From Magnetococcales bacterium (GTDB taxonomy: Bacteria; Pseudomonadota; Magnetococcia; Magnetococcales; Magnetaquicoccaceae): 64,000 nucleotides of DNA. This document shows, piece after piece, positions 1 to 64,000 of the stretch; positions within the stretch are counted from its first letter, which is position 1; every line of letters begins with the position of its first letter. Where the stretch lies: the NCBI GenBank assembly GCA_011089965.1, contig JAANAU010000002.1:1-64000 (forward strand), given 5' to 3'. The notes beneath the pieces are model-generated. The model was not told the origin of the DNA. It made no database searches and saw only the letters and a list, made by a program, of their open reading frames with translations. The position numbers and the translations under genes are program-made.

Positions 1-51
1 GCTGTCGGTCTCAATCCAAGCCCAGGTGCCGTGAAAAAGATGCTCGTCTGA
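1..51 (+). CDS. 3' tail of a gene cut by the window edge (uncertain)
   Basis: The first frame is open from base 1 and stops with TGA at 49-51, giving only 17 codons (ending VKKMLV). It could be the C-terminus of a gene whose body lies outside the window, or chance. Codons are ordinary and no domain can be recognised. The following ~100 bases are AT-rich with no gene. Confidence 0.3.
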   Translation, partial: AVGLNPSPGAVKKMLV

Positions 52-158
52 GGCATCAAATCAAAGAATCGTGAATTTGTAGTGCCACTCGCCAAAAAAT
101 AGCCTCGCAAGCTATTGATATCTAAATTGATTTTTTATAGCATGTTAAACCTGGGTTA

Positions 159-272
159 GGGGGGGCCAGGGGCCAATGGCCCCTGGTGGGATCCAAGGGC
201 AACGCCCTTGGTGGGGTTTGGGGCAACGCCCCAACAAAACAAATTCCACATTCCAAATGGTTTTGGTTTAAA
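159..272 (+). repeat. Dispersed hairpin repeat, copy A1
   Basis: This is a copy of the dispersed family seen at six places in the window. It contains three consecutive GC hairpins: one around GGGGCCAATGGCCCC, then CCAAGGGCAACGCCCTTGG, then GGGGCAACGCCCC. The spacers are TGGGATC- and TGGGGTTTG-like, and the copy ends in a CAAATTCCACATTCC / GGTTTAAAC tail. It lies head to tail with the next copy. Open frames across it are by-products of the repeat. Confidence 0.85.
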
Positions 273-419
273 CAGCACCCATTTCGGGATGCGTAGTGTA
301 TGTCAAGGGAGTCCAGGGGCCAATGGCCCCTGGTGGGATCCAAGGGCAACGCCCTTGGTGGGGTTTGGGGCAACGCCCCAACAAAACAAATTCCACATCC
401 CAAAATGGTTCTGTTTAGA
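273..419 (+). repeat. Dispersed hairpin repeat, copy A2 (tandem with A1)
   Basis: This is a second copy in the same orientation, here with the 5' part CACCCATTTCGGGATGCGT that A1 lacks. The three hairpins are the same. Its 3' end runs straight into the A-run of the folD terminator, so the repeat lies exactly at the end of the folD transcription unit. Confidence 0.85.
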
Positions 420-450
420 AAAAAAAAGCCTCTGGAACAACTCCAGAGGC
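418..450 (-). terminator. Rho-independent terminator of folD
   Basis: On the minus strand the stem GCCTCTGGA (442-450, complement) pairs with TCCAGAGGC (428-436) around a 5-base loop. It is followed by a run of nine T (complement of 419-427). It lies 30 bases after the folD stop codon, as expected for an intrinsic terminator. Confidence 0.9.
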
Positions 451-479
451 GAGGCGATACAGCCACTTCCGATACCTGG

Positions 480-1331
480 TCATACCTGCATGCGACGCGC
501 ACTCATCACGGTATTTTTCAACAGCATGGCAATGGTCATTGGTCCAACCCCACCTGGAGATGGGGTAATATACCCAGCCCGCTGTACTGCCGATGCAAAA
601 TCCACATCCCCACATAATGATCCGTCAGGCAAACGATTGGTCCCCACATCAATCACCACAGCCCCTTCCCGTATCCAGTCTCCAGAAATCATTTTCGGTT
701 TGCCGACAGCCGCTACCAATATATCTGCCGCACGTACCAATCCAGGCAAATCGACACTGCGTGAATGACACATCGTCACTGTGGCATGCGCTGCAAGCAT
801 CAACATGGCCATAGGCTTGCCGACAATATTGGATCGTCCGACCACAACCACATGTTTGGATTTGGGATCGATCCCTTCCACCCGCAACAACTCCATCACC
901 CCGAACGGTGTACACGGCACAAACAATGGCGCTCCAATCGCCAGCATGCCCACATTGTAGGGATGAAAGCCGTCTACATCTTTTTCGGGTGCAATCGCTT
1001 CAATCACGGCCCGTTCGGAAATGTGATCTGGCAGAGGCAACTGCGTGAGAATCCCATGCACGGTTGGATCCGCGTTAAGCTTTTTGATCACCTCCAGCAG
1101 TGCAGCCTCGGAAATATCACCTGGCAGTTCATGATGAAACGAAGCCATCCCTGCCGCCTCACAGGCCTGTCGCTTCATACGCACATAGACTTTGGAGGCC
1201 GGATCATCCCCCACAATGATCACCGCCAATCCAGGTACACGACCCTGTTGTTCCCGCATCCATTGAACCTCAACGCGCAAGGACTCACGAATCTCTGCTG
1301 CAATCCGCTTGCCGTCAATCACATGTGCCAT
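480..1331 (-). CDS. folD: Bifunctional methylenetetrahydrofolate dehydrogenase/cyclohydrolase FolD
   Basis: This is a cytosolic one-carbon enzyme: NADP-dependent oxidation of 5,10-methylene-THF to methenyl-THF, then hydrolysis to 10-formyl-THF. The 283-residue product matches the usual length. Visible signatures are the YVRMK motif with the catalytic Lys near residue 53, the EKDVDGFHP segment, the Rossmann signature [11 protein letters not shown] and the C-terminal [11 protein letters not shown]. The start chosen is MAHVIDG at 1331; a start five codons upstream (1346) is possible. The gene stands alone and is followed by a strong terminator. Confidence 0.97.
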
Positions 1332-1483
1332 GAACCGACCTCCCAATGAGCATTGATAGAATCCATATCTTCATCCATGATAGCAAAATATCCCTCTCAT
1401 CGCGACCGAATTTCCTTGCCAGCTCTTTTTTTTCATTCTACGCTCTACCAAAGCTTCGTGCAAAAATTGATATTTGTTTCCTG

Positions 1484-1756
1484 CATGACCGTTTGGGGAT
1501 TTCAGTTTGTTTTGTTGGGGCGTTGCCCCAAACCCCACCAAGGGCGTTGCCCTTGGATCCCACCAGGGGCCATTGGCCCCTGGACCCCCTTGACATAAAC
1601 GACGCATCCCAAAATGGGTGCGGTTTAAACAAAACTGTTCTTAATTTTTTAAACATGAAAAACATTGAAACCCTGGGGGATGAATCCCCCAGACCCCCTC
1701 TTTTCTTTCAATCATTGGATAGATGTGCTCGGCTCGGGAATCACCAAACAGCCTCT
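1484..1756. mobile_element. MITE-like dispersed element containing A3 and B1 modules
   Basis: This element of about 270 bases fills most of the 637-base gap between folD and the next gene. The left part (about 1500-1630) is an inverted copy of repeat A. The right part (about 1650-1756) carries the hairpin CCCTGGGGGATGAATCCCCC and ends in GAATCACCAAACAGCCTCT, the terminal repeat seen at other copies. A degraded match to its complement (CCGTTTGGGGATTTC) is near 1487-1501. It has no coding content. Bases 1757-1968 after it hold no gene I can support. Confidence 0.6.
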
Positions 1757-1968
1757 CAGAAGGCCAGATGCGAGGGCAACTTGCGACGTGAATCTCTTCC
1801 ATACTGCAACCATCACAGGAAAGCATTGGGTGGCAACAACCATCCAACAAAGAAGATCACAAACCAAACTGGTTCCGGATAAAAGACCAGGAGGATCAAT
1901 CCACAAAACACTCCCTTTTTCAACACTTGACAACAACCCATTCCCGGTTCAAGGAATAACACCATCAG

Positions 1969-2652
1969 ATGACCTGGCTCCATAGCATCCTGATCGGCAT
2001 CACCCTGTTTGCCACCGTGATCCAGACCTGGCATCATCCAGTGCTGACCACAGCATTGTTGACAATCACCCTGATTGCCCAAGCCCGCCTGACTCCTCAC
2101 CCCAATGACAAACGGGCCATGTTGGCTGCTGCACTCTTGGGAACTCCCGCAGAAGCCATCAGCGTTCATCTGGGAGAGTGGACCTATCATGCTCCAAACC
2201 TGATTCTGGGCCTTCCGATCTGGATCCCTTTGATCTGGGCCAACCTTTTTCCATTGTACCGTCGCTTGGGACGCCTGCTGCACCCATGGATCTTTGGGAA
2301 TGAGCAATTCAAGAAAAAAGTGTATATAACTTTAAGCATATTAATAATACTATACGGATATGCAACGCTCACACTGATGCACAAGACCCCGATCATCCAT
2401 CTGCTCTACTCCGGCTTTCTGATCGCCATGGCTGGTTTCTGGCGCTCCAGCATGGATCTGCTGCTTTTTGTGATCGGCGCTTCACTCGGCACACTGGGAG
2501 AATACACCTGCGTGCAACTCGGATATTGGCACTATTACAATCCCTACTTCCAACAGGCAGGCATCGACATCACCCTGGCCATGGACTGGGGCTTGAGCAC
2601 GGTCATCATCCATCGCATCGCCGAATCAACCTCTTCACATCACCACACATGA
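1969..2652 (+). CDS. Integral membrane protein with internal duplication, unknown function
   Basis: The 227-residue, very hydrophobic product has about six predicted membrane segments. Two halves resemble each other: LGTPAEAISVHLGEWTYHAP (about residues 57-76) and LGTLGEYTCVQLGYWHYYNP (about 170-189). Both have the pattern LGT..E...V.LG.W.Y..P, each followed by an apolar segment. Duplicated acidic and Trp/Tyr motifs inside the membrane suggest an enzyme or transporter that arose by tandem duplication; I do not recognise the family. An AAGGA sits upstream of the ATG. The Lgt-like gene follows after 3 bases, so the two are probably co-transcribed. Confidence 0.8.
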   Translation: MTWLHSILIGITLFATVIQTWHHPVLTTALLTITLIAQARLTPHPNDKRAMLAAALLGTPAEAISVHLGEWTYHAPNLILGLPIWIPLIWANLFPLYRRLGRLLHPWIFGNEQFKKKVYITLSILIILYGYATLTLMHKTPIIHLLYSGFLIAMAGFWRSSMDLLLFVIGASLGTLGEYTCVQLGYWHYYNPYFQQAGIDITLAMDWGLSTVIIHRIAESTSSHHHT

Positions 2653-2655
2653 ACC

Positions 2656-3459
2656 ATGTATCCCATACTTGCCCACTGGGGTGATATCACCCTGCACACA
2701 TACGGGTTTGTCATGATGATCACCCTCTTCGTGATCTACTTCATGGTGGTACGCGCCTCGGATGGCACCCTGCTCAACCAGGAGCAGATCGGCAACATCA
2801 GCCTGCTGGTGGTCTTTTCCATTTGGTTTGGGGGAGCCATTCTGCACACACTCATCACTGGTGAACTCTCCTGGCACGCTTTTCAGACCAACCTCAGCAT
2901 GAAAGGCATCCAACAGGTCAACACCCTGGCCATCGGCAGCTTCTTCACAATCACGCTTTGGGGCTATTGTGTGTGGCAACGCCTGCCCTTTTGGCAAGTC
3001 GCGGATCTGCTCGTACCTTATTTCGTCATGGGATATGGTCTGCAACGCACTTTCGGATGTTTCTCTGCCGGTTGCTGTCATGGAATCCCCACGGATCTGC
3101 CCTGGGGCGTACTCCTGGCCCCATCACCGTGGGGCGGTCCAATCTGGCCAGGACCGGTCCATCCAACCCAACTCTACATGGGCATCCCGCTCCTGCTGGC
3201 CAGTCGCTGGCTGCTCAGCCAACGGGCCAAACTCAAACCATATCCAGGCAGCCTCACCGGCCTGAGCATGATGCTTTTGTTCGGGATCAATTTCCTCGTC
3301 ACCTTCTGGCGCGCGGATGTGCAAACACCGATTTTCCTGCTCGGAATGAGCAGATATCAATGGGGATCTCTCCTGTTGACCCTGGTGGGAGTCGGCATCC
3401 GCTTCGGAGCGCAACTCATCCAGAGGTCAGGGTTTTGGAGTTCTCGATATAGCGATTGA
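2656..3459 (+). CDS. Lgt-family (prolipoprotein diacylglyceryl transferase-like) membrane protein
   Basis: The 267-residue polytopic protein has the Lgt layout: an N-terminal LHTYGFVMMIT segment (compare Y-G in Lgt), a central GCFSAGCCHGIPTDLPWG loop and HPTQLY before the last helices. True Lgt attaches diacylglycerol to the lipobox Cys of prolipoproteins. This copy has the GCxxAGCCHG version typical of Lgt-like paralogues rather than the housekeeping GRxGNFxNGE signature, so the substrate may differ. It is paired with the duplicated membrane protein just upstream. Its 3' end overlaps the convergent gene by 44 bases. Confidence 0.8.
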   Translation: MYPILAHWGDITLHTYGFVMMITLFVIYFMVVRASDGTLLNQEQIGNISLLVVFSIWFGGAILHTLITGELSWHAFQTNLSMKGIQQVNTLAIGSFFTITLWGYCVWQRLPFWQVADLLVPYFVMGYGLQRTFGCFSAGCCHGIPTDLPWGVLLAPSPWGGPIWPGPVHPTQLYMGIPLLLASRWLLSQRAKLKPYPGSLTGLSMMLLFGINFLVTFWRADVQTPIFLLGMSRYQWGSLLLTLVGVGIRFGAQLIQRSGFWSSRYSD

Positions 3460-3742
3460 ACAGTTCCAGATTGAAACTCTTTTTGTATTTCTTCTTCATG
3501 GCCCGAAAGAAATCACACTGCATGCAATCCCGTTTCTTGCGAGTGGCCAAGGCTTCACAGGTATTGAGCCGCTCTTCTGGTGCCATTGTGCCGACAATGA
3601 AAATACATGCCCGCCCCCCATTGCGTCCGCCCAGAAATCCATCTGCCAGCTCAAACGTCGCGACCGGACAAGTGCCCAATTTGGACTCCTTGACCCCACC
3701 GGGTTCCCGGCCACATTGATTCTTCTCCCAGCAATTCTTCAT
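3416..3742 (-). CDS. Small cysteine-rich two-CW-type protein
   Basis: The 108-residue soluble protein begins MKNCWEKNQCGREPGG and has a second cysteine region (CEALATRKKRDCMQCDFF). The spacing CW..N.CGREPGG ... CPVAT ... GGRNGGRAC ... C..C resembles the small two-CW domain found alone or attached to signalling proteins. A metal or redox role is likely but not proven. I chose the Met directly before NCWE; an upstream Met at 3796 would add 18 unrelated residues. It is convergent with and overlaps the Lgt-like gene by 44 bases. Bases 3743-4042 upstream are AT-rich and presumably hold its promoter. Confidence 0.7.
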   Translation of the reverse strand: MKNCWEKNQCGREPGGVKESKLGTCPVATFELADGFLGGRNGGRACIFIVGTMAPEERLNTCEALATRKKRDCMQCDFFRAMKKKYKKSFNLELFNRYIENSKTLTSG

Positions 3743-4042
3743 ACCGATTCTCCCATGCAAATCCACCCACACCCTCGGGTTCAATGCAGTTCGCATGCCA
3801 GGGTTACGCTTTTGTTATCTTATTGAATTGCAATCCAATATCTCATTATCCCTCAGGGATTGTCAATCATTCATTTTCACGATTGCGAAACATTTCAATC
3901 TGATACAGAAAAAACACATAAAATCAGTAAATTAACCGCTGCAATCTCTCTTGACAAAAGCAACTTTTCTTGCACCCGTCACAATTCATCATGAACTCTT
4001 GACCCATGCCATTCGCGATTTACAATCATGTCTCTTGGTTTC

Positions 4043-4299
4043 AGAGGCTGTGTGGTGATTCCTGAGCCGAGCACAACGACCCAATTATTGAAAGAAAAGA
4101 GGGGGTCTGGGGGATTCATCCCCCAGGGTTTTAAGATTTTCGTATTTTGTGTTTCAACAAACAATTTATCAATATTTTTTGTTTGAAGATTAAAAGTCCC
4201 AGGGGTTTCACCCCTGGACCCCACCAGGGGTGAAACCCCCCTGGACCCCTGATGATGGTGCATCTCCCTCGGCACCATGAGAATCACACAACATCCTGT
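4043..4299. mobile_element. MITE-like dispersed element, copy B2, both ends visible
   Basis: The left end AGAGGCTGTGTGGTGATTC and the right end GAATCACACAACATCCTGT are imperfect inverted repeats; the right matches the family terminus at 15 of 19 positions. Inside are the hairpin CTGGGGGATTCATCCCCCAG, an AT-rich stretch with ATTTATCAATATTTTTTG, and the hairpins CCAGGGGTTTCACCCCTGG and CCAGGGGTGAAACCCCCCTGG. It is noncoding and 57 bases upstream of the NnrS-like gene, so it could affect that gene's leader. Confidence 0.7.
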
Positions 4300-4355
4300 A
4301 AGAGCCACCCGAAAAAAATGACTCATTCCAGACTGATTTCATACAGAAAAACACC

Positions 4356-5573
4356 ATGAAACGATTGATCCGGATCATCTCGACCAATGACCCACCCTTC
4401 ACCCCCATGACCTTCACCCGCCAACCTGTGGTCCAACGGTTCTGGTATGGTGGACTGTTGATCGGCCTGATCGGCTTTGCCTTGGGATTTGCACTCTGGA
4501 TGTGGCAACACGGCACGCTGAACATCCAGGGCGACTATTTCTTCTGGAAGCACGAACACGCCCGATTGCAAATTGCCGGATTTCTGGGATCCTTTCTGCT
4601 CGGCTTCGCACTGCAATCCGGACCGCATGTCACCGGTGGCAAGCCCCCTGAATCCCGATATTTACTGTGGCTGTGCCATCTGTTGTGGACAGGTGTGGCC
4701 ATCACATTTCTGCCCGCCCCCTGGTCAACCATTGGCCAGATCATGATCTCCGTGACCTATGCTGGCGCTGGTTTGTTCCTGTTGCAGGTGACACGCGCCG
4801 GCAATCCGCGTCTGCGTTTACCACGCGGCTATCCATTGGCTGCGGGCATGACCCTGATGAGCCTGTCACCCTGGTTGCCACTGGATGAACCGGCCATTGC
4901 CCTCTATCTGCTCTGGTGCGGACCGGTCACCATGGCCCTGGTCGCTGCCCAGCAACTGATCCAGAACGTGATCGGAGGCCAATGGCTCCAGGATCGACCT
5001 GCGATCCATTTCATCAGCAGCCTGATTCTGGCCTGGGGCAGCTCGGCCCTGGCAGCTTTCACCCCAGTGGGTTCATGGCAACTGAGCGGGTTGTTCTGGC
5101 TGACAACGCTCATGCTGCTTCTGCATGGCACAGGCTTCATACCTGCTGCCTGGCGTTTGGGTTGGAAATCGATCAACGTCACCCTCTCCCTGGGCTTTGC
5201 CCACGCCATTATCTGCGCGCTGTGGCTGATCCTGGCAGATGGTCATCTGGATGTGGCGGTCCATCTGTTGGGTGCAGCCTTTCTGACCACGTTGATTATT
5301 GGAGTCACCGTGCGCGTGGCCGGATTCTTCTCTGCGGGTGCCGTCCTGTCAGACCATGTCACCTCTCTGCTGTTGGGGGGCTGGGCCATCATTGCCTGGG
5401 TACGTGCGTTCTCACCGGTTTGGCCCATGGATGAGATCTGGACCGCCTGGATCAGCGTCGGTGGAGCACTCATTCTGGGCCTCTGGGGGGTGCGCACCGG
5501 CCATCGGTTGATGCAGATCCGCACTCTGGTTCCCGTGGCACTGGGTGGCACAAAAGACGCAACAAACCCGTAA
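4356..5573 (+). CDS. NnrS family membrane protein (divergent copy)
   Basis: The 405-residue product has about 12 membrane segments. The N-terminal HEHARLQIAGFLGSFLLGFALQSGPHVTGG matches the NnrS signature (H.HE...GF..a...GFllta.p). NnrS proteins are haem/copper-containing inner-membrane proteins linked to nitric oxide and denitrification stress, with incompletely known activity. A second, more canonical NnrS is at 34031-35212. The 3' end overlaps the convergent nrfD-like gene by 104 bases. The RBS is weak and the Met at 4407 is an alternative start. Adjacency to a multihaem cytochrome module suggests a role in N-oxide or related respiration (inference). Confidence 0.75.
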   Translation: MKRLIRIISTNDPPFTPMTFTRQPVVQRFWYGGLLIGLIGFALGFALWMWQHGTLNIQGDYFFWKHEHARLQIAGFLGSFLLGFALQSGPHVTGGKPPESRYLLWLCHLLWTGVAITFLPAPWSTIGQIMISVTYAGAGLFLLQVTRAGNPRLRLPRGYPLAAGMTLMSLSPWLPLDEPAIALYLLWCGPVTMALVAAQQLIQNVIGGQWLQDRPAIHFISSLILAWGSSALAAFTPVGSWQLSGLFWLTTLMLLLHGTGFIPAAWRLGWKSINVTLSLGFAHAIICALWLILADGHLDVAVHLLGAAFLTTLIIGVTVRVAGFFSAGAVLSDHVTSLLLGGWAIIAWVRAFSPVWPMDEIWTAWISVGGALILGLWGVRTGHRLMQIRTLVPVALGGTKDATNP

Positions 5574-6699
5574 ACAGCAACAACCCCCCCGCCCAAATGG
5601 CTGCGGCAATGCGCAACTCCACGACTGTTGGACGATAGGCAACCCACTCGCCAAGCGGGGTGGGTTGCAAGCCAGGCACAATCAATCCCACCCCTTTTTC
5701 CACAAACAGGGCGACAAAAAGCAGCATGGCCATGCCGAGCACCACACCCGGACGACGACGCCAGGGTCGTACCACCAGCACCATGGCAGCCATCCCCTGC
5801 ACCCCCACAGAACCGATCATCCACAAGGTCAAACCCGATTTCCCTTCCCATCCCAGATACAACATGCCTGCCCCATGACCATGGGCTGTGGGGTGATAAA
5901 ACAACACAAACCACTCGGAAATTCCCATGAACAGATAGATGACCAATGCTCCGGTCATCACACCTGTCAACAGACGACCCGCAGCTTCCGGCATACGCCA
6001 GGTGCCGACTTTGGCCAGAATCCAACCGGTCACGAGCAACCATGCGCAGCCGGAAACCAAAGCCGATGCAATGAAACGCGGGGCCAACAATCCAGTGTTC
6101 CACATGGGCCGCGCCGGCAATCCGGCCAACAAAAACGCGGTGACCGTATGAATGGACAGCCCCAGCAGAGTGGCCACCACAAACCAGAACAGCCGGTGCC
6201 GGGACAGGGGGGCGCTCTTCCGATGGCCACGACCATGGCCGATCAACAGTCCGACATTCACACCCAGATACGCCGTCAATACCAGCAAATCCCACGCCAT
6301 GATCGAAGCCGGGAAATTGGGGGTTCCCAGCCAGGGCAAGGCATGCCAGACACGCAACGGTTGCCCCAGATCCACCCAGACAAACATCAAGGCCATACTC
6401 ACCGCTGTGACGGAGAGCGCCTCACCGATCACCACAGCGGACCGACAGGCATGGATGCCCAGCCAATAGGCCGGAATCACCAACACCACAGCAGAAGCGG
6501 CAACCCCAACCAGAAACACGAACTGACCGATATACAGTCCCCAGGAGAGTTGATCGCTCATCCCGGTGACCACCAGTCCCAAACGCCACTGCTCGTGCCA
6601 AGCCCAGCCACCCTGCACGACTGCAAACGACAACACAACCACCCAGATCCTCAAAGCGAAACGCAGGATCACAGAACGGACAGGACGGGTATCAGACAT
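5470..6699 (-). CDS. NrfD/PsrC-type quinone-interacting membrane subunit
   Basis: The 409-residue polytopic protein has about ten membrane helices. It begins after a short cytoplasmic stretch and carries MSDQLSWGLYIGQFVFLVGVAAS, typical of NrfD/HmcC/DsrP/PsrC subunits that exchange electrons with the quinone pool. It is the third gene of a leftward operon (tetrahaem cytochrome, Fe-S protein, NrfD), overlapping the Fe-S gene by 8 bases. The C-terminal ~34 residues (LCHPVPREPECGSASTDG...) are antisense to the end of the NnrS-like gene. They look low-complexity, so the natural end may have been extended. Confidence 0.85.
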   Translation of the reverse strand: MSDTRPVRSVILRFALRIWVVVLSFAVVQGGWAWHEQWRLGLVVTGMSDQLSWGLYIGQFVFLVGVAASAVVLVIPAYWLGIHACRSAVVIGEALSVTAVSMALMFVWVDLGQPLRVWHALPWLGTPNFPASIMAWDLLVLTAYLGVNVGLLIGHGRGHRKSAPLSRHRLFWFVVATLLGLSIHTVTAFLLAGLPARPMWNTGLLAPRFIASALVSGCAWLLVTGWILAKVGTWRMPEAAGRLLTGVMTGALVIYLFMGISEWFVLFYHPTAHGHGAGMLYLGWEGKSGLTLWMIGSVGVQGMAAMVLVVRPWRRRPGVVLGMAMLLFVALFVEKGVGLIVPGLQPTPLGEWVAYRPTVVELRIAAAIWAGGLLLFTGLLRLLCHPVPREPECGSASTDGRCAPPRGPE

Positions 6700-7618
6700 C
6701 GGTGAAGTACCAGGTTTGCGGGTCGGTATGGAGTTCTTCCTTCAACCGGAAGATGGTTTTGTGTTCCAGAATATGACGCAGTTCTCCCCCGGGATCGAGC
6801 AGATCGCCGAAGATGCGCGCACCAGACGGACATGCCTCCTGACAGGCAGGCATCCTTCCCTGCCGGGTGCGCTGGATGCACCAGGTACACTTTTCCATCA
6901 CGCCGACCGGTCGCGGACGATTGCCCAGATAGCTCGTTTCAGGTGTGATGTGCGCGGCAGAAAGATGGGGCTTCTGCCAGTTGAAGCGACGCGCCCAATA
7001 AGGACATGCTGCCGCACAATAGCGACAACCGATGCACCAATCATAATCGATCACCACAATGCCATCCGGCTCGCGCCAGGTCGCCTCCACCGGACAGGCA
7101 CGCACGCAAGCCGGATCGGCACACTGCTGACACTGCACGGGCAGAAACCAGCTTCCCGGTGGCATGGGGGTATGGGCATCATATTCAACCTCTCCCGACT
7201 CCAACGTGCGTACCCCTGGAGGCATGGCCAACACCCGGACATTCCCGCTGCCCTGCATGGAGACATTATTCTCCTGGCGACATGCCGTGACACAATGACG
7301 CAGCCCTTTGCATTTGGAGAGATTCACGGCAAAACCAAACCGCACACCGGTCACAGGAGGAGGATCCTGACACCGAATCCGCACCCCATGTTCCCGCTCT
7401 GCCCGGCGTTCGATCCGGTGCAGAACCTCCTGAATCTCGGTACGGCTCATGCGCCGGTAATGGGTTTGGAGCAGCGTTTCCAGGGTGTCGGCGACCGCAC
7501 CTTCCGGATCGGCCAGTGCCATCAACGGTGCCGCACTCACGGTTGTCACGGCCACGCCTGCGCCTTGCAACCAGCGACGACGGGACGGATCGAGCAAGGT
7601 TTCCGGGGTCTGACTCAT
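6692..7618 (-). CDS. Periplasmic 4Fe-4S ferredoxin subunit (NrfC/DsrO-like) with Tat signal
   Basis: The 308-residue protein has a Tat-type leader (SRRRWLQGAGVAVTTVSAAP). Four cysteine groups follow. Group I is KCKGLRHCVTAC near residues 102-112, group II CQQCADPACVRAC, group III CIGCRYCAAAC, and group IV CTWCIQRT...CQEAC. Groups II-IV have the full four ligands. Group I has Leu where the second Cys of CxxCxxCxxxC is expected. Such subunits shuttle electrons between multihaem cytochromes and an NrfD-type quinone protein. The start overlaps the cytochrome stop (ATGA), indicating translational coupling. Confidence 0.9.
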   Translation of the reverse strand: MSQTPETLLDPSRRRWLQGAGVAVTTVSAAPLMALADPEGAVADTLETLLQTHYRRMSRTEIQEVLHRIERRAEREHGVRIRCQDPPPVTGVRFGFAVNLSKCKGLRHCVTACRQENNVSMQGSGNVRVLAMPPGVRTLESGEVEYDAHTPMPPGSWFLPVQCQQCADPACVRACPVEATWREPDGIVVIDYDWCIGCRYCAAACPYWARRFNWQKPHLSAAHITPETSYLGNRPRPVGVMEKCTWCIQRTRQGRMPACQEACPSGARIFGDLLDPGGELRHILEHKTIFRLKEELHTDPQTWYFTDV

Positions 7619-8106
7619 GGGTGACTCCGCAGGGATTGGACCGGCAAAGGGTGCATCGGAGGAGGGCGCCAGGCCGGATCATGCGCCTCATGACAGGCAG
7701 GACAGTGCAACAACTTGCGCGCGCCGCGCCACGACTCCATCCGTTTGCCATGGATTCCGGAACGCCAGGATGTGATCTGCACCGGGTGACAATCCGCGCA
7801 CAACTGCCAAGCCGCATCATAGGGCAGGGGACGACCAGAACGGGTTTTCAGCTCACCGGGCTGTTCTGCGCGATGGCAATCCAGACACCACAAATCCCCC
7901 TGGCCATGCTGCATGCGCAGCCGGTCATGGGGTGCTGCCAAAGCGCGTCGGGTACGTTCCGGGTTGCGCCAGGCGTGGCAGCCTTGGCATTCAGATTTGG
8001 CGGCTGTTGGACCGGCCAGATGCACGCCCACTTCACTGCCGGCCACGCCCCAATGGCTCAGACACACAACCATGCCGCCAGCCAGCAACCAGACAATCTT
8101 GCGCAC
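7615..8106 (-). CDS. Periplasmic tetrahaem cytochrome c (NrfB/QrcA-like)
   Basis: The 163-residue protein has an N-terminal secretion signal (MRKIVWLLAGGMVVCLSHWGVAG) and four CxxCH haem sites: CQGCH, CLDCH, CADCH and CPACH. It is the first gene of the leftward operon with the Fe-S and NrfD subunits. By analogy to NrfB or QrcA it would be the periplasmic electron donor or acceptor. No molybdoenzyme or NrfA catalytic subunit accompanies it, so its partner is probably the pentahaem cytochrome encoded divergently 121 bases away (inference). Confidence 0.9.
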   Translation of the reverse strand: MRKIVWLLAGGMVVCLSHWGVAGSEVGVHLAGPTAAKSECQGCHAWRNPERTRRALAAPHDRLRMQHGQGDLWCLDCHRAEQPGELKTRSGRPLPYDAAWQLCADCHPVQITSWRSGIHGKRMESWRGARKLLHCPACHEAHDPAWRPPPMHPLPVQSLRSHP

Positions 8107-8227
8107 TGTGTCAGGACTCCTTATTCTCGACCATCAAAGGGAATGGGGTATGGTATCCGGGCTGTCGGTCTGATATCATGCCATAGAGGTGATAGAATGA
8201 CCACTTTTTGATCTGGAGGTTTGCATC

Positions 8228-9523
8228 ATGGCCATGCTGCGGAAACTGGGAGTTGCTTTGGGTTGGATGGGGATGTTGATGATCTCCGGAACGCTTTGGG
8301 CGTCAGACACCCCTCCTGCCGAAAGCGAGCGTCCACCTCTCAAGCATGTCCCATCTGCCAATTGCGGGGAGTGTCACCAAGAGATTTATGCCCAATGGCA
8401 GGGTTCGATGCATGCCAAAAGCACGGCATTGACCGATCCGATTCACGGTGCAGTCTATCGCATGGAAGCTGGAGATCCTTCCGAGGAGGGGGTGACGCAC
8501 AAGGTGACCGGGACATTTCCGGTCTGTTTGCAATGCCACGCACCGATTGCAGCCCGTGACAAGACCACCAAGCTGGATGCCAAGCCGATGTACTCCGAGG
8601 GGGTGAACTGTGTAGCCTGCCACACCATGACGGCCTTCAAGGGGGTGCTCAACGAGGAGGGCAAACCCCAACTGGGGGCTGGGGCTTATGAATACTCCAA
8701 AGACAGCCTGATCGGTCCGGAGGGGGCATTCAACGGCAAGCAACCCGTCGTGGCACCAGGTGGCGGCAAGGAGCCGAAGGTCAACGCCTTTCCGCACCGT
8801 GCCAAATCGGAATTGTTCAAGAGTTCCGACATCTGTCTGGGGTGTCATCAACTGATGGTCAATCCCCAAAAAGTGCCGGTTTGCACCATTGGCGATCAAC
8901 TCCTGGGCAAGGAGGTGGTGGAGACCAAGGTCAAGGGCAAGGTGGTCAAGGAGAGCCGCGAGGTGGTGGCACCCACCTGTCAATCCTGTCACATGCCGGT
9001 ACTCAACGGATTTGCCAGCCATGAGATCCTTGGCGGGCATGATCCGGAAAAGGTGCGCAAATCCATTGCCTTGAATGTCGGAGCCAAGGAGAGTGGCGGC
9101 AAGGTTGAAGCCACGGTGATCCTGAAAAACACCCTGTTGCACACCATGCCCAGCAGTGCGCCGTTTCGCAATCTGGTCTTGAAGGTGACGGCGCTCAACG
9201 ACAAGGGAGAGGTCATCTGGAGCAACTTCAAGGAGAATCCGGACAAGGAGGATCCGCAAGCCTTCATGATTTTAAAGCTCCTCAACAACGACAATCAGCC
9301 GGTCATGCCGCCCCAGGCCACCAAACTGGGTCCAGACAGTCGTCTGAAGCCAGGGGAGCGGCGTGTATTGAACTATGCCATTCCGGCTGCCGGGGTCAAG
9401 ACCGTGCGGGCTGAGCTGTTTTACAATCTGATCACCAGACCCATGGCTGAAAAGATCGGAGACAAATTGCCGGAAGATCTGAAAAAACCGGCTTTGGTGG
9501 GACGTTCAGAGGCAGTATTGTAA
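8228..9523 (+). CDS. Pentahaem cytochrome c (cytochrome c554-like) with C-terminal beta domain
   Basis: The 431-residue exported protein has a signal peptide in residues 1-26. Five haem sites follow: CGECH, CLQCH, CVACH, CLGCH and CQSCH, the first in the context CHQEIYAQWQGSMHAKS typical of the cytochrome c554 group. Residues from about 285 lack haem sites and look like a beta-sandwich (SGGKVEATVILKN... GERRVLNYAIP). A strong GGAGG lies 7 bases before the ATG. It is divergent from the tetrahaem/Fe-S/NrfD operon, and the shared 121-base gap probably holds both promoters. It may be the terminal reductase or oxidase partner of that module. Confidence 0.88.
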   Translation: MAMLRKLGVALGWMGMLMISGTLWASDTPPAESERPPLKHVPSANCGECHQEIYAQWQGSMHAKSTALTDPIHGAVYRMEAGDPSEEGVTHKVTGTFPVCLQCHAPIAARDKTTKLDAKPMYSEGVNCVACHTMTAFKGVLNEEGKPQLGAGAYEYSKDSLIGPEGAFNGKQPVVAPGGGKEPKVNAFPHRAKSELFKSSDICLGCHQLMVNPQKVPVCTIGDQLLGKEVVETKVKGKVVKESREVVAPTCQSCHMPVLNGFASHEILGGHDPEKVRKSIALNVGAKESGGKVEATVILKNTLLHTMPSSAPFRNLVLKVTALNDKGEVIWSNFKENPDKEDPQAFMILKLLNNDNQPVMPPQATKLGPDSRLKPGERRVLNYAIPAAGVKTVRAELFYNLITRPMAEKIGDKLPEDLKKPALVGRSEAVL

Positions 9524-9561
9524 TCCGGAATCCGTGTGAGGGGTCTGATCAACTCCTATCA

Positions 9562-9699
9562 CGGGATGTGTCGTTTTTATTAAAGGGGTCCAGGGGCCAT
9601 TGGCCCCTGGTGGGATCCAAGGGCAACGCCCTTGGTGGGGTTTGGGGCAACACCCCAACAAAACAAATTCCACATTCCAAACTGATTTTGGTTTAAAAG
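9562..9699 (+). repeat. Dispersed hairpin repeat, copy A4
   Basis: This copy has CGGGATGTGTCG at the left, the three GC hairpins, and the CAAATTCCACATTCC plus GGTTTAAAA tail at the right. One hairpin has a single change (GGGGCAACACCCC), which weakens one pair. It occupies nearly half of the 289-base space between the cytochrome gene and rpmE. No gene is seen there. Confidence 0.85.
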
Positions 9700-9751
9700 A
9701 GTCATCCAACTCTCCCCATCCTGATCCTCTGAATCCCAACGTTTCCATCCA

Positions 9752-9787
9752 ACAAAAAAGGCGTGACCCCGAACAGAGTCACGCCTT
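9752..9787 (-). terminator. Rho-independent terminator of the rho-rpmE unit
   Basis: On the minus strand AAGGCGTGAC pairs with GTCACGCCTT around a 10-base loop and is followed by TTTTTTG (complement of 9752-9758). It lies 26 bases after the rpmE stop. Confidence 0.9.
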
Positions 9788-9812
9788 GAATTGCACCGAA
9801 CTGACGTTGATT

Positions 9813-10043
9813 TCAGCGTCGTGCGGCCTTGGTGGCATACTGCTGTTTACCGTATTTCTGCATGAACCGCTCCACACGCCCTGCCGTATCGACGAGCTTG
9901 TGCTTGCCGGTATAGAAGGGGTGGCACTCGGAACAGACGCCCAAGGTCAGGTCCGAGCCGGTGGAACGGGTCTGCATCACGTGACCGCAACCGATACAGG
10001 TATAGGTCACGTCCTTGTACTGCGGATGGATGTCATTTTTCAT
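9813..10043 (-). CDS. rpmE: 50S ribosomal protein L31
   Basis: The 76-residue protein has L31 features: MKNDIHPQY, two Cys pairs (CIGC and CSEC) that form the zinc-binding type, and [20 protein letters not shown]. It is a component of the large subunit at the inter-subunit bridge. The start at 10043 has AAGGA ten bases upstream; a Met three codons earlier is unlikely. It lies 19 bases after rho, the arrangement seen in many proteobacteria, and is followed by an intrinsic terminator. Confidence 0.97.
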
Positions 10044-10062
10044 GGTTGTCATTCCTTGACCG

Positions 10063-11490
10063 TCAATTGTTCATGCTGGAGAAAAATTCCGCATTATTCT
10101 TCGTGGCCTTGATTTTGTCCAGGAGAAAAGCCATGGAGTCTTGCGGACCCATGGGCAACAGGATGCGACGCAGCACCCAGAGTTTGCTCAAATCATCTTT
10201 ATCGATCAGGAGTTCCTCCTTGCGGGTGCCGGATTTGGCGATGTCGATGGCCGGGAAGATGCGCCGTTCCACCAGTTTGCGATCCAGACTCACCTCCATG
10301 TTGCCGGTCCCCTTGAACTCTTCAAAGATGACCTCGTCCATGCGGGAGCCGGTTTCGACCAGGGCCGTGGCAATGATGGTGAGGGAACCGCCCTCTTCGA
10401 TATTGCGTGCTGCACCAAAGAATCGTTTGGGGCGTTGCAAGGCATTGGCATCGATACCGCCGGAGAGCACCTTGCCAGAAGAGGGGGCCACGGTATTATA
10501 CGCCCGGGCCAGACGGGTGATGGAGTCCAGCAGGATCACCACGTCCCGTTTGTGCTCAACCAGCCGTTTGGCCTTTTCGATGACCATTTCCGCCACCTGG
10601 ACATGACGTGTGGCCGGTTCATCGAAGGTGGAAGAGACCACTTCGCCCTTGACCGACCGTTTCATATCCGTGACCTCTTCAGGCCGCTCGTCGATGAGCA
10701 GCACTTGCAGGATCACCTCGGGATGGTTCTCGGCAATGGCGTGGGCAATGCTTTGCATGAGCATGGTCTTGCCGGTACGGGGCTGGGCCACGATCAGGCC
10801 GCGCTGACCTTTACCAATGGGGCAGAGCAGATCAATCACCCGCGTGCCGGCATCCTTGTTGGATGAGGAGTCGGACAGCTCCATGACCAGACGTTTGTCC
10901 GGATAGAGCGGGGTCAGATTGTCGAAATTGATTTTGTTGCGCGCTTTGATGGGATCTTCGTAATTGATCTTTTCGACCCGCAAGAGGGCAAAATAGCGTT
11001 CGCTCTCCTTGGGTGAGCGGATCTGCCCTTCCACCACATCACCGGTACGGAGTCCGAAGCGTCGGATCTGGGAAGGTGAGACGTAGATATCATCCGGACC
11101 CGGGAGATAGTTGGTATCCGGGGCGCGCAGAAAGCCAAAGCCATCCTGCAACACCTCCAGCACCCCTTCGGCATAGATCTGCGCGTTGTTGTGGGTACTT
11201 TCGGCCTTGAGGATGGCATAGATCAGCTCTTGTTTGCGCATGCCCATCAGCCCTTCCACATTGAGGGCCGAGGCCATTTCCGACAGAGTCGTGACCGGCA
11301 AGGCTTTGAGATCTTTCAGGTGTGTGATGGGGGGTCGTTCGGACTTTGCGGCGGTTGGGGGCGCATCAGAGGGATCGCGGCGCGCTGTGGGAGGCGGCAG
11401 GGTGTCGTCTTCTCCCGGAAAAGGGGGATGCGCCAGATCCGTCGGGTCGGCCTGAGATTCAAGTGGGGGATGTATACGTTTTTTTGGCAT
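10063..11490 (-). CDS. rho: Transcription termination factor Rho
   Basis: This is the hexameric RNA-dependent ATPase that ends transcription. The 475-residue product has a Pro/charged N-terminal extension of about 60 residues. The Rho N domain follows ([23 protein letters not shown]), then the RNA-binding cold-shock-like domain ([22 protein letters not shown]), Walker A ([12 protein letters not shown]), Walker B ([16 protein letters not shown]) and the secondary-site region ([16 protein letters not shown]). Start sites at 11490, 11535 and 11568 are possible. I prefer MPKKRIH at 11490, although its RBS is weak. Upstream lies an 11-bp repeat array. Confidence 0.97.
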
Positions 11491-11698
11491 GCTAGGAAAG
11501 CTGTCTGGTAGTGAGTCAAAGTCACGCGCGTTCATGCCCGTCGTTTCACAAAAGGAGCGGAAGGGCATGCACGCACGGCCATGGGATTGCTCGGAATTTC
11601 GTTACCCATGCGCACCAGGCCAAGCCGTGCGGTCATGGAGTCGGGATGATGGATCTGATCGGGTTTCGGGAGATGATGCGGTTCGGAGCGATCCACGA

Positions 11699-11775
11699 TC
11701 TGCGCATGATCTGCGCACATTCTGCGCACATTCTGCGCACATTCTGCGCACATTCTGCACACGTTCTGCACACGT
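11699..11775. repeat. Array of seven 11-bp direct repeats upstream of rho
   Basis: There are seven units of TCTGCGCACAT (the first two begin with GATCTGCGCA, the last two carry TGCACA) at exact 11-base spacing, starting at 11699, 11710, 11721, 11732, 11743, 11754 and 11765. An eighth decayed unit begins at 11776. Each unit contains the palindrome TGCGCA. The period equals about one helical turn, so the sites would lie on one face of DNA. The array is in the 353-base gap between coaE and rho, about 200 bases before the rho start. The rest of this gap shows no gene. Confidence 0.9.
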
Positions 11776-11843
11776 TCCGTCACGTGCCGTTTCACTTCGT
11801 TGCAGGTCGATTTGCGTTAATTTATGCCGATACTTTGTGGAAG

Positions 11844-12539
11844 TCAACCAGAAAATCCACAGGAAGTTGAAAAATGGTCAGCATCCGACAAAAAGCGACG
11901 CCAGCGGTCTGGCCAGGCGTGCTGTTGGGCGGTTGGACGGTGCTGGATCTCCTGCCAGATGCGGGCCACCCGGGCGGGCAACTGCTCGGGCGGGCAGCGG
12001 TTATCGATGATCCAGTCGGCCAATTGACATTTTTTCTCTTCCGGGAGCTGTTGGGCAATGATCTGTTGTCTGGTATGCAGGTCGAGACCAGGACGGGAAG
12101 CGAGACGTTGTTCCTGCAAGGTGCCACAGGCGACCACGAGTACGGCATCGCACAGAGATTCGGCATGGGTTTCGTACAGCAGGGGGATCTCCAGGGCAGC
12201 GACCGCACCAGTCGGGGAGGGGAGGCGGGTCACCCAATCCGCCAGGGTTGAGGCCATGCTGGCAAAGACCCGGGGATGGATCAGGGCTTCGAGCTGGCGC
12301 AGCCGTTCGGGATCGGCAAAGACCCGTTGCGCCAACAGCGTGCGATTCAGGGTGCCATCGGCATGCAGCAGATCGGCACCGAACCGTGCCGTGACCTGAT
12401 GCAGGGCAGGGGAGCCGGGTTGAAGTGCAGCTTTGGCCATGTGATCGGCATCCAAGGTCAATGCACCCAGGTCGCCCAGCAGGCGGGTGACTGTGGATTT
12501 GCCACAGCCGATGGAGCCGGTGACACCGAGTACAAACAC
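11844..12539 (-). CDS. coaE: Dephospho-CoA kinase CoaE
   Basis: This is the last step of coenzyme A synthesis: ATP-dependent 3'-phosphorylation of dephospho-CoA. The 231-residue product starts with MFVLGVTGSIGCGKSTVTRLL (P-loop GxxGxGKST), followed by the LDADHMAKAALQPGSPAL substrate region and the IHPRVFA and PLLYET motifs of the family. The start codon is GTG. It follows the prepilin peptidase by 12 bases and is probably co-transcribed with it. Confidence 0.96.
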   Translation of the reverse strand: MFVLGVTGSIGCGKSTVTRLLGDLGALTLDADHMAKAALQPGSPALHQVTARFGADLLHADGTLNRTLLAQRVFADPERLRQLEALIHPRVFASMASTLADWVTRLPSPTGAVAALEIPLLYETHAESLCDAVLVVACGTLQEQRLASRPGLDLHTRQQIIAQQLPEEKKCQLADWIIDNRCPPEQLPARVARIWQEIQHRPTAQQHAWPDRWRRFLSDADHFSTSCGFSG

Positions 12540-12551
12540 GCGCGCTTCCGT

Positions 12552-13349
12552 TCAGAAGAGAACCAACGGGCGGCCCAGATACCAACTGTAGACCATCGGG
12601 CCAAAATGGAGATATCCCCAGGCACCCAACGCCAGGTAGGGACCGAACGGAATGGGCAGGGTACGATCCCGACCCGAAAGTGCAATCCAGAGCAGGCCCA
12701 CCACGCTGCCGATCACGGCAGCGGCAAAGATGGTAAAGGGCAAAGCCTTCCAGCCGAGCCAGGCACCCAGCATGGCTGTCAGTTTGACATCGCCCAAACC
12801 CATCCCCTCCTTGCCGGTGATGCGCTGGAACAGCCAGCCGAACAGCCACAAGCCTCCTCCACCGGCGATCACGCCGATCCAGGCATCCTGCCAGTGGGCC
12901 ATGGGCGGGTTGAAACCGGGGATCCAGGTACAGATCAATCCGAGGGCAATGCCCGGCAAGGTGATGACATCGGGCAGGATATAGTGATACAGATCGATCA
13001 CGGTCAGGGTGATCAGGGCATAGCCAAGGATGGTCAGGGCAATGCCGGTTTGATTGATGCCAAAGTGGTGCAAGGTGGCAACGGTCAACAGGGCGGCAGT
13101 GAACTCGACCAGTGGATAGACCAATGAGATCCGCTCCTGACAGTGGCGGCAACGTCCCCCCAGGATCAACCAACTGAGGATCGGGATCAGGTCATACCAG
13201 GCAATCCGCTGTTGGCATTTGGGGCAGTGGGAGGGGGTGACGACCACATTCTCTTCCGCCGGAATCCGATGAATGCACACATTGAGGAAACTGCCCCATA
13301 CGGCACCGATCAGCATCAGCAAGGCCATAAGATCCCAGGTGGTGGTCAT
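12552..13349 (-). CDS. pilD: Type IV prepilin peptidase / N-methyltransferase (PilD family)
   Basis: This inner-membrane aspartic protease (A24) removes leader peptides of type IV pilins and type II secretion pseudopilins and N-methylates the new end. The 265-residue product has the N-terminal GSFLNVCIHRIP segment and the zinc-type pairs CPKC and CRHC of the methylase part. The two catalytic Asp are in DLYHYILPD and GLGDVKL. The start at MTTTWDL (13349) has AGGAG at good spacing; an in-frame start six codons upstream is less likely. No pilin genes are adjacent. Confidence 0.94.
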   Translation of the reverse strand: MTTTWDLMALLMLIGAVWGSFLNVCIHRIPAEENVVVTPSHCPKCQQRIAWYDLIPILSWLILGGRCRHCQERISLVYPLVEFTAALLTVATLHHFGINQTGIALTILGYALITLTVIDLYHYILPDVITLPGIALGLICTWIPGFNPPMAHWQDAWIGVIAGGGGLWLFGWLFQRITGKEGMGLGDVKLTAMLGAWLGWKALPFTIFAAAVIGSVVGLLWIALSGRDRTLPIPFGPYLALGAWGYLHFGPMVYSWYLGRPLVLF

Positions 13350-13447
13350 GATTGCTCCTTGGTCCATGAGAGGTTTCCGGATACGTTACAGGATGACAGA
13401 GGATCTTGACAATACCGTTCAATCCAGGGGGGCATTCAACAGGCACT

Positions 13448-14377
13448 ATGAAAACCGTATTGCGATTCATGATCAGGCTTGCACTGCTGTTTCTTTTTCT
13501 CAACGTCTGGTGGACGGCAGACGGCAACAGTGCCGAACTGGTGCCAACCACAGCCAACCGTGTCCATTTTTTTGCTCTGGGTGATCAGGGAACCGGGGAT
13601 CAACGCCAGAAACAGGTGGCTCGCGCCATGGAGCAGGTGGCGACAGGGAGCCATGGTGTGGATTTTGTATTATTGCTTGGGGACAATTTCTATCCGGATG
13701 GCGTCAACTCCACCACGGATCCCCAATGGTCCACGGCCTTTGAGGCCATCTATCAGGGGAAGTGGCTTGCACAGACCCCATTTCTGGCCATTCTGGGCAA
13801 TCACGATCACCGTGGATCGGTTGCGGCTCAGATCGCCTATGGTCAAAGGCGCCTGGGCAGCGGTCGCTGGCGCATGCAGGCACGTCAGGAGTGGATGGAT
13901 CTGGGATCGACCAGCGCAGGTCAGCCATTGCTGCGTCTGGTATTGCTGGATGCAGAGTTGCCGATTGCAATGCAGGCGGATTTTCTCCGACAAAGCCTTG
14001 CGCAGGGCACTCCCCTCTGGCGCGTGGTGGCAACGCATGTCCCCCTGGACTCCAGCGGTCGGCATGGCAGCCAGGCGGAACGGCTGGAGAAACTGTTGCC
14101 TGTGATGCAAGAGATGCAGATCGATCTCCATCTGGCCGGACATGATCATCATCAGGAGTTGATCCGACAACCCGGCAAGCCGGTGCAGGTGATCTCAGGA
14201 GCCGGGGGACGCGCCTTGTATCGGGTCGGGCAACGGTTGCCCGGCTCTCGATTCACCTCCGCAGGGCAACACGGTTTTGTCCACCTGGAACTGACATCCA
14301 CGCAGCTTGTGATCACCTTTTATGATGACCAGGCCAGACGTTTGCATCAGGAGCAGGTGCGCAGAAGCGGGCCGTGA
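13448..14377 (+). CDS. Secreted calcineurin-like metallophosphoesterase (purple acid phosphatase type)
   Basis: The 309-residue protein has a signal peptide (MKTVLRFMIRLALLFLFLNVW). All dimetal motifs are present: ALGDQGTGD, LLLGDNFYPDGV, ILGNHDHRG, VVATHVPLD and LAGHDHHQEL. The GDN-Y-GV and GNHDH forms are those of the tartrate-resistant acid phosphatase group, so a periplasmic phosphomonoesterase is likely; the substrate is unknown. The chosen start gives a clean signal peptide; an upstream Met at 13406 adds 14 residues. The gene is monocistronic and followed by a dispersed element. Confidence 0.88.
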   Translation: MKTVLRFMIRLALLFLFLNVWWTADGNSAELVPTTANRVHFFALGDQGTGDQRQKQVARAMEQVATGSHGVDFVLLLGDNFYPDGVNSTTDPQWSTAFEAIYQGKWLAQTPFLAILGNHDHRGSVAAQIAYGQRRLGSGRWRMQARQEWMDLGSTSAGQPLLRLVLLDAELPIAMQADFLRQSLAQGTPLWRVVATHVPLDSSGRHGSQAERLEKLLPVMQEMQIDLHLAGHDHHQELIRQPGKPVQVISGAGGRALYRVGQRLPGSRFTSAGQHGFVHLELTSTQLVITFYDDQARRLHQEQVRRSGP

Positions 14378-14404
14378 AAATTCGGATTGGCTGCATTTCT
14401 CCGC

Positions 14405-14692
14405 ACTGAGCGGCTGTTTGGTGATTCCTGAGCCGAGCAGGAATATCCAATTATTGAAAAAAAAAGAGGGGGTCTGGGGGATTCATCCCCCAGGGTTTTC
14501 ATGTTTTCATGTTTAAACCAAAACCATTTTGGAATGTGTCATTTGTTTTGTTGGGGCGTTGCCCTTGGATCCCACCAGGGGCCATTGGCCCCTGGACCCC
14601 CTTGACATAAACGACGCATCCCGAAATGGGTGCGGTTTAAAAGGATTTAAAGGATTAAAATCCCAGGAGTTTCACCCCTGGACCCCTGACAC
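14405..14692. mobile_element. Composite dispersed element (B3 + A5 + C end)
   Basis: The left end TGAGCGGCTGTTTGGTGATTC (from 14406) matches the family terminus. The hairpin CTGGGGGATTCATCCCCCAG follows, then two copies of an 8-base CATGTTTT unit, then an inverted repeat-A copy (about 14511-14641), then TTTAAAGGATTAAAATCCCAGGAG-type sequence and a CCCCTGGACCCCTGA end. In A5 one hairpin module of 24 bases is missing relative to A3, precisely between two GGGCGTTGCCC copies. The element ends two bases before the nrdJ stop codon and has no recognisable right terminal repeat. Confidence 0.65.
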
Positions 14693-14694
14693 AC

Positions 14695-16812
14695 TCACAA
14701 CTTCCCATAATATCCCTCTTTGAGGGCATCGTAGAGATTGGCTGCGGTGTGAATCTCGCCGTCATATTCCACCTGTTCATCTCCGCGCAACTCCACGGTC
14801 TCGCCGTTTTCCAACGTGAACCGATAGGTGGTGTTGGCCAGATCCTGATTCTTGACCAGCACCCCCTGAAAGGCTTCAGGATTGAACCGGAAGGTGGTAC
14901 ACCCTTTCAAGCCACTGTCATAGGCTTGCAGATAGATCTCCTTGAAACGGTCAAAAGGAAAATCAGTCGGTACATTGATGGTCTTGGAGATCGAAGAATC
15001 GATCCACTTCTGGGCTGCGGCCTGGATCTCCACATGCTGCTCCGGAGCAATGGCGCTGGCGTCCATGAAGTTGGCAGGCAGTCGTGCCCGTTCATCCTCG
15101 GCAAACGGATCGGCCAGAGGATTGATCAGAGCACGATACACCAGAAGCTCATATGACAACACATCCACCTTCTCTTTGGTCTTGCGACCGGCCACAATGA
15201 CGTTGCGCGAGTATTTATGGGAAAAGCTCGGTTCAATGCCGTTCGAGCAGTTGTTGCCCAACGACAGGGCAATGGTGCCAGTCGGTGCTATCGAGGTGTG
15301 ATGGGTGAAACGGCACCCCAGATCCGCAATGCGCTGACGCAATTCGGCGGGAAACCGGGCCAGATAGTGGCTGTAATTGGCCAACAACACCCGACCCGGC
15401 ACCTGATCGCCCAACCGGAAACCATCCTCACGCAGACGGGGACGCCTGGCCAGCAGGATCTCGTCAATGGTGAACAGCTCCTCCAGCAATGGGGCCGATC
15501 CCTTCTCCTGCGCCAGCTCCACCCCGGTCTCCCAGCCGACGATGGCCATTTCACGGGCCACCTGTTCGGTGAAACGCACCGAGGCGGCATCCCCATAGGT
15601 CATGTTCAGCATGATGATGGCCGAACCCAACCCCATGAACCCCATGCCATGCCGCCGCTTGCGGGCGATCTCTGCGGCTTGCGGGGCCAATGGCAGACCA
15701 TGGATCTCCACCACATTGTCCAGCATGCGGGTGAACACCCGCACCACGGACCGGAACCGGGGCCAGTCAAAATCGGCCTCACGGGTAAATGGACGCTGCA
15801 CAAAACAGGTCAGATTGATCGAACCCAACAAACAGGCGCCATGCGGTGGCAACGGCTGCTCTCCGCACGGATTGGTGGCGCGGATCTCTTCGCAGAACCA
15901 GTTGTTGTTCATCTCATTGACCTTGTCGATCAGGATGAAACCCGGTTCCGCATAATCATAGGTCGAACTCATGATCAGATCCCACAACCGCCGGGCCGGC
16001 AGACGCCGATAGACCCGACAGGCCACCTCACCCTGTGCATTGAGCCGATAAGGTGGGGTGGTCACCGGCCAATGGCGATAGACGATCTGCACATTGGGAT
16101 CTTGCAGCTCACTCGGATTGGCCGGGAATACCAGATCCCAGTCCGCATTGCCTTTGACCGCTTCGATGAACGGAGTGGTGATCAGACAGGAGAGATTGAA
16201 CTGCCGCAACCGTCCATCTTCCCGTTTGGCCCGGATGAAATCCAGCACATCCGGATGGGAGATGTCGAAGGTGGCCATCTGCGCGCCACGTCGACCACCT
16301 GCCGATGAGACGGTCTTGCACATGGAGTCAAAAATATCCATGAACGACAACGGTCCCGAGGTGCTGGAGCCGGCTCCGGCCACATATGCCCCGCGCGGAC
16401 GCAAAGTGGAAAACTCATACCCGATGCCGCAACCGGCCTTCAGGGTCAAACCCGCCTCACGCACCATGTCAAGGATCTCGACCATCGAATCCCCAACCGT
16501 TCCGGAGACCGTGCAGTTGATGGTGCTGGTGGCCGGTTTGTGCGCCCCGGCTCCGGCATTCGAGATGATCCGGCCTCCCGGGATCGCCCCCTGACGCAGG
16601 GCATTCAGAAACTCCTGCTCCCAGTACGAGCGGATCTCAGGTTTTTCAACACTGGCCAGTGTGAGCGCCACGCGCCGCCAGGTATCCTCCAGATTCTGAT
16701 CCACCGGCACACCCACGGCACTTTTCAGGCGATATTTGCTGTCCCAGATCGCCATGGCTGCGGGTTGAAGTTTTATTTCATTCGGTTCTTTCGATGATTC
16801 CATATTTTTCAT
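14695..16812 (-). CDS. nrdJ: Class II (adenosylcobalamin-dependent) ribonucleotide reductase, NrdJa-like
   Basis: This enzyme reduces ribonucleotides to deoxyribonucleotides with a B12-derived thiyl radical, independent of oxygen. The 705-residue product has PGGRIISNAGAGAH, NCTVSGTVGDS (active-site Cys), AGCGIGYEFSTLRP, the FNLSCLITTPF loop, NPCGEQPLPPHGACLLGS (radical Cys and Glu) and APTGTIALSLGNNCSNGIEP. The C-terminus (GEIHTAANLYDALKEGYYGKL) has no CxxC redox pair, like the NrdJa half of split enzymes. No NrdJb lies next to it. Starts at 16839 (GTG), 16812 and 16803 are possible. No B12 riboswitch was recognised upstream. Confidence 0.93.
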   Translation of the reverse strand: MKNMESSKEPNEIKLQPAAMAIWDSKYRLKSAVGVPVDQNLEDTWRRVALTLASVEKPEIRSYWEQEFLNALRQGAIPGGRIISNAGAGAHKPATSTINCTVSGTVGDSMVEILDMVREAGLTLKAGCGIGYEFSTLRPRGAYVAGAGSSTSGPLSFMDIFDSMCKTVSSAGGRRGAQMATFDISHPDVLDFIRAKREDGRLRQFNLSCLITTPFIEAVKGNADWDLVFPANPSELQDPNVQIVYRHWPVTTPPYRLNAQGEVACRVYRRLPARRLWDLIMSSTYDYAEPGFILIDKVNEMNNNWFCEEIRATNPCGEQPLPPHGACLLGSINLTCFVQRPFTREADFDWPRFRSVVRVFTRMLDNVVEIHGLPLAPQAAEIARKRRHGMGFMGLGSAIIMLNMTYGDAASVRFTEQVAREMAIVGWETGVELAQEKGSAPLLEELFTIDEILLARRPRLREDGFRLGDQVPGRVLLANYSHYLARFPAELRQRIADLGCRFTHHTSIAPTGTIALSLGNNCSNGIEPSFSHKYSRNVIVAGRKTKEKVDVLSYELLVYRALINPLADPFAEDERARLPANFMDASAIAPEQHVEIQAAAQKWIDSSISKTINVPTDFPFDRFKEIYLQAYDSGLKGCTTFRFNPEAFQGVLVKNQDLANTTYRFTLENGETVELRGDEQVEYDGEIHTAANLYDALKEGYYGKL

Positions 16813-17096
16813 GTCTGCGCCGCCATCTGGTTGCAACACGATAAGAATATTTTACTAATCCCATTGATTAAATTTCAGGACCGCATGACAGTAGCATCGA
16901 TTGCCTGCCGTGGAAAGGATGAACGCATGCCGCGCGGCCTGCCAACCTGATGCCATGCGCAAAAAAACTTGCAAAGCAACCAATTTTTGATTGCATTCAG
17001 ACGGATTGATGTTACCATACATTAATTGAATTACTCAACTGCTGCCCCATTTTGATGCATGCTTATGGCACCCACGTGGAAAGGAGATCAATCACC

Positions 17097-17765
17097 ATGG
17101 ACAGATTCCGATGGGTCACCCCGATATTGGTTTTTCTGTCGTTCTGGATGGTCTGGTCGGCCCAGGAGGTTTGTGCCGGTCCGGTCAACATCACCAGGGA
17201 GATGGCCAAATTCACGGTGCAGCATGGCAAGCAGCAGGTGACGGTCACGCGCAATCAGGATACCCGGGCTGTGATCGAGGCGGATTTTGCCAAGATCTCA
17301 CGCAACTGTCCACCGTTTTGCATTCAACCCCATGTGGCTGCTCCCGGGGTGGAGACCATTGGGGAGTTGGAGTTGATTCGGTTCATGACCGATGAAGTCA
17401 ACAAGGGGATCGGTCTGTTGATCGATGCCCGCACTCCGGATTGGCATGCCCAGGGAGTGATTCCCGGATCGATCAACATCCCCTATTCCGAGATCACGCC
17501 GTCATTGGGTGCCAATGCCTTGGAGATCGAGAACGCTTTGAAGCGGGTGGGGGCCACGCCCACGGCTGGGGGAGGTTGGGACTATTCCAAGGCCAAGCGG
17601 CTGGCCATCTGGTGCAATGGTCCCTGGTGCGGTCAATCTCATGCGGCCATTGCGGGGTTGTTGGAACTCAAATATCCGGCGGACAAAATTCTCTATTATC
17701 GCGGGGGCATGCAGATGTGGAAGCTGTTCGGTCTGACGGTCGTGCCTCCGGCAGAGGACAAGTGA
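17097..17765 (+). CDS. Exported rhodanese-domain protein
   Basis: The 222-residue protein has a signal peptide (residues about 1-27, ending SAQEVCAG). One rhodanese domain follows: LLIDARTPDWHAQGVIPGSINIPY and the active-site loop WCNGPWCGQSHAA, with the Cys in the catalytic position. Such domains bind or transfer sulfane sulfur. In the periplasm it may serve sulfur oxidation or redox housekeeping (inference). AAGGAG ten bases before the ATG at 17097 fixes the start. It is divergent from nrdJ across a 284-base gap with no visible gene. Confidence 0.9.
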   Translation: MDRFRWVTPILVFLSFWMVWSAQEVCAGPVNITREMAKFTVQHGKQQVTVTRNQDTRAVIEADFAKISRNCPPFCIQPHVAAPGVETIGELELIRFMTDEVNKGIGLLIDARTPDWHAQGVIPGSINIPYSEITPSLGANALEIENALKRVGATPTAGGGWDYSKAKRLAIWCNGPWCGQSHAAIAGLLELKYPADKILYYRGGMQMWKLFGLTVVPPAEDK

Positions 17766-17795
17766 TCCACGGCTGCCAATCTTTTAAATTGAAAA

Positions 17796-17896
17796 ACATT
17801 AAAACCCTGGGGGATGAATCCCCCAGACCCCTCTCTTTTCTTTCAATAATTGGATAATCATGCTCGACTCAGGAATCACCAATACAGCCTCTTATA
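17796..17896 (+). repeat. Dispersed element fragment, copy B4
   Basis: This copy contains the hairpin CCCTGGGGGATGAATCCCCC, then ACCCCTCTCTTTTCTTTCAA and ends with CTCAGGAATCACCAATACAGCCTCT, a variant of the family terminus. It starts 30 bases after the rhodanese stop. The left terminus is not seen. Bases 17897-18009 hold a short hairpin (CCCTTC/GAAGGG near 17899) and nothing else I can name. Confidence 0.75.
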
Positions 17897-18009
17897 ACCC
17901 TTCTTTCCCGAAGGGGGTCAGGAGAAGGGAAGCAGGTTGACCCGGTGACTCGGGGTATGGTGCGAATACATGTGCACATCCCCTGGATCTCCCCAAACCC
18001 GGCAAATGG

Positions 18010-18693
18010 TTACCACAACTCCACAGCCCCTTCTTCCTGAAGGCGCGGATCACGCAACCCCCCGGGCAGTTGCAACTTGCGACGCTCTCCTTCCCGCAGT
18101 TCCAGACACGGATAGCGGGCATACATCTTTTCCAGGGATTCGATCACCCGTTCCTCGGGTGAAAAGATGCGCACAGCCCAGGCCAACTCCCACAGACGCC
18201 AATACTCCTGACGACAGGAGAGTTGACGCCGCCGGGATTCACCTGTGGTGGCACATCGGGATTCCAGGTTGAGCAACTCCCGGGAGAGTTGATCGATGGC
18301 ATCGGATTGTGCGATCAGATGTTCGGCAGCACGGGCTTTGGGTTCACGATCTTTCATGGATTGAACGGTCTGCTGCAAGGCGTAGCGAATGGCAGGTCCA
18401 TAGGGAGAAGCGGACAGACGCGGGTCAGCACTGGCATCCTGAATGGCCTTGCGTGCATCGATGAACCGTTCCAGACCAATGTTGCCGAACACCTCGCACA
18501 AGGGATGAAACATGCCGGATTCGGCCAGCTCCATCATCACCCGGATGGCTGGATCGCCATGCATGGTGGTGGGCAACACCCCTTCGAGACTTTTGCCGCA
18601 CACGATATCATAACGCAACGAGCCATCTCCGCGCATGAGCGGAGCCAGCTCCGCCGGTATCATCTCTCCGTTCTCTTCCCGGGATTTCTCCAT
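18010..18693 (-). CDS. Hypothetical protein, 227 aa
   Basis: The product is soluble and mostly helical with no recognised domain. Features are MRGDGSLRYDIVCGKSLEGVLPTTMHGDPAIR near the N-terminus, an Ala/Glu-rich middle and a basic C-terminus. A perfect AGGAGG eight bases before the ATG at 18693 sets the start. The frame continues upstream only because the dispersed repeat is open, and those residues are not part of the protein. The repeat (18729-18881) sits where the promoter should be. Confidence 0.75.
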   Translation of the reverse strand: MEKSREENGEMIPAELAPLMRGDGSLRYDIVCGKSLEGVLPTTMHGDPAIRVMMELAESGMFHPLCEVFGNIGLERFIDARKAIQDASADPRLSASPYGPAIRYALQQTVQSMKDREPKARAAEHLIAQSDAIDQLSRELLNLESRCATTGESRRRQLSCRQEYWRLWELAWAVRIFSPEERVIESLEKMYARYPCLELREGERRKLQLPGGLRDPRLQEEGAVELW

Positions 18694-18728
18694 GGTTCCG
18701 CCCTCCTTTTTTCGAGGCCACACTTTAG

Positions 18729-18960
18729 TTAAACCGCACCCATTTCGGGATGCGTCGTTTATGTCAAGGGGGTCCAGGGGCCATTGGCCCCTGGTGGGAT
18801 CCAAGGGCAACGCCCTTGGTGGGGTTTGGGGCAACGCCCCAACAAAACAAATTCCACATTCCAAAATGGTTTTGGTTTAAAAGATAAAAAAATCAAGAAC
18901 AGCTTTCGCCCCTGCCTGGACCCACCAGGGGGGGGAGCCCCCCCCTGGATCCTTGGATCC
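18729..18960 (+). repeat. Dispersed hairpin repeat, copy A6, plus an extra hairpin
   Basis: This is a full-length repeat A (18729-18881): AAACCGCACCCATTTCGGG, ATGCGTCGTTTATGTCAAG, three GC hairpins, CAAATTCCACATTCC and GGTTTAAAA. A further strong hairpin with eight-base G and C runs follows at 18925-18948. It fills the 304-base space between two leftward genes, so it is transcribed if the promoter of the downstream unit lies upstream of it. It sits 35 bases 5' of the 18010-18693 gene. Confidence 0.85.
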
Positions 18961-18997
18961 TTGCGTGAAAACTCCTGGCTGCGCAAGGGACTCACCC

Positions 18998-20242
18998 TCA
19001 AATCATCTGACCCGCCACATGCTCGGTCAAATCGGCCAACATGTTGGCATAACTGCCCAACTCGTTGTCATACCAACCATACACCATCACCTGCGTGACC
19101 GGCGCCTCCAGAATATGCCGGGGCAAGGTTGCCAAAGTCTCCAGGATCTCCGGAGAAAGACCCGGCACCCGGTCGAGATTGAGCCGAATGAAGGCTGTAC
19201 GGGTATGGGTCTCCTGACCTTCGATCACCGCTGCTGCCCTGGGAAAACCGATCATGTCAGACGATACATTCTGCTCTTCGGTATAACCCAGATAGTTGCG
19301 ATAGGCCCCCCGTGCCGCATCCCGATAAATGCTGTTGATGTCAATACGGTTGATCGGACGATCACGACTTTCGGATTGCAGATTCAAGGTGAGAATGGTC
19401 AAGGAACCGGTGGTCGTGGGCACACGCACCGATTCGGCCATGAAACCAACATCCCCCATTTCCGGAATCACCAGACGCAACGCCTTGGCTGCACCGGTGG
19501 TGGTCAGAATGATGTTGTTCTGAATGCTGCGGCTTTTGCGCAGATCCTTGGCTCCTGCCAAAGGCACGGCATCCAACACCGACTGACTGCTGGTGGAAGC
19601 ATGCACCGTGACCATGGAAGCCGACAACAAACGATCCACACCAAAATGGTCGATGATCGGCTTCATCATGAAAGCCAAACAGGTGGTGGTACACGAAGCA
19701 GCGGAAATGAGCGCATGCCGGGACGGATCGTAGGCCGAATCATTGATCCCCATCACCGTGGTCACGGCATCTTCCGGCATGGCCAGTCCCTGGCTTTTGA
19801 TCTTGAAGGGTGCGGACAAAAGCACCTTGGTGGCCCCGGCCACCAGATGACCACGCAACGCCCCGTCCGGGGTGTCGGGAGAGCGGGTCGGATCCATGAA
19901 AACACCCGTGCAATCCACCACCAACGGCACATCATGTTCGCGCCAGCCGATCTCTTTGGGATTGCGTCCGCTGCGCAGGAATTGCACCGGCACACCATCG
20001 ATGGTCATGGTTCCGGCAGCATCGTCCAGGTTTTCGATCACCCGGGTGCCGCGCACACCGTGCAGATAATGGGTCAAACGACCATACGTGCTGTCCTTTT
20101 CGACCGTTTCGGCCAGATCCTGAAAACTGGTGCCCACTTCGCGTCCCAGGTTGACCACAATCCCGGAAAAACGTTTGCGCGCCACATGGGTCCACAGGGA
20201 GAGTTTGCCAATGCGGCCCATGCCGTTGATACCCAATTTCAT
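18998..20242 (-). CDS. Glyceraldehyde-3-phosphate dehydrogenase family protein, long form
   Basis: The 414-residue protein is about 80 longer than a standard GapA. Signatures are the NAD-binding INGMGRIGKLSLW, the active-site SAASCTTTCLAF (Cys near residue 181), the catalytic His in VTVHASTSSQ, NIILTTTGAAKALRLVIPEMG, RVPTTTGSLT, and the C-terminal WYDNELGSYANMLADL. NAD- or NADP-dependent phosphorylating oxidation of G3P is the family reaction; the extra segments (residues about 30-75 and 270-340) suggest a divergent branch. It is second in an operon, 57 bases after the PPDK-like gene. Start MKLGING fits the family; another Met lies 16 codons upstream. Confidence 0.85.
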   Translation of the reverse strand: MKLGINGMGRIGKLSLWTHVARKRFSGIVVNLGREVGTSFQDLAETVEKDSTYGRLTHYLHGVRGTRVIENLDDAAGTMTIDGVPVQFLRSGRNPKEIGWREHDVPLVVDCTGVFMDPTRSPDTPDGALRGHLVAGATKVLLSAPFKIKSQGLAMPEDAVTTVMGINDSAYDPSRHALISAASCTTTCLAFMMKPIIDHFGVDRLLSASMVTVHASTSSQSVLDAVPLAGAKDLRKSRSIQNNIILTTTGAAKALRLVIPEMGDVGFMAESVRVPTTTGSLTILTLNLQSESRDRPINRIDINSIYRDAARGAYRNYLGYTEEQNVSSDMIGFPRAAAVIEGQETHTRTAFIRLNLDRVPGLSPEILETLATLPRHILEAPVTQVMVYGWYDNELGSYANMLADLTEHVAGQMI

Positions 20243-20299
20243 AACCGATTCTCCTGATGAAAGTAACTCTGAGGGTGCCTGTTTCCTCATTCACACCGC

Positions 20300-23200
20300 T
20301 CACAAACCCGTATCACCGGCCAGAACCGTGGTGACCGGATGCCAACCCTTATAAAGCAATCCCCGATTGCCGTCGATGCTGATGGCATCCCCATAACGGA
20401 TGGTTTGCCCTTCCACCTCACACAGCCTGGCATTTTCGCGGATCAACAGCGACTCACACCCCACCACACAGGTCTTTTCCATGCGCGCAGCCACAATGGC
20501 CGCATGGGAGGTCTGACCGCCACGTGCGGTCAACAAGCCATCGGCCCGGGAGATCTCCCGGATATCCTCAGGCACCGTATCATAGCGGATCAGGATCAAA
20601 GATGCATCCGGATCCTCGGTGCGCATGCGCAAAATCTCTTCCATGCTGAACACCGCCACTCCGCACAACACCCCGCCGCTGGCCCCGATCCCCTGGGCGA
20701 GCAGACTGGCATGCAGCTCCGGGGTGTCGTGGAAGGCCGCCCGCACCGCATTGCGCCCTTTGGCTGTGATCATATCCCGGGTTTGCAGGAAGAAGAGATT
20801 CTCCACACCTGGTCCGTCGAAGGTGAACTCCATCTCCTGATGGTTCCATCCCCTTTCGAGGATCAACCTTCTGGCTGCGCAACGCAAGGCATCGTAGATT
20901 TCCGGGAACCGACTTTCCAGACAGGTTTCCGGGTCACGCCGGTCATAACGGCACTGTTCCCGGGAGATGGCATCGGTTGAGACCAGGCCTCCCACGATAT
21001 CCTCCCCCTGATCGCCGGTGGCGTAATCCCCCCACAACACCACCCGATCCAGCTTGCGATGGGGATGGGCGGTGAAAAAAACCCCGGAACCGGATTGGCC
21101 GTGCAGATTGCCATACACCATGCGTTGCAACACCACAGCCGTACCCCAGTCATCGGCAATATTCATGATGCGGCGATACTCTCTGGCCTTGGGCAGGTTC
21201 CAGGAGTCCATCACCAGATGGATGGCTGCCTGAAGCTGCTCCCAGGGGTCATCCGGGATCTCAATGCCAATCCTGAGGGCGGCACGTCGGTACTCTTTGG
21301 CCAGATCGGCCATCTGTTCGGCGGTGAATTCCCGTTTTTTCCGGACATTGCACCGCTGTTTGGCGCGCCGCATCAGGTCGGTGAACAGATGGCGCGGCAC
21401 ATCAAACGTCATGCTCCACGACTGCACGAAGCGCCGGTAATTGTCCCAGGCAAAAAAGGAGCTGCCAGACCAGGAGGCCAACCCTTCGACAATGGCGGTG
21501 TTGATCCCCACGTTGTGAATGGTCTGCATCATGCCGGGCATGGAGATCAGGGCACCACTGCGTACCGACAACAGCAACGGATGACGCGCACACCCGAACT
21601 TCAATCCGGTCTCCTCTTCGATGGCCGCCACCTGCCCGCGCAGCCGCAGGTTGAAATCCTCGCCTGCCAAGGCATAGGTGCGCACCACCTCCCGGCAACG
21701 AAAATATTCGGTGGTGGTGATCACGCCGTCCGGGACCGGCAACCCCATGGCTGCCAACTCGGTCAGATTGAACCCCTTGTTGCCCAGATGAATCAGATCC
21801 CGTACCCGGGGATCGGGTTCATGGATGGCACAGAAGAGCTTGGCCGGATCATAGGTCATCAACTGGTTCATCATGGCGGGCGGGAGTTTACCCTCCTGCC
21901 GGGCCAGAATGCGCAAGATCCGGGCGATGAAGCGGTCGAATGCCTGGAGACCGAAGGATTCGGCGATCAGATCCCGCATGAACGCCTCGGTGATCCGCTC
22001 CAGAGTCGCGGCATCATCCCCGTCTTTGAGGGTGGCATAACGGGAGACCAGGGCTGACCCGGGGAGCATGGGCACGATCACCCCGAGGTTTTCCCGATGA
22101 TGGATCACATAGTAGCCATGGATGATCTCCTTGATCCCTTCGGAGAAGTTGCGGAAAATATCCAGGTACTGGTGAAAGGAGAACTGATTCAGCTCTAAAA
22201 AACGCATCAACACGGCACGCAGATTCTCCAAACGCCGCGAGGAGATCCCATCCAGCTCCAGAGCGCGCAGGTAAAACTGCATATATTTATCGATGCGGAA
22301 AAAGGCGGCCCGGGTGATGAACCCTTCCGGGATCCGGTCCACCAGCCGTTCCAGATGGACGTTGGCCAGATCCTCCAGGCGGAACAGCAGCGACAAGGCA
22401 TCGAATTTGCGTTCCTGGTAACGTCCATAGACCGAGGGGATATCCACGGCAATGTGGCGTTTCTGATAGATCTCTTCCAGTGCCGGAAAGGTTTCACGGC
22501 TCAGGATCACCTGTTTGAGCGCCTCCATGGCCGACAGCAGGGCATTCAGACGGTTGTCATCACGCAGTTCGCCGGTCTCCAGCACGTCGATCAACGGCTC
22601 CATGCCATGGATGCCTGCGTCCCGCGTACGCACCACCTGCTCCAGAACCCCATGCCGACTGGGATGGTATTTCCGATCCAGCAGACGATAGAGCCGGATC
22701 AGCAACAACACCCGACGCCGATCCACCTCCTTGCCCTCGGCAACCGAGGGCAACTCCTCTTCGATGGCGGTCAACGAGAGGGTCAACAGCGCGCCCGGCT
22801 CTTCGATGCCCAGCACCGCAAACAGCCGTCGGGTCACCAGATGCACCCCGTCATACCAGGGACCGGGGATCTGAATGGTCTCCAGAATCGGCGTGGCCAC
22901 CAGTCCTGCCAGATGGCGGATTTCTCCCCTGTACCAGAAGTTCAGGATCTCTTCGACCAGATCCACCATCAGGTTGGTACTCTCCACGTGACACGCTTTG
23001 CGCACGAAATGGATCAGTCGATCCTGGCGCTGGGAGAGTTCATCCAGTTCGGTGGAGACATCGCGCAGCTCCCCTTCCGCACCGATTTCGTTGTAATAGA
23101 CCGGCAGCATCCGGGCAAACTGTTTGACGAGATTGAAAACCGGTGCCACCGGACCGTTGAGCAGTCGGGTGATCTCTTTCTGGAACAGATCGGTGTCGCG

Positions 23201-24547
23201 GATCAATGTGCCGGAGAGTTTCAGGTTGATGATCAACGCGGACAGCAGCGTGGAACACCATTTGGGATTGAGATTGATCAGGTTGAGCCAGACCCGGATG
23301 TTGTTCAGATGGGCCGGATTGCAGATCGGTTGCCAGTCGCTTCCCATGCCGGTGACCGTGCGATACTGGAAACCAAAGCGCACGGCCTGTTCCAGAAAGG
23401 CCTCCACCAGACGGCTGTTATCCCGTTTGAACACCTCCAGTCCCAATGCTTCGATGCACTGCAAGGCGGTCAACGGATATTTGACCACATTGACCTTGAG
23501 AAAGGCGAAGGTGCGCAAAAACGCATCGCGCAACTCCTCGTAACTCTGTTGCAACGCCACCAGGTGGGCCAACACCCGGTTGATCTCGCGCAACGTCTCC
23601 TCGTGGATGATCGACAGGCCATCGGTTTCCAGAATATGGAACAGAAAACGCAACTTGCGGCTTTCGGCCAACTGTTCGGAGTCGGCGGAGTGCTCAACCT
23701 TGGCCGGGAGTCGGCCCAAGGCATTGGCTGCCTCGCGATAGCCGCGCACAATGTCCAGATAGGAAGGGAGCAGCGCCAGACGGTGCAGGATCTCCAAAGC
23801 GGGCACAGACTCGGACAGCAGGCGCAGCTCTTCCTTGGCAACGCGCAGGGTGCGATGGGAGATGGTGTCGCACTCATGGTGACCGCGCACCGTGTACCAG
23901 ATCGGATCGGCCTGATCGAGCCACAGATCGTATGTCGCGCGCAGGGATGAAAACTCCAATTGCAGGCAGGCGGTCAGATCCAGTGGAAACGGCTGACCAG
24001 CCGCGCGACACCGCTCCAGCAGGGTGTTCAGGATGCGGCGCGGCGGGTGATGGCTCTGCACCAGCAGCAACAGCCGCTCTGTGGGCAGAGCGGCCAAACG
24101 GGCCAGCATCTGATTCCAGGCCGCAGCATGTTCGGAGAGCCGTTCTGGGGGCAACAGGTTGGCCCATTTGTCAAGGCAGGCGGTCAGACCATCCAAAGCG
24201 TTCCGGACCAGCACCGGTTTGTTGACCTCATCCAGGGCCTGGAAAAAAAACTCCCCAAACAGCATGAAACACTCCGCAGCACGGGCATGGGGGGTGTAGC
24301 GCACCGCATTCTTGAGGGCGAATCCTTTCAACTCCGGCAGAATCAGCAACCAGTTGCGATACGGATGGTTCAACTCCAACAGCAACCGTTCCAGATCCTT
24401 GAGAATGCCGGCCAACCCCTGCACCACCTCCAGAAGCGGGCCATGTTTGGGATCGATCACGACCTTGGGTACGGCAGTGACCGCCAGATTGGCACGCAAA
24501 GCGTCTGATTCGGGCCAGATCTGGCCTGGATCCTGTTTCAAGGTCAT
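20300..24547 (-). CDS. PPDK-like phosphotransferase with large N-terminal region and no PEP/pyruvate barrel
   Basis: The 1415-residue protein has a helical region of unknown fold in residues about 1-900, starting MTLKQDPGQIWPESD. From about residue 915 comes the ATP-binding part of pyruvate phosphate dikinase (LGNKGFNLTELAAMGLPVPDG, LLSVRSGALISMPGMMQTI, VLQRMVYGNLHGQSGSGVFF, LFFLQTRDM). The swivelling phosphohistidine domain follows (LTARGGQTSHAAIVAARM, His near 1347), ending GDAISIDGNRGLLYKG. The chain stops there, so the C-terminal TIM barrel that binds PEP/pyruvate in PPDK is absent. It may phosphorylate another acceptor, possibly through the N-terminal region (inference). GGAGG before the Met at 24547 sets the start. 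Confidence 0.88.
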   Translation of the reverse strand: MTLKQDPGQIWPESDALRANLAVTAVPKVVIDPKHGPLLEVVQGLAGILKDLERLLLELNHPYRNWLLILPELKGFALKNAVRYTPHARAAECFMLFGEFFFQALDEVNKPVLVRNALDGLTACLDKWANLLPPERLSEHAAAWNQMLARLAALPTERLLLLVQSHHPPRRILNTLLERCRAAGQPFPLDLTACLQLEFSSLRATYDLWLDQADPIWYTVRGHHECDTISHRTLRVAKEELRLLSESVPALEILHRLALLPSYLDIVRGYREAANALGRLPAKVEHSADSEQLAESRKLRFLFHILETDGLSIIHEETLREINRVLAHLVALQQSYEELRDAFLRTFAFLKVNVVKYPLTALQCIEALGLEVFKRDNSRLVEAFLEQAVRFGFQYRTVTGMGSDWQPICNPAHLNNIRVWLNLINLNPKWCSTLLSALIINLKLSGTLIRDTDLFQKEITRLLNGPVAPVFNLVKQFARMLPVYYNEIGAEGELRDVSTELDELSQRQDRLIHFVRKACHVESTNLMVDLVEEILNFWYRGEIRHLAGLVATPILETIQIPGPWYDGVHLVTRRLFAVLGIEEPGALLTLSLTAIEEELPSVAEGKEVDRRRVLLLIRLYRLLDRKYHPSRHGVLEQVVRTRDAGIHGMEPLIDVLETGELRDDNRLNALLSAMEALKQVILSRETFPALEEIYQKRHIAVDIPSVYGRYQERKFDALSLLFRLEDLANVHLERLVDRIPEGFITRAAFFRIDKYMQFYLRALELDGISSRRLENLRAVLMRFLELNQFSFHQYLDIFRNFSEGIKEIIHGYYVIHHRENLGVIVPMLPGSALVSRYATLKDGDDAATLERITEAFMRDLIAESFGLQAFDRFIARILRILARQEGKLPPAMMNQLMTYDPAKLFCAIHEPDPRVRDLIHLGNKGFNLTELAAMGLPVPDGVITTTEYFRCREVVRTYALAGEDFNLRLRGQVAAIEEETGLKFGCARHPLLLSVRSGALISMPGMMQTIHNVGINTAIVEGLASWSGSSFFAWDNYRRFVQSWSMTFDVPRHLFTDLMRRAKQRCNVRKKREFTAEQMADLAKEYRRAALRIGIEIPDDPWEQLQAAIHLVMDSWNLPKAREYRRIMNIADDWGTAVVLQRMVYGNLHGQSGSGVFFTAHPHRKLDRVVLWGDYATGDQGEDIVGGLVSTDAISREQCRYDRRDPETCLESRFPEIYDALRCAARRLILERGWNHQEMEFTFDGPGVENLFFLQTRDMITAKGRNAVRAAFHDTPELHASLLAQGIGASGGVLCGVAVFSMEEILRMRTEDPDASLILIRYDTVPEDIREISRADGLLTARGGQTSHAAIVAARMEKTCVVGCESLLIRENARLCEVEGQTIRYGDAISIDGNRGLLYKGWHPVTTVLAGDTGL

Positions 24548-24754
24548 GTCAGCCTCCGAAAGCGGATGCGGATGAAAACGAAGAACGGGAATTTCCTTTT
24601 CATAGTGGCACCGAGTTTGGCATACTCCCCCCTTGTGACCGGGGTTTGGGGTCATCAGGCATGGTCGTTACGGGTTTGCAGGCACAACCCAGTGCGAGCA
24701 TATTGAATTCTTCTTGCAATCACAACGCGCAACCCGGACTTTCGGTGTCAGGCC

Positions 24755-25195
24755 ATGCCACGAATTCGCATCAGTGAGACCGTCCCGTTCACGCCGGAAC
24801 AGATGTATACCCTGGTGGTTGATGTCGAGCGTTATCCGGATTTTCTGCCCTGGTGTGCCGCCACCCGGGTCTGGGATCGCACGCCCACCCAGTTCATGGC
24901 GGAAATGACCGTCTCTTTCAAAGGGATCCGGGAGAGTTTTCGCACGTTGGACATCGTGGATCCGGGCAAAAGGATCGAGATCAATCTGCGGGATGGACCC
25001 TTCAAGTATCTGGCGAGCATCTGGACCTTCACCCCGGCGGGCACGGGGACACGGGTCGATTTTTTCATCGACTTCAGCTTTCAGAGCCGCATGAAGGAGA
25101 TGATCATGGGACCGGTCTTTTCCGAAGCCTCCCGCCGCATGCTGGACGCCTTCAAGGCGCGCGCCGGCATCATCTATCGTCAACCGGCAACCTAG
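24755..25195 (+). CDS. RatA/COQ10-type START-domain protein (copy 1)
   Basis: The 146-residue single-domain helix-grip protein begins RISETVPFTPEQMYTLVVDVERYPDFLPWC, the signature of the RatA/COQ10 family. Members bind coenzyme Q or other hydrophobic ligands; RatA of E. coli is reported to affect 70S ribosome assembly. The domain is complete (FKGIRESF, SIWTFTP, DFFIDFSFQS, AFKARAGIIY). It is the first of four closely spaced rightward genes, followed after 13 bases by a paralogue. The gap of 207 bases upstream, shared with the divergent PPDK-like gene, is the likely promoter region. Confidence 0.9.
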   Translation: MPRIRISETVPFTPEQMYTLVVDVERYPDFLPWCAATRVWDRTPTQFMAEMTVSFKGIRESFRTLDIVDPGKRIEINLRDGPFKYLASIWTFTPAGTGTRVDFFIDFSFQSRMKEMIMGPVFSEASRRMLDAFKARAGIIYRQPAT

Positions 25196-25208
25196 GCAAG
25201 AGTCACGC

Positions 25209-25640
25209 ATGGCCCGACACACCTCCACCACCCTGGTTCCATTCACCCCTGAACAGATGTACACTTTGGTTACGGACATGGACCGTTATCCAGAGTTCAT
25301 CCCCTGGATCGTCAAGGCGCGCAAATACGATGAGCGCAACGACCGGTTCATGTCAGAGATGACCTTTGCCTTCAAAGGATTGCGTGAGACCTTCTACACC
25401 GAAGACCACATTGTGCCCAATGAACGCATCACCATTCAACTGGTTTCGGGTCCGTTTCGCGATCTGGAGAGCGAATGGCGGTTCACCCCTGCCGAAGGAG
25501 GGTCACGGATCGATTTCTTCATCAGTTTTTCATTCAAAAACCGCCTGTTGGATCTGACTCTCGGACCGCTGTTCGGCGAGGCTTCCAAACGGATGGTGGA
25601 TGCTTTCAAACAACGAGCCACGGAGATTTATCGTCAATGA
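25209..25640 (+). CDS. RatA/COQ10-type START-domain protein (copy 2)
   Basis: The 143-residue protein is similar to the preceding gene throughout: VPFTPEQMYTLVTDMDRYPEFIPWI, FKGLRETF, EWRFTP, DFFISFSFKNRLLD and AFKQRATEIYRQ. Tandem duplication is therefore likely, with divergence of the charged loops. Its stop overlaps the start of the DsbA-like gene (ATGA at 25637-25640), so the two are translationally coupled. Confidence 0.9.
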   Translation: MARHTSTTLVPFTPEQMYTLVTDMDRYPEFIPWIVKARKYDERNDRFMSEMTFAFKGLRETFYTEDHIVPNERITIQLVSGPFRDLESEWRFTPAEGGSRIDFFISFSFKNRLLDLTLGPLFGEASKRMVDAFKQRATEIYRQ

Positions 25641-26635
25641 ATCGTCTTAACGGATGTACACGTGCAACCTGGAAGTTGGCTGGCGCTCTTTGCGTGTGGC
25701 TGCTGGCTCCGATGCTGGTGCAGGCTGCCGAACCGGTTGCCAAGGTCGGCTCCTGGGTGCTCACCCTGGAAGAGGTGGATCGGGCACTGGCCGCCAAAAT
25801 CCACGAGATGCGCGAAAACAAGGTGCGCGAGATGGTGTTGGAGCAGATTTTGACCATCAAGGGAGCCGAGGAGAAGGTTCCGGCAGACCAGGTGGTGGAA
25901 AAGCTGATGGGCAAGGTGCCTGAGCCGACGGCTGCCGAGGTCAAGGCCTTCATCGAAAAGAACAAGGATCAGCTCCCCAACAATGGGGAAGGGTTGGATG
26001 AGCAGATCAAGGAGCATCTGTCCGATGAGGCCAGAAAGGATGCCGAAGGCAAGGTGCTGGCCAAGCTGTTGCAGCAATATGCTCCGGAGATTCTGCTGAA
26101 GGCACCCCGTTTCACGGTGACCGGACCCGAGGATCTGGCCAAAGGGGAGAGCAAGGCCCCGGTGACCATTGTGGAGTTTTCCGATTTCGAGTGTCCCTAT
26201 TGTCGGCGTGCCCAGGCGGTCTTGAAAAAGGTTCAGGAGGCGTATGGCAACAAGGTGCGCTTCGTGTTCCGTCACTATCCGCTCCCGTTCCACACCAAGG
26301 CTCCGAAAGCCTCTGAAGCGGCCCAGTGTGCAGCAGACCAGGGCAAGTTCTGGCCCATGCACGATCTCCTCTTTGAAGACAAGAGCGGCCTGGAGGTGGC
26401 AGACCTGAAAAAAGCAGCCAAAACCGTGGGTTTGGATCAGGCGGCCTTTGACGCTTGTCTGGACAGCGGCAAACATGGCGCCCGGGTCACGGCTGACCTG
26501 ACCGAAGGCAAAAAACTGGGTGTGACCGGCACTCCCACCTTCTTCATCAACGGGGTGCGCGTGGTGGGTGCCCAACCCTTCGAGAAGTTCAAGAGCGTCA
26601 TTGACGATGAATTGAAAGAGAAAGAGAAGAAATGA
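25637..26635 (+). CDS. Periplasmic DsbA-family thioredoxin with SurA-like N-terminal region
   Basis: The 332-residue exported protein has a signal peptide ending LAPMLVQAA. Residues about 30-160 are helical and charged and resemble the N-terminal chaperone part of SurA/PpiC proteins (VAKVGSWVLTLEEVDRALAAKI, MVLEQILTIKGAEE). Residues about 165-330 are a DsbA/DSBA-like thioredoxin fold with active site FECPYCRRAQ and cis-Pro region VTGTPTFFING. It probably oxidises or isomerises disulfides while holding unfolded substrates. Its start and stop overlap the neighbours by ATGA, giving tight coupling with RatA copy 2 and the membrane glycosyltransferase-like gene. Confidence 0.88.
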   Translation: MNRLNGCTRATWKLAGALCVWLLAPMLVQAAEPVAKVGSWVLTLEEVDRALAAKIHEMRENKVREMVLEQILTIKGAEEKVPADQVVEKLMGKVPEPTAAEVKAFIEKNKDQLPNNGEGLDEQIKEHLSDEARKDAEGKVLAKLLQQYAPEILLKAPRFTVTGPEDLAKGESKAPVTIVEFSDFECPYCRRAQAVLKKVQEAYGNKVRFVFRHYPLPFHTKAPKASEAAQCAADQGKFWPMHDLLFEDKSGLEVADLKKAAKTVGLDQAAFDACLDSGKHGARVTADLTEGKKLGVTGTPTFFINGVRVVGAQPFEKFKSVIDDELKEKEKK

Positions 26636-28167
26636 CCAGATTGCAACCGGAGCCATCGGGAGGGCAGAGCCGGCCTGATCGCTCCGGTTGCATGGTTTTT
26701 TGGATCCTGTTGTATGGCACCGGTTGTCTGTTGTTTGCGCTGTATTCTCTCGGATGGCCGGTGGCAGCAGGACGGGAGTATTGGGTTTATCTGGAACACT
26801 ATTACGGCATCATCTCCAGCAACACCCTTTTCCGTCCGGTTGGCGCTTCCTACCTGTTGGGTTGGATGAGCCAGCTATCCGTGAGCTGGACAGACTGGAT
26901 CATGGGGTTGGCCTATCTGCTCCACCTGACTGCCGTATACCATATTGCCGCCCCGCTGTTCGGCGGTGCGGTTGCGCGCGCAGTCACCCTTTTACTTTTA
27001 TTGGACATTTCGGTTCTTTCCACGTTTCATTTACTGGACGGGGATCCTTTTCTGGCTTTGACCGTATCGGTCTGGTGTGCCGGAGCGGTACGACTGCGGC
27101 ATACCAATCAACCGACCGTGCTCTTTTTGTTGGGATTGGCTGTTATCCTGCCGGTGTTGATGCGTCAAACGGCCATTCTGCTCCTGTTGTGGTTGTTGTT
27201 TCCGATGGTGCAATCCGGATGGAGCCGGAACCCTGTGAAACGTTTTGGTTACCTGGCAATCGGAGCGGTGACCGGATTGATGCTGCTATGCACCTACAAC
27301 GCGTTTCATTTTGGTCAATTCATCGTCACAGGGAGTGGGGGCATCTACATCCCGGCCTTTCATGTGTTCCGCCATGCCCCGAAATTCTCCATGGAGTATG
27401 GTCCGAAGAATCAGCAGTTGCTGCAACGGATTCAGAGTGAGTTGTTGACCCAGCCCGAGTATACCAGTCGCGGCATCACTCTGGACGATTTTTTGCAAAA
27501 CAGTCTGGATACCCGTAAATTCAGCGATCTGAACTATCTGGAACATGTGCAACCCGGTTCGGTTTCTGGCGCGGCCTGGGAATCCATTCAAGCCAGACCG
27601 ATTCTCTTCATCAAATCTCTGTTCAGCATGACCTGGCGCATGTATACGGGCACGCACATCGGCACACTGCCCATGCCTTTGGTCCAACCTGCGGATGGGG
27701 ATCGTGCAAAGGCAAGCGACGCGCTCTTGGCGACACCATCCGGAAGTGCAGCCAAAATTCCCGACTCTTCGGTGGCTTCCCGCGTTGAAAATCACCGTCT
27801 GATGGCAGATGTCTTTCCCCCACATCAGGGGGATCCTGAAGAGGTCGGGCGCACGGTGGCGCGCATCAGCACCGCTCTGGTCAGACCTGGCCATTATCAT
27901 GCAGCATATCTTGTTAAATATTTCATTGCCGACATTCTGCCGCCCATGTTGTTTTTCTTGTTGGCATGCTTTTTGTTAATCTTGCAATGGCACCACGAAA
28001 CGGTTCGTTTGCTGTTGACGTTTCTGTTTCCGGCTGTTTTGTTGATTTTTGGTTCCGGGATCCTGCATCAATTACCAGCTTATCGTGCCCCTTTTGATTT
28101 TTTGATTGTTCTGGGTGCCGTGGTCGGGTTGAAGGGGGTAGGGGAGATGATATGGAAACCGTCCTGA
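26632..28167 (+). CDS. Large membrane protein, GT-C (glycosyltransferase 39)-like
   Basis: The 511-residue product has about ten membrane helices. The first loop has REYWVYLEHYYGIISSNTLFRP, and a periplasmic stretch of about 170 residues (about 225-395) lies before the last three helices. The layout fits polyprenyl-phosphate sugar-dependent (GT-C) transferases, but the key DxD-type motif is not evident, so the assignment is tentative. It is translationally coupled to the DsbA-like gene and overlaps the downstream epimerase by 16 bases. Confidence 0.6.
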   Translation: MTRLQPEPSGGQSRPDRSGCMVFWILLYGTGCLLFALYSLGWPVAAGREYWVYLEHYYGIISSNTLFRPVGASYLLGWMSQLSVSWTDWIMGLAYLLHLTAVYHIAAPLFGGAVARAVTLLLLLDISVLSTFHLLDGDPFLALTVSVWCAGAVRLRHTNQPTVLFLLGLAVILPVLMRQTAILLLLWLLFPMVQSGWSRNPVKRFGYLAIGAVTGLMLLCTYNAFHFGQFIVTGSGGIYIPAFHVFRHAPKFSMEYGPKNQQLLQRIQSELLTQPEYTSRGITLDDFLQNSLDTRKFSDLNYLEHVQPGSVSGAAWESIQARPILFIKSLFSMTWRMYTGTHIGTLPMPLVQPADGDRAKASDALLATPSGSAAKIPDSSVASRVENHRLMADVFPPHQGDPEEVGRTVARISTALVRPGHYHAAYLVKYFIADILPPMLFFLLACFLLILQWHHETVRLLLTFLFPAVLLIFGSGILHQLPAYRAPFDFLIVLGAVVGLKGVGEMIWKPS

Positions 28168-29105
28168 TTACCGGAGGCGCTGGCGCCATCGGACAAAACT
28201 TATGCCGCACCTTATTGAGTGCGGGCAAGCGCGTGATCGTACTGGATGATCTCTCTTCGGGGCATCTCCACCTCATGCCTGCGGGTGTGGAGTTCGTGCA
28301 GGGTTCGATTCAAAATGATGCCGATCTCAGACAGCTTTTCGGTGGCTACAGAATCGATTATCTTTTTCATTTGGCCGCTTTGTTTGCCAATCAGAATTCG
28401 GTGGATCACCCACAGAAGGATCTGGATGTCAATGCCCTTGGTTTGATCAAAGTTCTGCAATATGCTGTAGAGTTCAGAGTGCGAAAACTGCTTTACACCT
28501 CGTCTTCTTGTGTGTACGGCAATCACCCGCACATGCTGGAGGATGACCCTTGCATTCTTTACTCCTGGGAGACCCCGTATGCCATCACCAAGTATATTGG
28601 TGAGCAGTATTGTCGCTTCTGGAGTCACCATCACGGATTGAACACGGTCATTGTTCGGTTGTTCAACTCGTATGGACCGGGTGATTTGCCGGGTCGGTTT
28701 CGCAGTGTGGTTCCCAATTTCATGCAATTGGCTGTGGATGGGGAGCCATTACCGATTTTGGGCAGTGGAGATGAAATCCGGGATTTCAATTATGTAGAGG
28801 ACACGGTACAAGGGATCATCAAGGCCATGTACAGTGATACGGCACCTGCGGAGGTATTCAATCTGGCCAGCGGACGTGGAACGCGCATTCTTGATTTGGC
28901 TGAGGAGATGTTTCGGGTTTGTGGTTGTGAACCCAAGTTGGAATTCCGCCCCCGGCGTTCCTGGGATCAGGTGACGCGGCGTGTAGGGATCATCGACAAG
29001 GCGGTTCGTCAACTTCATTATGAGCCGACCACTCTGTTGTCGGATGGTTTACGCATGACCCATCGTTGGTTTTTGGAACATGTGGTCACATCCGTCAATC
29101 CATGA
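28152..29105 (+). CDS. NAD-dependent nucleotide-sugar epimerase/dehydratase (extended SDR)
   Basis: The 317-residue protein of the GalE/extended SDR family has the NAD-binding TGGAGAIGQNL, the DDLSSGHL adenosine-binding region, catalytic Ser in LLYTSSSCVYG, the YAITK Tyr-Lys pair and RLFNSYGPGD. The sequence WETPYAITKYIGEQYCR is typical of UDP-sugar epimerases/dehydratases in polysaccharide clusters. It closes the five-gene rightward unit beginning with ratA. A dispersed element follows directly. Confidence 0.9.
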   Translation: METVLITGGAGAIGQNLCRTLLSAGKRVIVLDDLSSGHLHLMPAGVEFVQGSIQNDADLRQLFGGYRIDYLFHLAALFANQNSVDHPQKDLDVNALGLIKVLQYAVEFRVRKLLYTSSSCVYGNHPHMLEDDPCILYSWETPYAITKYIGEQYCRFWSHHHGLNTVIVRLFNSYGPGDLPGRFRSVVPNFMQLAVDGEPLPILGSGDEIRDFNYVEDTVQGIIKAMYSDTAPAEVFNLASGRGTRILDLAEEMFRVCGCEPKLEFRPRRSWDQVTRRVGIIDKAVRQLHYEPTTLLSDGLRMTHRWFLEHVVTSVNP

Positions 29106-29138
29106 ATTCTATTTAAACCATGAAAAACACACCATAAT

Positions 29139-29406
29139 CAGGGGTCCAGGGGGGTTACCCCCCTGGTGGGGTCCAGGGGCGAAGCCCTTGGTGGGGTCCA
29201 GGGGCGAAGCCCCTGGGACTTTAAATCTTTTAAATCTTTTAAATCTTTTAAACAAAAATATTTAATAATTATTTTTTTAAACATGAAAACATGAAAACAT
29301 GAAAACATGAAAACATGAAAACCCTGGGGGATGAATCCCCCAGACCCCCTCTTTTTTTTCAATCATTGGATACCTGTAAATGGCTCAGGAATCACCAAAC
29401 ACACGC
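29139..29406. mobile_element. Dispersed element, copy B5 (C and B modules)
   Basis: From the left there is a hairpin around CAGGGGGGTTACCCCCCTG, then two CCAGGGGCGAAGCCC hairpins separated by TGGTGGGGTC. A triple 9-base AAATCTTTT repeat, an AT-rich stretch and five ACATGAAA units follow, then the hairpin CCCTGGGGGATGAATCCCCC and the terminus GAATCACCAAACACACGCTG. It fills the 312-base gap between the epimerase and the methyltransferase gene and ends about 11 bases before that gene's start codon. Confidence 0.75.
29281..29320 (+). repeat. 8-bp microsatellite (ACATGAAA x5)
   Basis: Five perfect units occupy exactly 40 bases inside copy B5. The same tract has three units in the inverted copy at about 42583-42606 and about two at 14499-14514, so copy number differs among family members. 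Confidence 0.95.
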
Positions 29407-29417
29407 TGAGGCCCACT

Positions 29418-30287
29418 ATGAATGATGCACACGTTTGGGACAATGTCTGGAACGATGACCGAAATCATGAAGACTGGAACTACCTGTCCCATATCATCCA
29501 TGAAACAGTGGATCTGGTGTTGCAACGGGAATTTCATGCACACCAACCTGCGGTGCTGTTGGCTGAGGCCGGATGTGGCTCTGGCCGCATCTCCATCCGT
29601 CTGGGCCACTCCCGACAAGCACACGTGATCTTCCTGGATTTTTCCGCAGTATCCGTGCGCCATTTACAAACACGTCTGCATCGGGCAGCCATGCCGGGCT
29701 GGGTGATTCAAGGGGATCTGTTTCAAATCCCACTCCAGGATGAAAGCCTGGACCTCATCTGGAATGCCGGAGTGCTGGAACATTTTGTCGGCGACCGACA
29801 ACGTGCTGCCGTGGCCGAAATGTTGCGGGTACTCAAACCCGAAGGCATACTCGTCACTCTGAACCCTTATGCCGGCTCCGTGTTGCATACCCTGGGCAAG
29901 GCGTGCGTGGAACAGGTCACAACCTATCCATACGGCGAAGAGTTCCCAATCCATACCCTGGAACATCACATCACAGCATTGGGTGCCACCCTGGCCGAAC
30001 AGGAGTATTCCATAGGGTTCGTCGCACTGTTTGTGGGGGTCTTCAAACGGCTGATGATCATGCCGGGGTTGTCTTTTTTCCGTTATGTCTACCGGTTTGT
30101 GGATGCGGTCTTTTGTACGGCATGCCGGATTCCGATCCTTGCCAAAGGTCTGCGACGCGCCGATTTATGGTTGGCACGCCATCTGGGCGGCTATCTGCTG
30201 GTGACCGTGGCACGCAAATCGAACCGGGAAATCAACGAAAAGATGACGGTTTCGGCTGCCCAAAAGCCAGATTCAAATAACCCATAA
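29418..30287 (+). CDS. Class I SAM-dependent methyltransferase
   Basis: The 289-residue protein has the SAM-binding motif I AEAGCGSGRISIRLG, acidic motif II (VIFLDFSA), motif IV (LDLIWNAGVLEHF) and LKPEGILVTLNPY. The substrate is unknown; the setting beside glycosyltransferase and radical SAM genes suggests a glycan or lipid. I chose the Met at 29418; the frame extends upstream only into the element. The last 56 bases overlap the convergent glycosyltransferase gene. Confidence 0.85.
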   Translation: MNDAHVWDNVWNDDRNHEDWNYLSHIIHETVDLVLQREFHAHQPAVLLAEAGCGSGRISIRLGHSRQAHVIFLDFSAVSVRHLQTRLHRAAMPGWVIQGDLFQIPLQDESLDLIWNAGVLEHFVGDRQRAAVAEMLRVLKPEGILVTLNPYAGSVLHTLGKACVEQVTTYPYGEEFPIHTLEHHITALGATLAEQEYSIGFVALFVGVFKRLMIMPGLSFFRYVYRFVDAVFCTACRIPILAKGLRRADLWLARHLGGYLLVTVARKSNREINEKMTVSAAQKPDSNNP

Positions 30288-31011
30288 TGGTTTGAAAAAT
30301 CCGAATTGAGCTGGGACTCTTTTTCTGGTCGTACCGCAACAACAAAGGCACCTCGGCAAAACGAGCATCCGGACGCACCGCAGGAATCCGCAACAACAAA
30401 TTGGCCATGCAGGAAAACCCCTTGCCCGCCACAGGCCGCCCCTGGAAATGACGATACAAATCCCGGATCAGATCAATACGATAAGCCCGAAAAAAGATGG
30501 AATAATCGGTGACGTGAATCAAACCCACCCGGCTGCGCATCAGCCAGGAGGCCAAATGACTCAACCAGGCCCGATAACCGGCTCCGATCATCCCCCCCCC
30601 TGACCGGAAACGCGAAGCGATCACCACATCCGCATCCTCAATGCGTTCAATCAAATCAATGATGAGATAAGGATTCATCGTATTGTCTGAATCGATGGTG
30701 ACCACCACATCATCAGGACCGGTGGCAGTCTCCAACACATGAGCGAAACCGGTATTGAACACCTCTGCCACACCGCGATTCTTCTCGAAATGGATATAGT
30801 GAATCGGCAACTCATCCAAAAACGATTGCACCACAAACCGGGTATGGTCACGACTGCCATCATTGATGATCACCAGTCGACAATCCCAATGCTGCAACCG
30901 AATGATCCTCTGAAACCGATGCAACAACTGCTCCAACCCTTCCTCCTCGTTGTAACAGGGAAAGATGACGTGAATGCACCGTCTGGCGGGATCATTGTCA
31001 ATATTCGTCAT
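30232..31011 (-). CDS. Family 2 glycosyltransferase (dolichyl-P-mannose synthase-like)
   Basis: The 259-residue protein lacks membrane helices. It has a GT-A fold with HVIFPCYNEEEGLEQLL, VIINDGSRDHT, NRGVAEVFNTGF and the metal-binding VVTIDSDNTMNP (DSD). These enzymes transfer a sugar from a nucleotide donor to a polyprenyl phosphate or a growing glycan. It is coupled to the upstream radical SAM gene by an ATGA overlap and is convergent with the methyltransferase gene. Confidence 0.9.
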   Translation of the reverse strand: MTNIDNDPARRCIHVIFPCYNEEEGLEQLLHRFQRIIRLQHWDCRLVIINDGSRDHTRFVVQSFLDELPIHYIHFEKNRGVAEVFNTGFAHVLETATGPDDVVVTIDSDNTMNPYLIIDLIERIEDADVVIASRFRSGGGMIGAGYRAWLSHLASWLMRSRVGLIHVTDYSIFFRAYRIDLIRDLYRHFQGRPVAGKGFSCMANLLLRIPAVRPDARFAEVPLLLRYDQKKSPSSIRIFQTIMGYLNLAFGQPKPSSFR

Positions 31012-32462
31012 GATGTTTTCCTTCTGGATTCAAATGCCGTGATCAACATGAGGAAGGTAAGAAAATTCTTGACCAGTTGCCAGAAATCCGCCCAACTGCG
31101 TATTTTTTTCAAGTAGGAAAGCACAAAACGTGGACGCATGTAAAATCGACGATACAAGGTACGCAATTGATCAAATAACTGTTCCTTGGTGTAGAATTCG
31201 CTCCAGATCAAAGGTTCAAAATCGGCCTTGGGATGCAGGGCAAAGTCACGCCAATAGTCATGGGGCAACAGACCGCTTTCCAAACCTTCCTTGTAGAGGG
31301 GAGTATCCGGATAGGGGGTGAAGACAGCGGCCTGGATGTAATCGGTCTCCAAAGAGAGGGCAAAACGGATGGTCTCTTCGGTCTCCCTGGGGGATTCGCC
31401 TGGCAGACCGATCATGATGTTGGACGACACCTCGATGCCTGCCTGGCGGGTCAGGGCCAAGGCGCGACGGATGGATTCGAGATTGGTGCCCTTGGCAATG
31501 CGTTTCAAGACCTGGGGATTGCCGGACTCGACCCCAAAATGGACGCGGGTGCAACCTGCCTGCCTGGCTTTTGCCAACACCTCCTCATCGATCTGATTGA
31601 CACGCCCTCGGAAATTCCAACGGATTTTCACCCCCTCCTGAAGGATCCGTTCGGAAAAGGCCAGGACATGTTTGCGATGGATATTAAACAGATCATCGAC
31701 GAAAAAGAATTCTTCAATGCCAAGGGAGATGCAGTCGTGTATTTCCGCCATCAGATTGTCCAGGGAGCGGATCCGGTAATTTTTAATGTTGACGTAACAA
31801 TATTTGCATTTGTAGGGACACCCCCGTGTTGCCAGAATATTGGTGGTCAATCCCTGACTGCCGAGGATGCAACGATGCTTGAGATACGAAACCATGCGCC
31901 GATCCGGGAATGGCAGAGCATCCAGATTCTGGACAAAAGGCATGCCGTGATCCACATGGAGGTTGCCATTGGCCAGTTTGACGCTGACGCCCGGGATGCC
32001 GACCGGCGGCTGCCGGTTCAGGAGTTGTTCCACCAGGAGGGGAAAGGTCTCTTCTGCTTCGCCAGCCACGGCCACATCGATGTCGGGACTACAGCGCAAC
32101 GTCTCTTCCGGATAGATGCTGGGGTGGAAGCCACCGAACACCACCTGACAGTTGGGTGCCACCCGTTTGGCGATGCGGGCCACATCCACCCCATCCACCA
32201 TGGTAAAGGAGTAGACCGAGATGCCGACGATATCGGGTTGCATCTCCTCGATGGCGGCCATGAGATCGTTTTCCGTCAACGAGTCGGCGATGGCATCCAG
32301 GATGCGGATGTTGAGGTTGGGGTGGTGTGCCAGGGTGCTGCTGGCCAGGTAAAGCAGGCCCAGAGGAGGATATTTGCCCATGCGATCCCGGCCCAATTCG
32401 CGCGGCACAGCCCCTTGAATCATCTTCTGATCAGGCGGATTGATCAACAAAATTTTGGACAT
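31008..32462 (-). CDS. Cobalamin-binding radical SAM protein
   Basis: The 484-residue protein has an N-terminal B12-binding-like domain (residues about 1-150: KILLINPP, LGLLYLASSTL, VVFGGFHPSIYPEE). The radical SAM core has the cluster motif CPYKCKYC and GIEEFFFVDDLF, followed by a SPASM-like tail without clear extra cysteines. Members of this class (PhpK/HpnJ-type) methylate or rearrange lipids and antibiotic-like molecules. The true DxHxxG cobalamin motif is not evident, so B12 may bind differently or not at all. It is upstream of and coupled to the GT2 gene, suggesting modification of a glycolipid (inference). Confidence 0.88.
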   Translation of the reverse strand: MSKILLINPPDQKMIQGAVPRELGRDRMGKYPPLGLLYLASSTLAHHPNLNIRILDAIADSLTENDLMAAIEEMQPDIVGISVYSFTMVDGVDVARIAKRVAPNCQVVFGGFHPSIYPEETLRCSPDIDVAVAGEAEETFPLLVEQLLNRQPPVGIPGVSVKLANGNLHVDHGMPFVQNLDALPFPDRRMVSYLKHRCILGSQGLTTNILATRGCPYKCKYCYVNIKNYRIRSLDNLMAEIHDCISLGIEEFFFVDDLFNIHRKHVLAFSERILQEGVKIRWNFRGRVNQIDEEVLAKARQAGCTRVHFGVESGNPQVLKRIAKGTNLESIRRALALTRQAGIEVSSNIMIGLPGESPRETEETIRFALSLETDYIQAAVFTPYPDTPLYKEGLESGLLPHDYWRDFALHPKADFEPLIWSEFYTKEQLFDQLRTLYRRFYMRPRFVLSYLKKIRSWADFWQLVKNFLTFLMLITAFESRRKTS

Positions 32463-32519
32463 ATCGTTATCCCTGGATTGATTGGGAAGCTCTTTTGTGA
32501 TGCCCGGAGGTCATCCAGA

Positions 32520-32990
32520 TCACCCCATTCCCATAAAACCGTTCTGTCGCAAGGCCTCGTAGAGGATGATGGCCACGCTTTGGGCCAGATTGAGGCTGCG
32601 GGTTTGGGGCAGCATGGGGATGCGGATGTGATGCGGGGCGCAGTGGTTGAGGATCGGCTCTGGCAGTCCGCTCCCTTCGGATCCGAACAGGAGCCAGGAG
32701 GCGGGCGAAAAGGGATAATCCACATGCCGCACCCTGGCTTTGGTCGTGGCCGCGATCAACAGGGCATCTGCCGGGAGATTTTGCAAGAAGTGTTCCCAAT
32801 CGTGCCAACGTTGCACGGTGACCCACTCCCGATAATCCATGCCTGCACGCCGCACACCGGCTGAATCCAGACGAAACCCCAAAGGTCCGATCAGATGCAA
32901 CCCGGCCCCGGTGGCTGCACAGGTACGCAGGATGGCCCCGGTGTTTTGGGGGATTTCCGGTTGGTGCAGGACAATGCGCAGGCTCTCCAT
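32520..32990 (-). CDS. trmL: tRNA (cytidine/uridine-34-2'-O)-methyltransferase TrmL
   Basis: The 156-residue SPOUT methyltransferase methylates the 2'-OH of the wobble base in tRNA-Leu isoacceptors in characterised members. Family signatures are VLHQPEIPQNTGAILRTC, LLFGSEGSGLPEPI, and the knot region IPMLPQTRSLNLAQSVAIILYEALRQ. The start is MESLRIV; a start three codons upstream is possible. It lies just after a tRNA gene on the same strand. Confidence 0.94.
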   Translation of the reverse strand: MESLRIVLHQPEIPQNTGAILRTCAATGAGLHLIGPLGFRLDSAGVRRAGMDYREWVTVQRWHDWEHFLQNLPADALLIAATTKARVRHVDYPFSPASWLLFGSEGSGLPEPILNHCAPHHIRIPMLPQTRSLNLAQSVAIILYEALRQNGFMGMG

Positions 32991-33034
32991 GACACCCACC
33001 CTCAGGATGGCATCTTTTCCGATGTTCCAAATGA

Positions 33035-33061
33035 AAACGGCTGCCTTGAGGGCAGCCGTTT
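33035..33061 (-). terminator. Hairpin terminator after tRNA-Asn
   Basis: A perfect 11-base stem AAACGGCTGCC/GGCAGCCGTTT with a 5-base loop starts nine bases beyond the tRNA 3' end. The U-run after it on the minus strand is short (TTTTCATTT), so it is a moderate intrinsic terminator or a processing hairpin. Confidence 0.75.
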
Positions 33062-33069
33062 GAACATTC

Positions 33070-33145
33070 TGGCTCCCCGGCCCGGACTCGAACCAGGGAC
33101 AAGCTGGTTAACAGCCAGCTGCTCTACCGACTGAGCTACCGGGGA
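33070..33145 (-). tRNA. tRNA-Asn (GTT)
   Basis: The 76-base gene has acceptor stem TCCCCGG/CCGGGGA, discriminator G and an encoded CCA. The D arm contains AGCTCAGTCGGTAGAGC. The anticodon loop CTGTTAA gives anticodon GTT, and the T arm contains GGTTCGAGTCC. All stems pair. Confidence 0.97.
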
Positions 33146-33274
33146 ATGAGCTGAACATCATAGGGGAGATGGAATGGGCAGTCAAGAAGATTTTTAAAAA
33201 ATGTCACATGAAAAATGCACCTGACTCGTCGTCGCGCAGCGCCAGCAAGGCCGAAGTATCCAACAAAAAACGCC

Positions 33275-33523
33275 TCATAGGTTATACTTGTATTCGCCAT
33301 GACGATCTGCCAGCAGGCGTGCCGTTCCACCTCCCTGACCACTGCCGCGAAAAGTCGCAATAGCTCCAGTAAGTTGTTTGCTGGATTCTGCCGAGAAACC
33401 TGGCCTGTTGATCCGCACCGACAGGCCGGAAAGGTTTTCATATTTTAAAATAAAATCCATCATTTCACCTGCATCCTGCTCTGGCAGACCAGACCCCTTC
33501 CGAATCGATTCATGCGGATTCAT
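33275..33523 (-). CDS. Possible small protein, 82 aa
   Basis: The frame from MNPHESIRKGSGLPEQDAGEM is preceded by GGGAGAGAA seven bases upstream. It encodes a polar product with FILKYENLSGLSVRINRPGFSAES and a Gly-rich tail, with no known domain. It is the only candidate in the 571-base gap between tRNA-Asn and the next gene. Composition is gene-like but evidence is thin. A longer version starting at 33676 is less likely. Confidence 0.4.
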   Translation of the reverse strand: MNPHESIRKGSGLPEQDAGEMMDFILKYENLSGLSVRINRPGFSAESSKQLTGAIATFRGSGQGGGTARLLADRHGEYKYNL

Positions 33524-33717
33524 AAGCTTCTCTCCCAACGGGTGGACAACACATCCTGTCTGTAAGTTTACCCAAAAATGGCCGAATTGACAATATCGAA
33601 CAGATCCAACAAAAATGGCACACATATTGCTTTGAATTATATTGTCGTCAGTCAATCCGGCTGACCACATCTCCAACTCAATTCCTTTCTCCTGCTTGAT
33701 CTTGAGGAGTGCTTGCC

Positions 33718-33948
33718 ATGGATCTGCTCAATGCTGCCGGTTTGCTGATTCAACGGGCCGTGCAAAACGCCACCCAACTGCAACAGCAAAATCGCGAAAA
33801 AGAAACCAAAACATCGACTGTGGGCCCGGTGCGCGACAAGAGTGGTGCCACACTGGGGGATCCGGTCACGCCGCAGGTGCGCTCGTCGGCCTATCGGGTG
33901 ACCCTGTCCGCTGCTGCCCAGCAACGCCTGGTCACCCCGGCAGCCTGA
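33718..33948 (+). CDS. Hypothetical small protein, 76 aa
   Basis: The product begins MDLLNAAGLLIQRAVQNATQLQQQ, an amphipathic helix followed by a polar, disordered segment ending RVTLSAAAQQRLVTPAA. GAGGAG nine bases upstream of the ATG supports translation. The function is unknown; the shape (short helix plus flexible tail) resembles small proteins of flagellar or membrane-associated systems, but nothing specific can be claimed. It is followed after 82 bases by nnrS. Confidence 0.6.
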   Translation: MDLLNAAGLLIQRAVQNATQLQQQNREKETKTSTVGPVRDKSGATLGDPVTPQVRSSAYRVTLSAAAQQRLVTPAA

Positions 33949-34030
33949 TGCCTGGATCAAAAGGCCGCTCCGGCAAGAATTGCCCGTACTGCCTGAGTAC
34001 CCGCAACTTTTGCCGACAACGACCAGGCTC

Positions 34031-35212
34031 ATGACTGCACCTGCCCCAATCCGGATGCTCCTGGTCCAGGGGTTTCGCGGCTTCTTCACCCTGGCCGGGA
34101 TCTGGTCTGTGGTGGCCATGGTCGCCTGGCTGGCGTGGCTGACCGGTTGGCTGCCGGCTGTGACCACCCCATGGCCAGCCAGCCAGGCCCATGGCCATGA
34201 GATGATGTTCGGCTTTGTCGGGGCTGCGGCAGCCGGCTTTCTGCTCTCCGCCACCCCGGTCTGGTCCAAAACCCCGCCGCTCACAGGCACTCCCCTCACC
34301 GTGCTGGTGATTGCCTGGCTGGCAGGCCGGATGGCAGCCGCAGGCTTTGGCTACCTGACCCCCTGGATCCAAACCCTGGCCGACACCCTGTTCTGGAGCG
34401 GTCTGCTCATCTTTCTGACCCCGACATTATGGTTCACCGGCAACCCGGTGCACCGCATCTTTCCCATCCTGGTGGGACTGATGGCCCTGGGGGATTGGCT
34501 CATGCATCTGGAAGCCGTGGGTTGGCACTCCACCGCCTCCGAAGGATTGATGCTGGGGGTCAATGCCATTGTCTTCTTTCTGGCCATGACCGGGGGTCAC
34601 ATCATGCCGATGTTCACCCGGGACGCCCTGCGCGCCCGTGGGGAAGAGACCCCATTCCCCATTTCGCCCGCTCTGGAAATCCTCGGCGTCACCACCCTGA
34701 CCGCCCTGGTCGCAGCCGATCTGTTTTTCCCCTCAACCAACGCTGCGGGCTGGATTTTTCTGGCTGCCGGCCTGGTCCAGGGGGTGCGCCTGTCGCGATG
34801 GCACGGTCACAAAACCTTTTCCACCCCATTGCTGTGGGTGTTGCATTTGGGGTATCTTTGGCTGGTGGTCGGCCTGCTGTTGCGTGCCCTGGCCCAACTG
34901 ACCGATCTGGTCAACCCCTCGGCAGCCCTGCATGCCGTCACCATCGGCGCCATGGGGCTGTTCACCCTGGGTATCATGGCACGGGTCGCATTGATGCATA
35001 CAGGCCGCGCGCTGCACCTCCATGCCGCCACCCTGACCACGGCCTTCCTGCTCATGACCGCCGCCGCTGTCACCCGTGTGTTCGGCACGACCTGGGCGGG
35101 TTCAGAGGCACTCCTGCCATCCGGGGGGTTGTGGATTGGCGCTTATCTGCTATTCTGCTGGCTCTTCGTGCCCATCCTGTCCACACCGCGACCGGATGGC
35201 CAGGCCGGTTGA
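34031..35212 (+). CDS. nnrS: NnrS family haem/copper membrane protein
   Basis: The 393-residue protein has about 12 membrane helices. It has the classical NnrS N-terminus: RMLLVQGFRGFFTLAGIWSV, then AHGHEMMFGFVGAAAAGFLLSATPVW, and later MTGGHIMPMFTRDALRARG and LHLHAATLTTAF with conserved His. It is linked in other bacteria to nitric oxide stress and denitrification control; the biochemical role is uncertain. Start MTAPAPIRML is preferred over a Met 17 codons upstream. It is likely co-transcribed with the next gene (26-base gap). Confidence 0.92.
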   Translation: MTAPAPIRMLLVQGFRGFFTLAGIWSVVAMVAWLAWLTGWLPAVTTPWPASQAHGHEMMFGFVGAAAAGFLLSATPVWSKTPPLTGTPLTVLVIAWLAGRMAAAGFGYLTPWIQTLADTLFWSGLLIFLTPTLWFTGNPVHRIFPILVGLMALGDWLMHLEAVGWHSTASEGLMLGVNAIVFFLAMTGGHIMPMFTRDALRARGEETPFPISPALEILGVTTLTALVAADLFFPSTNAAGWIFLAAGLVQGVRLSRWHGHKTFSTPLLWVLHLGYLWLVVGLLLRALAQLTDLVNPSAALHAVTIGAMGLFTLGIMARVALMHTGRALHLHAATLTTAFLLMTAAAVTRVFGTTWAGSEALLPSGGLWIGAYLLFCWLFVPILSTPRPDGQAG

Positions 35213-35238
35213 AAACCGTTGCGGGGTATTTACAGGTC

Positions 35239-35970
35239 ATGAGCGATCCGGTCTACTACAAGGTTTTGGGTGCCAACGGGGCGTGCTGTCATGGGGGAAC
35301 CGGACGCTGGAGCATGGATGGCTCCTGGATGCCCCCGGTCTATGGCGGTCTGGCCCCGTGCGTACGGGGCTATCACCTCTGCCGCCCCACGGATCTGGTC
35401 GAATGGCTGGGTCCGGAGATCTGGATCGCCGAAGGCCAGGGCCGTTCGTTCATCAATGGCCAGTACCTGATCTTTGAACGGGCGCGGGTGGTGCAACGCC
35501 TGGAAGCCTGGACACCTGCCGCAGCGCGCACCTTTGCCGTGGCCTGCGCCGAACGGACCCTGGGCATCATCGAAACAGCCCGACCCGACACCCCCTCCGT
35601 GGCCACCGCACTCAACGTGGCCCGCTCCCTGACCCCGGATGCCGAAAAGGTGGAACCGGTCACCCGCTCGGCCACCGCCATGTGGCACCTGGCGCGTCAA
35701 CTCGATGGCGCAACACGGGATGCAGTGCTGTCGATCTATGGCGCGCTGGCGTGGCGCAACCCGGGCATGGCAGCCTGGGCCGCAGCCGGATCAGCCCGCT
35801 CTGCCCACGCTGCCCACACCTGGGAGCAGACCATGTCTACAGGAACCACCCAGGGACTCCACCCCAGAGAGGCCGAACGCCTTGCCAATGCCGCCTCCTC
35901 CGCTGCCATGCAGGCCGAACGCTCCTGGCAAACCAGCCAACTGATGGCCATACTCCAGAGCACCTCCTGA
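35239..35970 (+). CDS. Hypothetical protein with GYHLC-W motif and Ala-rich helical tail
   Basis: The 243-residue protein has an N-terminal domain (about 1-90) with the pattern CHGGTGRWS...W.PPV...LAPCVRGYHLC...DLVEWLGPEIWIAE. This resembles short domains of phage and plasmid proteins (DUF7666-like, by memory). Residues 130-243 are Ala-rich and helical (AAWAAAGSARSAHAAHTW, AMQAERSWQTSQLMAIL). No enzymatic motif is seen. Its presence beside nnrS in a core region may be a phage-derived remnant. Its stop is directly adjacent to the convergent HD-GYP gene stop. Confidence 0.6.
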   Translation: MSDPVYYKVLGANGACCHGGTGRWSMDGSWMPPVYGGLAPCVRGYHLCRPTDLVEWLGPEIWIAEGQGRSFINGQYLIFERARVVQRLEAWTPAAARTFAVACAERTLGIIETARPDTPSVATALNVARSLTPDAEKVEPVTRSATAMWHLARQLDGATRDAVLSIYGALAWRNPGMAAWAAAGSARSAHAAHTWEQTMSTGTTQGLHPREAERLANAASSAAMQAERSWQTSQLMAILQSTS

Positions 35971-37038
35971 TCACTCGTCGGCAAAACGGAGCGCAATCTC
36001 CCGGAAACCCTCCTGAACCTGCATGAATCCATCCACCAGGTCCGGATCAAAATGGCCCCCCTTGCCGGCCACAATGATCTCGACCCCCTGGGCATGGGAC
36101 ATGGCCGGCTTGTAGACCCGATGGCTGATCAAGGCATCATACACATCGGCAATGGCCATCAAACGCCCGGACAGAGGGATCGCCTCCCCGACCAGACCGT
36201 GCGGATAACCGCTGCCATCCCATTTCTCATGGTGGGACAAGGCGATTTCAGCAGCCACATGCAAATAGGCATCGGCCCCCAACGTGCGCAGCGCCACCTT
36301 CAGGGCATTGGCACCCAGGGTGGTATGGAGCTTCATCTGCGTGAACTCCTCGACCGTCAAACGGCCTGGTTTCAAGAGGATCCCATCCGGGACACCCACC
36401 TTGCCCACATCATGCAACGGTGCGGATTTGAACAACAAATCGATCATGCCCGGCATGCGCAATTCGGCAAATCGTGGCTGCGTCTGCATCTGTTCAGCCA
36501 ACAAACGCACATAATGCTTGGTGCGCACGATATGGGCGCCGGTCTCCGGATCCCGCGCTTCGGCCAAAGCCGCCAGCACCTGAATGGTGACATCCTGGGT
36601 CTGCTCCAAGACCCGGGTCCGCTCCTTCACCAGCTCCTCCAGACGGTATTTGTGACGCAGCAACTCCAACTGGCTGCGCACCCGGGAGCGCACCAGCACC
36701 GGATTGATCGGCTTGGTGATGAAATCCACCCCCCCGACCGTCAAACCGCGCATCTCGCTCTCTTCATCCTGCAAGGCAGTGATGAACAGCACCGGAATCG
36801 CCCAGGTCGCCGGATTGGCCTTGAGCTTCAGACACACCTCAAAACCATCCATGCCCGGCATCATCACATCCAGAATGATCAGATCCGGCGGACTGGAACC
36901 AATGGCCAACTCCAGGGCTTTGGCACCGTTTTTGGCGGCAATCACCGCGCCGATCTCACGCAAGGTCTCCACGAGAATTTGCAGATTCTCCGGTGCATCG
37001 TCCACAATCAGGATTTTTGGTTTGCTGTCGCGCATCAA
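35971..37038 (-). CDS. Response regulator with HD-GYP phosphodiesterase domain
   Basis: The 355-residue protein has a receiver domain in residues about 8-125 (ILIVDDAPENLQILV, phospho-acceptor Asp in LIILDVMMPGMDGF, Lys in FITKPINP). A coiled-coil linker follows (LLRHKYRLEELVKERTRVLEQ), then an HD-GYP domain with HDVGKVGVPDGILLKPG, HHEKWDGSGYP and LMAIADVYDAL. HD-GYP proteins hydrolyse cyclic di-GMP. It is the last gene of a three-gene operon, with its start overlapping the hybrid kinase stop (ATGA). It is the likely output of that kinase. Confidence 0.95.
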   Translation of the reverse strand: MMRDSKPKILIVDDAPENLQILVETLREIGAVIAAKNGAKALELAIGSSPPDLIILDVMMPGMDGFEVCLKLKANPATWAIPVLFITALQDEESEMRGLTVGGVDFITKPINPVLVRSRVRSQLELLRHKYRLEELVKERTRVLEQTQDVTIQVLAALAEARDPETGAHIVRTKHYVRLLAEQMQTQPRFAELRMPGMIDLLFKSAPLHDVGKVGVPDGILLKPGRLTVEEFTQMKLHTTLGANALKVALRTLGADAYLHVAAEIALSHHEKWDGSGYPHGLVGEAIPLSGRLMAIADVYDALISHRVYKPAMSHAQGVEIIVAGKGGHFDPDLVDGFMQVQEGFREIALRFADE

Positions 37039-40000
37039 CCCTGCTCCCTCAAGGTGCCAATGGTGTGCTGCAATGCCATGATCTGCTCCAGGGCACGGTC
37101 GGTGTCAAACTCCTCCAGGCTGCGTGCCAACGCCTCTCCCAAAGGCTCCAGAGGGGTGGCGCGCACCAGTTCAGCAAACCGTACCATCTCCTCCAGAACC
37201 CGTCCCAGATCTTCGTCCAGACCGACCCGCATGGCAGCCAGCAGCTCCAGCAACCGGGGCAGATCCAGAGGTTGGGCCAACTCTTCCGGGATGCTCTCCG
37301 ACTGTTCCGAATCCTGCCAGGCGTTCAGGGTGGTCAAGACACTCTGCAACGCCTCCTCCAGTGGCGGCAATGACCCCAACGCCTCGTCACACTCCAAAGC
37401 CTCAACCTGACGCCACGCCTGCTCGATCCTGGCAGCCACCCTTTGCAACGCCTCCATTCCCAAAGTGGCGGCATTGCCCTTGAGGGTATGCACCAACCGG
37501 ATCGCCTCGTCAAGCCGCTCCTGCTTAAGCTCCTGGCGCAAGGCAGCCATGAACGCGGCATTTTCCGTACGAAACCGATGCAGCAAACGCCGGTACAGCC
37601 TCTGATTCCCCTCCAGACGCCGGAGGGCGGACACCCCATCGATCCCGGGGAGATCCGGCACCATGCACGCCGCATCCAGAACCGGCAGCTCTGCGATCTC
37701 CTCCACATCCACCGGTTCACGGGGGGCGATCCAGGTGCAAAGCGCCTCATAGAGCAGATGGGGATCTATCGGCTTGGCCAGATGATCCTGCATCCCGGAA
37801 GCCAGGGATTTCTCCCGATCCCCCACCAGGGCATTGGCCGTCATGGCCACAATCGGCGGTTGCTGCGCACAACCCGGCAGAGCGCGCAGTCGTCGCGCCG
37901 TCTCCAGACCATCCATGCCCGGCATCTGGATGTCCATCAAAACCAGGTCAAAGGGACGCTCCTGCACCAGATGCAACCCTTCCTGACCCGTGGAGGCCAT
38001 CACGACCCTCACTCCGACCCGCTGCAACAACTCCCAGGCCACCTCCTGGTTGATGCGATTGTCCTCGATCAACAACACCTCGGCCCCGCGTATCGCGGCC
38101 AGCCGCTCCTGCATCCGTTCCCCCACCAGACCCAGGCCCCGCGCCTTCGGATGGCAGATCTGGCCACACGCCTCCAGCAGCGCCTCCAGCAACATCGAAG
38201 GATTGAACGGTTTCAATAGGTGCGCAGCAAAGCCGCTGACACTGGCCAGATCCAGCAATCCTTCATGGGCATGGGCCGTCACCAGGATCAGGTCCGGTTG
38301 CCGGGAGAGATCCGACAGGGCACGGATGCGACGCGCCGTCTCCAAACCATCCATGTCCGGCATCCGGTAATCCAGCAACACCATGCCAAACGGTTCTTCC
38401 CGACTCTCCCGGCTGGCAACGATCCGGGCCAAGGCATCGGAACCGCTCTCCACCAGCGTGACCCGCATGCCAAACGACTCCAGCATCACGCCCAACACCT
38501 CCCGTGCCGTGGCATTGTCATCCACCACCAGCACCCGCACCCCGGCCAACGCATGGTTGCTGGTCGGTTGAACCTCTTCGGGAATCGGGGTCAAAGGGAT
38601 CTCAAACCAGAAAACCGTCCCAACACCGGGTTGGCTGGCCACCTGGATCTCCCCGCCCATCAACCCCACCAGCCGCTGACTGATGACCAGCCCCAGTCCA
38701 CTCCCGCCGAACCGGCGCGTGGTCGAGGCATCGGCCTGGCTGAAGGGACGAAACAGCCGTTCCATCTGTTCGGGATGAATCCCGATGCCGGTATCACGCA
38801 CCTCAAAACGAAGCCAGATCCGTTCCGGTTCGACCCGACATGGCTCCACTTTCAACACCACCTCACCCGAAGTGGTGAACTTGACCGCATTCACCATGAG
38901 ATTGGTCAAGACCTGTCCCAGACGCAGCGGATCTCCGACCAGTCGACGCGGAATCTCCCCATGGATGTGATACAAAAGCTCCAGCTCTCGCCCCTCTTTG
39001 CGCACTGCCGCAATGCCGGCCACATTGCCCACCACCTCCTCCAGAACAAAGGGGGTGCGCTCCAGCTCCAGCCGTTCCGCCTCCAGCTTGGAAAAATCCA
39101 GAATGTCGTTGATGATCCCCAGCAGAGTGCGCCCTGCTGCCGTCACCTTGGCAGCATAGTTGTCCTGACGGGCATTCAGACCGCTCTCTTGCAACATGAT
39201 GGAAAAGTTGATCACCGCATTCAAAGGGGTACGGATTTCATGGCTCATGTTGGCCAAAAATTCCGATTTGGCGCGGTTGGCGTTTTCGGCCACCTGACGG
39301 GCCTGGACCAGCTCTGCGGTGCGCTCGGCCACCCGTTCTTCGAGGGCCTCCTGATGGGCGCGCAGGGTGTTGGTCTGGCAGTCAAAGGCTTCGGCCAGAA
39401 TCTCCAGTTCATCCCCGGTACCCACCGGCGCGCACCGTCCTCTGGTATCTCCGGTGCTCACCCGCTGGCACAGGGTCAGAATCGGATCGGCAATACTTTT
39501 GCCCAGACGTTCGGCCACCAGCCAGGCCAGATACAAAAACAACAACCCCAATGAGCCAAAACGCCACAGCGCCTGACGGACCGAAGCCTGGTGAATCGAG
39601 GCAGGCAGACCCAGACGCAGATCCAGATCCAGACGGCCCAGCCAGGGGGTGTCGTTCTCCAGGGACTCCACGCGGATCACGATCTGCGGCTGATCCGGCT
39701 GGGTGCGAAAGGCAAACAACACCCCGCGTTCATCCAGAATCTCCAACGCAAACAGATCACTCTCCAGCATCATCCGTTGCAGAATGGCCTGGAGATCAAA
39801 CTCCACCGCCACGGCCCCTTGCGTTGTTTTATAATAGTCGATGGGGGCCACCACCAGCAGGGTCCGGTCCGGATCCGTAATCGACAGGCTGGTCGTACCC
39901 ATGGTCAGGGTCTGGCGCAACTGGGGCATGTCCGGATCGTGCGGCCCGTTTTTGCCATGCAAAAAAAGCGGACGGCCATCAAAGTCCACCAGAGTCAAAG

Positions 40001-40325
40001 AGAGTACGTCGCGATGACGGGCGAAATCCTCCACGGCCTGGGGCAGATGACCACGCCGCGCATCGGGGTCGATCAGGCTGTTGACAATGAAATGGTTGCC
40101 GGTCAGGGCGCGGATGGTTTCCATCAGATAGGAGATGCGCTCTTCCAGACGCAGCATCTCCCGCATGGCGAGCTGACGCAGGGCGTGACGGCTCTCCTCT
40201 TCGAGATGGTACTGAAGCTGCCAGCCCACCAGGATGGTCGAGATCCCGACCACCAGCACGAACAGCGAACCGATGCGCCAACGCAACCGGCGTTTGAGAC
40301 TTTTCTGGCCAACAACAGGCTTCAT
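37035..40325 (-). CDS. Hybrid sensor histidine kinase (HisKA-HATPase-REC-REC-Hpt)
   Basis: The 1096-residue membrane kinase has TM1 (about 14-34), a periplasmic Cache-like sensor (about 36-245), TM2 (about 250-270) and HAMP. The HisKA domain has FLANMSHEIRTPLNAV (His near 360) and the HATPase has NAVKFT, DTGIGI and GGSGLGLVIS. REC1 (LLDYRMPDMDG near 655) and REC2 (LMDIQMPGMDG near 798) follow, and then an Hpt domain (HTLKGNAATLGM near 948). It overlaps both neighbours by 4 bases. Its phosphorelay would run His-Asp-His to the HD-GYP regulator encoded next. Confidence 0.96.
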   Translation of the reverse strand: MKPVVGQKSLKRRLRWRIGSLFVLVVGISTILVGWQLQYHLEEESRHALRQLAMREMLRLEERISYLMETIRALTGNHFIVNSLIDPDARRGHLPQAVEDFARHRDVLSLTLVDFDGRPLFLHGKNGPHDPDMPQLRQTLTMGTTSLSITDPDRTLLVVAPIDYYKTTQGAVAVEFDLQAILQRMMLESDLFALEILDERGVLFAFRTQPDQPQIVIRVESLENDTPWLGRLDLDLRLGLPASIHQASVRQALWRFGSLGLLFLYLAWLVAERLGKSIADPILTLCQRVSTGDTRGRCAPVGTGDELEILAEAFDCQTNTLRAHQEALEERVAERTAELVQARQVAENANRAKSEFLANMSHEIRTPLNAVINFSIMLQESGLNARQDNYAAKVTAAGRTLLGIINDILDFSKLEAERLELERTPFVLEEVVGNVAGIAAVRKEGRELELLYHIHGEIPRRLVGDPLRLGQVLTNLMVNAVKFTTSGEVVLKVEPCRVEPERIWLRFEVRDTGIGIHPEQMERLFRPFSQADASTTRRFGGSGLGLVISQRLVGLMGGEIQVASQPGVGTVFWFEIPLTPIPEEVQPTSNHALAGVRVLVVDDNATAREVLGVMLESFGMRVTLVESGSDALARIVASRESREEPFGMVLLDYRMPDMDGLETARRIRALSDLSRQPDLILVTAHAHEGLLDLASVSGFAAHLLKPFNPSMLLEALLEACGQICHPKARGLGLVGERMQERLAAIRGAEVLLIEDNRINQEVAWELLQRVGVRVVMASTGQEGLHLVQERPFDLVLMDIQMPGMDGLETARRLRALPGCAQQPPIVAMTANALVGDREKSLASGMQDHLAKPIDPHLLYEALCTWIAPREPVDVEEIAELPVLDAACMVPDLPGIDGVSALRRLEGNQRLYRRLLHRFRTENAAFMAALRQELKQERLDEAIRLVHTLKGNAATLGMEALQRVAARIEQAWRQVEALECDEALGSLPPLEEALQSVLTTLNAWQDSEQSESIPEELAQPLDLPRLLELLAAMRVGLDEDLGRVLEEMVRFAELVRATPLEPLGEALARSLEEFDTDRALEQIMALQHTIGTLREQG

Positions 40326-42475
40326 GGCACAACTTCCAGGGGCACAATGGCACCGCCAGGATCAAAACGCGCCAGAAAATAGTCCGACCGCTCCAAGGCA
40401 TCATGATGGGCCGGGACAAAGGGCAGTCGGTAATTCTTGATCAGACCGGCATGAAACGGAATCCGTTCCAAGGCATCCCGCACCGCTGCCCGCTCCGTGG
40501 TTCCGGCCTGACGGATGGCAACAGCCAACAAATGGATCAGGTCATACGCATGGGCCATGCCGGTCTGCGGCAGATGCACCTCCTCAGGATCCTGATCAAA
40601 CAGCTCCCGGTAACGTTCCTGAAACGCCTGAGCGCGGGACCGTTCCAGCTTGCTCAGGGCAAAGGTGTGCAAAAAAGAGGGATGCAATACAGCAGGCAAA
40701 CCACGGGTCTTCTCAAAAAACTGACCACCCGTGATGCCCCAGTGGGAAATGACCGGCAGATCCATGCGATGTTCAGCCACGGCCCGCAACCAACCCGCCC
40801 CCTCATCGGCATTCAGCACCCACAGCGCCACATCCGGACGGCTGACGCGCAACGCCTCCATGTGTCCGCCCCAGTCGCTTTCACCGCGATTGACCCAATC
40901 CACCAGCACCGGCACCCGATTCTTCTCGCGCAGCCGCTCTTGGAGATAGGGCAGAATGCTGCGTCCCCAAAGGGTGTTTTCCAGGATCAGGGCCACACTC
41001 GTCCCCTGCTCCAATGCCTTGTCCACCAGGAAAGGACCGGCATAACGATCATTGGCCGACAGACGAAAAACATGACTGGCCACTTGCGTATCCTGTTCCA
41101 CGATGTCTGCACCCGCTGCCCAGGCAATCAGCAAGGGAATCTTCAAGGAGTTGGCCCAGGCGGTCTGCCCTTTGACCACGGTGCTGTGCATCCCGCCGAT
41201 CACAGCCACCACCGAATGGTCCGCAGCCAACACCCGCAGATTCTCCTCACCGCGTCCGGGTATGGCCATGTTGTCACGGGCGCGCAACACCAACTTGCGT
41301 CCCAACACCCCGCCCGCCCGGTTGATCTCTTCAATCGCCACCATGGCACCACGCTTGATCGAACGCCCTCCCATGGTCCCGGACAGGGACAAATCCGTAT
41401 CCAGACCGATCACGATGTCCGAGATGCTGTTCTGGCCCATCTGCCACAACTGCAACAACTCTTCGGTCTTGGAGAGCAGATCCGAACCGATGCTCTCTTC
41501 AAACTGAAACGGCAAATGGCGCAAACGGGTGGCAAAGCGGTGCCGTTCGGCTGCACTCAAACGGTTGACCCGCACCCCGGCAGCCTGGATCTGCTCCAGA
41601 AGCCTCTGCTCCTGCCGACCGGTCTCTTCCCGTTGCAGCGGGGTGATGGCACGCGCAGCCTGCATCAATCGGGTCTGTTCCCCATCGCTCAACGCGGCGA
41701 ATGTTTTGGCACTGGCCATCATGACATAGGCCAGATAGGCGTGGTCGCTCATGGTCAGATGGCTTTGCACCTGATGGATCCCCATGGCAACAATGGCGGC
41801 CAGCGGATTCTCCTGGGCATCCACCACCCCATCGGCCAATGCCTGCCGGGTTTCCCGGAACTCAATGGCCAGAGGTTTGGCACCCAGATCTTGAAACTGC
41901 TCCTGAATCAGGCGACTTTTCATCACCCGCACCTTGAGACCCTCCAGATCCTCGGGCCGGTACAACGGGCGGTTGGCCGTGAATTGTTTGAAACCGTTGC
42001 CCAAAAAGGTCAATCCCACCAGATCGAACGCCCGCAGTTTGGCGAGCAGCAGTTGTCCCGGCTCCCCATCCAGCAGCCGATAAAGCAGCTCAGGCGTCGG
42101 AAAATAGAACGGCAGATCCGGATACTGCATGGCAGGCAGAAACAGGCTCATTTTGGCCGTGGGCACCAACACCAGATCCAACGCTCCGCTGCGTGCCTTC
42201 TCCACCATCTCCAGGTCATTGCCCAGACTCCCTTCGGGAAAGACCTCGATGCGCACGTTCCCTTTGGTGGCCTCGGCAAAGGCCGCTGCAAACTGGTCGG
42301 CAGCCATGCCCAGAGCGCTTGCCCTGGGCATGTTGTGACCCAACCGCAACACCACCCCATGCTCGGGCGAGGGCGCAGCAACGGGCAGCTGCGCAAAATG
42401 CAGCGCCGGCCACCAGCTCCAGCCGACCAGGGCGCAAAGCAGCAAACCGATCAAGGGTGAGACAAAACGTTTCAT
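40322..42475 (-). CDS. Periplasmic receptor: fusion of TRAP DctP and LivJ-type binding domains
   Basis: The 717-residue protein begins with a signal peptide or membrane anchor (MKRFVSPLIGLLLCALVGWSW). Residues about 38-335 are a TRAP-type solute receptor (RLGHNMPRASALGMAADQF, VFPEGSLGNDLEMVEKA, GLKVRVMKSRL, DGVVDAQENPLAAI). Residues about 350-700 are a type I periplasmic binding domain of the LivJ/Peripla_BP_6 kind (IVIGLDTDLSLSGTMGGRS, AIEEINRAGGVLGRKL, VIGGMHSTVV). No transporter genes are near. It is first in the operon with the hybrid kinase and HD-GYP regulator, so it is probably a sensory receptor for two ligands. Confidence 0.93.
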   Translation of the reverse strand: MKRFVSPLIGLLLCALVGWSWWPALHFAQLPVAAPSPEHGVVLRLGHNMPRASALGMAADQFAAAFAEATKGNVRIEVFPEGSLGNDLEMVEKARSGALDLVLVPTAKMSLFLPAMQYPDLPFYFPTPELLYRLLDGEPGQLLLAKLRAFDLVGLTFLGNGFKQFTANRPLYRPEDLEGLKVRVMKSRLIQEQFQDLGAKPLAIEFRETRQALADGVVDAQENPLAAIVAMGIHQVQSHLTMSDHAYLAYVMMASAKTFAALSDGEQTRLMQAARAITPLQREETGRQEQRLLEQIQAAGVRVNRLSAAERHRFATRLRHLPFQFEESIGSDLLSKTEELLQLWQMGQNSISDIVIGLDTDLSLSGTMGGRSIKRGAMVAIEEINRAGGVLGRKLVLRARDNMAIPGRGEENLRVLAADHSVVAVIGGMHSTVVKGQTAWANSLKIPLLIAWAAGADIVEQDTQVASHVFRLSANDRYAGPFLVDKALEQGTSVALILENTLWGRSILPYLQERLREKNRVPVLVDWVNRGESDWGGHMEALRVSRPDVALWVLNADEGAGWLRAVAEHRMDLPVISHWGITGGQFFEKTRGLPAVLHPSFLHTFALSKLERSRAQAFQERYRELFDQDPEEVHLPQTGMAHAYDLIHLLAVAIRQAGTTERAAVRDALERIPFHAGLIKNYRLPFVPAHHDALERSDYFLARFDPGGAIVPLEVVP

Positions 42476-42493
42476 GCCAGTTTGTGTGATGTT

Positions 42494-42662
42494 AGAGGCT
42501 GTTTGGTGATTCCTGAGCCGAGCACAATGATCCAATTATTGAAAAAAAAGAGGGGGTCTGGGGGATTCATCCCCCAGTGTTTTCATGTTTTCATGTTTTC
42601 ATGTTTAAAAAATAATTTAAAAAATAATTTATTAATATTTTTGTTTAAAAGATTTAAAAGAT
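42494..42662. mobile_element. Dispersed element, copy B6, cut by the insertion sequence
   Basis: This copy has the left terminus AGAGGCTGTTTGGTGATTC, then the hairpin CTGGGGGATTCATCCCCCAG, three CATGTTTT units and an AT-rich stretch ending TTTAAAAGATTTAAAAGAT. At 42663 the sequence changes to the end of the IS element. The distal hairpins and right terminus of this copy are missing from both sides of the IS. Confidence 0.8.
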
Positions 42663-44196
42663 CTGGACTTTAGAGTCTCAGCATTGTTTGTAAATACTTA
42701 CAGCCATTAATGCGACATGATGTCCGCATCTATATTGCAATAATCGAGCATTCAACCTTTGAAGGCGGTACTCTGGAAACAGGATCCACCTGATTCCAGG
42801 AGTACCGCCATGGACAGCAAAGGATGTAGCACCATCCCCTGCGCCCTATTCGATTGGATCACATTTCTCACCCAATCGCTACCCCTCCGGTCTGTGCCGA
42901 CCTTCATCGAATTGTTGGTCGGAACCATGCTCACCCAGTCTGGATTTGTTGTCCAGTCTGGTTCGGTCATTGACTTGGGGCGACACTGGACGACCTATTT
43001 CAAATGGCTCCAACACGGCAAATGGTCCTGGCTTGCCTTGGCCAGGCAAATGGCGAGGTTGGTTGCCAAGTGGTTCTTGTGTGAAACATGCTACTTAGCC
43101 ATTGATGACACACTGGTTTTCCGTTCCTCGACCAAGGCTCCAGACAGCAAGATTCATCATCAGCACGCCAAGAAGACCAACAGACCAACTTTCGTGCGGG
43201 GACAGGGATGGGTCTCTCTTGCCGTCATAGTGGGCGATGATCTCCGACACTGCGCCATTCCCATCCTGTCACGTTTGATCCGTGCCATCGGCAATACACC
43301 AAAACTCACCATTGCCAAAACCTTGCTGCGCGCTACCGATGATATTTTTCAGAACGTTACCCTTCTGTTGGACGCATGGTTCATGCGTGCCACCTTGGTG
43401 CTTTTTGCTGTAAAATCAGGCATGCACGTCATAGGGCAAGTGCGCAAAGATACAGCAATCTACGAATTTCCCTCTCCAAGACCCGTTGGAAAACGGGGAC
43501 GACCAAGAACATATGGCGACAAAATCACCCAGGAACATATTGAATCCATAAAAGAAACAAACACGGTCCTATGGCTTTACGGAAAAAAACAAACCGTCCG
43601 CTATCGTAGCGTAATCGCCATGGCCCGCTTCCTCAAAGGGATGGCAGTTCGGGTCGTCTGGACTTGTTTCCTGGACGACAAAGGAAACTCCAGTATCCCA
43701 AGGCTGTTGATCGCTACCAACACCCAACTCACTCCAGAAGCAGTCATCATTGGGTATGCCAGACGCTGGAGCATTGAACCCATGTTCGGGCAAACCAAAA
43801 ACGGATGGGGTTGGAAAGAAACATGGCAGCAGTCCAGACAAGTCCTTCACCGGTGGGTTCATATCCTCTTTGCCGCCTACGCACTTCTACAACTCCTGAC
43901 CATCTTGGGTGGGGATCTGGTCAGACAGCTTGCAAATTTCACCCCTTGGCGTGTCAACCGTACCGTCACTGCTGGCTTGGTGCGAACTGGCCTCCAGAAA
44001 GTTTTTTCCCATATCCGGGTTCGTGACTGGTGGGATCCGAAGTCTCAGAAATTCATGCCCCCAAACGGCATCCTGCTGACCGGTTGAGACTCCACATAGC
44101 GCAACACGGCCAAGAATCAAGCCTTTTCCCCTTGTATGCCATCCTTTCCATGAGTCCTCCTATCTTGGACAGCAGGGGTGCGCCTCTAAAGTCCAG
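42663..44196 (+). mobile_element. IS4-family-type insertion sequence, about 1534 bp
   Basis: The ends CTGGACTTTAGAG (42663-42675) and CTCTAAAGTCCAG (44184-44196) are a perfect 13-base terminal inverted repeat; similarity extends to 19 of 24 bases. One transposase gene fills the interior. No clear target duplication flanks it. The left flank is a dispersed element and the right flank is the middle of a histidine kinase gene. This implies a deletion or recombination after insertion. Confidence 0.85.
42810..44087 (+). CDS. DDE transposase (IS4 superfamily)
   Basis: The 425-residue protein has Asp in [14 protein letters not shown] (near residue 98), Asp in [13 protein letters not shown] (near 187) and Glu in [14 protein letters not shown] (near 322). 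The last motif fits the IS4 signature Y(2)R(3)E(6)K exactly. AGGAG precedes the ATG at 42810. The reading frame looks intact, so the enzyme may be active. It cuts and pastes the surrounding IS. Confidence 0.92.
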
Positions 44197-45141
44197 ATTC
44201 TGGACTACTCACGCATTGAATCCGGACGTTTCAACCTGCACGACATCCCGTTTTCACCGGCGGCTTTGGTGGAAGAGATCACCAATCTGATGCGCATCTC
44301 TGCCGAACAGAAAGGGTTGCAACTGCTGGCCCAGATTGCGCCCGAGACCCATCTGACCATCCTGGGGGATGATGGACGGGTGCGGCAGATTCTGATCAAT
44401 CTGATTGGCAATGCCATCAAGTTCACGGATCAGGGCCACATCCAAGTCACCCTGGCTTTGCACCCGGAGCAGCCAGACCAACTCTTGTTTCAGGTGGCCG
44501 ATACCGGAATCGGCATGACCTCCGAGTTTCAGAAACGGCTGTTTGAACGCTTCTCGCAGGCGGAAACCGGAACAGGACGGCGTTATGGCGGGACCGGTCT
44601 GGGTCTGTCGATCACGCGCAAGCTGTTGGAAATGATGCAAGGATCCATCCGGGTGGAGAGCCAACCCCACAAAGGGAGTCGTTTCAGTTTCACACTGCCG
44701 ATCCGGCAGGCAAACACCATCACCATGCCTGGTCGCAATTCAATCCACTCCAGAAATATCGCCCGTCATCTCCAGATATTGCTGGTCGAGGATTGTCTGG
44801 AAAATCAGATCCTGTTTCAGATCTATCTGGAATCGGCAGATGCCACTATCGTCACGGTGAACAATGGCCAGGAGGCCCTGGAACGGATACAACAGCAGCA
44901 ATTCGACCTGGTGCTGATGGACATGGAGATGCCGGTCATGGATGGCCTGACGGCAACCCGCACCATTCGCCACTGGGAACAGACCCACAACTGTCAACCT
45001 GTCGTCATCCTGGCCTTAAGCGCCCATGCCACTGCCGACAAACAGCAAGCCAGTCTCCAGGCTGGTTGTCAGGACCATCTGACCAAACCGGTCAGCAAAC
45101 GAGAGCTGTTGGAGGCCATGGCGCGCGCCTTGTCGGCTTGA
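44197..45141 (+). pseudogene. Decapitated hybrid histidine kinase (HATPase + receiver only)
   Basis: The frame is open directly from the IS end. It begins in the middle of a HisKA domain ([14 protein letters not shown], the segment just after the phospho-His helix), then HATPase with [19 protein letters not shown] and [10 protein letters not shown] receiver domain follows ([33 protein letters not shown]). All sensor sequence and the H-box are missing, replaced by the IS. A Met at 44266 could start a 291-residue fragment. The final A of the TGA stop is the first base of the next dispersed element. Confidence 0.85.
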
Positions 45142-45414
45142 GAGGCTGTTTGGTGATTCCTGAGCCGAGATGAACAAATATCCAATGATTGAAAGAAAAG
45201 AGGGGGTCTGGGGGATTCATCCCCCAGGGTTTTGATTTTTTGATGTTTGAAAAAATAATTTATTAATATTTTTGTAAAAATTTTATTAATTAAAAAAATT
45301 TAAAGTCCCAGGGGTTTCACCCCTGGCCCCCACCAGGGGGGTAACCCCCCCTGGACCCCTGATGATGGTGTCTTGACTCCCTACTGATCATACAAGAATC
45401 ACCAAACAGCCTCT
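45141..45414. mobile_element. MITE-like dispersed element, copy B7, complete
   Basis: The 274-base element is bounded by a perfect 19-base inverted repeat: AGAGGCTGTTTGGTGATTC at 45141-45159 and its complement at 45396-45414. Inside are CTGGGGGATTCATCCCCCAG, an AT-rich core with ATTTATTAATATTTTTG, and GC hairpins CCAGGGGTTTCACCCCTGG and CCAGGGGGGTAACCCCCC. It has no coding capacity. It fills the 310-base gap between the kinase fragment and the CheX-like gene and is the best-defined member of the family. Confidence 0.85.
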
Positions 45415-45451
45415 GAAAATCCGCACCCGGCCCCCGGTGCTCCCATCATGG

Positions 45452-45949
45452 TCACCGCCCCTTGAACTGCTGGACGTAAAAGAAGAACTCCACGAAAAAG
45501 AGTCCGGCATCGCATTTGAAATACTGCTTGACGCTGTCAAAGTTGCTCTTGTACTGCATCCGGTAATCCGTACCGGTCACCAACGTGGGCGGAGTCAGAT
45601 TGATATTGCCGAACCCTTTGCCCAGCCGGGTCTGGACACCGCCAGCAATGATATTGGCCAACTCGCCAAATCCATCCCCCGCCTCGCCGCAGATGCTATC
45701 GAAATTCTCTCCGGCAAAAGAGGAGGCCAACTCCATGGCGACATGCAGGGGGGCAGCCAGGTGAATGCCGCCATTGATCCCACCCGAATAGTTCACCACC
45801 ACCGTCACTTCTGAGCTGGGTGGACGATAGATATCCTCGTCCTTCTTGTTGACCGTCGGACCATTGTCAAGTTGCATGACCAGATAGGCAGAGAACATTT
45901 CATGGACTGCCGCCTTGATCATTTCCGCAAATTCCGTTTTCAACAACAT
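45452..45949 (-). CDS. CheX-like chemotaxis phosphatase
   Basis: The 165-residue protein has the CheC/CheX/FliY-type helix GDGFGELANIIAGGVQTRLG. This contains the ExxN catalytic pair (Glu and Asn) that positions water to dephosphorylate CheY-P. Upstream, VNYSGGINGGIHLAAPLHVAMELASSFAGE fits the CheX fold. AAGGA precedes the ATG. It is not next to other chemotaxis genes, so it may serve the nearby receiver-domain proteins (inference). Confidence 0.88.
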   Translation of the reverse strand: MLLKTEFAEMIKAAVHEMFSAYLVMQLDNGPTVNKKDEDIYRPPSSEVTVVVNYSGGINGGIHLAAPLHVAMELASSFAGENFDSICGEAGDGFGELANIIAGGVQTRLGKGFGNINLTPPTLVTGTDYRMQYKSNFDSVKQYFKCDAGLFFVEFFFYVQQFKGR

Positions 45950-46088
45950 GATTGGTTCGTCCTTATATGGATTTCATTAAACCAGCGAGTCTGCAACCTC
46001 GAACTCACACCCCATACTGGCTTTCAATAATGTATATAGTTGTCCGCCATGGGCGCACTTTAACAAACACCGCTCCAGAGAGCAACCT

Positions 46089-47180
46089 TCAAAGCACACC
46101 ACAGCTCAGAAAGAGTTGGTGATACTGACCTGCCACCCACTCCCAATCGAGTCCGCGCACACTCTCCAGACCGCCGGTACGGATCCGTTCCCGCAGCAAC
46201 GGGTCACGCATCAGGGTGATCACCTGCTCGGCCATCTGCTGCACCTCTCCCACCTCGGAGAGAAAACCGTTCTGACCATCCAGAATCCAGTCGGCAGGCA
46301 TGCCCATGCGCGACGAGACCACCGGGACACCGCACGCCCAACTCTCCATCAACGCCTTTGGCCCCCCCTCGACCCGCGAAGTGATGGCATACAGGTCCAA
46401 CGCCTGATAATAACGGACGATTTGCAGGTAATCCTCCAGAAAATAGTGCCGATACGGGATGCCGAGTCGCTCCAGATGACGCTTCACATAACCGCGCGCC
46501 GGACCGGTCAAAAGCACCATCAGGTGGGGATGCACCCCACGAATCCGCTCCAGAAGCCCAATCAGCAGGTCCGGTCCCTTGATCCATTTGGGTTCATCAC
46601 CCGCCTCCCAACCCACGCCATCCTTCTGGAAGGAGCCAATACAAAACGCCTCCTCCGGAATATCCAGAGCGGCACGGATCTCTCTGCGTTCCTCGGGTTG
46701 AGACGGACGGAAACGGGTCAGATCCACCCCCAAAGGGATCAACTCGATCAGGGCACCCGGTACACCATGCGCCATCAACACGCGCCGGGAGATCTGACAG
46801 GAGACGATCACCTTGCGCACCCGCTCCAAGGCAGACGGCATCTGTGCAAACATCCGCTCCATAACCGGATCCTTCGTGGCAAGATCTCCATGGAACCAGA
46901 TCAGAAACAGGTCATTGGAAGGATGCAGTTGCTTTCTCAGATCCGAAAAAAACGCCCCGCGATTGCCAAACAGAATCACTTGATGACGCAACGCCCAAGG
47001 CGCGGTGATGATCGGCACCCGGTCATGCAGCCGCCGCTCCAACCCTTGGGCAATATAATGGGCATCCCATTTGAACGACCAGTTGGCCGCATCCGTGACA
47101 TAATGGACCCGACGATGCCAGCGTCCCACCAGCTCCTGCTTGAGCGTCTTCAGGCTGGTGCGCACAATCCCCATGCTCAT
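46089..47180 (-). CDS. Family 4 glycosyltransferase
   Basis: The 363-residue GT-B protein has a C-terminal nucleotide-sugar binding part: IPLGVDLTRFRPSQPEE, LTGPARGYVKRHLERLGIP and the EX7E-type motif SRVEGGPKALMESWACGVPVVSS. It transfers a sugar to a glycan in the cytoplasm. GAGG precedes the ATG at 47180; a second Met two codons on is possible. It is divergent from the GT2-AsnB pair. Confidence 0.9.
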   Translation of the reverse strand: MSMGIVRTSLKTLKQELVGRWHRRVHYVTDAANWSFKWDAHYIAQGLERRLHDRVPIITAPWALRHQVILFGNRGAFFSDLRKQLHPSNDLFLIWFHGDLATKDPVMERMFAQMPSALERVRKVIVSCQISRRVLMAHGVPGALIELIPLGVDLTRFRPSQPEERREIRAALDIPEEAFCIGSFQKDGVGWEAGDEPKWIKGPDLLIGLLERIRGVHPHLMVLLTGPARGYVKRHLERLGIPYRHYFLEDYLQIVRYYQALDLYAITSRVEGGPKALMESWACGVPVVSSRMGMPADWILDGQNGFLSEVGEVQQMAEQVITLMRDPLLRERIRTGGLESVRGLDWEWVAGQYHQLFLSCGVL

Positions 47181-47291
47181 GACCGTACCTCACGCATGCC
47201 TCGAATGGATGATGTCGTCGGTTGACCCTTGAACGGAAGGTCGCCACAATGCAGTTCCGGCATCACCTCCAGGCAAGGAATTTCATGGCCG

Positions 47292-48290
47292 ATGACTCCT
47301 GATCCCACTATGTCTGCAACCGCTCCCATCCAGATCTCCGTGCTGATTCCGGTTTACAACGAGGAAGAGAACATTCTCCCCCTCTGTCAGGATCTGAAAA
47401 CCGTCATGACCTCCATGGCTCTACCCTATGAGGTCATCCTGATCGACGACGGCAGTCAGGACCAATCGGCTGAGCGGTTGCGCCAGATCGCCTTGTCCGA
47501 TCCAGCCTTCAAAGTGATCCGTTTTCGACGCAACTTCGGGCAAACCGCCGCCATCATGGCTGGCATTGAACATGCCCAGGGGGCCATTCTGATTCCCATG
47601 GACTCGGATCGGCAGAACGATCCCCACGACATACCCAGATTGCTGGAAAAACTCCAGCAAGGATACGATGTCGTCTCTGGATGGCGCAAGCACCGCCAGG
47701 ACAACCCCTATATCCGCACCTGGCCCAGCCGCATGGCCAACTGGTTGATCTCCAACATCTCCGGCGTCCATTTGCACGATTATGGCTGTACCATCAAGGC
47801 CTACCGCCGCGAAGTCATTGAAGGGGTGCGCCTGTACGGTGAAATGCACCGGTTCATCCCAATATATGCCCACTGGATGGGTGCTTCCGTGACCGAAATC
47901 GAAGTCACCCACCACCCGCGCACCTCTGGAATCTCCAAATATGGCCTCAACCGGATCTTCAAGGTGATCCTCGATCTGATCGTGGTTCAGTTCCTGGGCC
48001 AATATTTCGTCAAGCCCATCTATCTGTTCGGCAGTTTTGGCTTGGTTGCGCTGCTGCTGTCTGCCGTCAGCGGCTGCTGGGCACTCTATCTGAAATTCTT
48101 CACCGACACATCCCTCATCAGTACACCACTGCCACTTATTGCCGTCATGTGCCTCATGACCGGAATTATCGCCATTCTGCTCGGTCTGGTGGCTGAGATG
48201 GTGGTCCGTACCTATTTTGAGTCACAAGGACGCAGCATTTACCTGATGCGCGAGACCATCAATCTCTCCTCACCCCCCACAGAGGATTGA
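47292..48290 (+). CDS. Family 2 glycosyltransferase with two C-terminal membrane helices (DPM1/ArnC-like)
   Basis: The 332-residue protein has the GT-A part ISVLIPVYNEEENILPL, VILIDDGSQDQS, RRNFGQTAAIMAGIEHA and LIPMDSDRQNDP, and the HHPRTSGISKYGLNRIFK segment. Two membrane spans (about 245-265 and 280-305) follow. Such enzymes load a sugar onto undecaprenyl phosphate. AAGGAA ten bases upstream supports the ATG at 47292; the Met at 47310 is an alternative. It is followed by asnB after 9 bases. Confidence 0.92.
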   Translation: MTPDPTMSATAPIQISVLIPVYNEEENILPLCQDLKTVMTSMALPYEVILIDDGSQDQSAERLRQIALSDPAFKVIRFRRNFGQTAAIMAGIEHAQGAILIPMDSDRQNDPHDIPRLLEKLQQGYDVVSGWRKHRQDNPYIRTWPSRMANWLISNISGVHLHDYGCTIKAYRREVIEGVRLYGEMHRFIPIYAHWMGASVTEIEVTHHPRTSGISKYGLNRIFKVILDLIVVQFLGQYFVKPIYLFGSFGLVALLLSAVSGCWALYLKFFTDTSLISTPLPLIAVMCLMTGIIAILLGLVAEMVVRTYFESQGRSIYLMRETINLSSPPTED

Positions 48291-48299
48291 TCCATCACC

Positions 48300-50171
48300 A
48301 TGTGCGGCATTGTCGGCTTTGTCGGACCAGGCACCGCAGAGGATCTGCACCGCATGACCGATGCATTGACCCATCGCGGACCAGATGGCAAGGGGATCCA
48401 TATCGATCCTCACAGACGCCTGTTTCTGGGACATCGCCGCCTGGCCATTCTCGATCTGGAAGGCGGAGATCAACCCATGTGGAGCCAGGATCGCAAACTC
48501 TGCATCATTTTCAATGGCGAGATCTACAACCATGCCGATCTGCGCGCCACATTGGAGCAGCGCGGTCACCGTTTTCAGAGCCACCACTCCGATACCGAAA
48601 CCCTGCTGTACGGCTACCGGGAGTGGGGACGTTCCCTGCCGGAACGACTCAACGGCATGTTTGCCTTTGTGATCTATGATCTGGAACAGGCGCGCCTGTT
48701 TGCCGCGCGCGACCGTTTCGGAAAAAAACCTTTTTTTTACAAATGGAGTCACAATCAATTTTTGTTTGCTTCAGAACTCTCAGCATTGCAGCACCATACC
48801 GATTTTTCTGCACAAATCGATCCACTGGCCGTGCAAAAACTGTTTGCCTATGGCTTCATTCCGGCCCCGCACGCCATCCATCAGGGGTGTCGCAAACTCC
48901 CATCCGGCAGTTGGCTGGAGTTGGAGTTGGATGGCATGCGACTGCAACAGGGCCGCTACTGGCAATTTCGTCTGCACCCGGACAGTGCCTGGAACCAACG
49001 TCCGGAAGAGGAGTTGGCCGAGGAGTTGCGCACTCTGCTCTCCCAGGCCGTGCAACGCCGCATGGAGAGCGATGTACCCTTGGGGTTTTTCTTAAGCGGC
49101 GGCATCGACTCCTCAACCGTATTGGCCATGGCCACCCGTCACCGCCCGGCCCATGAACTGCAAACCTTTGCCATCGGCTTTCACGAACCTTCCTACGACG
49201 AATCCGCCTACGCCCGCCAGGAGGCCCAACGCCTCGGCACCCAACATCGGGAAGAGATCCTCTCGTTGGAACAGGCCAAATCCATCATACCACAGGTATT
49301 GGGACACCTGGATGAACCGCTGGGTGATCCATCGATTCTGCCCACCACACTCTTGAGCGCCTTTGCCCGTCGTCATGTCACCGTTGCTCTGGGAGGAGAT
49401 GGCGGCGACGAATTGTTCGCCGGCTACGATCCCTTTCTGGCCATGACACCGGCCCGGATCTACCAGGCTCTGGTTCCGACACGAATGCATCGCGCCCTGC
49501 GCTCTCTGGCCAACCGTCTGCCCCGTTCCGGTCGCAACATGAGCCTGGACTTCAAGTTGCGCCGTTTTCTCTCCGGACTCTCCCATCCACCCTCTTTGTG
49601 GAACCCGACCTGGATGGCCCCATTGGAGCCGGATGCCATTGCCGATCTGCTCCATCAACCCGTGGATCCGGAAGAGCTGTATGCCGAAGCACTCGGCCTT
49701 TGGAACAGTTCCGATCTTGCCGACCCGACAGACCGCTCCCTGGAATATTTCACCAATTTTTATTTAACAGACGACATCCTGGTCAAGGTGGACCGGGCAT
49801 CCATGATGATGTCCTTGGAGGTGCGCGCACCGTTTCTGGACAACGATGTGGTCGCCTTTGCGCAAAAACTCCCGATAAAATTCAAACTGCGTCACGGGGT
49901 GCGCAAATATCTGTTGAAAAAAGCCATGACCGGTCTGCTGCCCAAAGAGCTGATTCACCGCCGCAAAAAAGGGTTTGGCGTACCGATTGCCGACTGGTTG
50001 CAAACCTTCCCGGAAACGCCTCCTCTGTCACCCCTTGCCAACGCCAATCCGGCCTGGGTGGCCGAGCAGTGGCGACAACACCGTACCCGGGTTGCAGATC
50101 ATCGCCTGTTCTTGTGGAGCTGGTTAAGCCTCTCCCTGTTCAACCACCAGACTGATTCTTCCAATATTTGA
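48300..50171 (+). CDS. asnB: Asparagine synthase (glutamine-hydrolysing)
   Basis: The 623-residue protein has an N-terminal Ntn glutaminase domain with Cys2 (MCGIVGFVG) and ALTHRGPDG. The C-terminal ATP-pyrophosphatase domain has FFLSGGIDSSTVLA and ALGGDGGDELFAGYDPF. It makes Asn from Asp, Gln and ATP. In glycan clusters such AsnB copies may instead amidate sugar carboxylates, as for WbpS-like proteins (inference). AGAGGA overlaps the end of the upstream gene. The 3' end overlaps the convergent methyltransferase by 32 bases. Confidence 0.95.
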   Translation: MCGIVGFVGPGTAEDLHRMTDALTHRGPDGKGIHIDPHRRLFLGHRRLAILDLEGGDQPMWSQDRKLCIIFNGEIYNHADLRATLEQRGHRFQSHHSDTETLLYGYREWGRSLPERLNGMFAFVIYDLEQARLFAARDRFGKKPFFYKWSHNQFLFASELSALQHHTDFSAQIDPLAVQKLFAYGFIPAPHAIHQGCRKLPSGSWLELELDGMRLQQGRYWQFRLHPDSAWNQRPEEELAEELRTLLSQAVQRRMESDVPLGFFLSGGIDSSTVLAMATRHRPAHELQTFAIGFHEPSYDESAYARQEAQRLGTQHREEILSLEQAKSIIPQVLGHLDEPLGDPSILPTTLLSAFARRHVTVALGGDGGDELFAGYDPFLAMTPARIYQALVPTRMHRALRSLANRLPRSGRNMSLDFKLRRFLSGLSHPPSLWNPTWMAPLEPDAIADLLHQPVDPEELYAEALGLWNSSDLADPTDRSLEYFTNFYLTDDILVKVDRASMMMSLEVRAPFLDNDVVAFAQKLPIKFKLRHGVRKYLLKKAMTGLLPKELIHRRKKGFGVPIADWLQTFPETPPLSPLANANPAWVAEQWRQHRTRVADHRLFLWSWLSLSLFNHQTDSSNI

Positions 50172-50925
50172 GGGCACGATAACGCGCAATCAATCGTACC
50201 GTGCGTTGGTGCATGGCTGGCGACAACATTTTGACCACCATCTTCCGCAAACGATACCACCAGGGAGAAAGATCGACCACCGACTCTCCTGCCCCCAGAG
50301 AGGTGGCACGCCAGGCAGAAGGCATGGAATACAATCTATCTTTACGAACAAACAAAAACGTATTATACTTATACCATGACTGAACCGCACGATTATGAAT
50401 GATCTGTGGTCGCACACAATCCAGCATTAAATAATTTTGATTTTCAAACAACTCTTTCCAGTATTCATACGGCTGCTCATTGATATGGTATTCTCCTCCC
50501 TGACCCGGTGGAGAGGCTGAAAACAAGACCCAATCCGCATGGCGCGTCAGCGAGGCCACCAGAATCGCCGCAGAGGCTTCCGGCAGATGTTCCGCCACTT
50601 CCAATGACATGGCCAGATCAAACCTGCGTTCCAAATCAACCGGCCTGGACAAATCCACAGCCATGAATTGCTCCCTGGGAATCAACATCCGCTCCGGATT
50701 GACCGCTCCACCATCCAACCCCTGAATCTCCGATACCCCCAACTGCAACCAAACCGACAACCACCCCCCTTCCGCACACCCAAAATCCACGACACTCCGA
50801 ATGGTCAACCGTGACAACAACAATGACGCAATCAAGCGTGCCGATTCCAGATTGCTGGCCGTCGTCGTGGAATAAAACAATTCATCATACCGAAGTTTTT
50901 GCACCTCAGCGTCATCCGCCACCAT
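50140..50925 (-). CDS. SAM-dependent methyltransferase
   Basis: The 261-residue protein has motif I SVVDFGCAEGGWLSVWL, GLDGGAVNPERMLI, FDLAMSLEVAEHLPE and LVASLTRHADWVLFSASPP. The C-terminal region is basic (LIARYRALKYWKNQ). The substrate is probably a saccharide or lipid of the cluster. I chose the Met at 50925, which overlaps the upstream methyltransferase by 14 bases; a Met 21 codons earlier would overlap by 77. The leftward unit is membrane protein, methyltransferase, methyltransferase. Confidence 0.85.
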   Translation of the reverse strand: MVADDAEVQKLRYDELFYSTTTASNLESARLIASLLLSRLTIRSVVDFGCAEGGWLSVWLQLGVSEIQGLDGGAVNPERMLIPREQFMAVDLSRPVDLERRFDLAMSLEVAEHLPEASAAILVASLTRHADWVLFSASPPGQGGEYHINEQPYEYWKELFENQNYLMLDCVRPQIIHNRAVQSWYKYNTFLFVRKDRLYSMPSAWRATSLGAGESVVDLSPWWYRLRKMVVKMLSPAMHQRTVRLIARYRALKYWKNQSGG

Positions 50926-51841
50926 GCTGATCTCCCACCCGACCCGAAACCACTTCAGAAGAGGGCACTCCCGGAACTTTGGCCGCAAAGCGCATGCAAC
51001 CGCTCCTTCCCAACAATACAGGAATGATATTGAAAGGAATCATGCCGATCAGCAAAGGAGTATAATAACGCGCCCGCCCCCGGATCAAAGCCGGATTGTG
51101 ACGCAAATCAGATCGCTTGCGTTGCAGGAAGTTCTGAATCGACAAGACCAGATGACTGGTATTCAGCACACACTCGACAGCAACGGATTCAAAACCAATC
51201 CTCGTCAATAATTCTGACAAAGTATCCGCAGTAAATTGAAACGTATGGCGCGGCACATGATTACCGCCCCAAAATCGACCAAACAACCGTTGATCCACAG
51301 AACGAAAATTAGGCACCTCTCCAAGCAACACCCCCCCTTTTTTCAACAAGACAAACGCCTTGTATAACTCTTCAAGGGGGTCAGTGACATGCTCCAGATA
51401 ATTGTTCATGAAAATCGCATCATACACCTGATCCGGAGATGAAAAGGTCGAGAACAGACCCAAATGCACATTCACACCCCGTGCAGTGGCCATGGCAGCC
51501 GCCTGTGCATTGAAGTCGATCCCATCCAAACGCTCTGGATTCAAAACGCGCATCTTGTGCAAGAAGGCTCCGCTGCCACACCCGACATCGAGCAGGGCGC
51601 AACCCGGCTGAAGATGGCGTCTGATCTCGCGATGCAAAAACCAGTCCTGCACACCAGACAATGCCCGAAACAGTCTACCCCGTTCCTGCGCAGAAAAATA
51701 ACCATGATAATCCACTTCATAGGCCGCTTTGAGCAACTCCTCTGTCGGAAACGGATCCAGTTGCACAATATGACATTGCAAACACTCTACATAGTCATAT
51801 ACCCCATGAACACCATACTCCCAATCCTGCATGCCGGTCAC
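50912..51841 (-). CDS. SAM-dependent methyltransferase with partial zinc-ribbon N-terminus
   Basis: The 309-residue protein has an N-terminal ECLQCHIVQLDPFPTEE, the second half of a Cys4 ribbon common in this methyltransferase group. Motif I (ALLDVGCGSGAFLHKM), GIDFNAQAA and DAIFMNNYLEHVTDP follow. The first CxxC pair of the ribbon is absent. The frame stops (TAG) six codons upstream of the GTG used here. A better RBS (AGGAGAG) serves an ATG nine bases upstream in another frame, so either the start is GTG or a small frameshift has removed the real N-terminus. Confidence 0.8.
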   Translation of the reverse strand: MTGMQDWEYGVHGVYDYVECLQCHIVQLDPFPTEELLKAAYEVDYHGYFSAQERGRLFRALSGVQDWFLHREIRRHLQPGCALLDVGCGSGAFLHKMRVLNPERLDGIDFNAQAAAMATARGVNVHLGLFSTFSSPDQVYDAIFMNNYLEHVTDPLEELYKAFVLLKKGGVLLGEVPNFRSVDQRLFGRFWGGNHVPRHTFQFTADTLSELLTRIGFESVAVECVLNTSHLVLSIQNFLQRKRSDLRHNPALIRGRARYYTPLLIGMIPFNIIPVLLGRSGCMRFAAKVPGVPSSEVVSGRVGDQHGGG

Positions 51842-51858
51842 GAACCATAAAATCTCTC

Positions 51859-53919
51859 CTATTGTTCTCCAACGATTGCCAACACCGCACTCCCATGGTC
51901 ATCCACAATCCGCATCGGCATCTGCCCCTCTTTCCATAAAGATCTGGAAGAAAAATCAACCTTTTTTCGCCCCCCTTTCGACTTGGCATCAGGCATATGG
52001 ACACTCACACCCTGATTCCAGGGCCAACGCAATTCCGAATTTTTCTCCTCGACCGTGCTGCGTCGCAAACCAGTCACCAGGATTGTTGCTTCCTTCTCAA
52101 CCGGAGTCAATGTCAACGATCCTGCCCAGGCGGAACTGTTCGGCACGGTGACCCATCCGCTCCAACCAGGGGCCAACTCTGTTTCAAAGAGCAAGGTGCC
52201 CGTACCTTGATCCGTACGCATGACACGCACGGTCACAGATCTCTGCCCGGGATTTTTCAAACCCAAACGCCACACCAGCCCATCCTTCACCTCCTCAAAC
52301 TCCAATACAACCGGCTCTGACCCTGTGGCACGCAAATTACCTTGATGGGAGCGGACCGGACTCCAGGCCACCACATGAGAGATCCGCGCCGCATTCTCCC
52401 GGTTCCACGCCATCCCGCGTGCCGATTCCCCGGGAAGAACAGCGCCACAATCGTAGGCTCCATAAGATAAATAGTACAACAGCACAGTCAAATTGGTATA
52501 CAAAACATTCTGACACCTTTTTTCAGGGTGATGCAGCCTGGCCGGTTGGGACAATGGCAGATCAAAATCATGGCGCTCCGTATTCTTTTGACGAATCTGT
52601 TGCCCTTGTTTGACTCCCAACTCCCGTGTCAAAAAAACCGTCTGATCCAACAAGGCACACAATATCACAAACCCGCCTGCAAACACGACGCGCTGCATGA
52701 CAGTATTTTCAGACGACAACCGTTGCCCCCAGATCCGTCTCCACAAAGATACCAGACCGATTGTCAGGTCATATATCCCATAGGCAATCACTCCGAGGAA
52801 TAAAATGGCAAAAGGCACAAAACACCGGGCAAACAAATGGGCAGGGGCTGGATGAAAATCGATCAAAGAAAGGACCAACAAACTCCCCAATACGACAAAC
52901 CAATATAAAATATCCTGCCACTCCAGGCGCAACACGGCCACTCCGCCCAATCCGATCCACAATACCAACCACTCCGCCCCCTTGAAAAACTCCACAAAAT
53001 GAGGCAAGTATTTCAATACACCTTGCAAATTGACGGTCACGACTCCCAGCAAAGAACGACTCAACAAACCATCCAAGGTGGGAATCCCCACTCCCGGGAC
53101 AATCAAGGTCGGCAACACAAAGGCCAGCACCACGATGCCAATACTACAGAATATCCATACCCATTCACGTCGATCCGGCCAACGATCCGCATGCCAGAGA
53201 TAGGCTGCCAGAGAGACAATAGACCAAAGTTTACCGATCAAATGCCAACCGCTCATTATAAAAATCATTACACACATCAATCGCGCTGCGGATACGCCTC
53301 GTCTGCGAATCTCTGCCCAGCAGATCAAAGCCAAGGCCATCACAAACTCATTCGGGCGAAAAGCATTCAACCCGGCACCCGGAAAATCCATTAACATCAA
53401 AAAAAACAAAGCGATACCAGCTGGCGCAGGCCCGAACAACACCAACAACCAATACCCAACAGCACCCATCAGGATAGGTGGATAAAGCACATTCAGCAGA
53501 TCGTGGGCATCCACCAAAGTCATACCAAGACGATGCAAACCATGAATCACCAACGAAGCCCACGGATCAGAAAGGACACTGACGCGAATCCATCCCTCCC
53601 AAACCAGATAATCCGAGTGCATAATTTCTGCACCGCCCAAGGCCAACCTCTGCTCCCGCAAACGGCTCAATGCCGCACACTGTTGCGTCAGGCACTCCGT
53701 ATTGCGCACGGCCTGGAAAATTCGCTGAAAACTGTCATCCGCCTCAATGGGTAAAGGGCGTTCCAAAATGGGTGAGATCACCAGACTGGATTTGAAACCC
53801 ATGGCAAGCAGCATCACCACCCAAAACAACAACCATGCGGCTCGTGTTCCGTGCCAACGCCCAACACGCTGACCAGGTTGCAGGAAACACCACATACGCT
53901 GAATTCGAGAACGCCACAT
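51859..53919 (-). CDS. Large polytopic membrane protein with C-terminal periplasmic domain
   Basis: The 686-residue protein has about 11 membrane segments to residue 430, with GEIMHSDYLVWEGW-like and PNEFVMALALICWAE loops. A soluble C-terminal domain of about 250 residues follows, with YDCGAVLPGESARGMAWNRENAARISH and beta-rich sequence. The architecture resembles GT-C or O-antigen-associated proteins; the family is not recognised. It is first in the leftward unit with two methyltransferases. Its proposed ATG overlaps the ATG of the divergent gene by two bases. Internal Met codons at residues 9 and 40 are alternatives. Confidence 0.7.
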   Translation of the reverse strand: MWRSRIQRMWCFLQPGQRVGRWHGTRAAWLLFWVVMLLAMGFKSSLVISPILERPLPIEADDSFQRIFQAVRNTECLTQQCAALSRLREQRLALGGAEIMHSDYLVWEGWIRVSVLSDPWASLVIHGLHRLGMTLVDAHDLLNVLYPPILMGAVGYWLLVLFGPAPAGIALFFLMLMDFPGAGLNAFRPNEFVMALALICWAEIRRRGVSAARLMCVMIFIMSGWHLIGKLWSIVSLAAYLWHADRWPDRREWVWIFCSIGIVVLAFVLPTLIVPGVGIPTLDGLLSRSLLGVVTVNLQGVLKYLPHFVEFFKGAEWLVLWIGLGGVAVLRLEWQDILYWFVVLGSLLVLSLIDFHPAPAHLFARCFVPFAILFLGVIAYGIYDLTIGLVSLWRRIWGQRLSSENTVMQRVVFAGGFVILCALLDQTVFLTRELGVKQGQQIRQKNTERHDFDLPLSQPARLHHPEKRCQNVLYTNLTVLLYYLSYGAYDCGAVLPGESARGMAWNRENAARISHVVAWSPVRSHQGNLRATGSEPVVLEFEEVKDGLVWRLGLKNPGQRSVTVRVMRTDQGTGTLLFETELAPGWSGWVTVPNSSAWAGSLTLTPVEKEATILVTGLRRSTVEEKNSELRWPWNQGVSVHMPDAKSKGGRKKVDFSSRSLWKEGQMPMRIVDDHGSAVLAIVGEQ

Positions 53920-55048
53920 GATCCATATCCTGTACTCTGCCGATTACGAACTTTACCTGGGCCGCATCACGACCTCTGAAGAGGAGGTGCTGATCACACC
54001 AACCAACGCCCTGCTCGCCACCTGTTCCGAACTGGACATCCCCCTGACCCTGTTTGCCGATGTGGCCTGTTTCTGGCGCTACCGGGAGTTGAACCGCCCA
54101 CACTTTCCAGATCAGGCCGAAGCGCAACTGGTCCAGGCCATCCGTCACGGCCATGATGTCCAGACCCATCTCCATCCCCATTGGCACCACACCCGGATCG
54201 AGGACCGAACGTTTCTGTTTGATCCCACCCACTATCTGGCTGGCACCTGCTCTTCAGACCCGCTGGAACGGGCAGCGTGGCTGCACGATTGGTTGCAACG
54301 CGCCCGGGAGTATTTGACCCGTCTCCTGATCCCGCACAACCCGCACTATCGCTGTCTGGCCTTTCGTGCCGGCGGCTATGGCCTGCAACCGGATACCGAA
54401 CAGATCCTGCACGCCTTGATACAAACCGGTTATCGCATCGACTCCAGCATCATCCCCGGGCTGCGTCTCTCCTCCCCCATGCAACAGATCGACTTCACCC
54501 GCGTTCCCAATCAAGCCAACTACTGGCTCTCGCCAACGCACGGGCTTGATCAGGCCGCGCCCCAGGGCGAGGGGTTATGGGAGATTCCCATTGCCGCCTG
54601 CCGCCTGCCCCCGGGAGTGCGCTGGCGGGTGCGTTTGCCCGAAGCCACACGTCAGGCACTGGCCATCCTCACGGCCCGTCCTCCCCTGCCAACACGCGGA
54701 ACCCCCTGCAACCAACCTTCGATCCACCCGGCCAGCCACTCTGCCGGACGCCTGAAACAGGCCTATTGGCGCTTCCGCGCCATTTTCGCCAACGACTTTC
54801 AACGACTGGAACTCGGAACCGATCCGGACGCCCTGCTCGCCTGCCTGCACCACTACCGATCCATCCACAATCAACAACAACCGATTTTTCTCTCCATGAA
54901 CATCCATCCCAAAGGAATCCACCCCCCCCATCTGACTGCTTTGGCCCGTTTTCACCGCACCCTGATGCAACCCCATCCGGGCCAGGTCCGGGCCATCACC
55001 TTTCAACAGGCCTGGGAGATCCTCCAGAACACCACCCCTGGTTCATGA
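53918..55048 (+). CDS. Polysaccharide deacetylase-like (NodB-fold) protein
   Basis: The 376-residue protein has the start IHILYSADYELYLGR, the metal-type motif RHGHDVQTHLHPHW (His-His pair), and CLAFRAGGYGL with an Arg/Gly loop typical of this group. Others in polysaccharide clusters (WalW-like) deacetylate or remodel surface glycans. No signal peptide is seen, so it acts in the cytoplasm or the start is wrong. It is convergent with the PilZ gene (6-base overlap). Confidence 0.75.
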   Translation: MIHILYSADYELYLGRITTSEEEVLITPTNALLATCSELDIPLTLFADVACFWRYRELNRPHFPDQAEAQLVQAIRHGHDVQTHLHPHWHHTRIEDRTFLFDPTHYLAGTCSSDPLERAAWLHDWLQRAREYLTRLLIPHNPHYRCLAFRAGGYGLQPDTEQILHALIQTGYRIDSSIIPGLRLSSPMQQIDFTRVPNQANYWLSPTHGLDQAAPQGEGLWEIPIAACRLPPGVRWRVRLPEATRQALAILTARPPLPTRGTPCNQPSIHPASHSAGRLKQAYWRFRAIFANDFQRLELGTDPDALLACLHHYRSIHNQQQPIFLSMNIHPKGIHPPHLTALARFHRTLMQPHPGQVRAITFQQAWEILQNTTPGS

Positions 55049-56749
55049 CGCGGCATTGGCCCGGCGTGCCAACTCGGCCCGTTGTCGTCGCACGATGTGA
55101 TTTTGCAGCTTCTCCCGGTGCAACGGAGACATATGCTCAAAAAAGCTGGCCACACGCCGTTTGCCCTGCTCGTCCGGCTCCTGAACCACCACCACCCGGC
55201 CATAGGCCCAAATCGGCTCCAACCCCTGCCCTTCCGGATCCACCCCAAGACGCACCTCGACCAGATCCCCCTTGTAAACATTGGTTTTCGAGGTACTCCA
55301 GGCCACACCCGTGGCGCTCAAATTCACGGTAAAGATCGCATCCCCTTCGGCAGTCAACTGTTTGGGCTGATCCACACCCGAAAAATCGATCATGACGATA
55401 GCGGCACGAAACCCTTCCAACGTCTCCACCAAAACCGAACCCGCAGCACGCAACTCACCGATCAATTTCCCGATCTGACGTTTGATCTCCTCCAGATCCT
55501 CTGCCAGCTTCTTGCCATGCAGCTTCTCCATGAGCGGATCCAACTGCTGCTGGGACATCCGCGTATCCAACTGATTCTGGATCAACGAGACCACCTGTGC
55601 CGCACTCATCGATCCGGGCGGTCGTTTGGTCATCTCCTTGATCAGACCGAAAAAGAGCATCAAACAACCTTGAAAATACTCCTCCTCGTTTTCCGAGTTG
55701 GCCTGTCGGAAACGACGATCCAAAAACTCCCGAAACCACACCACCGGACGCCGCGCCTTGACATTCAATTGCCGCAACAGTTTCAACTGCACATCCACCT
55801 CGGCCAACAGCCGCTTCTGACGCACCACGCGCTCGCGCAGAGGGAACTCCCGATGCGCATTAAAATAATTGACAGCGTGATCAAAACTCTTCTGGGTTAA
55901 CACCTTCCAGGCCAAGGGCAAGTTGTCGTTCAGGCGGAAGTCCTGACGCTTGGAGCCAACAGCCATCACAGGCATGGCGGCATCGGCTGCCTGGGCTGCC
56001 AAACGCGGATTGAGCGGACGGGAAGGGGGTGGTGCCGGAGGGGTCACATGGGCGGCAACCTGACGCGGATCTGCCTCCAGGATGGCCTTGGCTGCCATCA
56101 GGCGTTGATCCACTCTGGTCTGGTGTTCTTGAGATTCTGAATGGAGTGCGACCGGCAACACGGACGACGGTTCTGTAACAGTTGGGGATGAAGAGGATCC
56201 AGACGGTGCCGACAGTTTTTTTCCTTCTCGTTCGGACAGTTCCATGGTGGCAAAACGGCACTCCACGCGCACGGCTGTTCCGTTCCAGTCACGTCTCACC
56301 TGCTCGACACGGCAATAGGCATGGATCGGCAAGGGTTGATCCGGAAACGGGGCAAAGCGCATCTCCAGCAGATCGCCAGCGGTCAACTCCTCTTTGGTCA
56401 TCCAAAAAGTCAACCCGTCACCCGAGTCGTGCCAGGCAAACGGATGTGGTTTCAGGGCATCCTCTCCAGGTTGGGTCCGTTCCACCACCCGATTGAGTTT
56501 GGCATTGAAGGCTTCCAGCACCAGCAAACGCCAACGTCTGGCCAGAGTGCCGATCACCCCTTCGGAGTGATATTCCTGTTCGTGGGCCAGCAAGCGGCGG
56601 GTCTCTCCACCCAGACCCGGACGTACGGACAAGGGCAGTTGTTGTGCCCGACGCGCCCGGACAACGGCTTGCAGTTCCACGGCATTCAATTTCCGCCACC
56701 ACAAAGGCACTTCCGTAATCTGCGTTCTGTCCGTTGTACCTTCGGCCAT
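55043..56749 (-). CDS. Protein with two PilZ-like domains and a PilZ-associated N module
   Basis: The 568-residue cytoplasmic protein has a degenerate PilZ-like domain in residues about 110-205 (HDSGDGLTFWMTKEELTAGD). A Pro-rich linker follows, then a helical module from about 275 that starts FRLNDNLPLAWKVLTQKSFD and matches the N-terminus of the neighbouring PilZ protein. A second PilZ domain (about 465-560) has the motif NLSATGVAWS, but no RxxxR is visible before it. Cyclic di-GMP binding is therefore uncertain. It is the last gene of the prmA-to-PilZ run. CGGAGAA before the Met at 56749 supports this start. Confidence 0.85.
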   Translation of the reverse strand: MAEGTTDRTQITEVPLWWRKLNAVELQAVVRARRAQQLPLSVRPGLGGETRRLLAHEQEYHSEGVIGTLARRWRLLVLEAFNAKLNRVVERTQPGEDALKPHPFAWHDSGDGLTFWMTKEELTAGDLLEMRFAPFPDQPLPIHAYCRVEQVRRDWNGTAVRVECRFATMELSEREGKKLSAPSGSSSSPTVTEPSSVLPVALHSESQEHQTRVDQRLMAAKAILEADPRQVAAHVTPPAPPPSRPLNPRLAAQAADAAMPVMAVGSKRQDFRLNDNLPLAWKVLTQKSFDHAVNYFNAHREFPLRERVVRQKRLLAEVDVQLKLLRQLNVKARRPVVWFREFLDRRFRQANSENEEEYFQGCLMLFFGLIKEMTKRPPGSMSAAQVVSLIQNQLDTRMSQQQLDPLMEKLHGKKLAEDLEEIKRQIGKLIGELRAAGSVLVETLEGFRAAIVMIDFSGVDQPKQLTAEGDAIFTVNLSATGVAWSTSKTNVYKGDLVEVRLGVDPEGQGLEPIWAYGRVVVVQEPDEQGKRRVASFFEHMSPLHREKLQNHIVRRQRAELARRANAAS

Positions 56750-56811
56750 ACCGTTGTTCTCCGGGATACTTAGAATTTCCTCAGCCGAGAGTGAACAGAC
56801 CATCATCACGG

Positions 56812-57000
56812 GTCCAGGGGGGTAACCCCCCTGGTGGGGTCCAGGGGCAAAGCTCCTGGGACTTTTAATCTTTTAATTTTTTAATCTTTTAAACAAAAAT
56901 ATTAATAATTTTTATTTTTTTAAACATTCAAGGATTAAAACCCTGGAGGATGAATCCCCCAGCCCCCCCTCTTTTCTTTCAATCCTTCCAAACACACGCT
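56812..57000. mobile_element. Dispersed element, copy C2/B9, between two PilZ genes
   Basis: This copy starts with a hairpin around CAGGGGGGTAACCCCCCTG, then CCAGGGGCAAAGCTCCTGG, ACTTTTAATC repeats, an AT-rich core and CCCTGGAGGATGAATCCCCC. It ends CCAAACACACGCT. The right end touches the stop codon of the upstream PilZ gene (TGA complement at 57000-57002), as in copy B7. It separates two genes of one leftward run by 250 bases. Confidence 0.75.
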
Positions 57001-57593
57001 CAGTACCCCTTCTTGGCGCGCAACAACTCGGATTGACGCTGAAATATGTATTGAATCAACCGTTCCCGATCCGTATCGAGAATCGGTTCAAAACGACACG
57101 CCACCCGCGTCAACTCCTCCTGCATGTTCTCCACCACCATCATCACACGAGCAAAACAATCAATCACCGTCAACGAGTCCACAGAGAGCGCCAAACGAAT
57201 CTCCAATACATCCCCCTTGGACAATCCGGGATCCCGATCCAAAAACGAAATCCCACCACCACTCAGATTGACCGGAGTCAATACCATGGGCCGTTCGGTC
57301 TCCCCCGGATGAAACAACCGCAACAATAAATTCAACTTTTGATCCAACCGCACCAGCACCCGCGCCAACATCGGATCGCTTTGCTCCAAAAGCCGCAAGG
57401 CATCGGTGACATCCAAGGATGCCATGATCTGATGCACATCCAACCCCTGTTGGGGAAAAATCCGATGCTTTTCAAAATGGGCCACCACCTCCTGAAAACG
57501 AGCCTCATCAATCCGCCGCCAGGCCAACGGCAGAGAGTCATCCACCCGGACAAAGGCCCGCTGCTGTCCCTGCGCTGGAGTGGTTTGCGTCAT
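57000..57593 (-). CDS. PilZ-domain protein (YcgR/FlgZ-like layout)
   Basis: The 197-residue protein has an N-terminal helical part (AFVRVDDSLPLAWRRIDEARFQEVV...) and a C-terminal PilZ barrel with VNLSGGGISF (NxSxxG). The RxxxR half of the cyclic di-GMP motif is not visible where expected (HPGETERPMVLTP). Lying 60 bases after the MotB-like gene, it could act on that motor complex as YcgR does on MotA (inference). Its stop codon abuts the dispersed element. Confidence 0.9.
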   Translation of the reverse strand: MTQTTPAQGQQRAFVRVDDSLPLAWRRIDEARFQEVVAHFEKHRIFPQQGLDVHQIMASLDVTDALRLLEQSDPMLARVLVRLDQKLNLLLRLFHPGETERPMVLTPVNLSGGGISFLDRDPGLSKGDVLEIRLALSVDSLTVIDCFARVMMVVENMQEELTRVACRFEPILDTDRERLIQYIFQRQSELLRAKKGY

Positions 57594-57653
57594 GCCAGGT
57601 CACCCAATTTTATTAATAACAAAGGATATAAAAAGACAACCGCCCGTTCCGGA

Positions 57654-58394
57654 TCAAGAGGCTGAAGCAACACGAATCTCACGGGTCAACAGAATATCGA
57701 TCCGGGCCGCACGTTTCTCTCCGGTACGACCAGACCCTTCACGGCCAACACGATGTCCAGAGGGCAGTACACGTTTGGGATCCAGACCTCCGGTTGTCAC
57801 GAAATAATCGGCCAGAGTCGCAGCCTCTGCCGCAGTCTGCGCCCATACCGACGTTATGGTCACAGCCGATGCAGAAGGCTTGTCTCCGGCATGACTGTCA
57901 ATGCGTATCATGTTGGGCAGACGCGCCAGCATCTGGGAGAGTTGTTTGAGCAACGGTTCCACTTCGGGCCGGATGGTGATCGCACCATCGACAAACAGGG
58001 CAGCCCGACTCAAACGGATCAAAAACCCTTCATCGACCGGTTTGACTTCCGGCGGATCCTGACCAGGTGCCATGCTGGCATGCATGACCGCCAGTTTCTC
58101 TTTGATCCGCACCAGTTCCACCGCCTGCTCGAACTCCATCAGTTCGGCCATCTTGTGGGTCGACTCTCCACCACCACGCCCCTCCCCGGCAAAAGAGGTG
58201 GACAAGGCCTCCAATCCAAAAGCCGTACGGATCGATGCCAGAGCCTCTGCCAGACGCAAACCGTCCAGACGGGACATGGTGAGCAACACAATGCACACGG
58301 CCAGCAGAATGATCAACATGTTGATCAATGGCAACTGCCATCTTGACATGCCGGATGGCGTCGTTTCGCTCTTGTCATCCGTCTGATCGATCAT
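57654..58394 (-). CDS. MotB/OmpA-like stator protein lacking the ion-carrying Asp
   Basis: The 246-residue protein has one membrane segment (WQLPLINMLIILLAVCIV) after a short cytoplasmic tail, a helical linker and a C-terminal OmpA-like domain (SRAALFVDGAITIRPEVEPLLKQL ... RAARIDILL). In MotB/PomB the membrane helix carries Asp in TFADLMTLL; here the aligned residue is Asn25 (AAC at 58320-58322). The peptidoglycan motif GHTD reads SHAG. It is encoded 22 bases after the MotA homologue. It may be a divergent, non-conducting or regulatory partner. Confidence 0.8.
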   Translation of the reverse strand: MIDQTDDKSETTPSGMSRWQLPLINMLIILLAVCIVLLTMSRLDGLRLAEALASIRTAFGLEALSTSFAGEGRGGGESTHKMAELMEFEQAVELVRIKEKLAVMHASMAPGQDPPEVKPVDEGFLIRLSRAALFVDGAITIRPEVEPLLKQLSQMLARLPNMIRIDSHAGDKPSASAVTITSVWAQTAAEAATLADYFVTTGGLDPKRVLPSGHRVGREGSGRTGEKRAARIDILLTREIRVASAS

Positions 58395-58416
58395 GCGCGT
58401 TTCTTTACAGGTGTGA

Positions 58417-59175
58417 TCATTTCTGATTGATTTCACGCGCTGTCGGCGGCAACACGGCAATCAGGGATTGCAACAACATGCGCGGATTCACCCCTTTCTG
58501 AATGCCGATCATGCCGTCGATGATCACCTGACGCACCATCTGCTCCTCCTGGCTGTAGGCCGTCAACTTGTAAGAGATCGGCAGTGCCACAAGATGGGCA
58601 ATGAAGATCCCGTAAAAAGTGCTGATCAACGCCATGGCCAACCCGGGTCCAATGGCAGTGGGATCGTCCAGATGGACCAACATCTGCACCAGACCGATCA
58701 GAGTGCCCAACAACCCGAAAGCCGGTGCTGCCTCGGCAATTCCCTCAAAAATCCCCACACCGTTGCGATGACGATCTTTTTGGTAGCTCAACTCTTTGGC
58801 GAGCAGTTTTTCCAGAAAGGCCGGATCTGCACCATCCACACAATGATTGATCGCCTTTTGCAAAAACTCATCCTCGGACTTGACCTTTTCCAAAGCCAGT
58901 ATCCCATCCTTGCGGGCAATATGGGACATCTCCACAATCTGGCTGATGATCGAGTGAATGTCATGGGATTTGATAAAAAAAGCCTTCATCAGGATACCGA
59001 ACACACCAAAGACCTCGCTCATTCTGTGCCGGATGAACAACGTGGCCATGGTGCCGCCAAACACGATCAGGATGCTGGGGATGTCCACGAACATGCCGAG
59101 CTGACCACCCATCAGGATGGCACCAAACATGAGGGCCAGTCCAAATATCAAACCGATGATCGTTGCAAAATCCAT
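58417..59175 (-). CDS. motA: MotA/PomA-type stator protein
   Basis: The 252-residue protein has four membrane spans. It starts MDFATIIGLIFGLALMFGAIL, like PomA/MotA of the short type. The cytoplasmic loop has RKDGILALEKVKSED (conserved Arg/Glu). The membrane prolines are present in APAFGLLGTLIGLV and HLVALPISYKL. It forms an ion-driven torque unit in flagellar motors together with MotB. It is followed by the MotB-like gene and two PilZ genes and preceded by mtnA. Confidence 0.92.
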   Translation of the reverse strand: MDFATIIGLIFGLALMFGAILMGGQLGMFVDIPSILIVFGGTMATLFIRHRMSEVFGVFGILMKAFFIKSHDIHSIISQIVEMSHIARKDGILALEKVKSEDEFLQKAINHCVDGADPAFLEKLLAKELSYQKDRHRNGVGIFEGIAEAAPAFGLLGTLIGLVQMLVHLDDPTAIGPGLAMALISTFYGIFIAHLVALPISYKLTAYSQEEQMVRQVIIDGMIGIQKGVNPRMLLQSLIAVLPPTAREINQK

Positions 59176-59239
59176 GCGTTCCATTCCCCATGCCGTCACA
59201 TGCATCTCTGATATGAGAGAGCAAAAAGTGATCCAAATG

Positions 59240-60319
59240 TTAACCGGTTCCAGGCAATGATTCAAGACTCCCAAACAAGGCGCGGATCGCAGACTCATTG
59301 GGAGGCTGCACCACCCCGCGTTCGGTCACCAAAGCGGAAATCAATTCGGCAGGGGTGACATCAAAAGCCGGATTGAACACCCGCACCCCATCCGCTGCCA
59401 CAGGCTGACCAGCCCAGTGGGTCACCTCGGTGGGACTGCGTTCCTCAATGGGGATGTGATCTCCCGACGCAGTGGCCAGATCAATGGTCGAAAGCGGACA
59501 GGCCACCAGAAACGGAATGGCATGACGCCTGGCCAAAACCGCATGCATATAAGTGCCGATCTTGTTGGCTGCATCGCCATTGGCAGCCACCCGATCCGCC
59601 CCCACCACCACGACATCGATCCGTCCACAATGCATGGCATGTCCGGTCATGGAGTCGGTCATCAGGGTGACATCAAAACCGTCCTGCCGCAACTCCCAGG
59701 CAGTCAGACGCGCCCCTTGCAGATAAGGCCGGGTCTCGGTGGCATAAACCACCACCCGGCCAAAACGGGCACGTGCAGCCCGAATCACGCCCAAAGCCGT
59801 GCCATACCCGGCAGTTGCCAAGGCACCGGCATTGCAATGGGTCAAAATTGCCAAAGGTCGATCCGGCGGAGGTGCAGGCAGGATGGCGGCTCCCAGTGCC
59901 CCCATGGCACGACAGGCCGCAATATCTTCCTGACGGATCTCCTCGGCTTCGGCCAGCAACCGTTCCGGAACAGCCTCCGGATCAACGGTCAACAGGAGCG
60001 GCGCCATCCGATCCAGCGCCCAACCCAGATTGACGGCTGTGGGGCGCGCCTGCCGCAACTGCGCCAATCCGGGTGCCATGGCCTCCACCCATGAATCCGG
60101 AACTCCCTTCAGCGCACGCACACGAAACGCCTCCACCGCCACCCCAAAGGCTGCTGCACAACCAATCGCCGGAGCACCACGCACCACCATGGCGCGAATC
60201 GCTTCCGCCACCTCAGCCGCCGACCCATAGTCGTGATAGATCTCTGCATTGGGCAGACGCCGCTGATCCAGCATCCGCACCCGCCCCTGACTCCAGACAG
60301 CCACATCAAAAATGGTCAT
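59240..60319 (-). CDS. mtnA: Methylthioribose-1-phosphate isomerase MtnA
   Basis: This enzyme converts 5-methylthioribose-1-phosphate to methylthioribulose-1-phosphate in methionine salvage. The 359-residue product has RGAPAIGCAAAFGVAVEA (substrate loop), the catalytic Cys in LTHCNAGALATAGYGTALG, the Asp in GADRVAANGDAANKIGTY and the C-terminal NPAFDVTP. The start overlaps the prmA stop (ATGA). No other mtn genes are in the window. Confidence 0.95.
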   Translation of the reverse strand: MTIFDVAVWSQGRVRMLDQRRLPNAEIYHDYGSAAEVAEAIRAMVVRGAPAIGCAAAFGVAVEAFRVRALKGVPDSWVEAMAPGLAQLRQARPTAVNLGWALDRMAPLLLTVDPEAVPERLLAEAEEIRQEDIAACRAMGALGAAILPAPPPDRPLAILTHCNAGALATAGYGTALGVIRAARARFGRVVVYATETRPYLQGARLTAWELRQDGFDVTLMTDSMTGHAMHCGRIDVVVVGADRVAANGDAANKIGTYMHAVLARRHAIPFLVACPLSTIDLATASGDHIPIEERSPTEVTHWAGQPVAADGVRVFNPAFDVTPAELISALVTERGVVQPPNESAIRALFGSLESLPGTG

Positions 60320-61179
60320 GCACCCTCCTGACTGGTCAGCAATAATACGGCCCACTCCTCCAGTAACAACGTGCGTTGCAAGATCAACCCCTCCCCCTCA
60401 TAGGCCAACTGCACATCACGCGCCTGGTCACGCAAAATTCCGGACAAGATCAAGGCACCACCCGGCTTCAGAGCTGCCGCCAGAGCCGGAGCCGTCTGCA
60501 ACAACACTGCCGCCAGAATGTTGGCCACAATCGTCCCATAGCGACCAGATGGCACCTCGGCACTTTCAATCACCGCCAACCGCTCTGCCACCCCGTTGAG
60601 TTGACCATTGCGTTGCGCGGTCTCCACAGCCACCGGATCCAGATCCGTGGCCACCACATGCTCCGCCCCCAACAACGCCGCCCAAATGGCCAACACTCCG
60701 GATCCGGTCCCCATGTCCAACACCCGCCCCAATGGCCGCTCTGCTGCCAACACCTCCAGAAGCTCCAGACAGCCGCGTGTCGTGGCATGCGTCCCGCTGC
60801 CAAAAGCCATCTCCGGATCCATCCGCAACACCCGACGCTCCTCACCCAACGGCACAGGCAGCCAGGACGGCAAAATCAACAAACCCTGCCCAATGGCCAA
60901 AGGGTGATAAGACTCTTTCCAGGACTCGGACCAATCACGCTCCTCCAACCAGCGCCACACCACCCCGCTCGCATCGTTGACCCAGCCAACCGCAGCCAAG
61001 GCCAGCATCAGACGAATCTCAATCCCATGCCGATCCGCCTCAGGCGCAAAATATCCGCTCATCAACAACCGATCTTGCGCCACTGCCGTAGAGACCCCCA
61101 TGGAACCCTCGGTCAGCAAACAGTCGGCCACCACCTCTTCAAAGGCCATCTCCACATGCAACTGCAATTCCCAGGTCAT
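60316..61179 (-). CDS. prmA: Ribosomal protein L11 methyltransferase PrmA
   Basis: The 287-residue protein trimethylates L11. It has an N-terminal substrate-binding domain (WELQLHVEMAFEEVVADCL, ERDWSESWKESYHPL) and a SAM domain with AFGSGTHATTRGCLELL, VLDMGTGSGVLAIWA, TDLDPVAVETAQRN and IVANILAAVLL (NIxAxxL). The Met at 61179 is preceded by AGGAG; a longer start at 61239 is possible. It is the first gene of the six-gene leftward run. Confidence 0.94.
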   Translation of the reverse strand: MTWELQLHVEMAFEEVVADCLLTEGSMGVSTAVAQDRLLMSGYFAPEADRHGIEIRLMLALAAVGWVNDASGVVWRWLEERDWSESWKESYHPLAIGQGLLILPSWLPVPLGEERRVLRMDPEMAFGSGTHATTRGCLELLEVLAAERPLGRVLDMGTGSGVLAIWAALLGAEHVVATDLDPVAVETAQRNGQLNGVAERLAVIESAEVPSGRYGTIVANILAAVLLQTAPALAAALKPGGALILSGILRDQARDVQLAYEGEGLILQRTLLLEEWAVLLLTSQEGA

Positions 61180-61320
61180 CGACTCTTTGACTCCTGATCC
61201 AAAGCGCACCTCCGCATCTCCCATCGGTTGACACGGCATAGTATATTATTATAAATACACAATCAATTATCTGCCCAGGCTTCCCGTCCTCCGGATCCAA
61301 ATACCGATACGTCCAAACCC

Positions 61321-64000
61321 GTGAAACACCCTCTGCTTACCCCTCTGGCTCCTTTATTGGAACGTCGCGGCCCCCCCTATCCCCAATTGGGAAATCTGCC
61401 GGGTGCTGCCCTCTCCTGGCTGGCGGTCGAAACCACACGACACGTCAAAGGCCCCATCGTGGTCATCACCGGGACCAGCAGTCGCGCCGAAAGCCTCTAC
61501 CGGGAAATGCTCTTCTTTGCCGAGCATATCCAGTCTGCCATCTCGTTGTTGCCCTTTCCGGCCTGGGAGACGTTGCCCTTTGAACGGCTCTCCCCCTATG
61601 GACCGATCATGGGAGAACGGATCCGCGCCCTGTTCCGACTGACCCAAACCCTGGGCACAGGACCAATCACGGCAGGCGATTCTGCCGGACACAGCCTCAC
61701 CACGCTGATCACCACACCCTCTGCCCTGATGCGACGTACGGTGCCCCATCGCTACCTGGCCACCCACGGACTCTCCGTCACCAAGGGGGATCAACTCAAT
61801 ATCGCTGCCTTGCGCCTGTTCCTGACCTCTGCCGGATATCGGGCCGTCACCCAGGTCGAAGAGTCCGGCGAGTACGCCATTCGGGGCGGCATCGTCGATT
61901 TCTTCCCTCCGGGCCGTGAAGACCCGGTCCGACTGGAACTGTTCGGCGATGAAGTGGAAACCTTGCGCCTCTTTGATCCGATCACCCAACGCTCCACAGA
62001 TCGGATCTCCTCGGTCCAGGCCCTGCCGGTCAGCGAGGTGATCCTGACCGACGAAACCATTCGCGATTTCCGCGCCACCTTCCGTCAAACCTACGGCATC
62101 GGTGCCTCCGAAGACGAACTCTACAAACAGGTCTCCAAAGGCGAAAAATCACAAGGGATGGAGCAATACCTCCCCTTCTTCTACAGCCCGGCAGACACCT
62201 TCTTTGATTATCTCCCCCCCGGCACCCTGTTTCTGCTCGACGCCGATGCCCTCGCCGAAGCCAAACGGTTTGACGACGAAATCCAGGAACGGCTGAACAA
62301 TCTGGAACAGGAGTCGCAACGCGATCCCTCCCGTTCACCACCTCCGCGTTCCCTCTACCTGTCCGAACAGGACTTCCTGGAACGTCTCAATGCCTATGCC
62401 GTGTTCGCAACCACCTCGCGTGCAGCGCCCGGAGGCATCTCGCTCGGCTTTGATCCAGCCCCCAATTTCATCCAACTGGCCCAGCAACAACCCGCAGATC
62501 CCCCCTTTTCCCCGCTCGATCTGGCCAGCGATACCATCCGTCAATCCCAGTCGCAGGGGTTCAAGGTGTGCATCACCGCTGCCTCCATGGGTCAAAGGGA
62601 ACGGCTGCGCGAACTGCTGGAAGACCACAAAATCCCCACTGCCACCATTGCCCACTGGAACGAACTCCTCACAATCCCCCCAGGGATCACCACCTATCTG
62701 GCGGTCGGCGATCTGGACATGGGCTTTATCCATGGCCGCATGGGGGTGATGCTGCTGACCGACAGCGCCATCTTCGGCATCAAAACCAAACGCCGCAAAA
62801 CCGATCCGCGCTATCTGGATCAACTGCTGGCCGGATTCACGGATCTGAAAGAACAGGATCCGGTGGTGCATGCCGATCACGGCGTGGGACGCTATGGTGG
62901 ACTCCACTCGCTGGAGGTGGGCGGCATTAAAAACGACTTCCTGCTGATCCACTATGCCGGATCAGACAAACTCTATGCCCCGGTGGAAAACCTCGACCGC
63001 GTCACCAAATATGTGGGCGGCGACGACGTGCCCCTGGACAAACTGGGCGGAATCAAATGGGAAAAAACCAAAGAAAAAGCCAAACGCAAAATCCTGGAGA
63101 TGGCAGAAGAACTGGTGCATCTGCAAGCCTTGCGCCAGGGCAATCACGGCTTCAGCTTCTCCACTCCGGATCCGTTGCTCCAGGAGTTTGCCGCCGGCTT
63201 CCCCTTTGAGGAGACCCCGGACCAGACAGCCGCCATCGAATGCGTTCTGGCCGATATGGCTGCCACCAGACCCATGGACCGACTGGTATGCGGTGATGTC
63301 GGCTTTGGCAAGACCGAAGTGGCCCTGCGCGCCGCATTCCGCGCGGTCATGGATGGCAAACAGGTGGCCATCCTCAGCCCGACCACCATCCTGACCCAAC
63401 AACACTACGAAACCTTTACCCGCCGACTCGCCAACTACCCGATCTCCGTGGATATCCTCTCCCGTTTCCGCACCCCGGCAGAGCAAAAGAAAACCGTGGA
63501 GATGATCCAGCATGGCGGGGTGGATATCATCGTTGGCACCCATCGTTTGCTGCAAAAGGATGTGGTGTTCAAAGATCTCGGACTGCTGGTGGTGGACGAA
63601 GAGCAGAGGTTTGGCGTGGTCCATAAAGAACGGATCAAACAGATGCGCGCCACCGTGGATATTCTCACCCTGACCGCCACCCCGATCCCGCGCACACTCC
63701 ATATGGCCATGAGCGGCCTGCGTGACATCTCGATCATTGCCACCCCTCCCATCAATCGTCTGGCCATCCGCACCTTTGTCATCCAGTTCGACCGGCAAAA
63801 GGTGCGGGAAGCGATCCTGCGCGAAATCTACCGGGGCGGACAGGTGTTCTTTGTCCATAATCATGTGCAAGATATCGACAAAATGGCTGCTGATCTGTCC
63901 GAACTGGTCCCGGAAGCCAAAATCGGAGTGGCCCATGGCCAGATGCGCGAAGGCCGACTGGAGAAGATCATGCTCTCCTTCTACCGCCAGGAGTTCAACC
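61321..64000 (+). CDS. mfd: Transcription-repair coupling factor Mfd (5' part, cut by window edge)
   Basis: The first 893 codons are present, starting at GTG 61321 (no ATG in frame nearby; weak RBS). Residues 1 to about 340 are the UvrB-like part (LPFPAWETLPFERLSPYGPI, GEYAIRGGIVDFFPPGRE). The RNA polymerase-interacting domain near 520 has VHADHGVGRYGGL. The translocase part has GDVGFGKTEVALRAAF (Walker A, near 660), VVDEEQRFGV (DEEQ, near 759) and LTATPIPRTLHMAMSG. The gene continues past the edge. It is divergent from prmA. Confidence 0.95.
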   Translation, partial: MKHPLLTPLAPLLERRGPPYPQLGNLPGAALSWLAVETTRHVKGPIVVITGTSSRAESLYREMLFFAEHIQSAISLLPFPAWETLPFERLSPYGPIMGERIRALFRLTQTLGTGPITAGDSAGHSLTTLITTPSALMRRTVPHRYLATHGLSVTKGDQLNIAALRLFLTSAGYRAVTQVEESGEYAIRGGIVDFFPPGREDPVRLELFGDEVETLRLFDPITQRSTDRISSVQALPVSEVILTDETIRDFRATFRQTYGIGASEDELYKQVSKGEKSQGMEQYLPFFYSPADTFFDYLPPGTLFLLDADALAEAKRFDDEIQERLNNLEQESQRDPSRSPPPRSLYLSEQDFLERLNAYAVFATTSRAAPGGISLGFDPAPNFIQLAQQQPADPPFSPLDLASDTIRQSQSQGFKVCITAASMGQRERLRELLEDHKIPTATIAHWNELLTIPPGITTYLAVGDLDMGFIHGRMGVMLLTDSAIFGIKTKRRKTDPRYLDQLLAGFTDLKEQDPVVHADHGVGRYGGLHSLEVGGIKNDFLLIHYAGSDKLYAPVENLDRVTKYVGGDDVPLDKLGGIKWEKTKEKAKRKILEMAEELVHLQALRQGNHGFSFSTPDPLLQEFAAGFPFEETPDQTAAIECVLADMAATRPMDRLVCGDVGFGKTEVALRAAFRAVMDGKQVAILSPTTILTQQHYETFTRRLANYPISVDILSRFRTPAEQKKTVEMIQHGGVDIIVGTHRLLQKDVVFKDLGLLVVDEEQRFGVVHKERIKQMRATVDILTLTATPIPRTLHMAMSGLRDISIIATPPINRLAIRTFVIQFDRQKVREAILREIYRGGQVFFVHNHVQDIDKMAADLSELVPEAKIGVAHGQMREGRLEKIMLSFYRQEFN

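Follow-up and report, generated by a model that had tools for sequence, protein, structure and literature searches.

Introduction

The membrane Asp of the flagellar stator is considered indispensable, and mutating it is the usual way to obtain a dead-stator control. Exchange of this residue for Asn halts motility in Borrelia, E. coli and Vibrio (PMC6663468, PMC6677748). Non-motile cells of the Borrelia MotB D24N mutant still assemble about 7 of their 16 stators, and in E. coli and Vibrio the motor tends to lose stators that have no ion flow (discussed in PMC6663468). In PomA, the residues T158, T185 and T186 line the Na+ site, and proton-type stators possess Ala at 158 and 185 (PMC10374538). 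Exchange of any of these Thr for Ala in Vibrio PomA (T158A, T185A or T186A) abolishes both motility and ion flow (PMC6677748). T185A also affects formation of the PomA-PomB complex. R88, K89, E96, D114 and R232 of PomA matter for motility and map to the contact with FliG (PMC10374538). PilZ proteins of the cyclic-di-GMP type are tied to stator control in the case of the brakes YcgR, MotI of B. subtilis, FlgZ of Pseudomonas and MotL of Shewanella. The MotA/ExbB-type five-plus-two superfamily also includes Zorya ZorAB, ExbBD, TolQR and AglRQS, and for TolR and AglQ/AglS a conserved Asp in the membrane has been described (PMC9389320). A search of open papers (subscription journals and preprints lay outside it) returned no prior description of a natural Asp-less stator of this kind.

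Here we describe a MotA/MotB-like pair of the Magnetococcales. It is encoded in the window, i.e., the whole stretch of 64,000 nucleotides that was analysed, which is contig C50 of a draft genome (3.66 Mb, 80 contigs, 98.9% complete). The pair resembles PomA/PomB (MotP/MotS) in its full-length MotA, its rotor-facing residues, the register of the transmembrane helix and a MotB/MotS-like periplasmic fold, but differs by the missing Asp, Ser in place of T185, a SHAG motif and two conserved PilZ partners. The same residue is removed in the laboratory mutants MotB D32N, PomB D24N and Borrelia MotB D24N, the last of which assembles partially and gives no torque. In contrast to these, the change described here is natural, recurrent, fixed and selected, and is accompanied by changes in the MotA pore. 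Unlike the known PilZ brakes, the PilZ proteins of the window have no YcgR match among family models and share an operon with a dedicated stator that lacks Asp. ExbB and TolQ scores of the pair are far below those of MotA/PomA, and a Zorya identity was rejected since neither protein has a PADLOC match to ZorA or ZorB.

Operon organization and the MotB-like subunit

The genes motA (58417..59175, 252 aa), motB (57654..58394, 246 aa, ATG at 58394), pilZ1 (57000..57593, 197 aa) and pilZ2 (55043..56809, at most 588 aa, with an uncertain start codon at about 56809) are arranged in tandem, all on the minus strand of the window. A terminator-like hairpin is located between pilZ1 and pilZ2 (56943..56962, minus strand); such hairpins are about as numerous in the region as expected by chance.

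The transmembrane helix of the MotB-like protein reads WQLPLINMLIILLAVCIVLLTM, and its codon 25 is AAC, encoding Asn (58320..58322, minus strand). A profile of 23 relatives matches solved PomB (8bri) with an E-value of 1e-49 and places Asn25 in the column of PomB Asp24, which corresponds to Asp32 of E. coli MotB; the assignment of Asn to the essential Asp site, made in the earlier note from the letters alone, is thereby borne out. Matches to Pfam models are weak and lie under the cut-off (MotB_plug 15.6 bits, OmpA 22.6 bits). Nevertheless, the protein has the architecture of a B subunit, with one transmembrane helix (about residues 20-40), a long helix (77-107) and a predicted OmpA-like periplasmic domain, whose best fold matches are structures of MotS and MotB (model pLDDT 76.5). 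What it lacks is the conserved ion-carrying Asp, and orthologues from ten genomes of the genus (including the source genome, all from separate assemblies) likewise have none, but instead Ser (seven), Thr (two) or Asn (one).

The peptidoglycan motif GHTD reads SHAG in the MotB-like protein, as had been noticed before, and other degraded variants are found within the genus. However, the loss of this motif is restricted to the source genus. Since Asp-less lineages elsewhere mostly retain GHTD or GYTD, and within the source genome itself the second stator, which bears Asp, carries GLPD, loss of the motif was rejected as a correlate of Asp loss, and the argument drawn from it is weak.

Rotor face and pore of the MotA-like subunit

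In the MotA alignment, a PomA row serves for residue numbering only; the residues themselves are from the genomes and papers. The MotA-like protein is a full-length A subunit of the MotA_ExbB family (102 bits to MotA_ExbB) and resembles PomA along its whole length, as seen with the PomA model (267 bits), Pfam and solved structures (E 1e-82 against the PomA chains of 8brd/8bri). All rotor-facing charges, R88, K89, E96, D114 and R232, are present. Across the operon MotAs, R88 is found in 36/36, K89 in 35/36 and E96 in 34/36, the other two having Asp, and D114 and R232 are invariant in 23.

The pore is less conserved. In the window MotA, T158 and T186 are retained and T185 is replaced by Ser, which leaves the sodium-type set incomplete. 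Thr185 is present in 13/13 MotAs of Asp-bearing operons vs 4/23 of Asp-less ones, Thr186 in 13/13 vs 16/23 (with Val, Ile, Phe or Ala in the other seven), and T158 is retained in 21/23 of the Asp-less operons. Of the sites that are fixed in all 13 Asp-bearing operons and altered in many that lack Asp, several cluster within or close to TM3 and TM4 (155, 167, 169, 179, 185, 186, 187 and 194). A position scan of the MotA pore in Asp-less operons yielded no compensating fixed charge. The TM4 His at MotA position 194 was rejected as a carrier, being His in only 5/23. Ser or Ala at 185 is by itself no proof of pore loss, as AT or ST at positions 185/186 would be compatible with a proton-type pore. 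Loss of T186 is a stronger sign of an altered pore, but concerns only 7/23. In an independent-pairs test of Asp loss vs T185/T186 change, about 3/3 pairs agreed, which are too few pairs for significance.

Distribution of the Asp loss and selection

Nearly all of the Magnetococcales genomes examined carry the arrangement motA-motB-pilZ1-pilZ2, with pilZ1 as operon partner throughout the order; in the sister genus the arrangement is pilZ1-motA-motB. A scan with a pilZ1 profile gave matches only in Magnetococcales, bar one weak match to a PilZ protein of Clostridia. Among the operon MotBs, 24 lack Asp vs 16 that bear it. Lineages f3, f5 (G032), f7, f8, f9, f11 and f12 retain the residue, as do G039 within f13 and G014 within the sister genus. 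Losses are seen in f1g1 (Asn, Ser or Thr), f2 (Asn), f4 (Ser and Gly, in a tandem pair of motBs) and f14 (Ala), and also in four sister-genus genomes (G011, G012, G013 and G017, with Gly) and six genomes of f13 (Ser or Gly). In total, the site is occupied by Ser in 10, Gly in 9, Asn in 2, Thr in 2 and Ala in 1 of the 24 Asp-less proteins.

On a maximum-likelihood tree of MotA and PilZ1, from which the T185/T186 columns were excluded, four changes of the Asp state are needed, and at least three of these are forced by well-supported branches. The tree therefore argues for a minimum of three losses within the operon, and probably for four or more. Since f2 and f4 are grouped by a long-branch join that may be false, the number could rise. 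Because an Asp-bearing species branches first both within the sister genus and within f13, the direction of change points to loss rather than gain. Identity in the MotB transmembrane helix falls from 0.88 among Asp-bearing to 0.35 among Asp-less proteins, compared with 0.46 to 0.32 in the linker helix and 0.41 and 0.53 to 0.37 and 0.40 in the two halves of the periplasmic domain. Constraint on MotB thus seems to have gone chiefly where the ion would pass.

All reading frames in Asp-less operons are intact. For close Asp-less pairs (n = 7), dN/dS is 0.15-0.30 for MotB, 0.03-0.11 for MotA and 0-0.2 for PilZ1; for Asp-bearing pairs it is 0.06-0.12 for MotB and 0.04-0.05 for MotA. Asp-less motB is relaxed yet under purifying selection, and MotA of these operons is constrained about as much as in Asp-bearing operons.

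Second stators and flagella

A canonical motAB pair elsewhere in the genome, proposed earlier as a check, was found at C36:8094-9580. It bears the Asp (PLWFISWADMATLLL) and lies on the same contig as flhA. Another Asp-bearing stator is present in 22/23 Asp-less genomes, the lone exception being a genome that is 76% complete. In the Asp-bearing genomes a separate other stator is present in only 3/15 and missing from 12/15 (Fisher p = 2e-6, descriptive only because the genomes are related). MotBs of the S2/S3 stators of the order keep the Asp in 48/48; five exceptions form a separate Asn-bearing orphan family. This distribution, together with the Asp kept in S2/S3, fits the idea that loss of ion conduction is permitted only if another stator supplies torque.

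Loss of flagella in the genus was rejected, since FlhA is present in 10/11 genomes (the one without it is 57% complete) and flagellins in 11/11. A search with FliG_N gave no match in four genomes, one of them rated 100% complete; flagellins are found in 4/4 of these and FlhA in 3/4. In the MotB of the second stator of the genus (L048 8061-8783, minus strand; C36 in the source genome), GHTD is replaced by GLPD, SDPD, GYPD or GFPD.

PilZ proteins

Both PilZ proteins carry the sequence motifs of cyclic-di-GMP receptors, RxxxR and (D/N)xSxxG, with a long spacing between the motifs. These read RAFVR and NLSGGG in PilZ1 and RQDFR and NLSATG in PilZ2. In 17 aligned PilZ1 members RxxxR is invariant and NxSxxG is kept in most, the Asn being replaced in three aligned members of the sister genus. 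The C-terminal half of PilZ2 resembles PilZ1, and both motifs are kept in all complete members. Confident matches of the two proteins are to PilZ-domain models only, with none to the YcgR family model. In PilZ1 (57000-57593), about 90 residues that look largely helical lie between RxxxR and NxSxxG, which is longer than in ordinary PilZ domains.

The earlier note took the PilZ neighbours as a sign of cyclic-di-GMP-linked control. The retained motifs make such a link of the Asp-less stator plausible. As evidence for a new regulatory role the linkage does not serve, because it is ancestral and also present where the Asp is kept. Because it predates the loss of Asp, the simplest scenario would be that an ancestral PilZ-regulated stator of the sodium type kept its regulated rotor contact and gave up ion flow.

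A stator-like unit probably without ion conduction

We strongly infer from the sequences that the Asp-less unit does not conduct ions. Both subunits are altered together at sites of the ion path and the rotor-facing surface is kept, which supports the suggestion in the earlier note of a non-conducting complex. Taken together with the recurrence of the Asp loss, retention under selection and the kept PilZ motifs, the reading that we favour, with slightly less than even confidence, is a PomA5B2-type stator-like complex with a normal MotA face that acts beside a second stator, probably as a brake or decoy linked to cyclic-di-GMP. Because conduction would be lost, the complex would give no torque, and torque for the flagellum would come from the second, Asp-bearing stator (C36). 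It is tempting to speculate that the Asp-less unit sits in stator positions around the rotor, or contends for them, and thereby acts as a source of drag, a place-holder or a damper of output, and that the two co-encoded PilZ proteins control it. This action as brake or decoy and its control by cyclic-di-GMP are a hypothesis. For docking that yields no torque, the stators of the Borrelia MotB D24N mutant are a precedent. Occupancy of the rotor is uncertain because non-conducting stators of E. coli and Vibrio tend to leave the motor, and in the source genus the degraded peptidoglycan motif may weaken anchoring. The broader proposal, which we hold a little more tentatively, is that Magnetococcales repeatedly turned a PilZ-linked sodium-type stator into a non-conducting 'dummy stator', a brake controlled by cyclic-di-GMP that shares the motor ring with the powered stator.

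Among the alternatives, the same sequence evidence for non-conduction and retention, with MotA as the most constrained subunit, could also describe a structural or assembly scaffold that does not brake, e.g., by stabilising the motor or recruiting the real stator. A pure scaffold, however, needs neither the kept rotor-facing charges nor the cyclic-di-GMP motifs, and we consider this explanation unlikely. Less probable still is that the complex left the flagellum for another envelope process in which MotB is an inert or passively turned axle, as in the earlier idea of a different process. Here, the divergence of both peptidoglycan motif and helix in the source genus, the tandem motB genes of some operons, which recall AglR/AglQ/AglS, and a separate orphan MotB with Asn, encoded immediately upstream of a chemoreceptor gene in sister-genus genomes, have to be weighed against the presence of FlhA or flagellins in all genomes of the genus and rotor-contact residues of MotA kept under strong purifying selection. 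Decay of the stator genes toward loss would account for the higher dN/dS of Asp-less MotB and the association with a second stator, but it is improbable given the intact frames, an operon that nearly all members retain, dN/dS values far below 1 in 7/7 Asp-less pairs and a MotA about as constrained as in Asp-bearing operons. That the unit still conducts, via another residue or a water path with Asn, Ser or Thr as weak ligands, is very improbable. The replacements are often polar (14 of 24) and T158 is widely kept; however, Gly or Ala occupies the site in ten proteins, His194 is rare, and the D-to-N exchange halts motility in three described bacteria. A conserved Asp elsewhere in the helix was looked for, and the scan of the 24 Asp-less MotBs revealed neither Asp nor Glu in any helix, so that the use of another residue, as once suggested, is not supported. 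A sequencing or assembly error at codon 25, conceivable in a draft of 80 contigs, is refuted by nine further species of the genus that also lack Asp in separate assemblies.

The mutation known from the dead-stator control arose naturally several times in one operon, with the product kept under selection and the partner pore changed to match. If the favoured reading is true, rotor contact was separated from ion flow in evolution, nature provides a test of stators as passive brakes, and a dedicated complex is added to the cyclic-di-GMP control of swimming.

Further stator-like genes in the Magnetococcales

In three operons one motA is followed by two tandem motB genes (L058 3065-4645, L064 5151-6770 and L056 5284-6700; genomes G034, G032 and G020, respectively). 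In the G020 operon both MotBs lack Asp. The tandem arrangement suggests mixed B dimers. In genus g6 of f5 (L057, L060 and L061), pilZ1-pilZ2 occur without adjoining motAB in G040, G021 and G036; the latter two genomes have an Asp-bearing motAB pair on a different contig.

A third MotB-like gene with Asp (FWISYADLMTALVML) is present on contig C56 of the source genome (81605-81703; L002 1444-2259, plus strand). It is ZorB-like (PADLOC ZorB1, 217 bits), and nearly all Magnetococcales genomes contain weak MotB_plug matches with this short shape. A second family of Asp-less MotBs was observed in the sister genus (L087 3753-4808, L088 1535-2527, L089 3598-4500, L090 3390-4328 and L091 3369-4259). 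Its members have Asn at the site (PPWTLTFANVALLLL) and 300-350 aa, with no MotA found within the stretch examined, and in L088 and L089 the gene lies directly upstream of a chemoreceptor gene with an MCP signalling domain.
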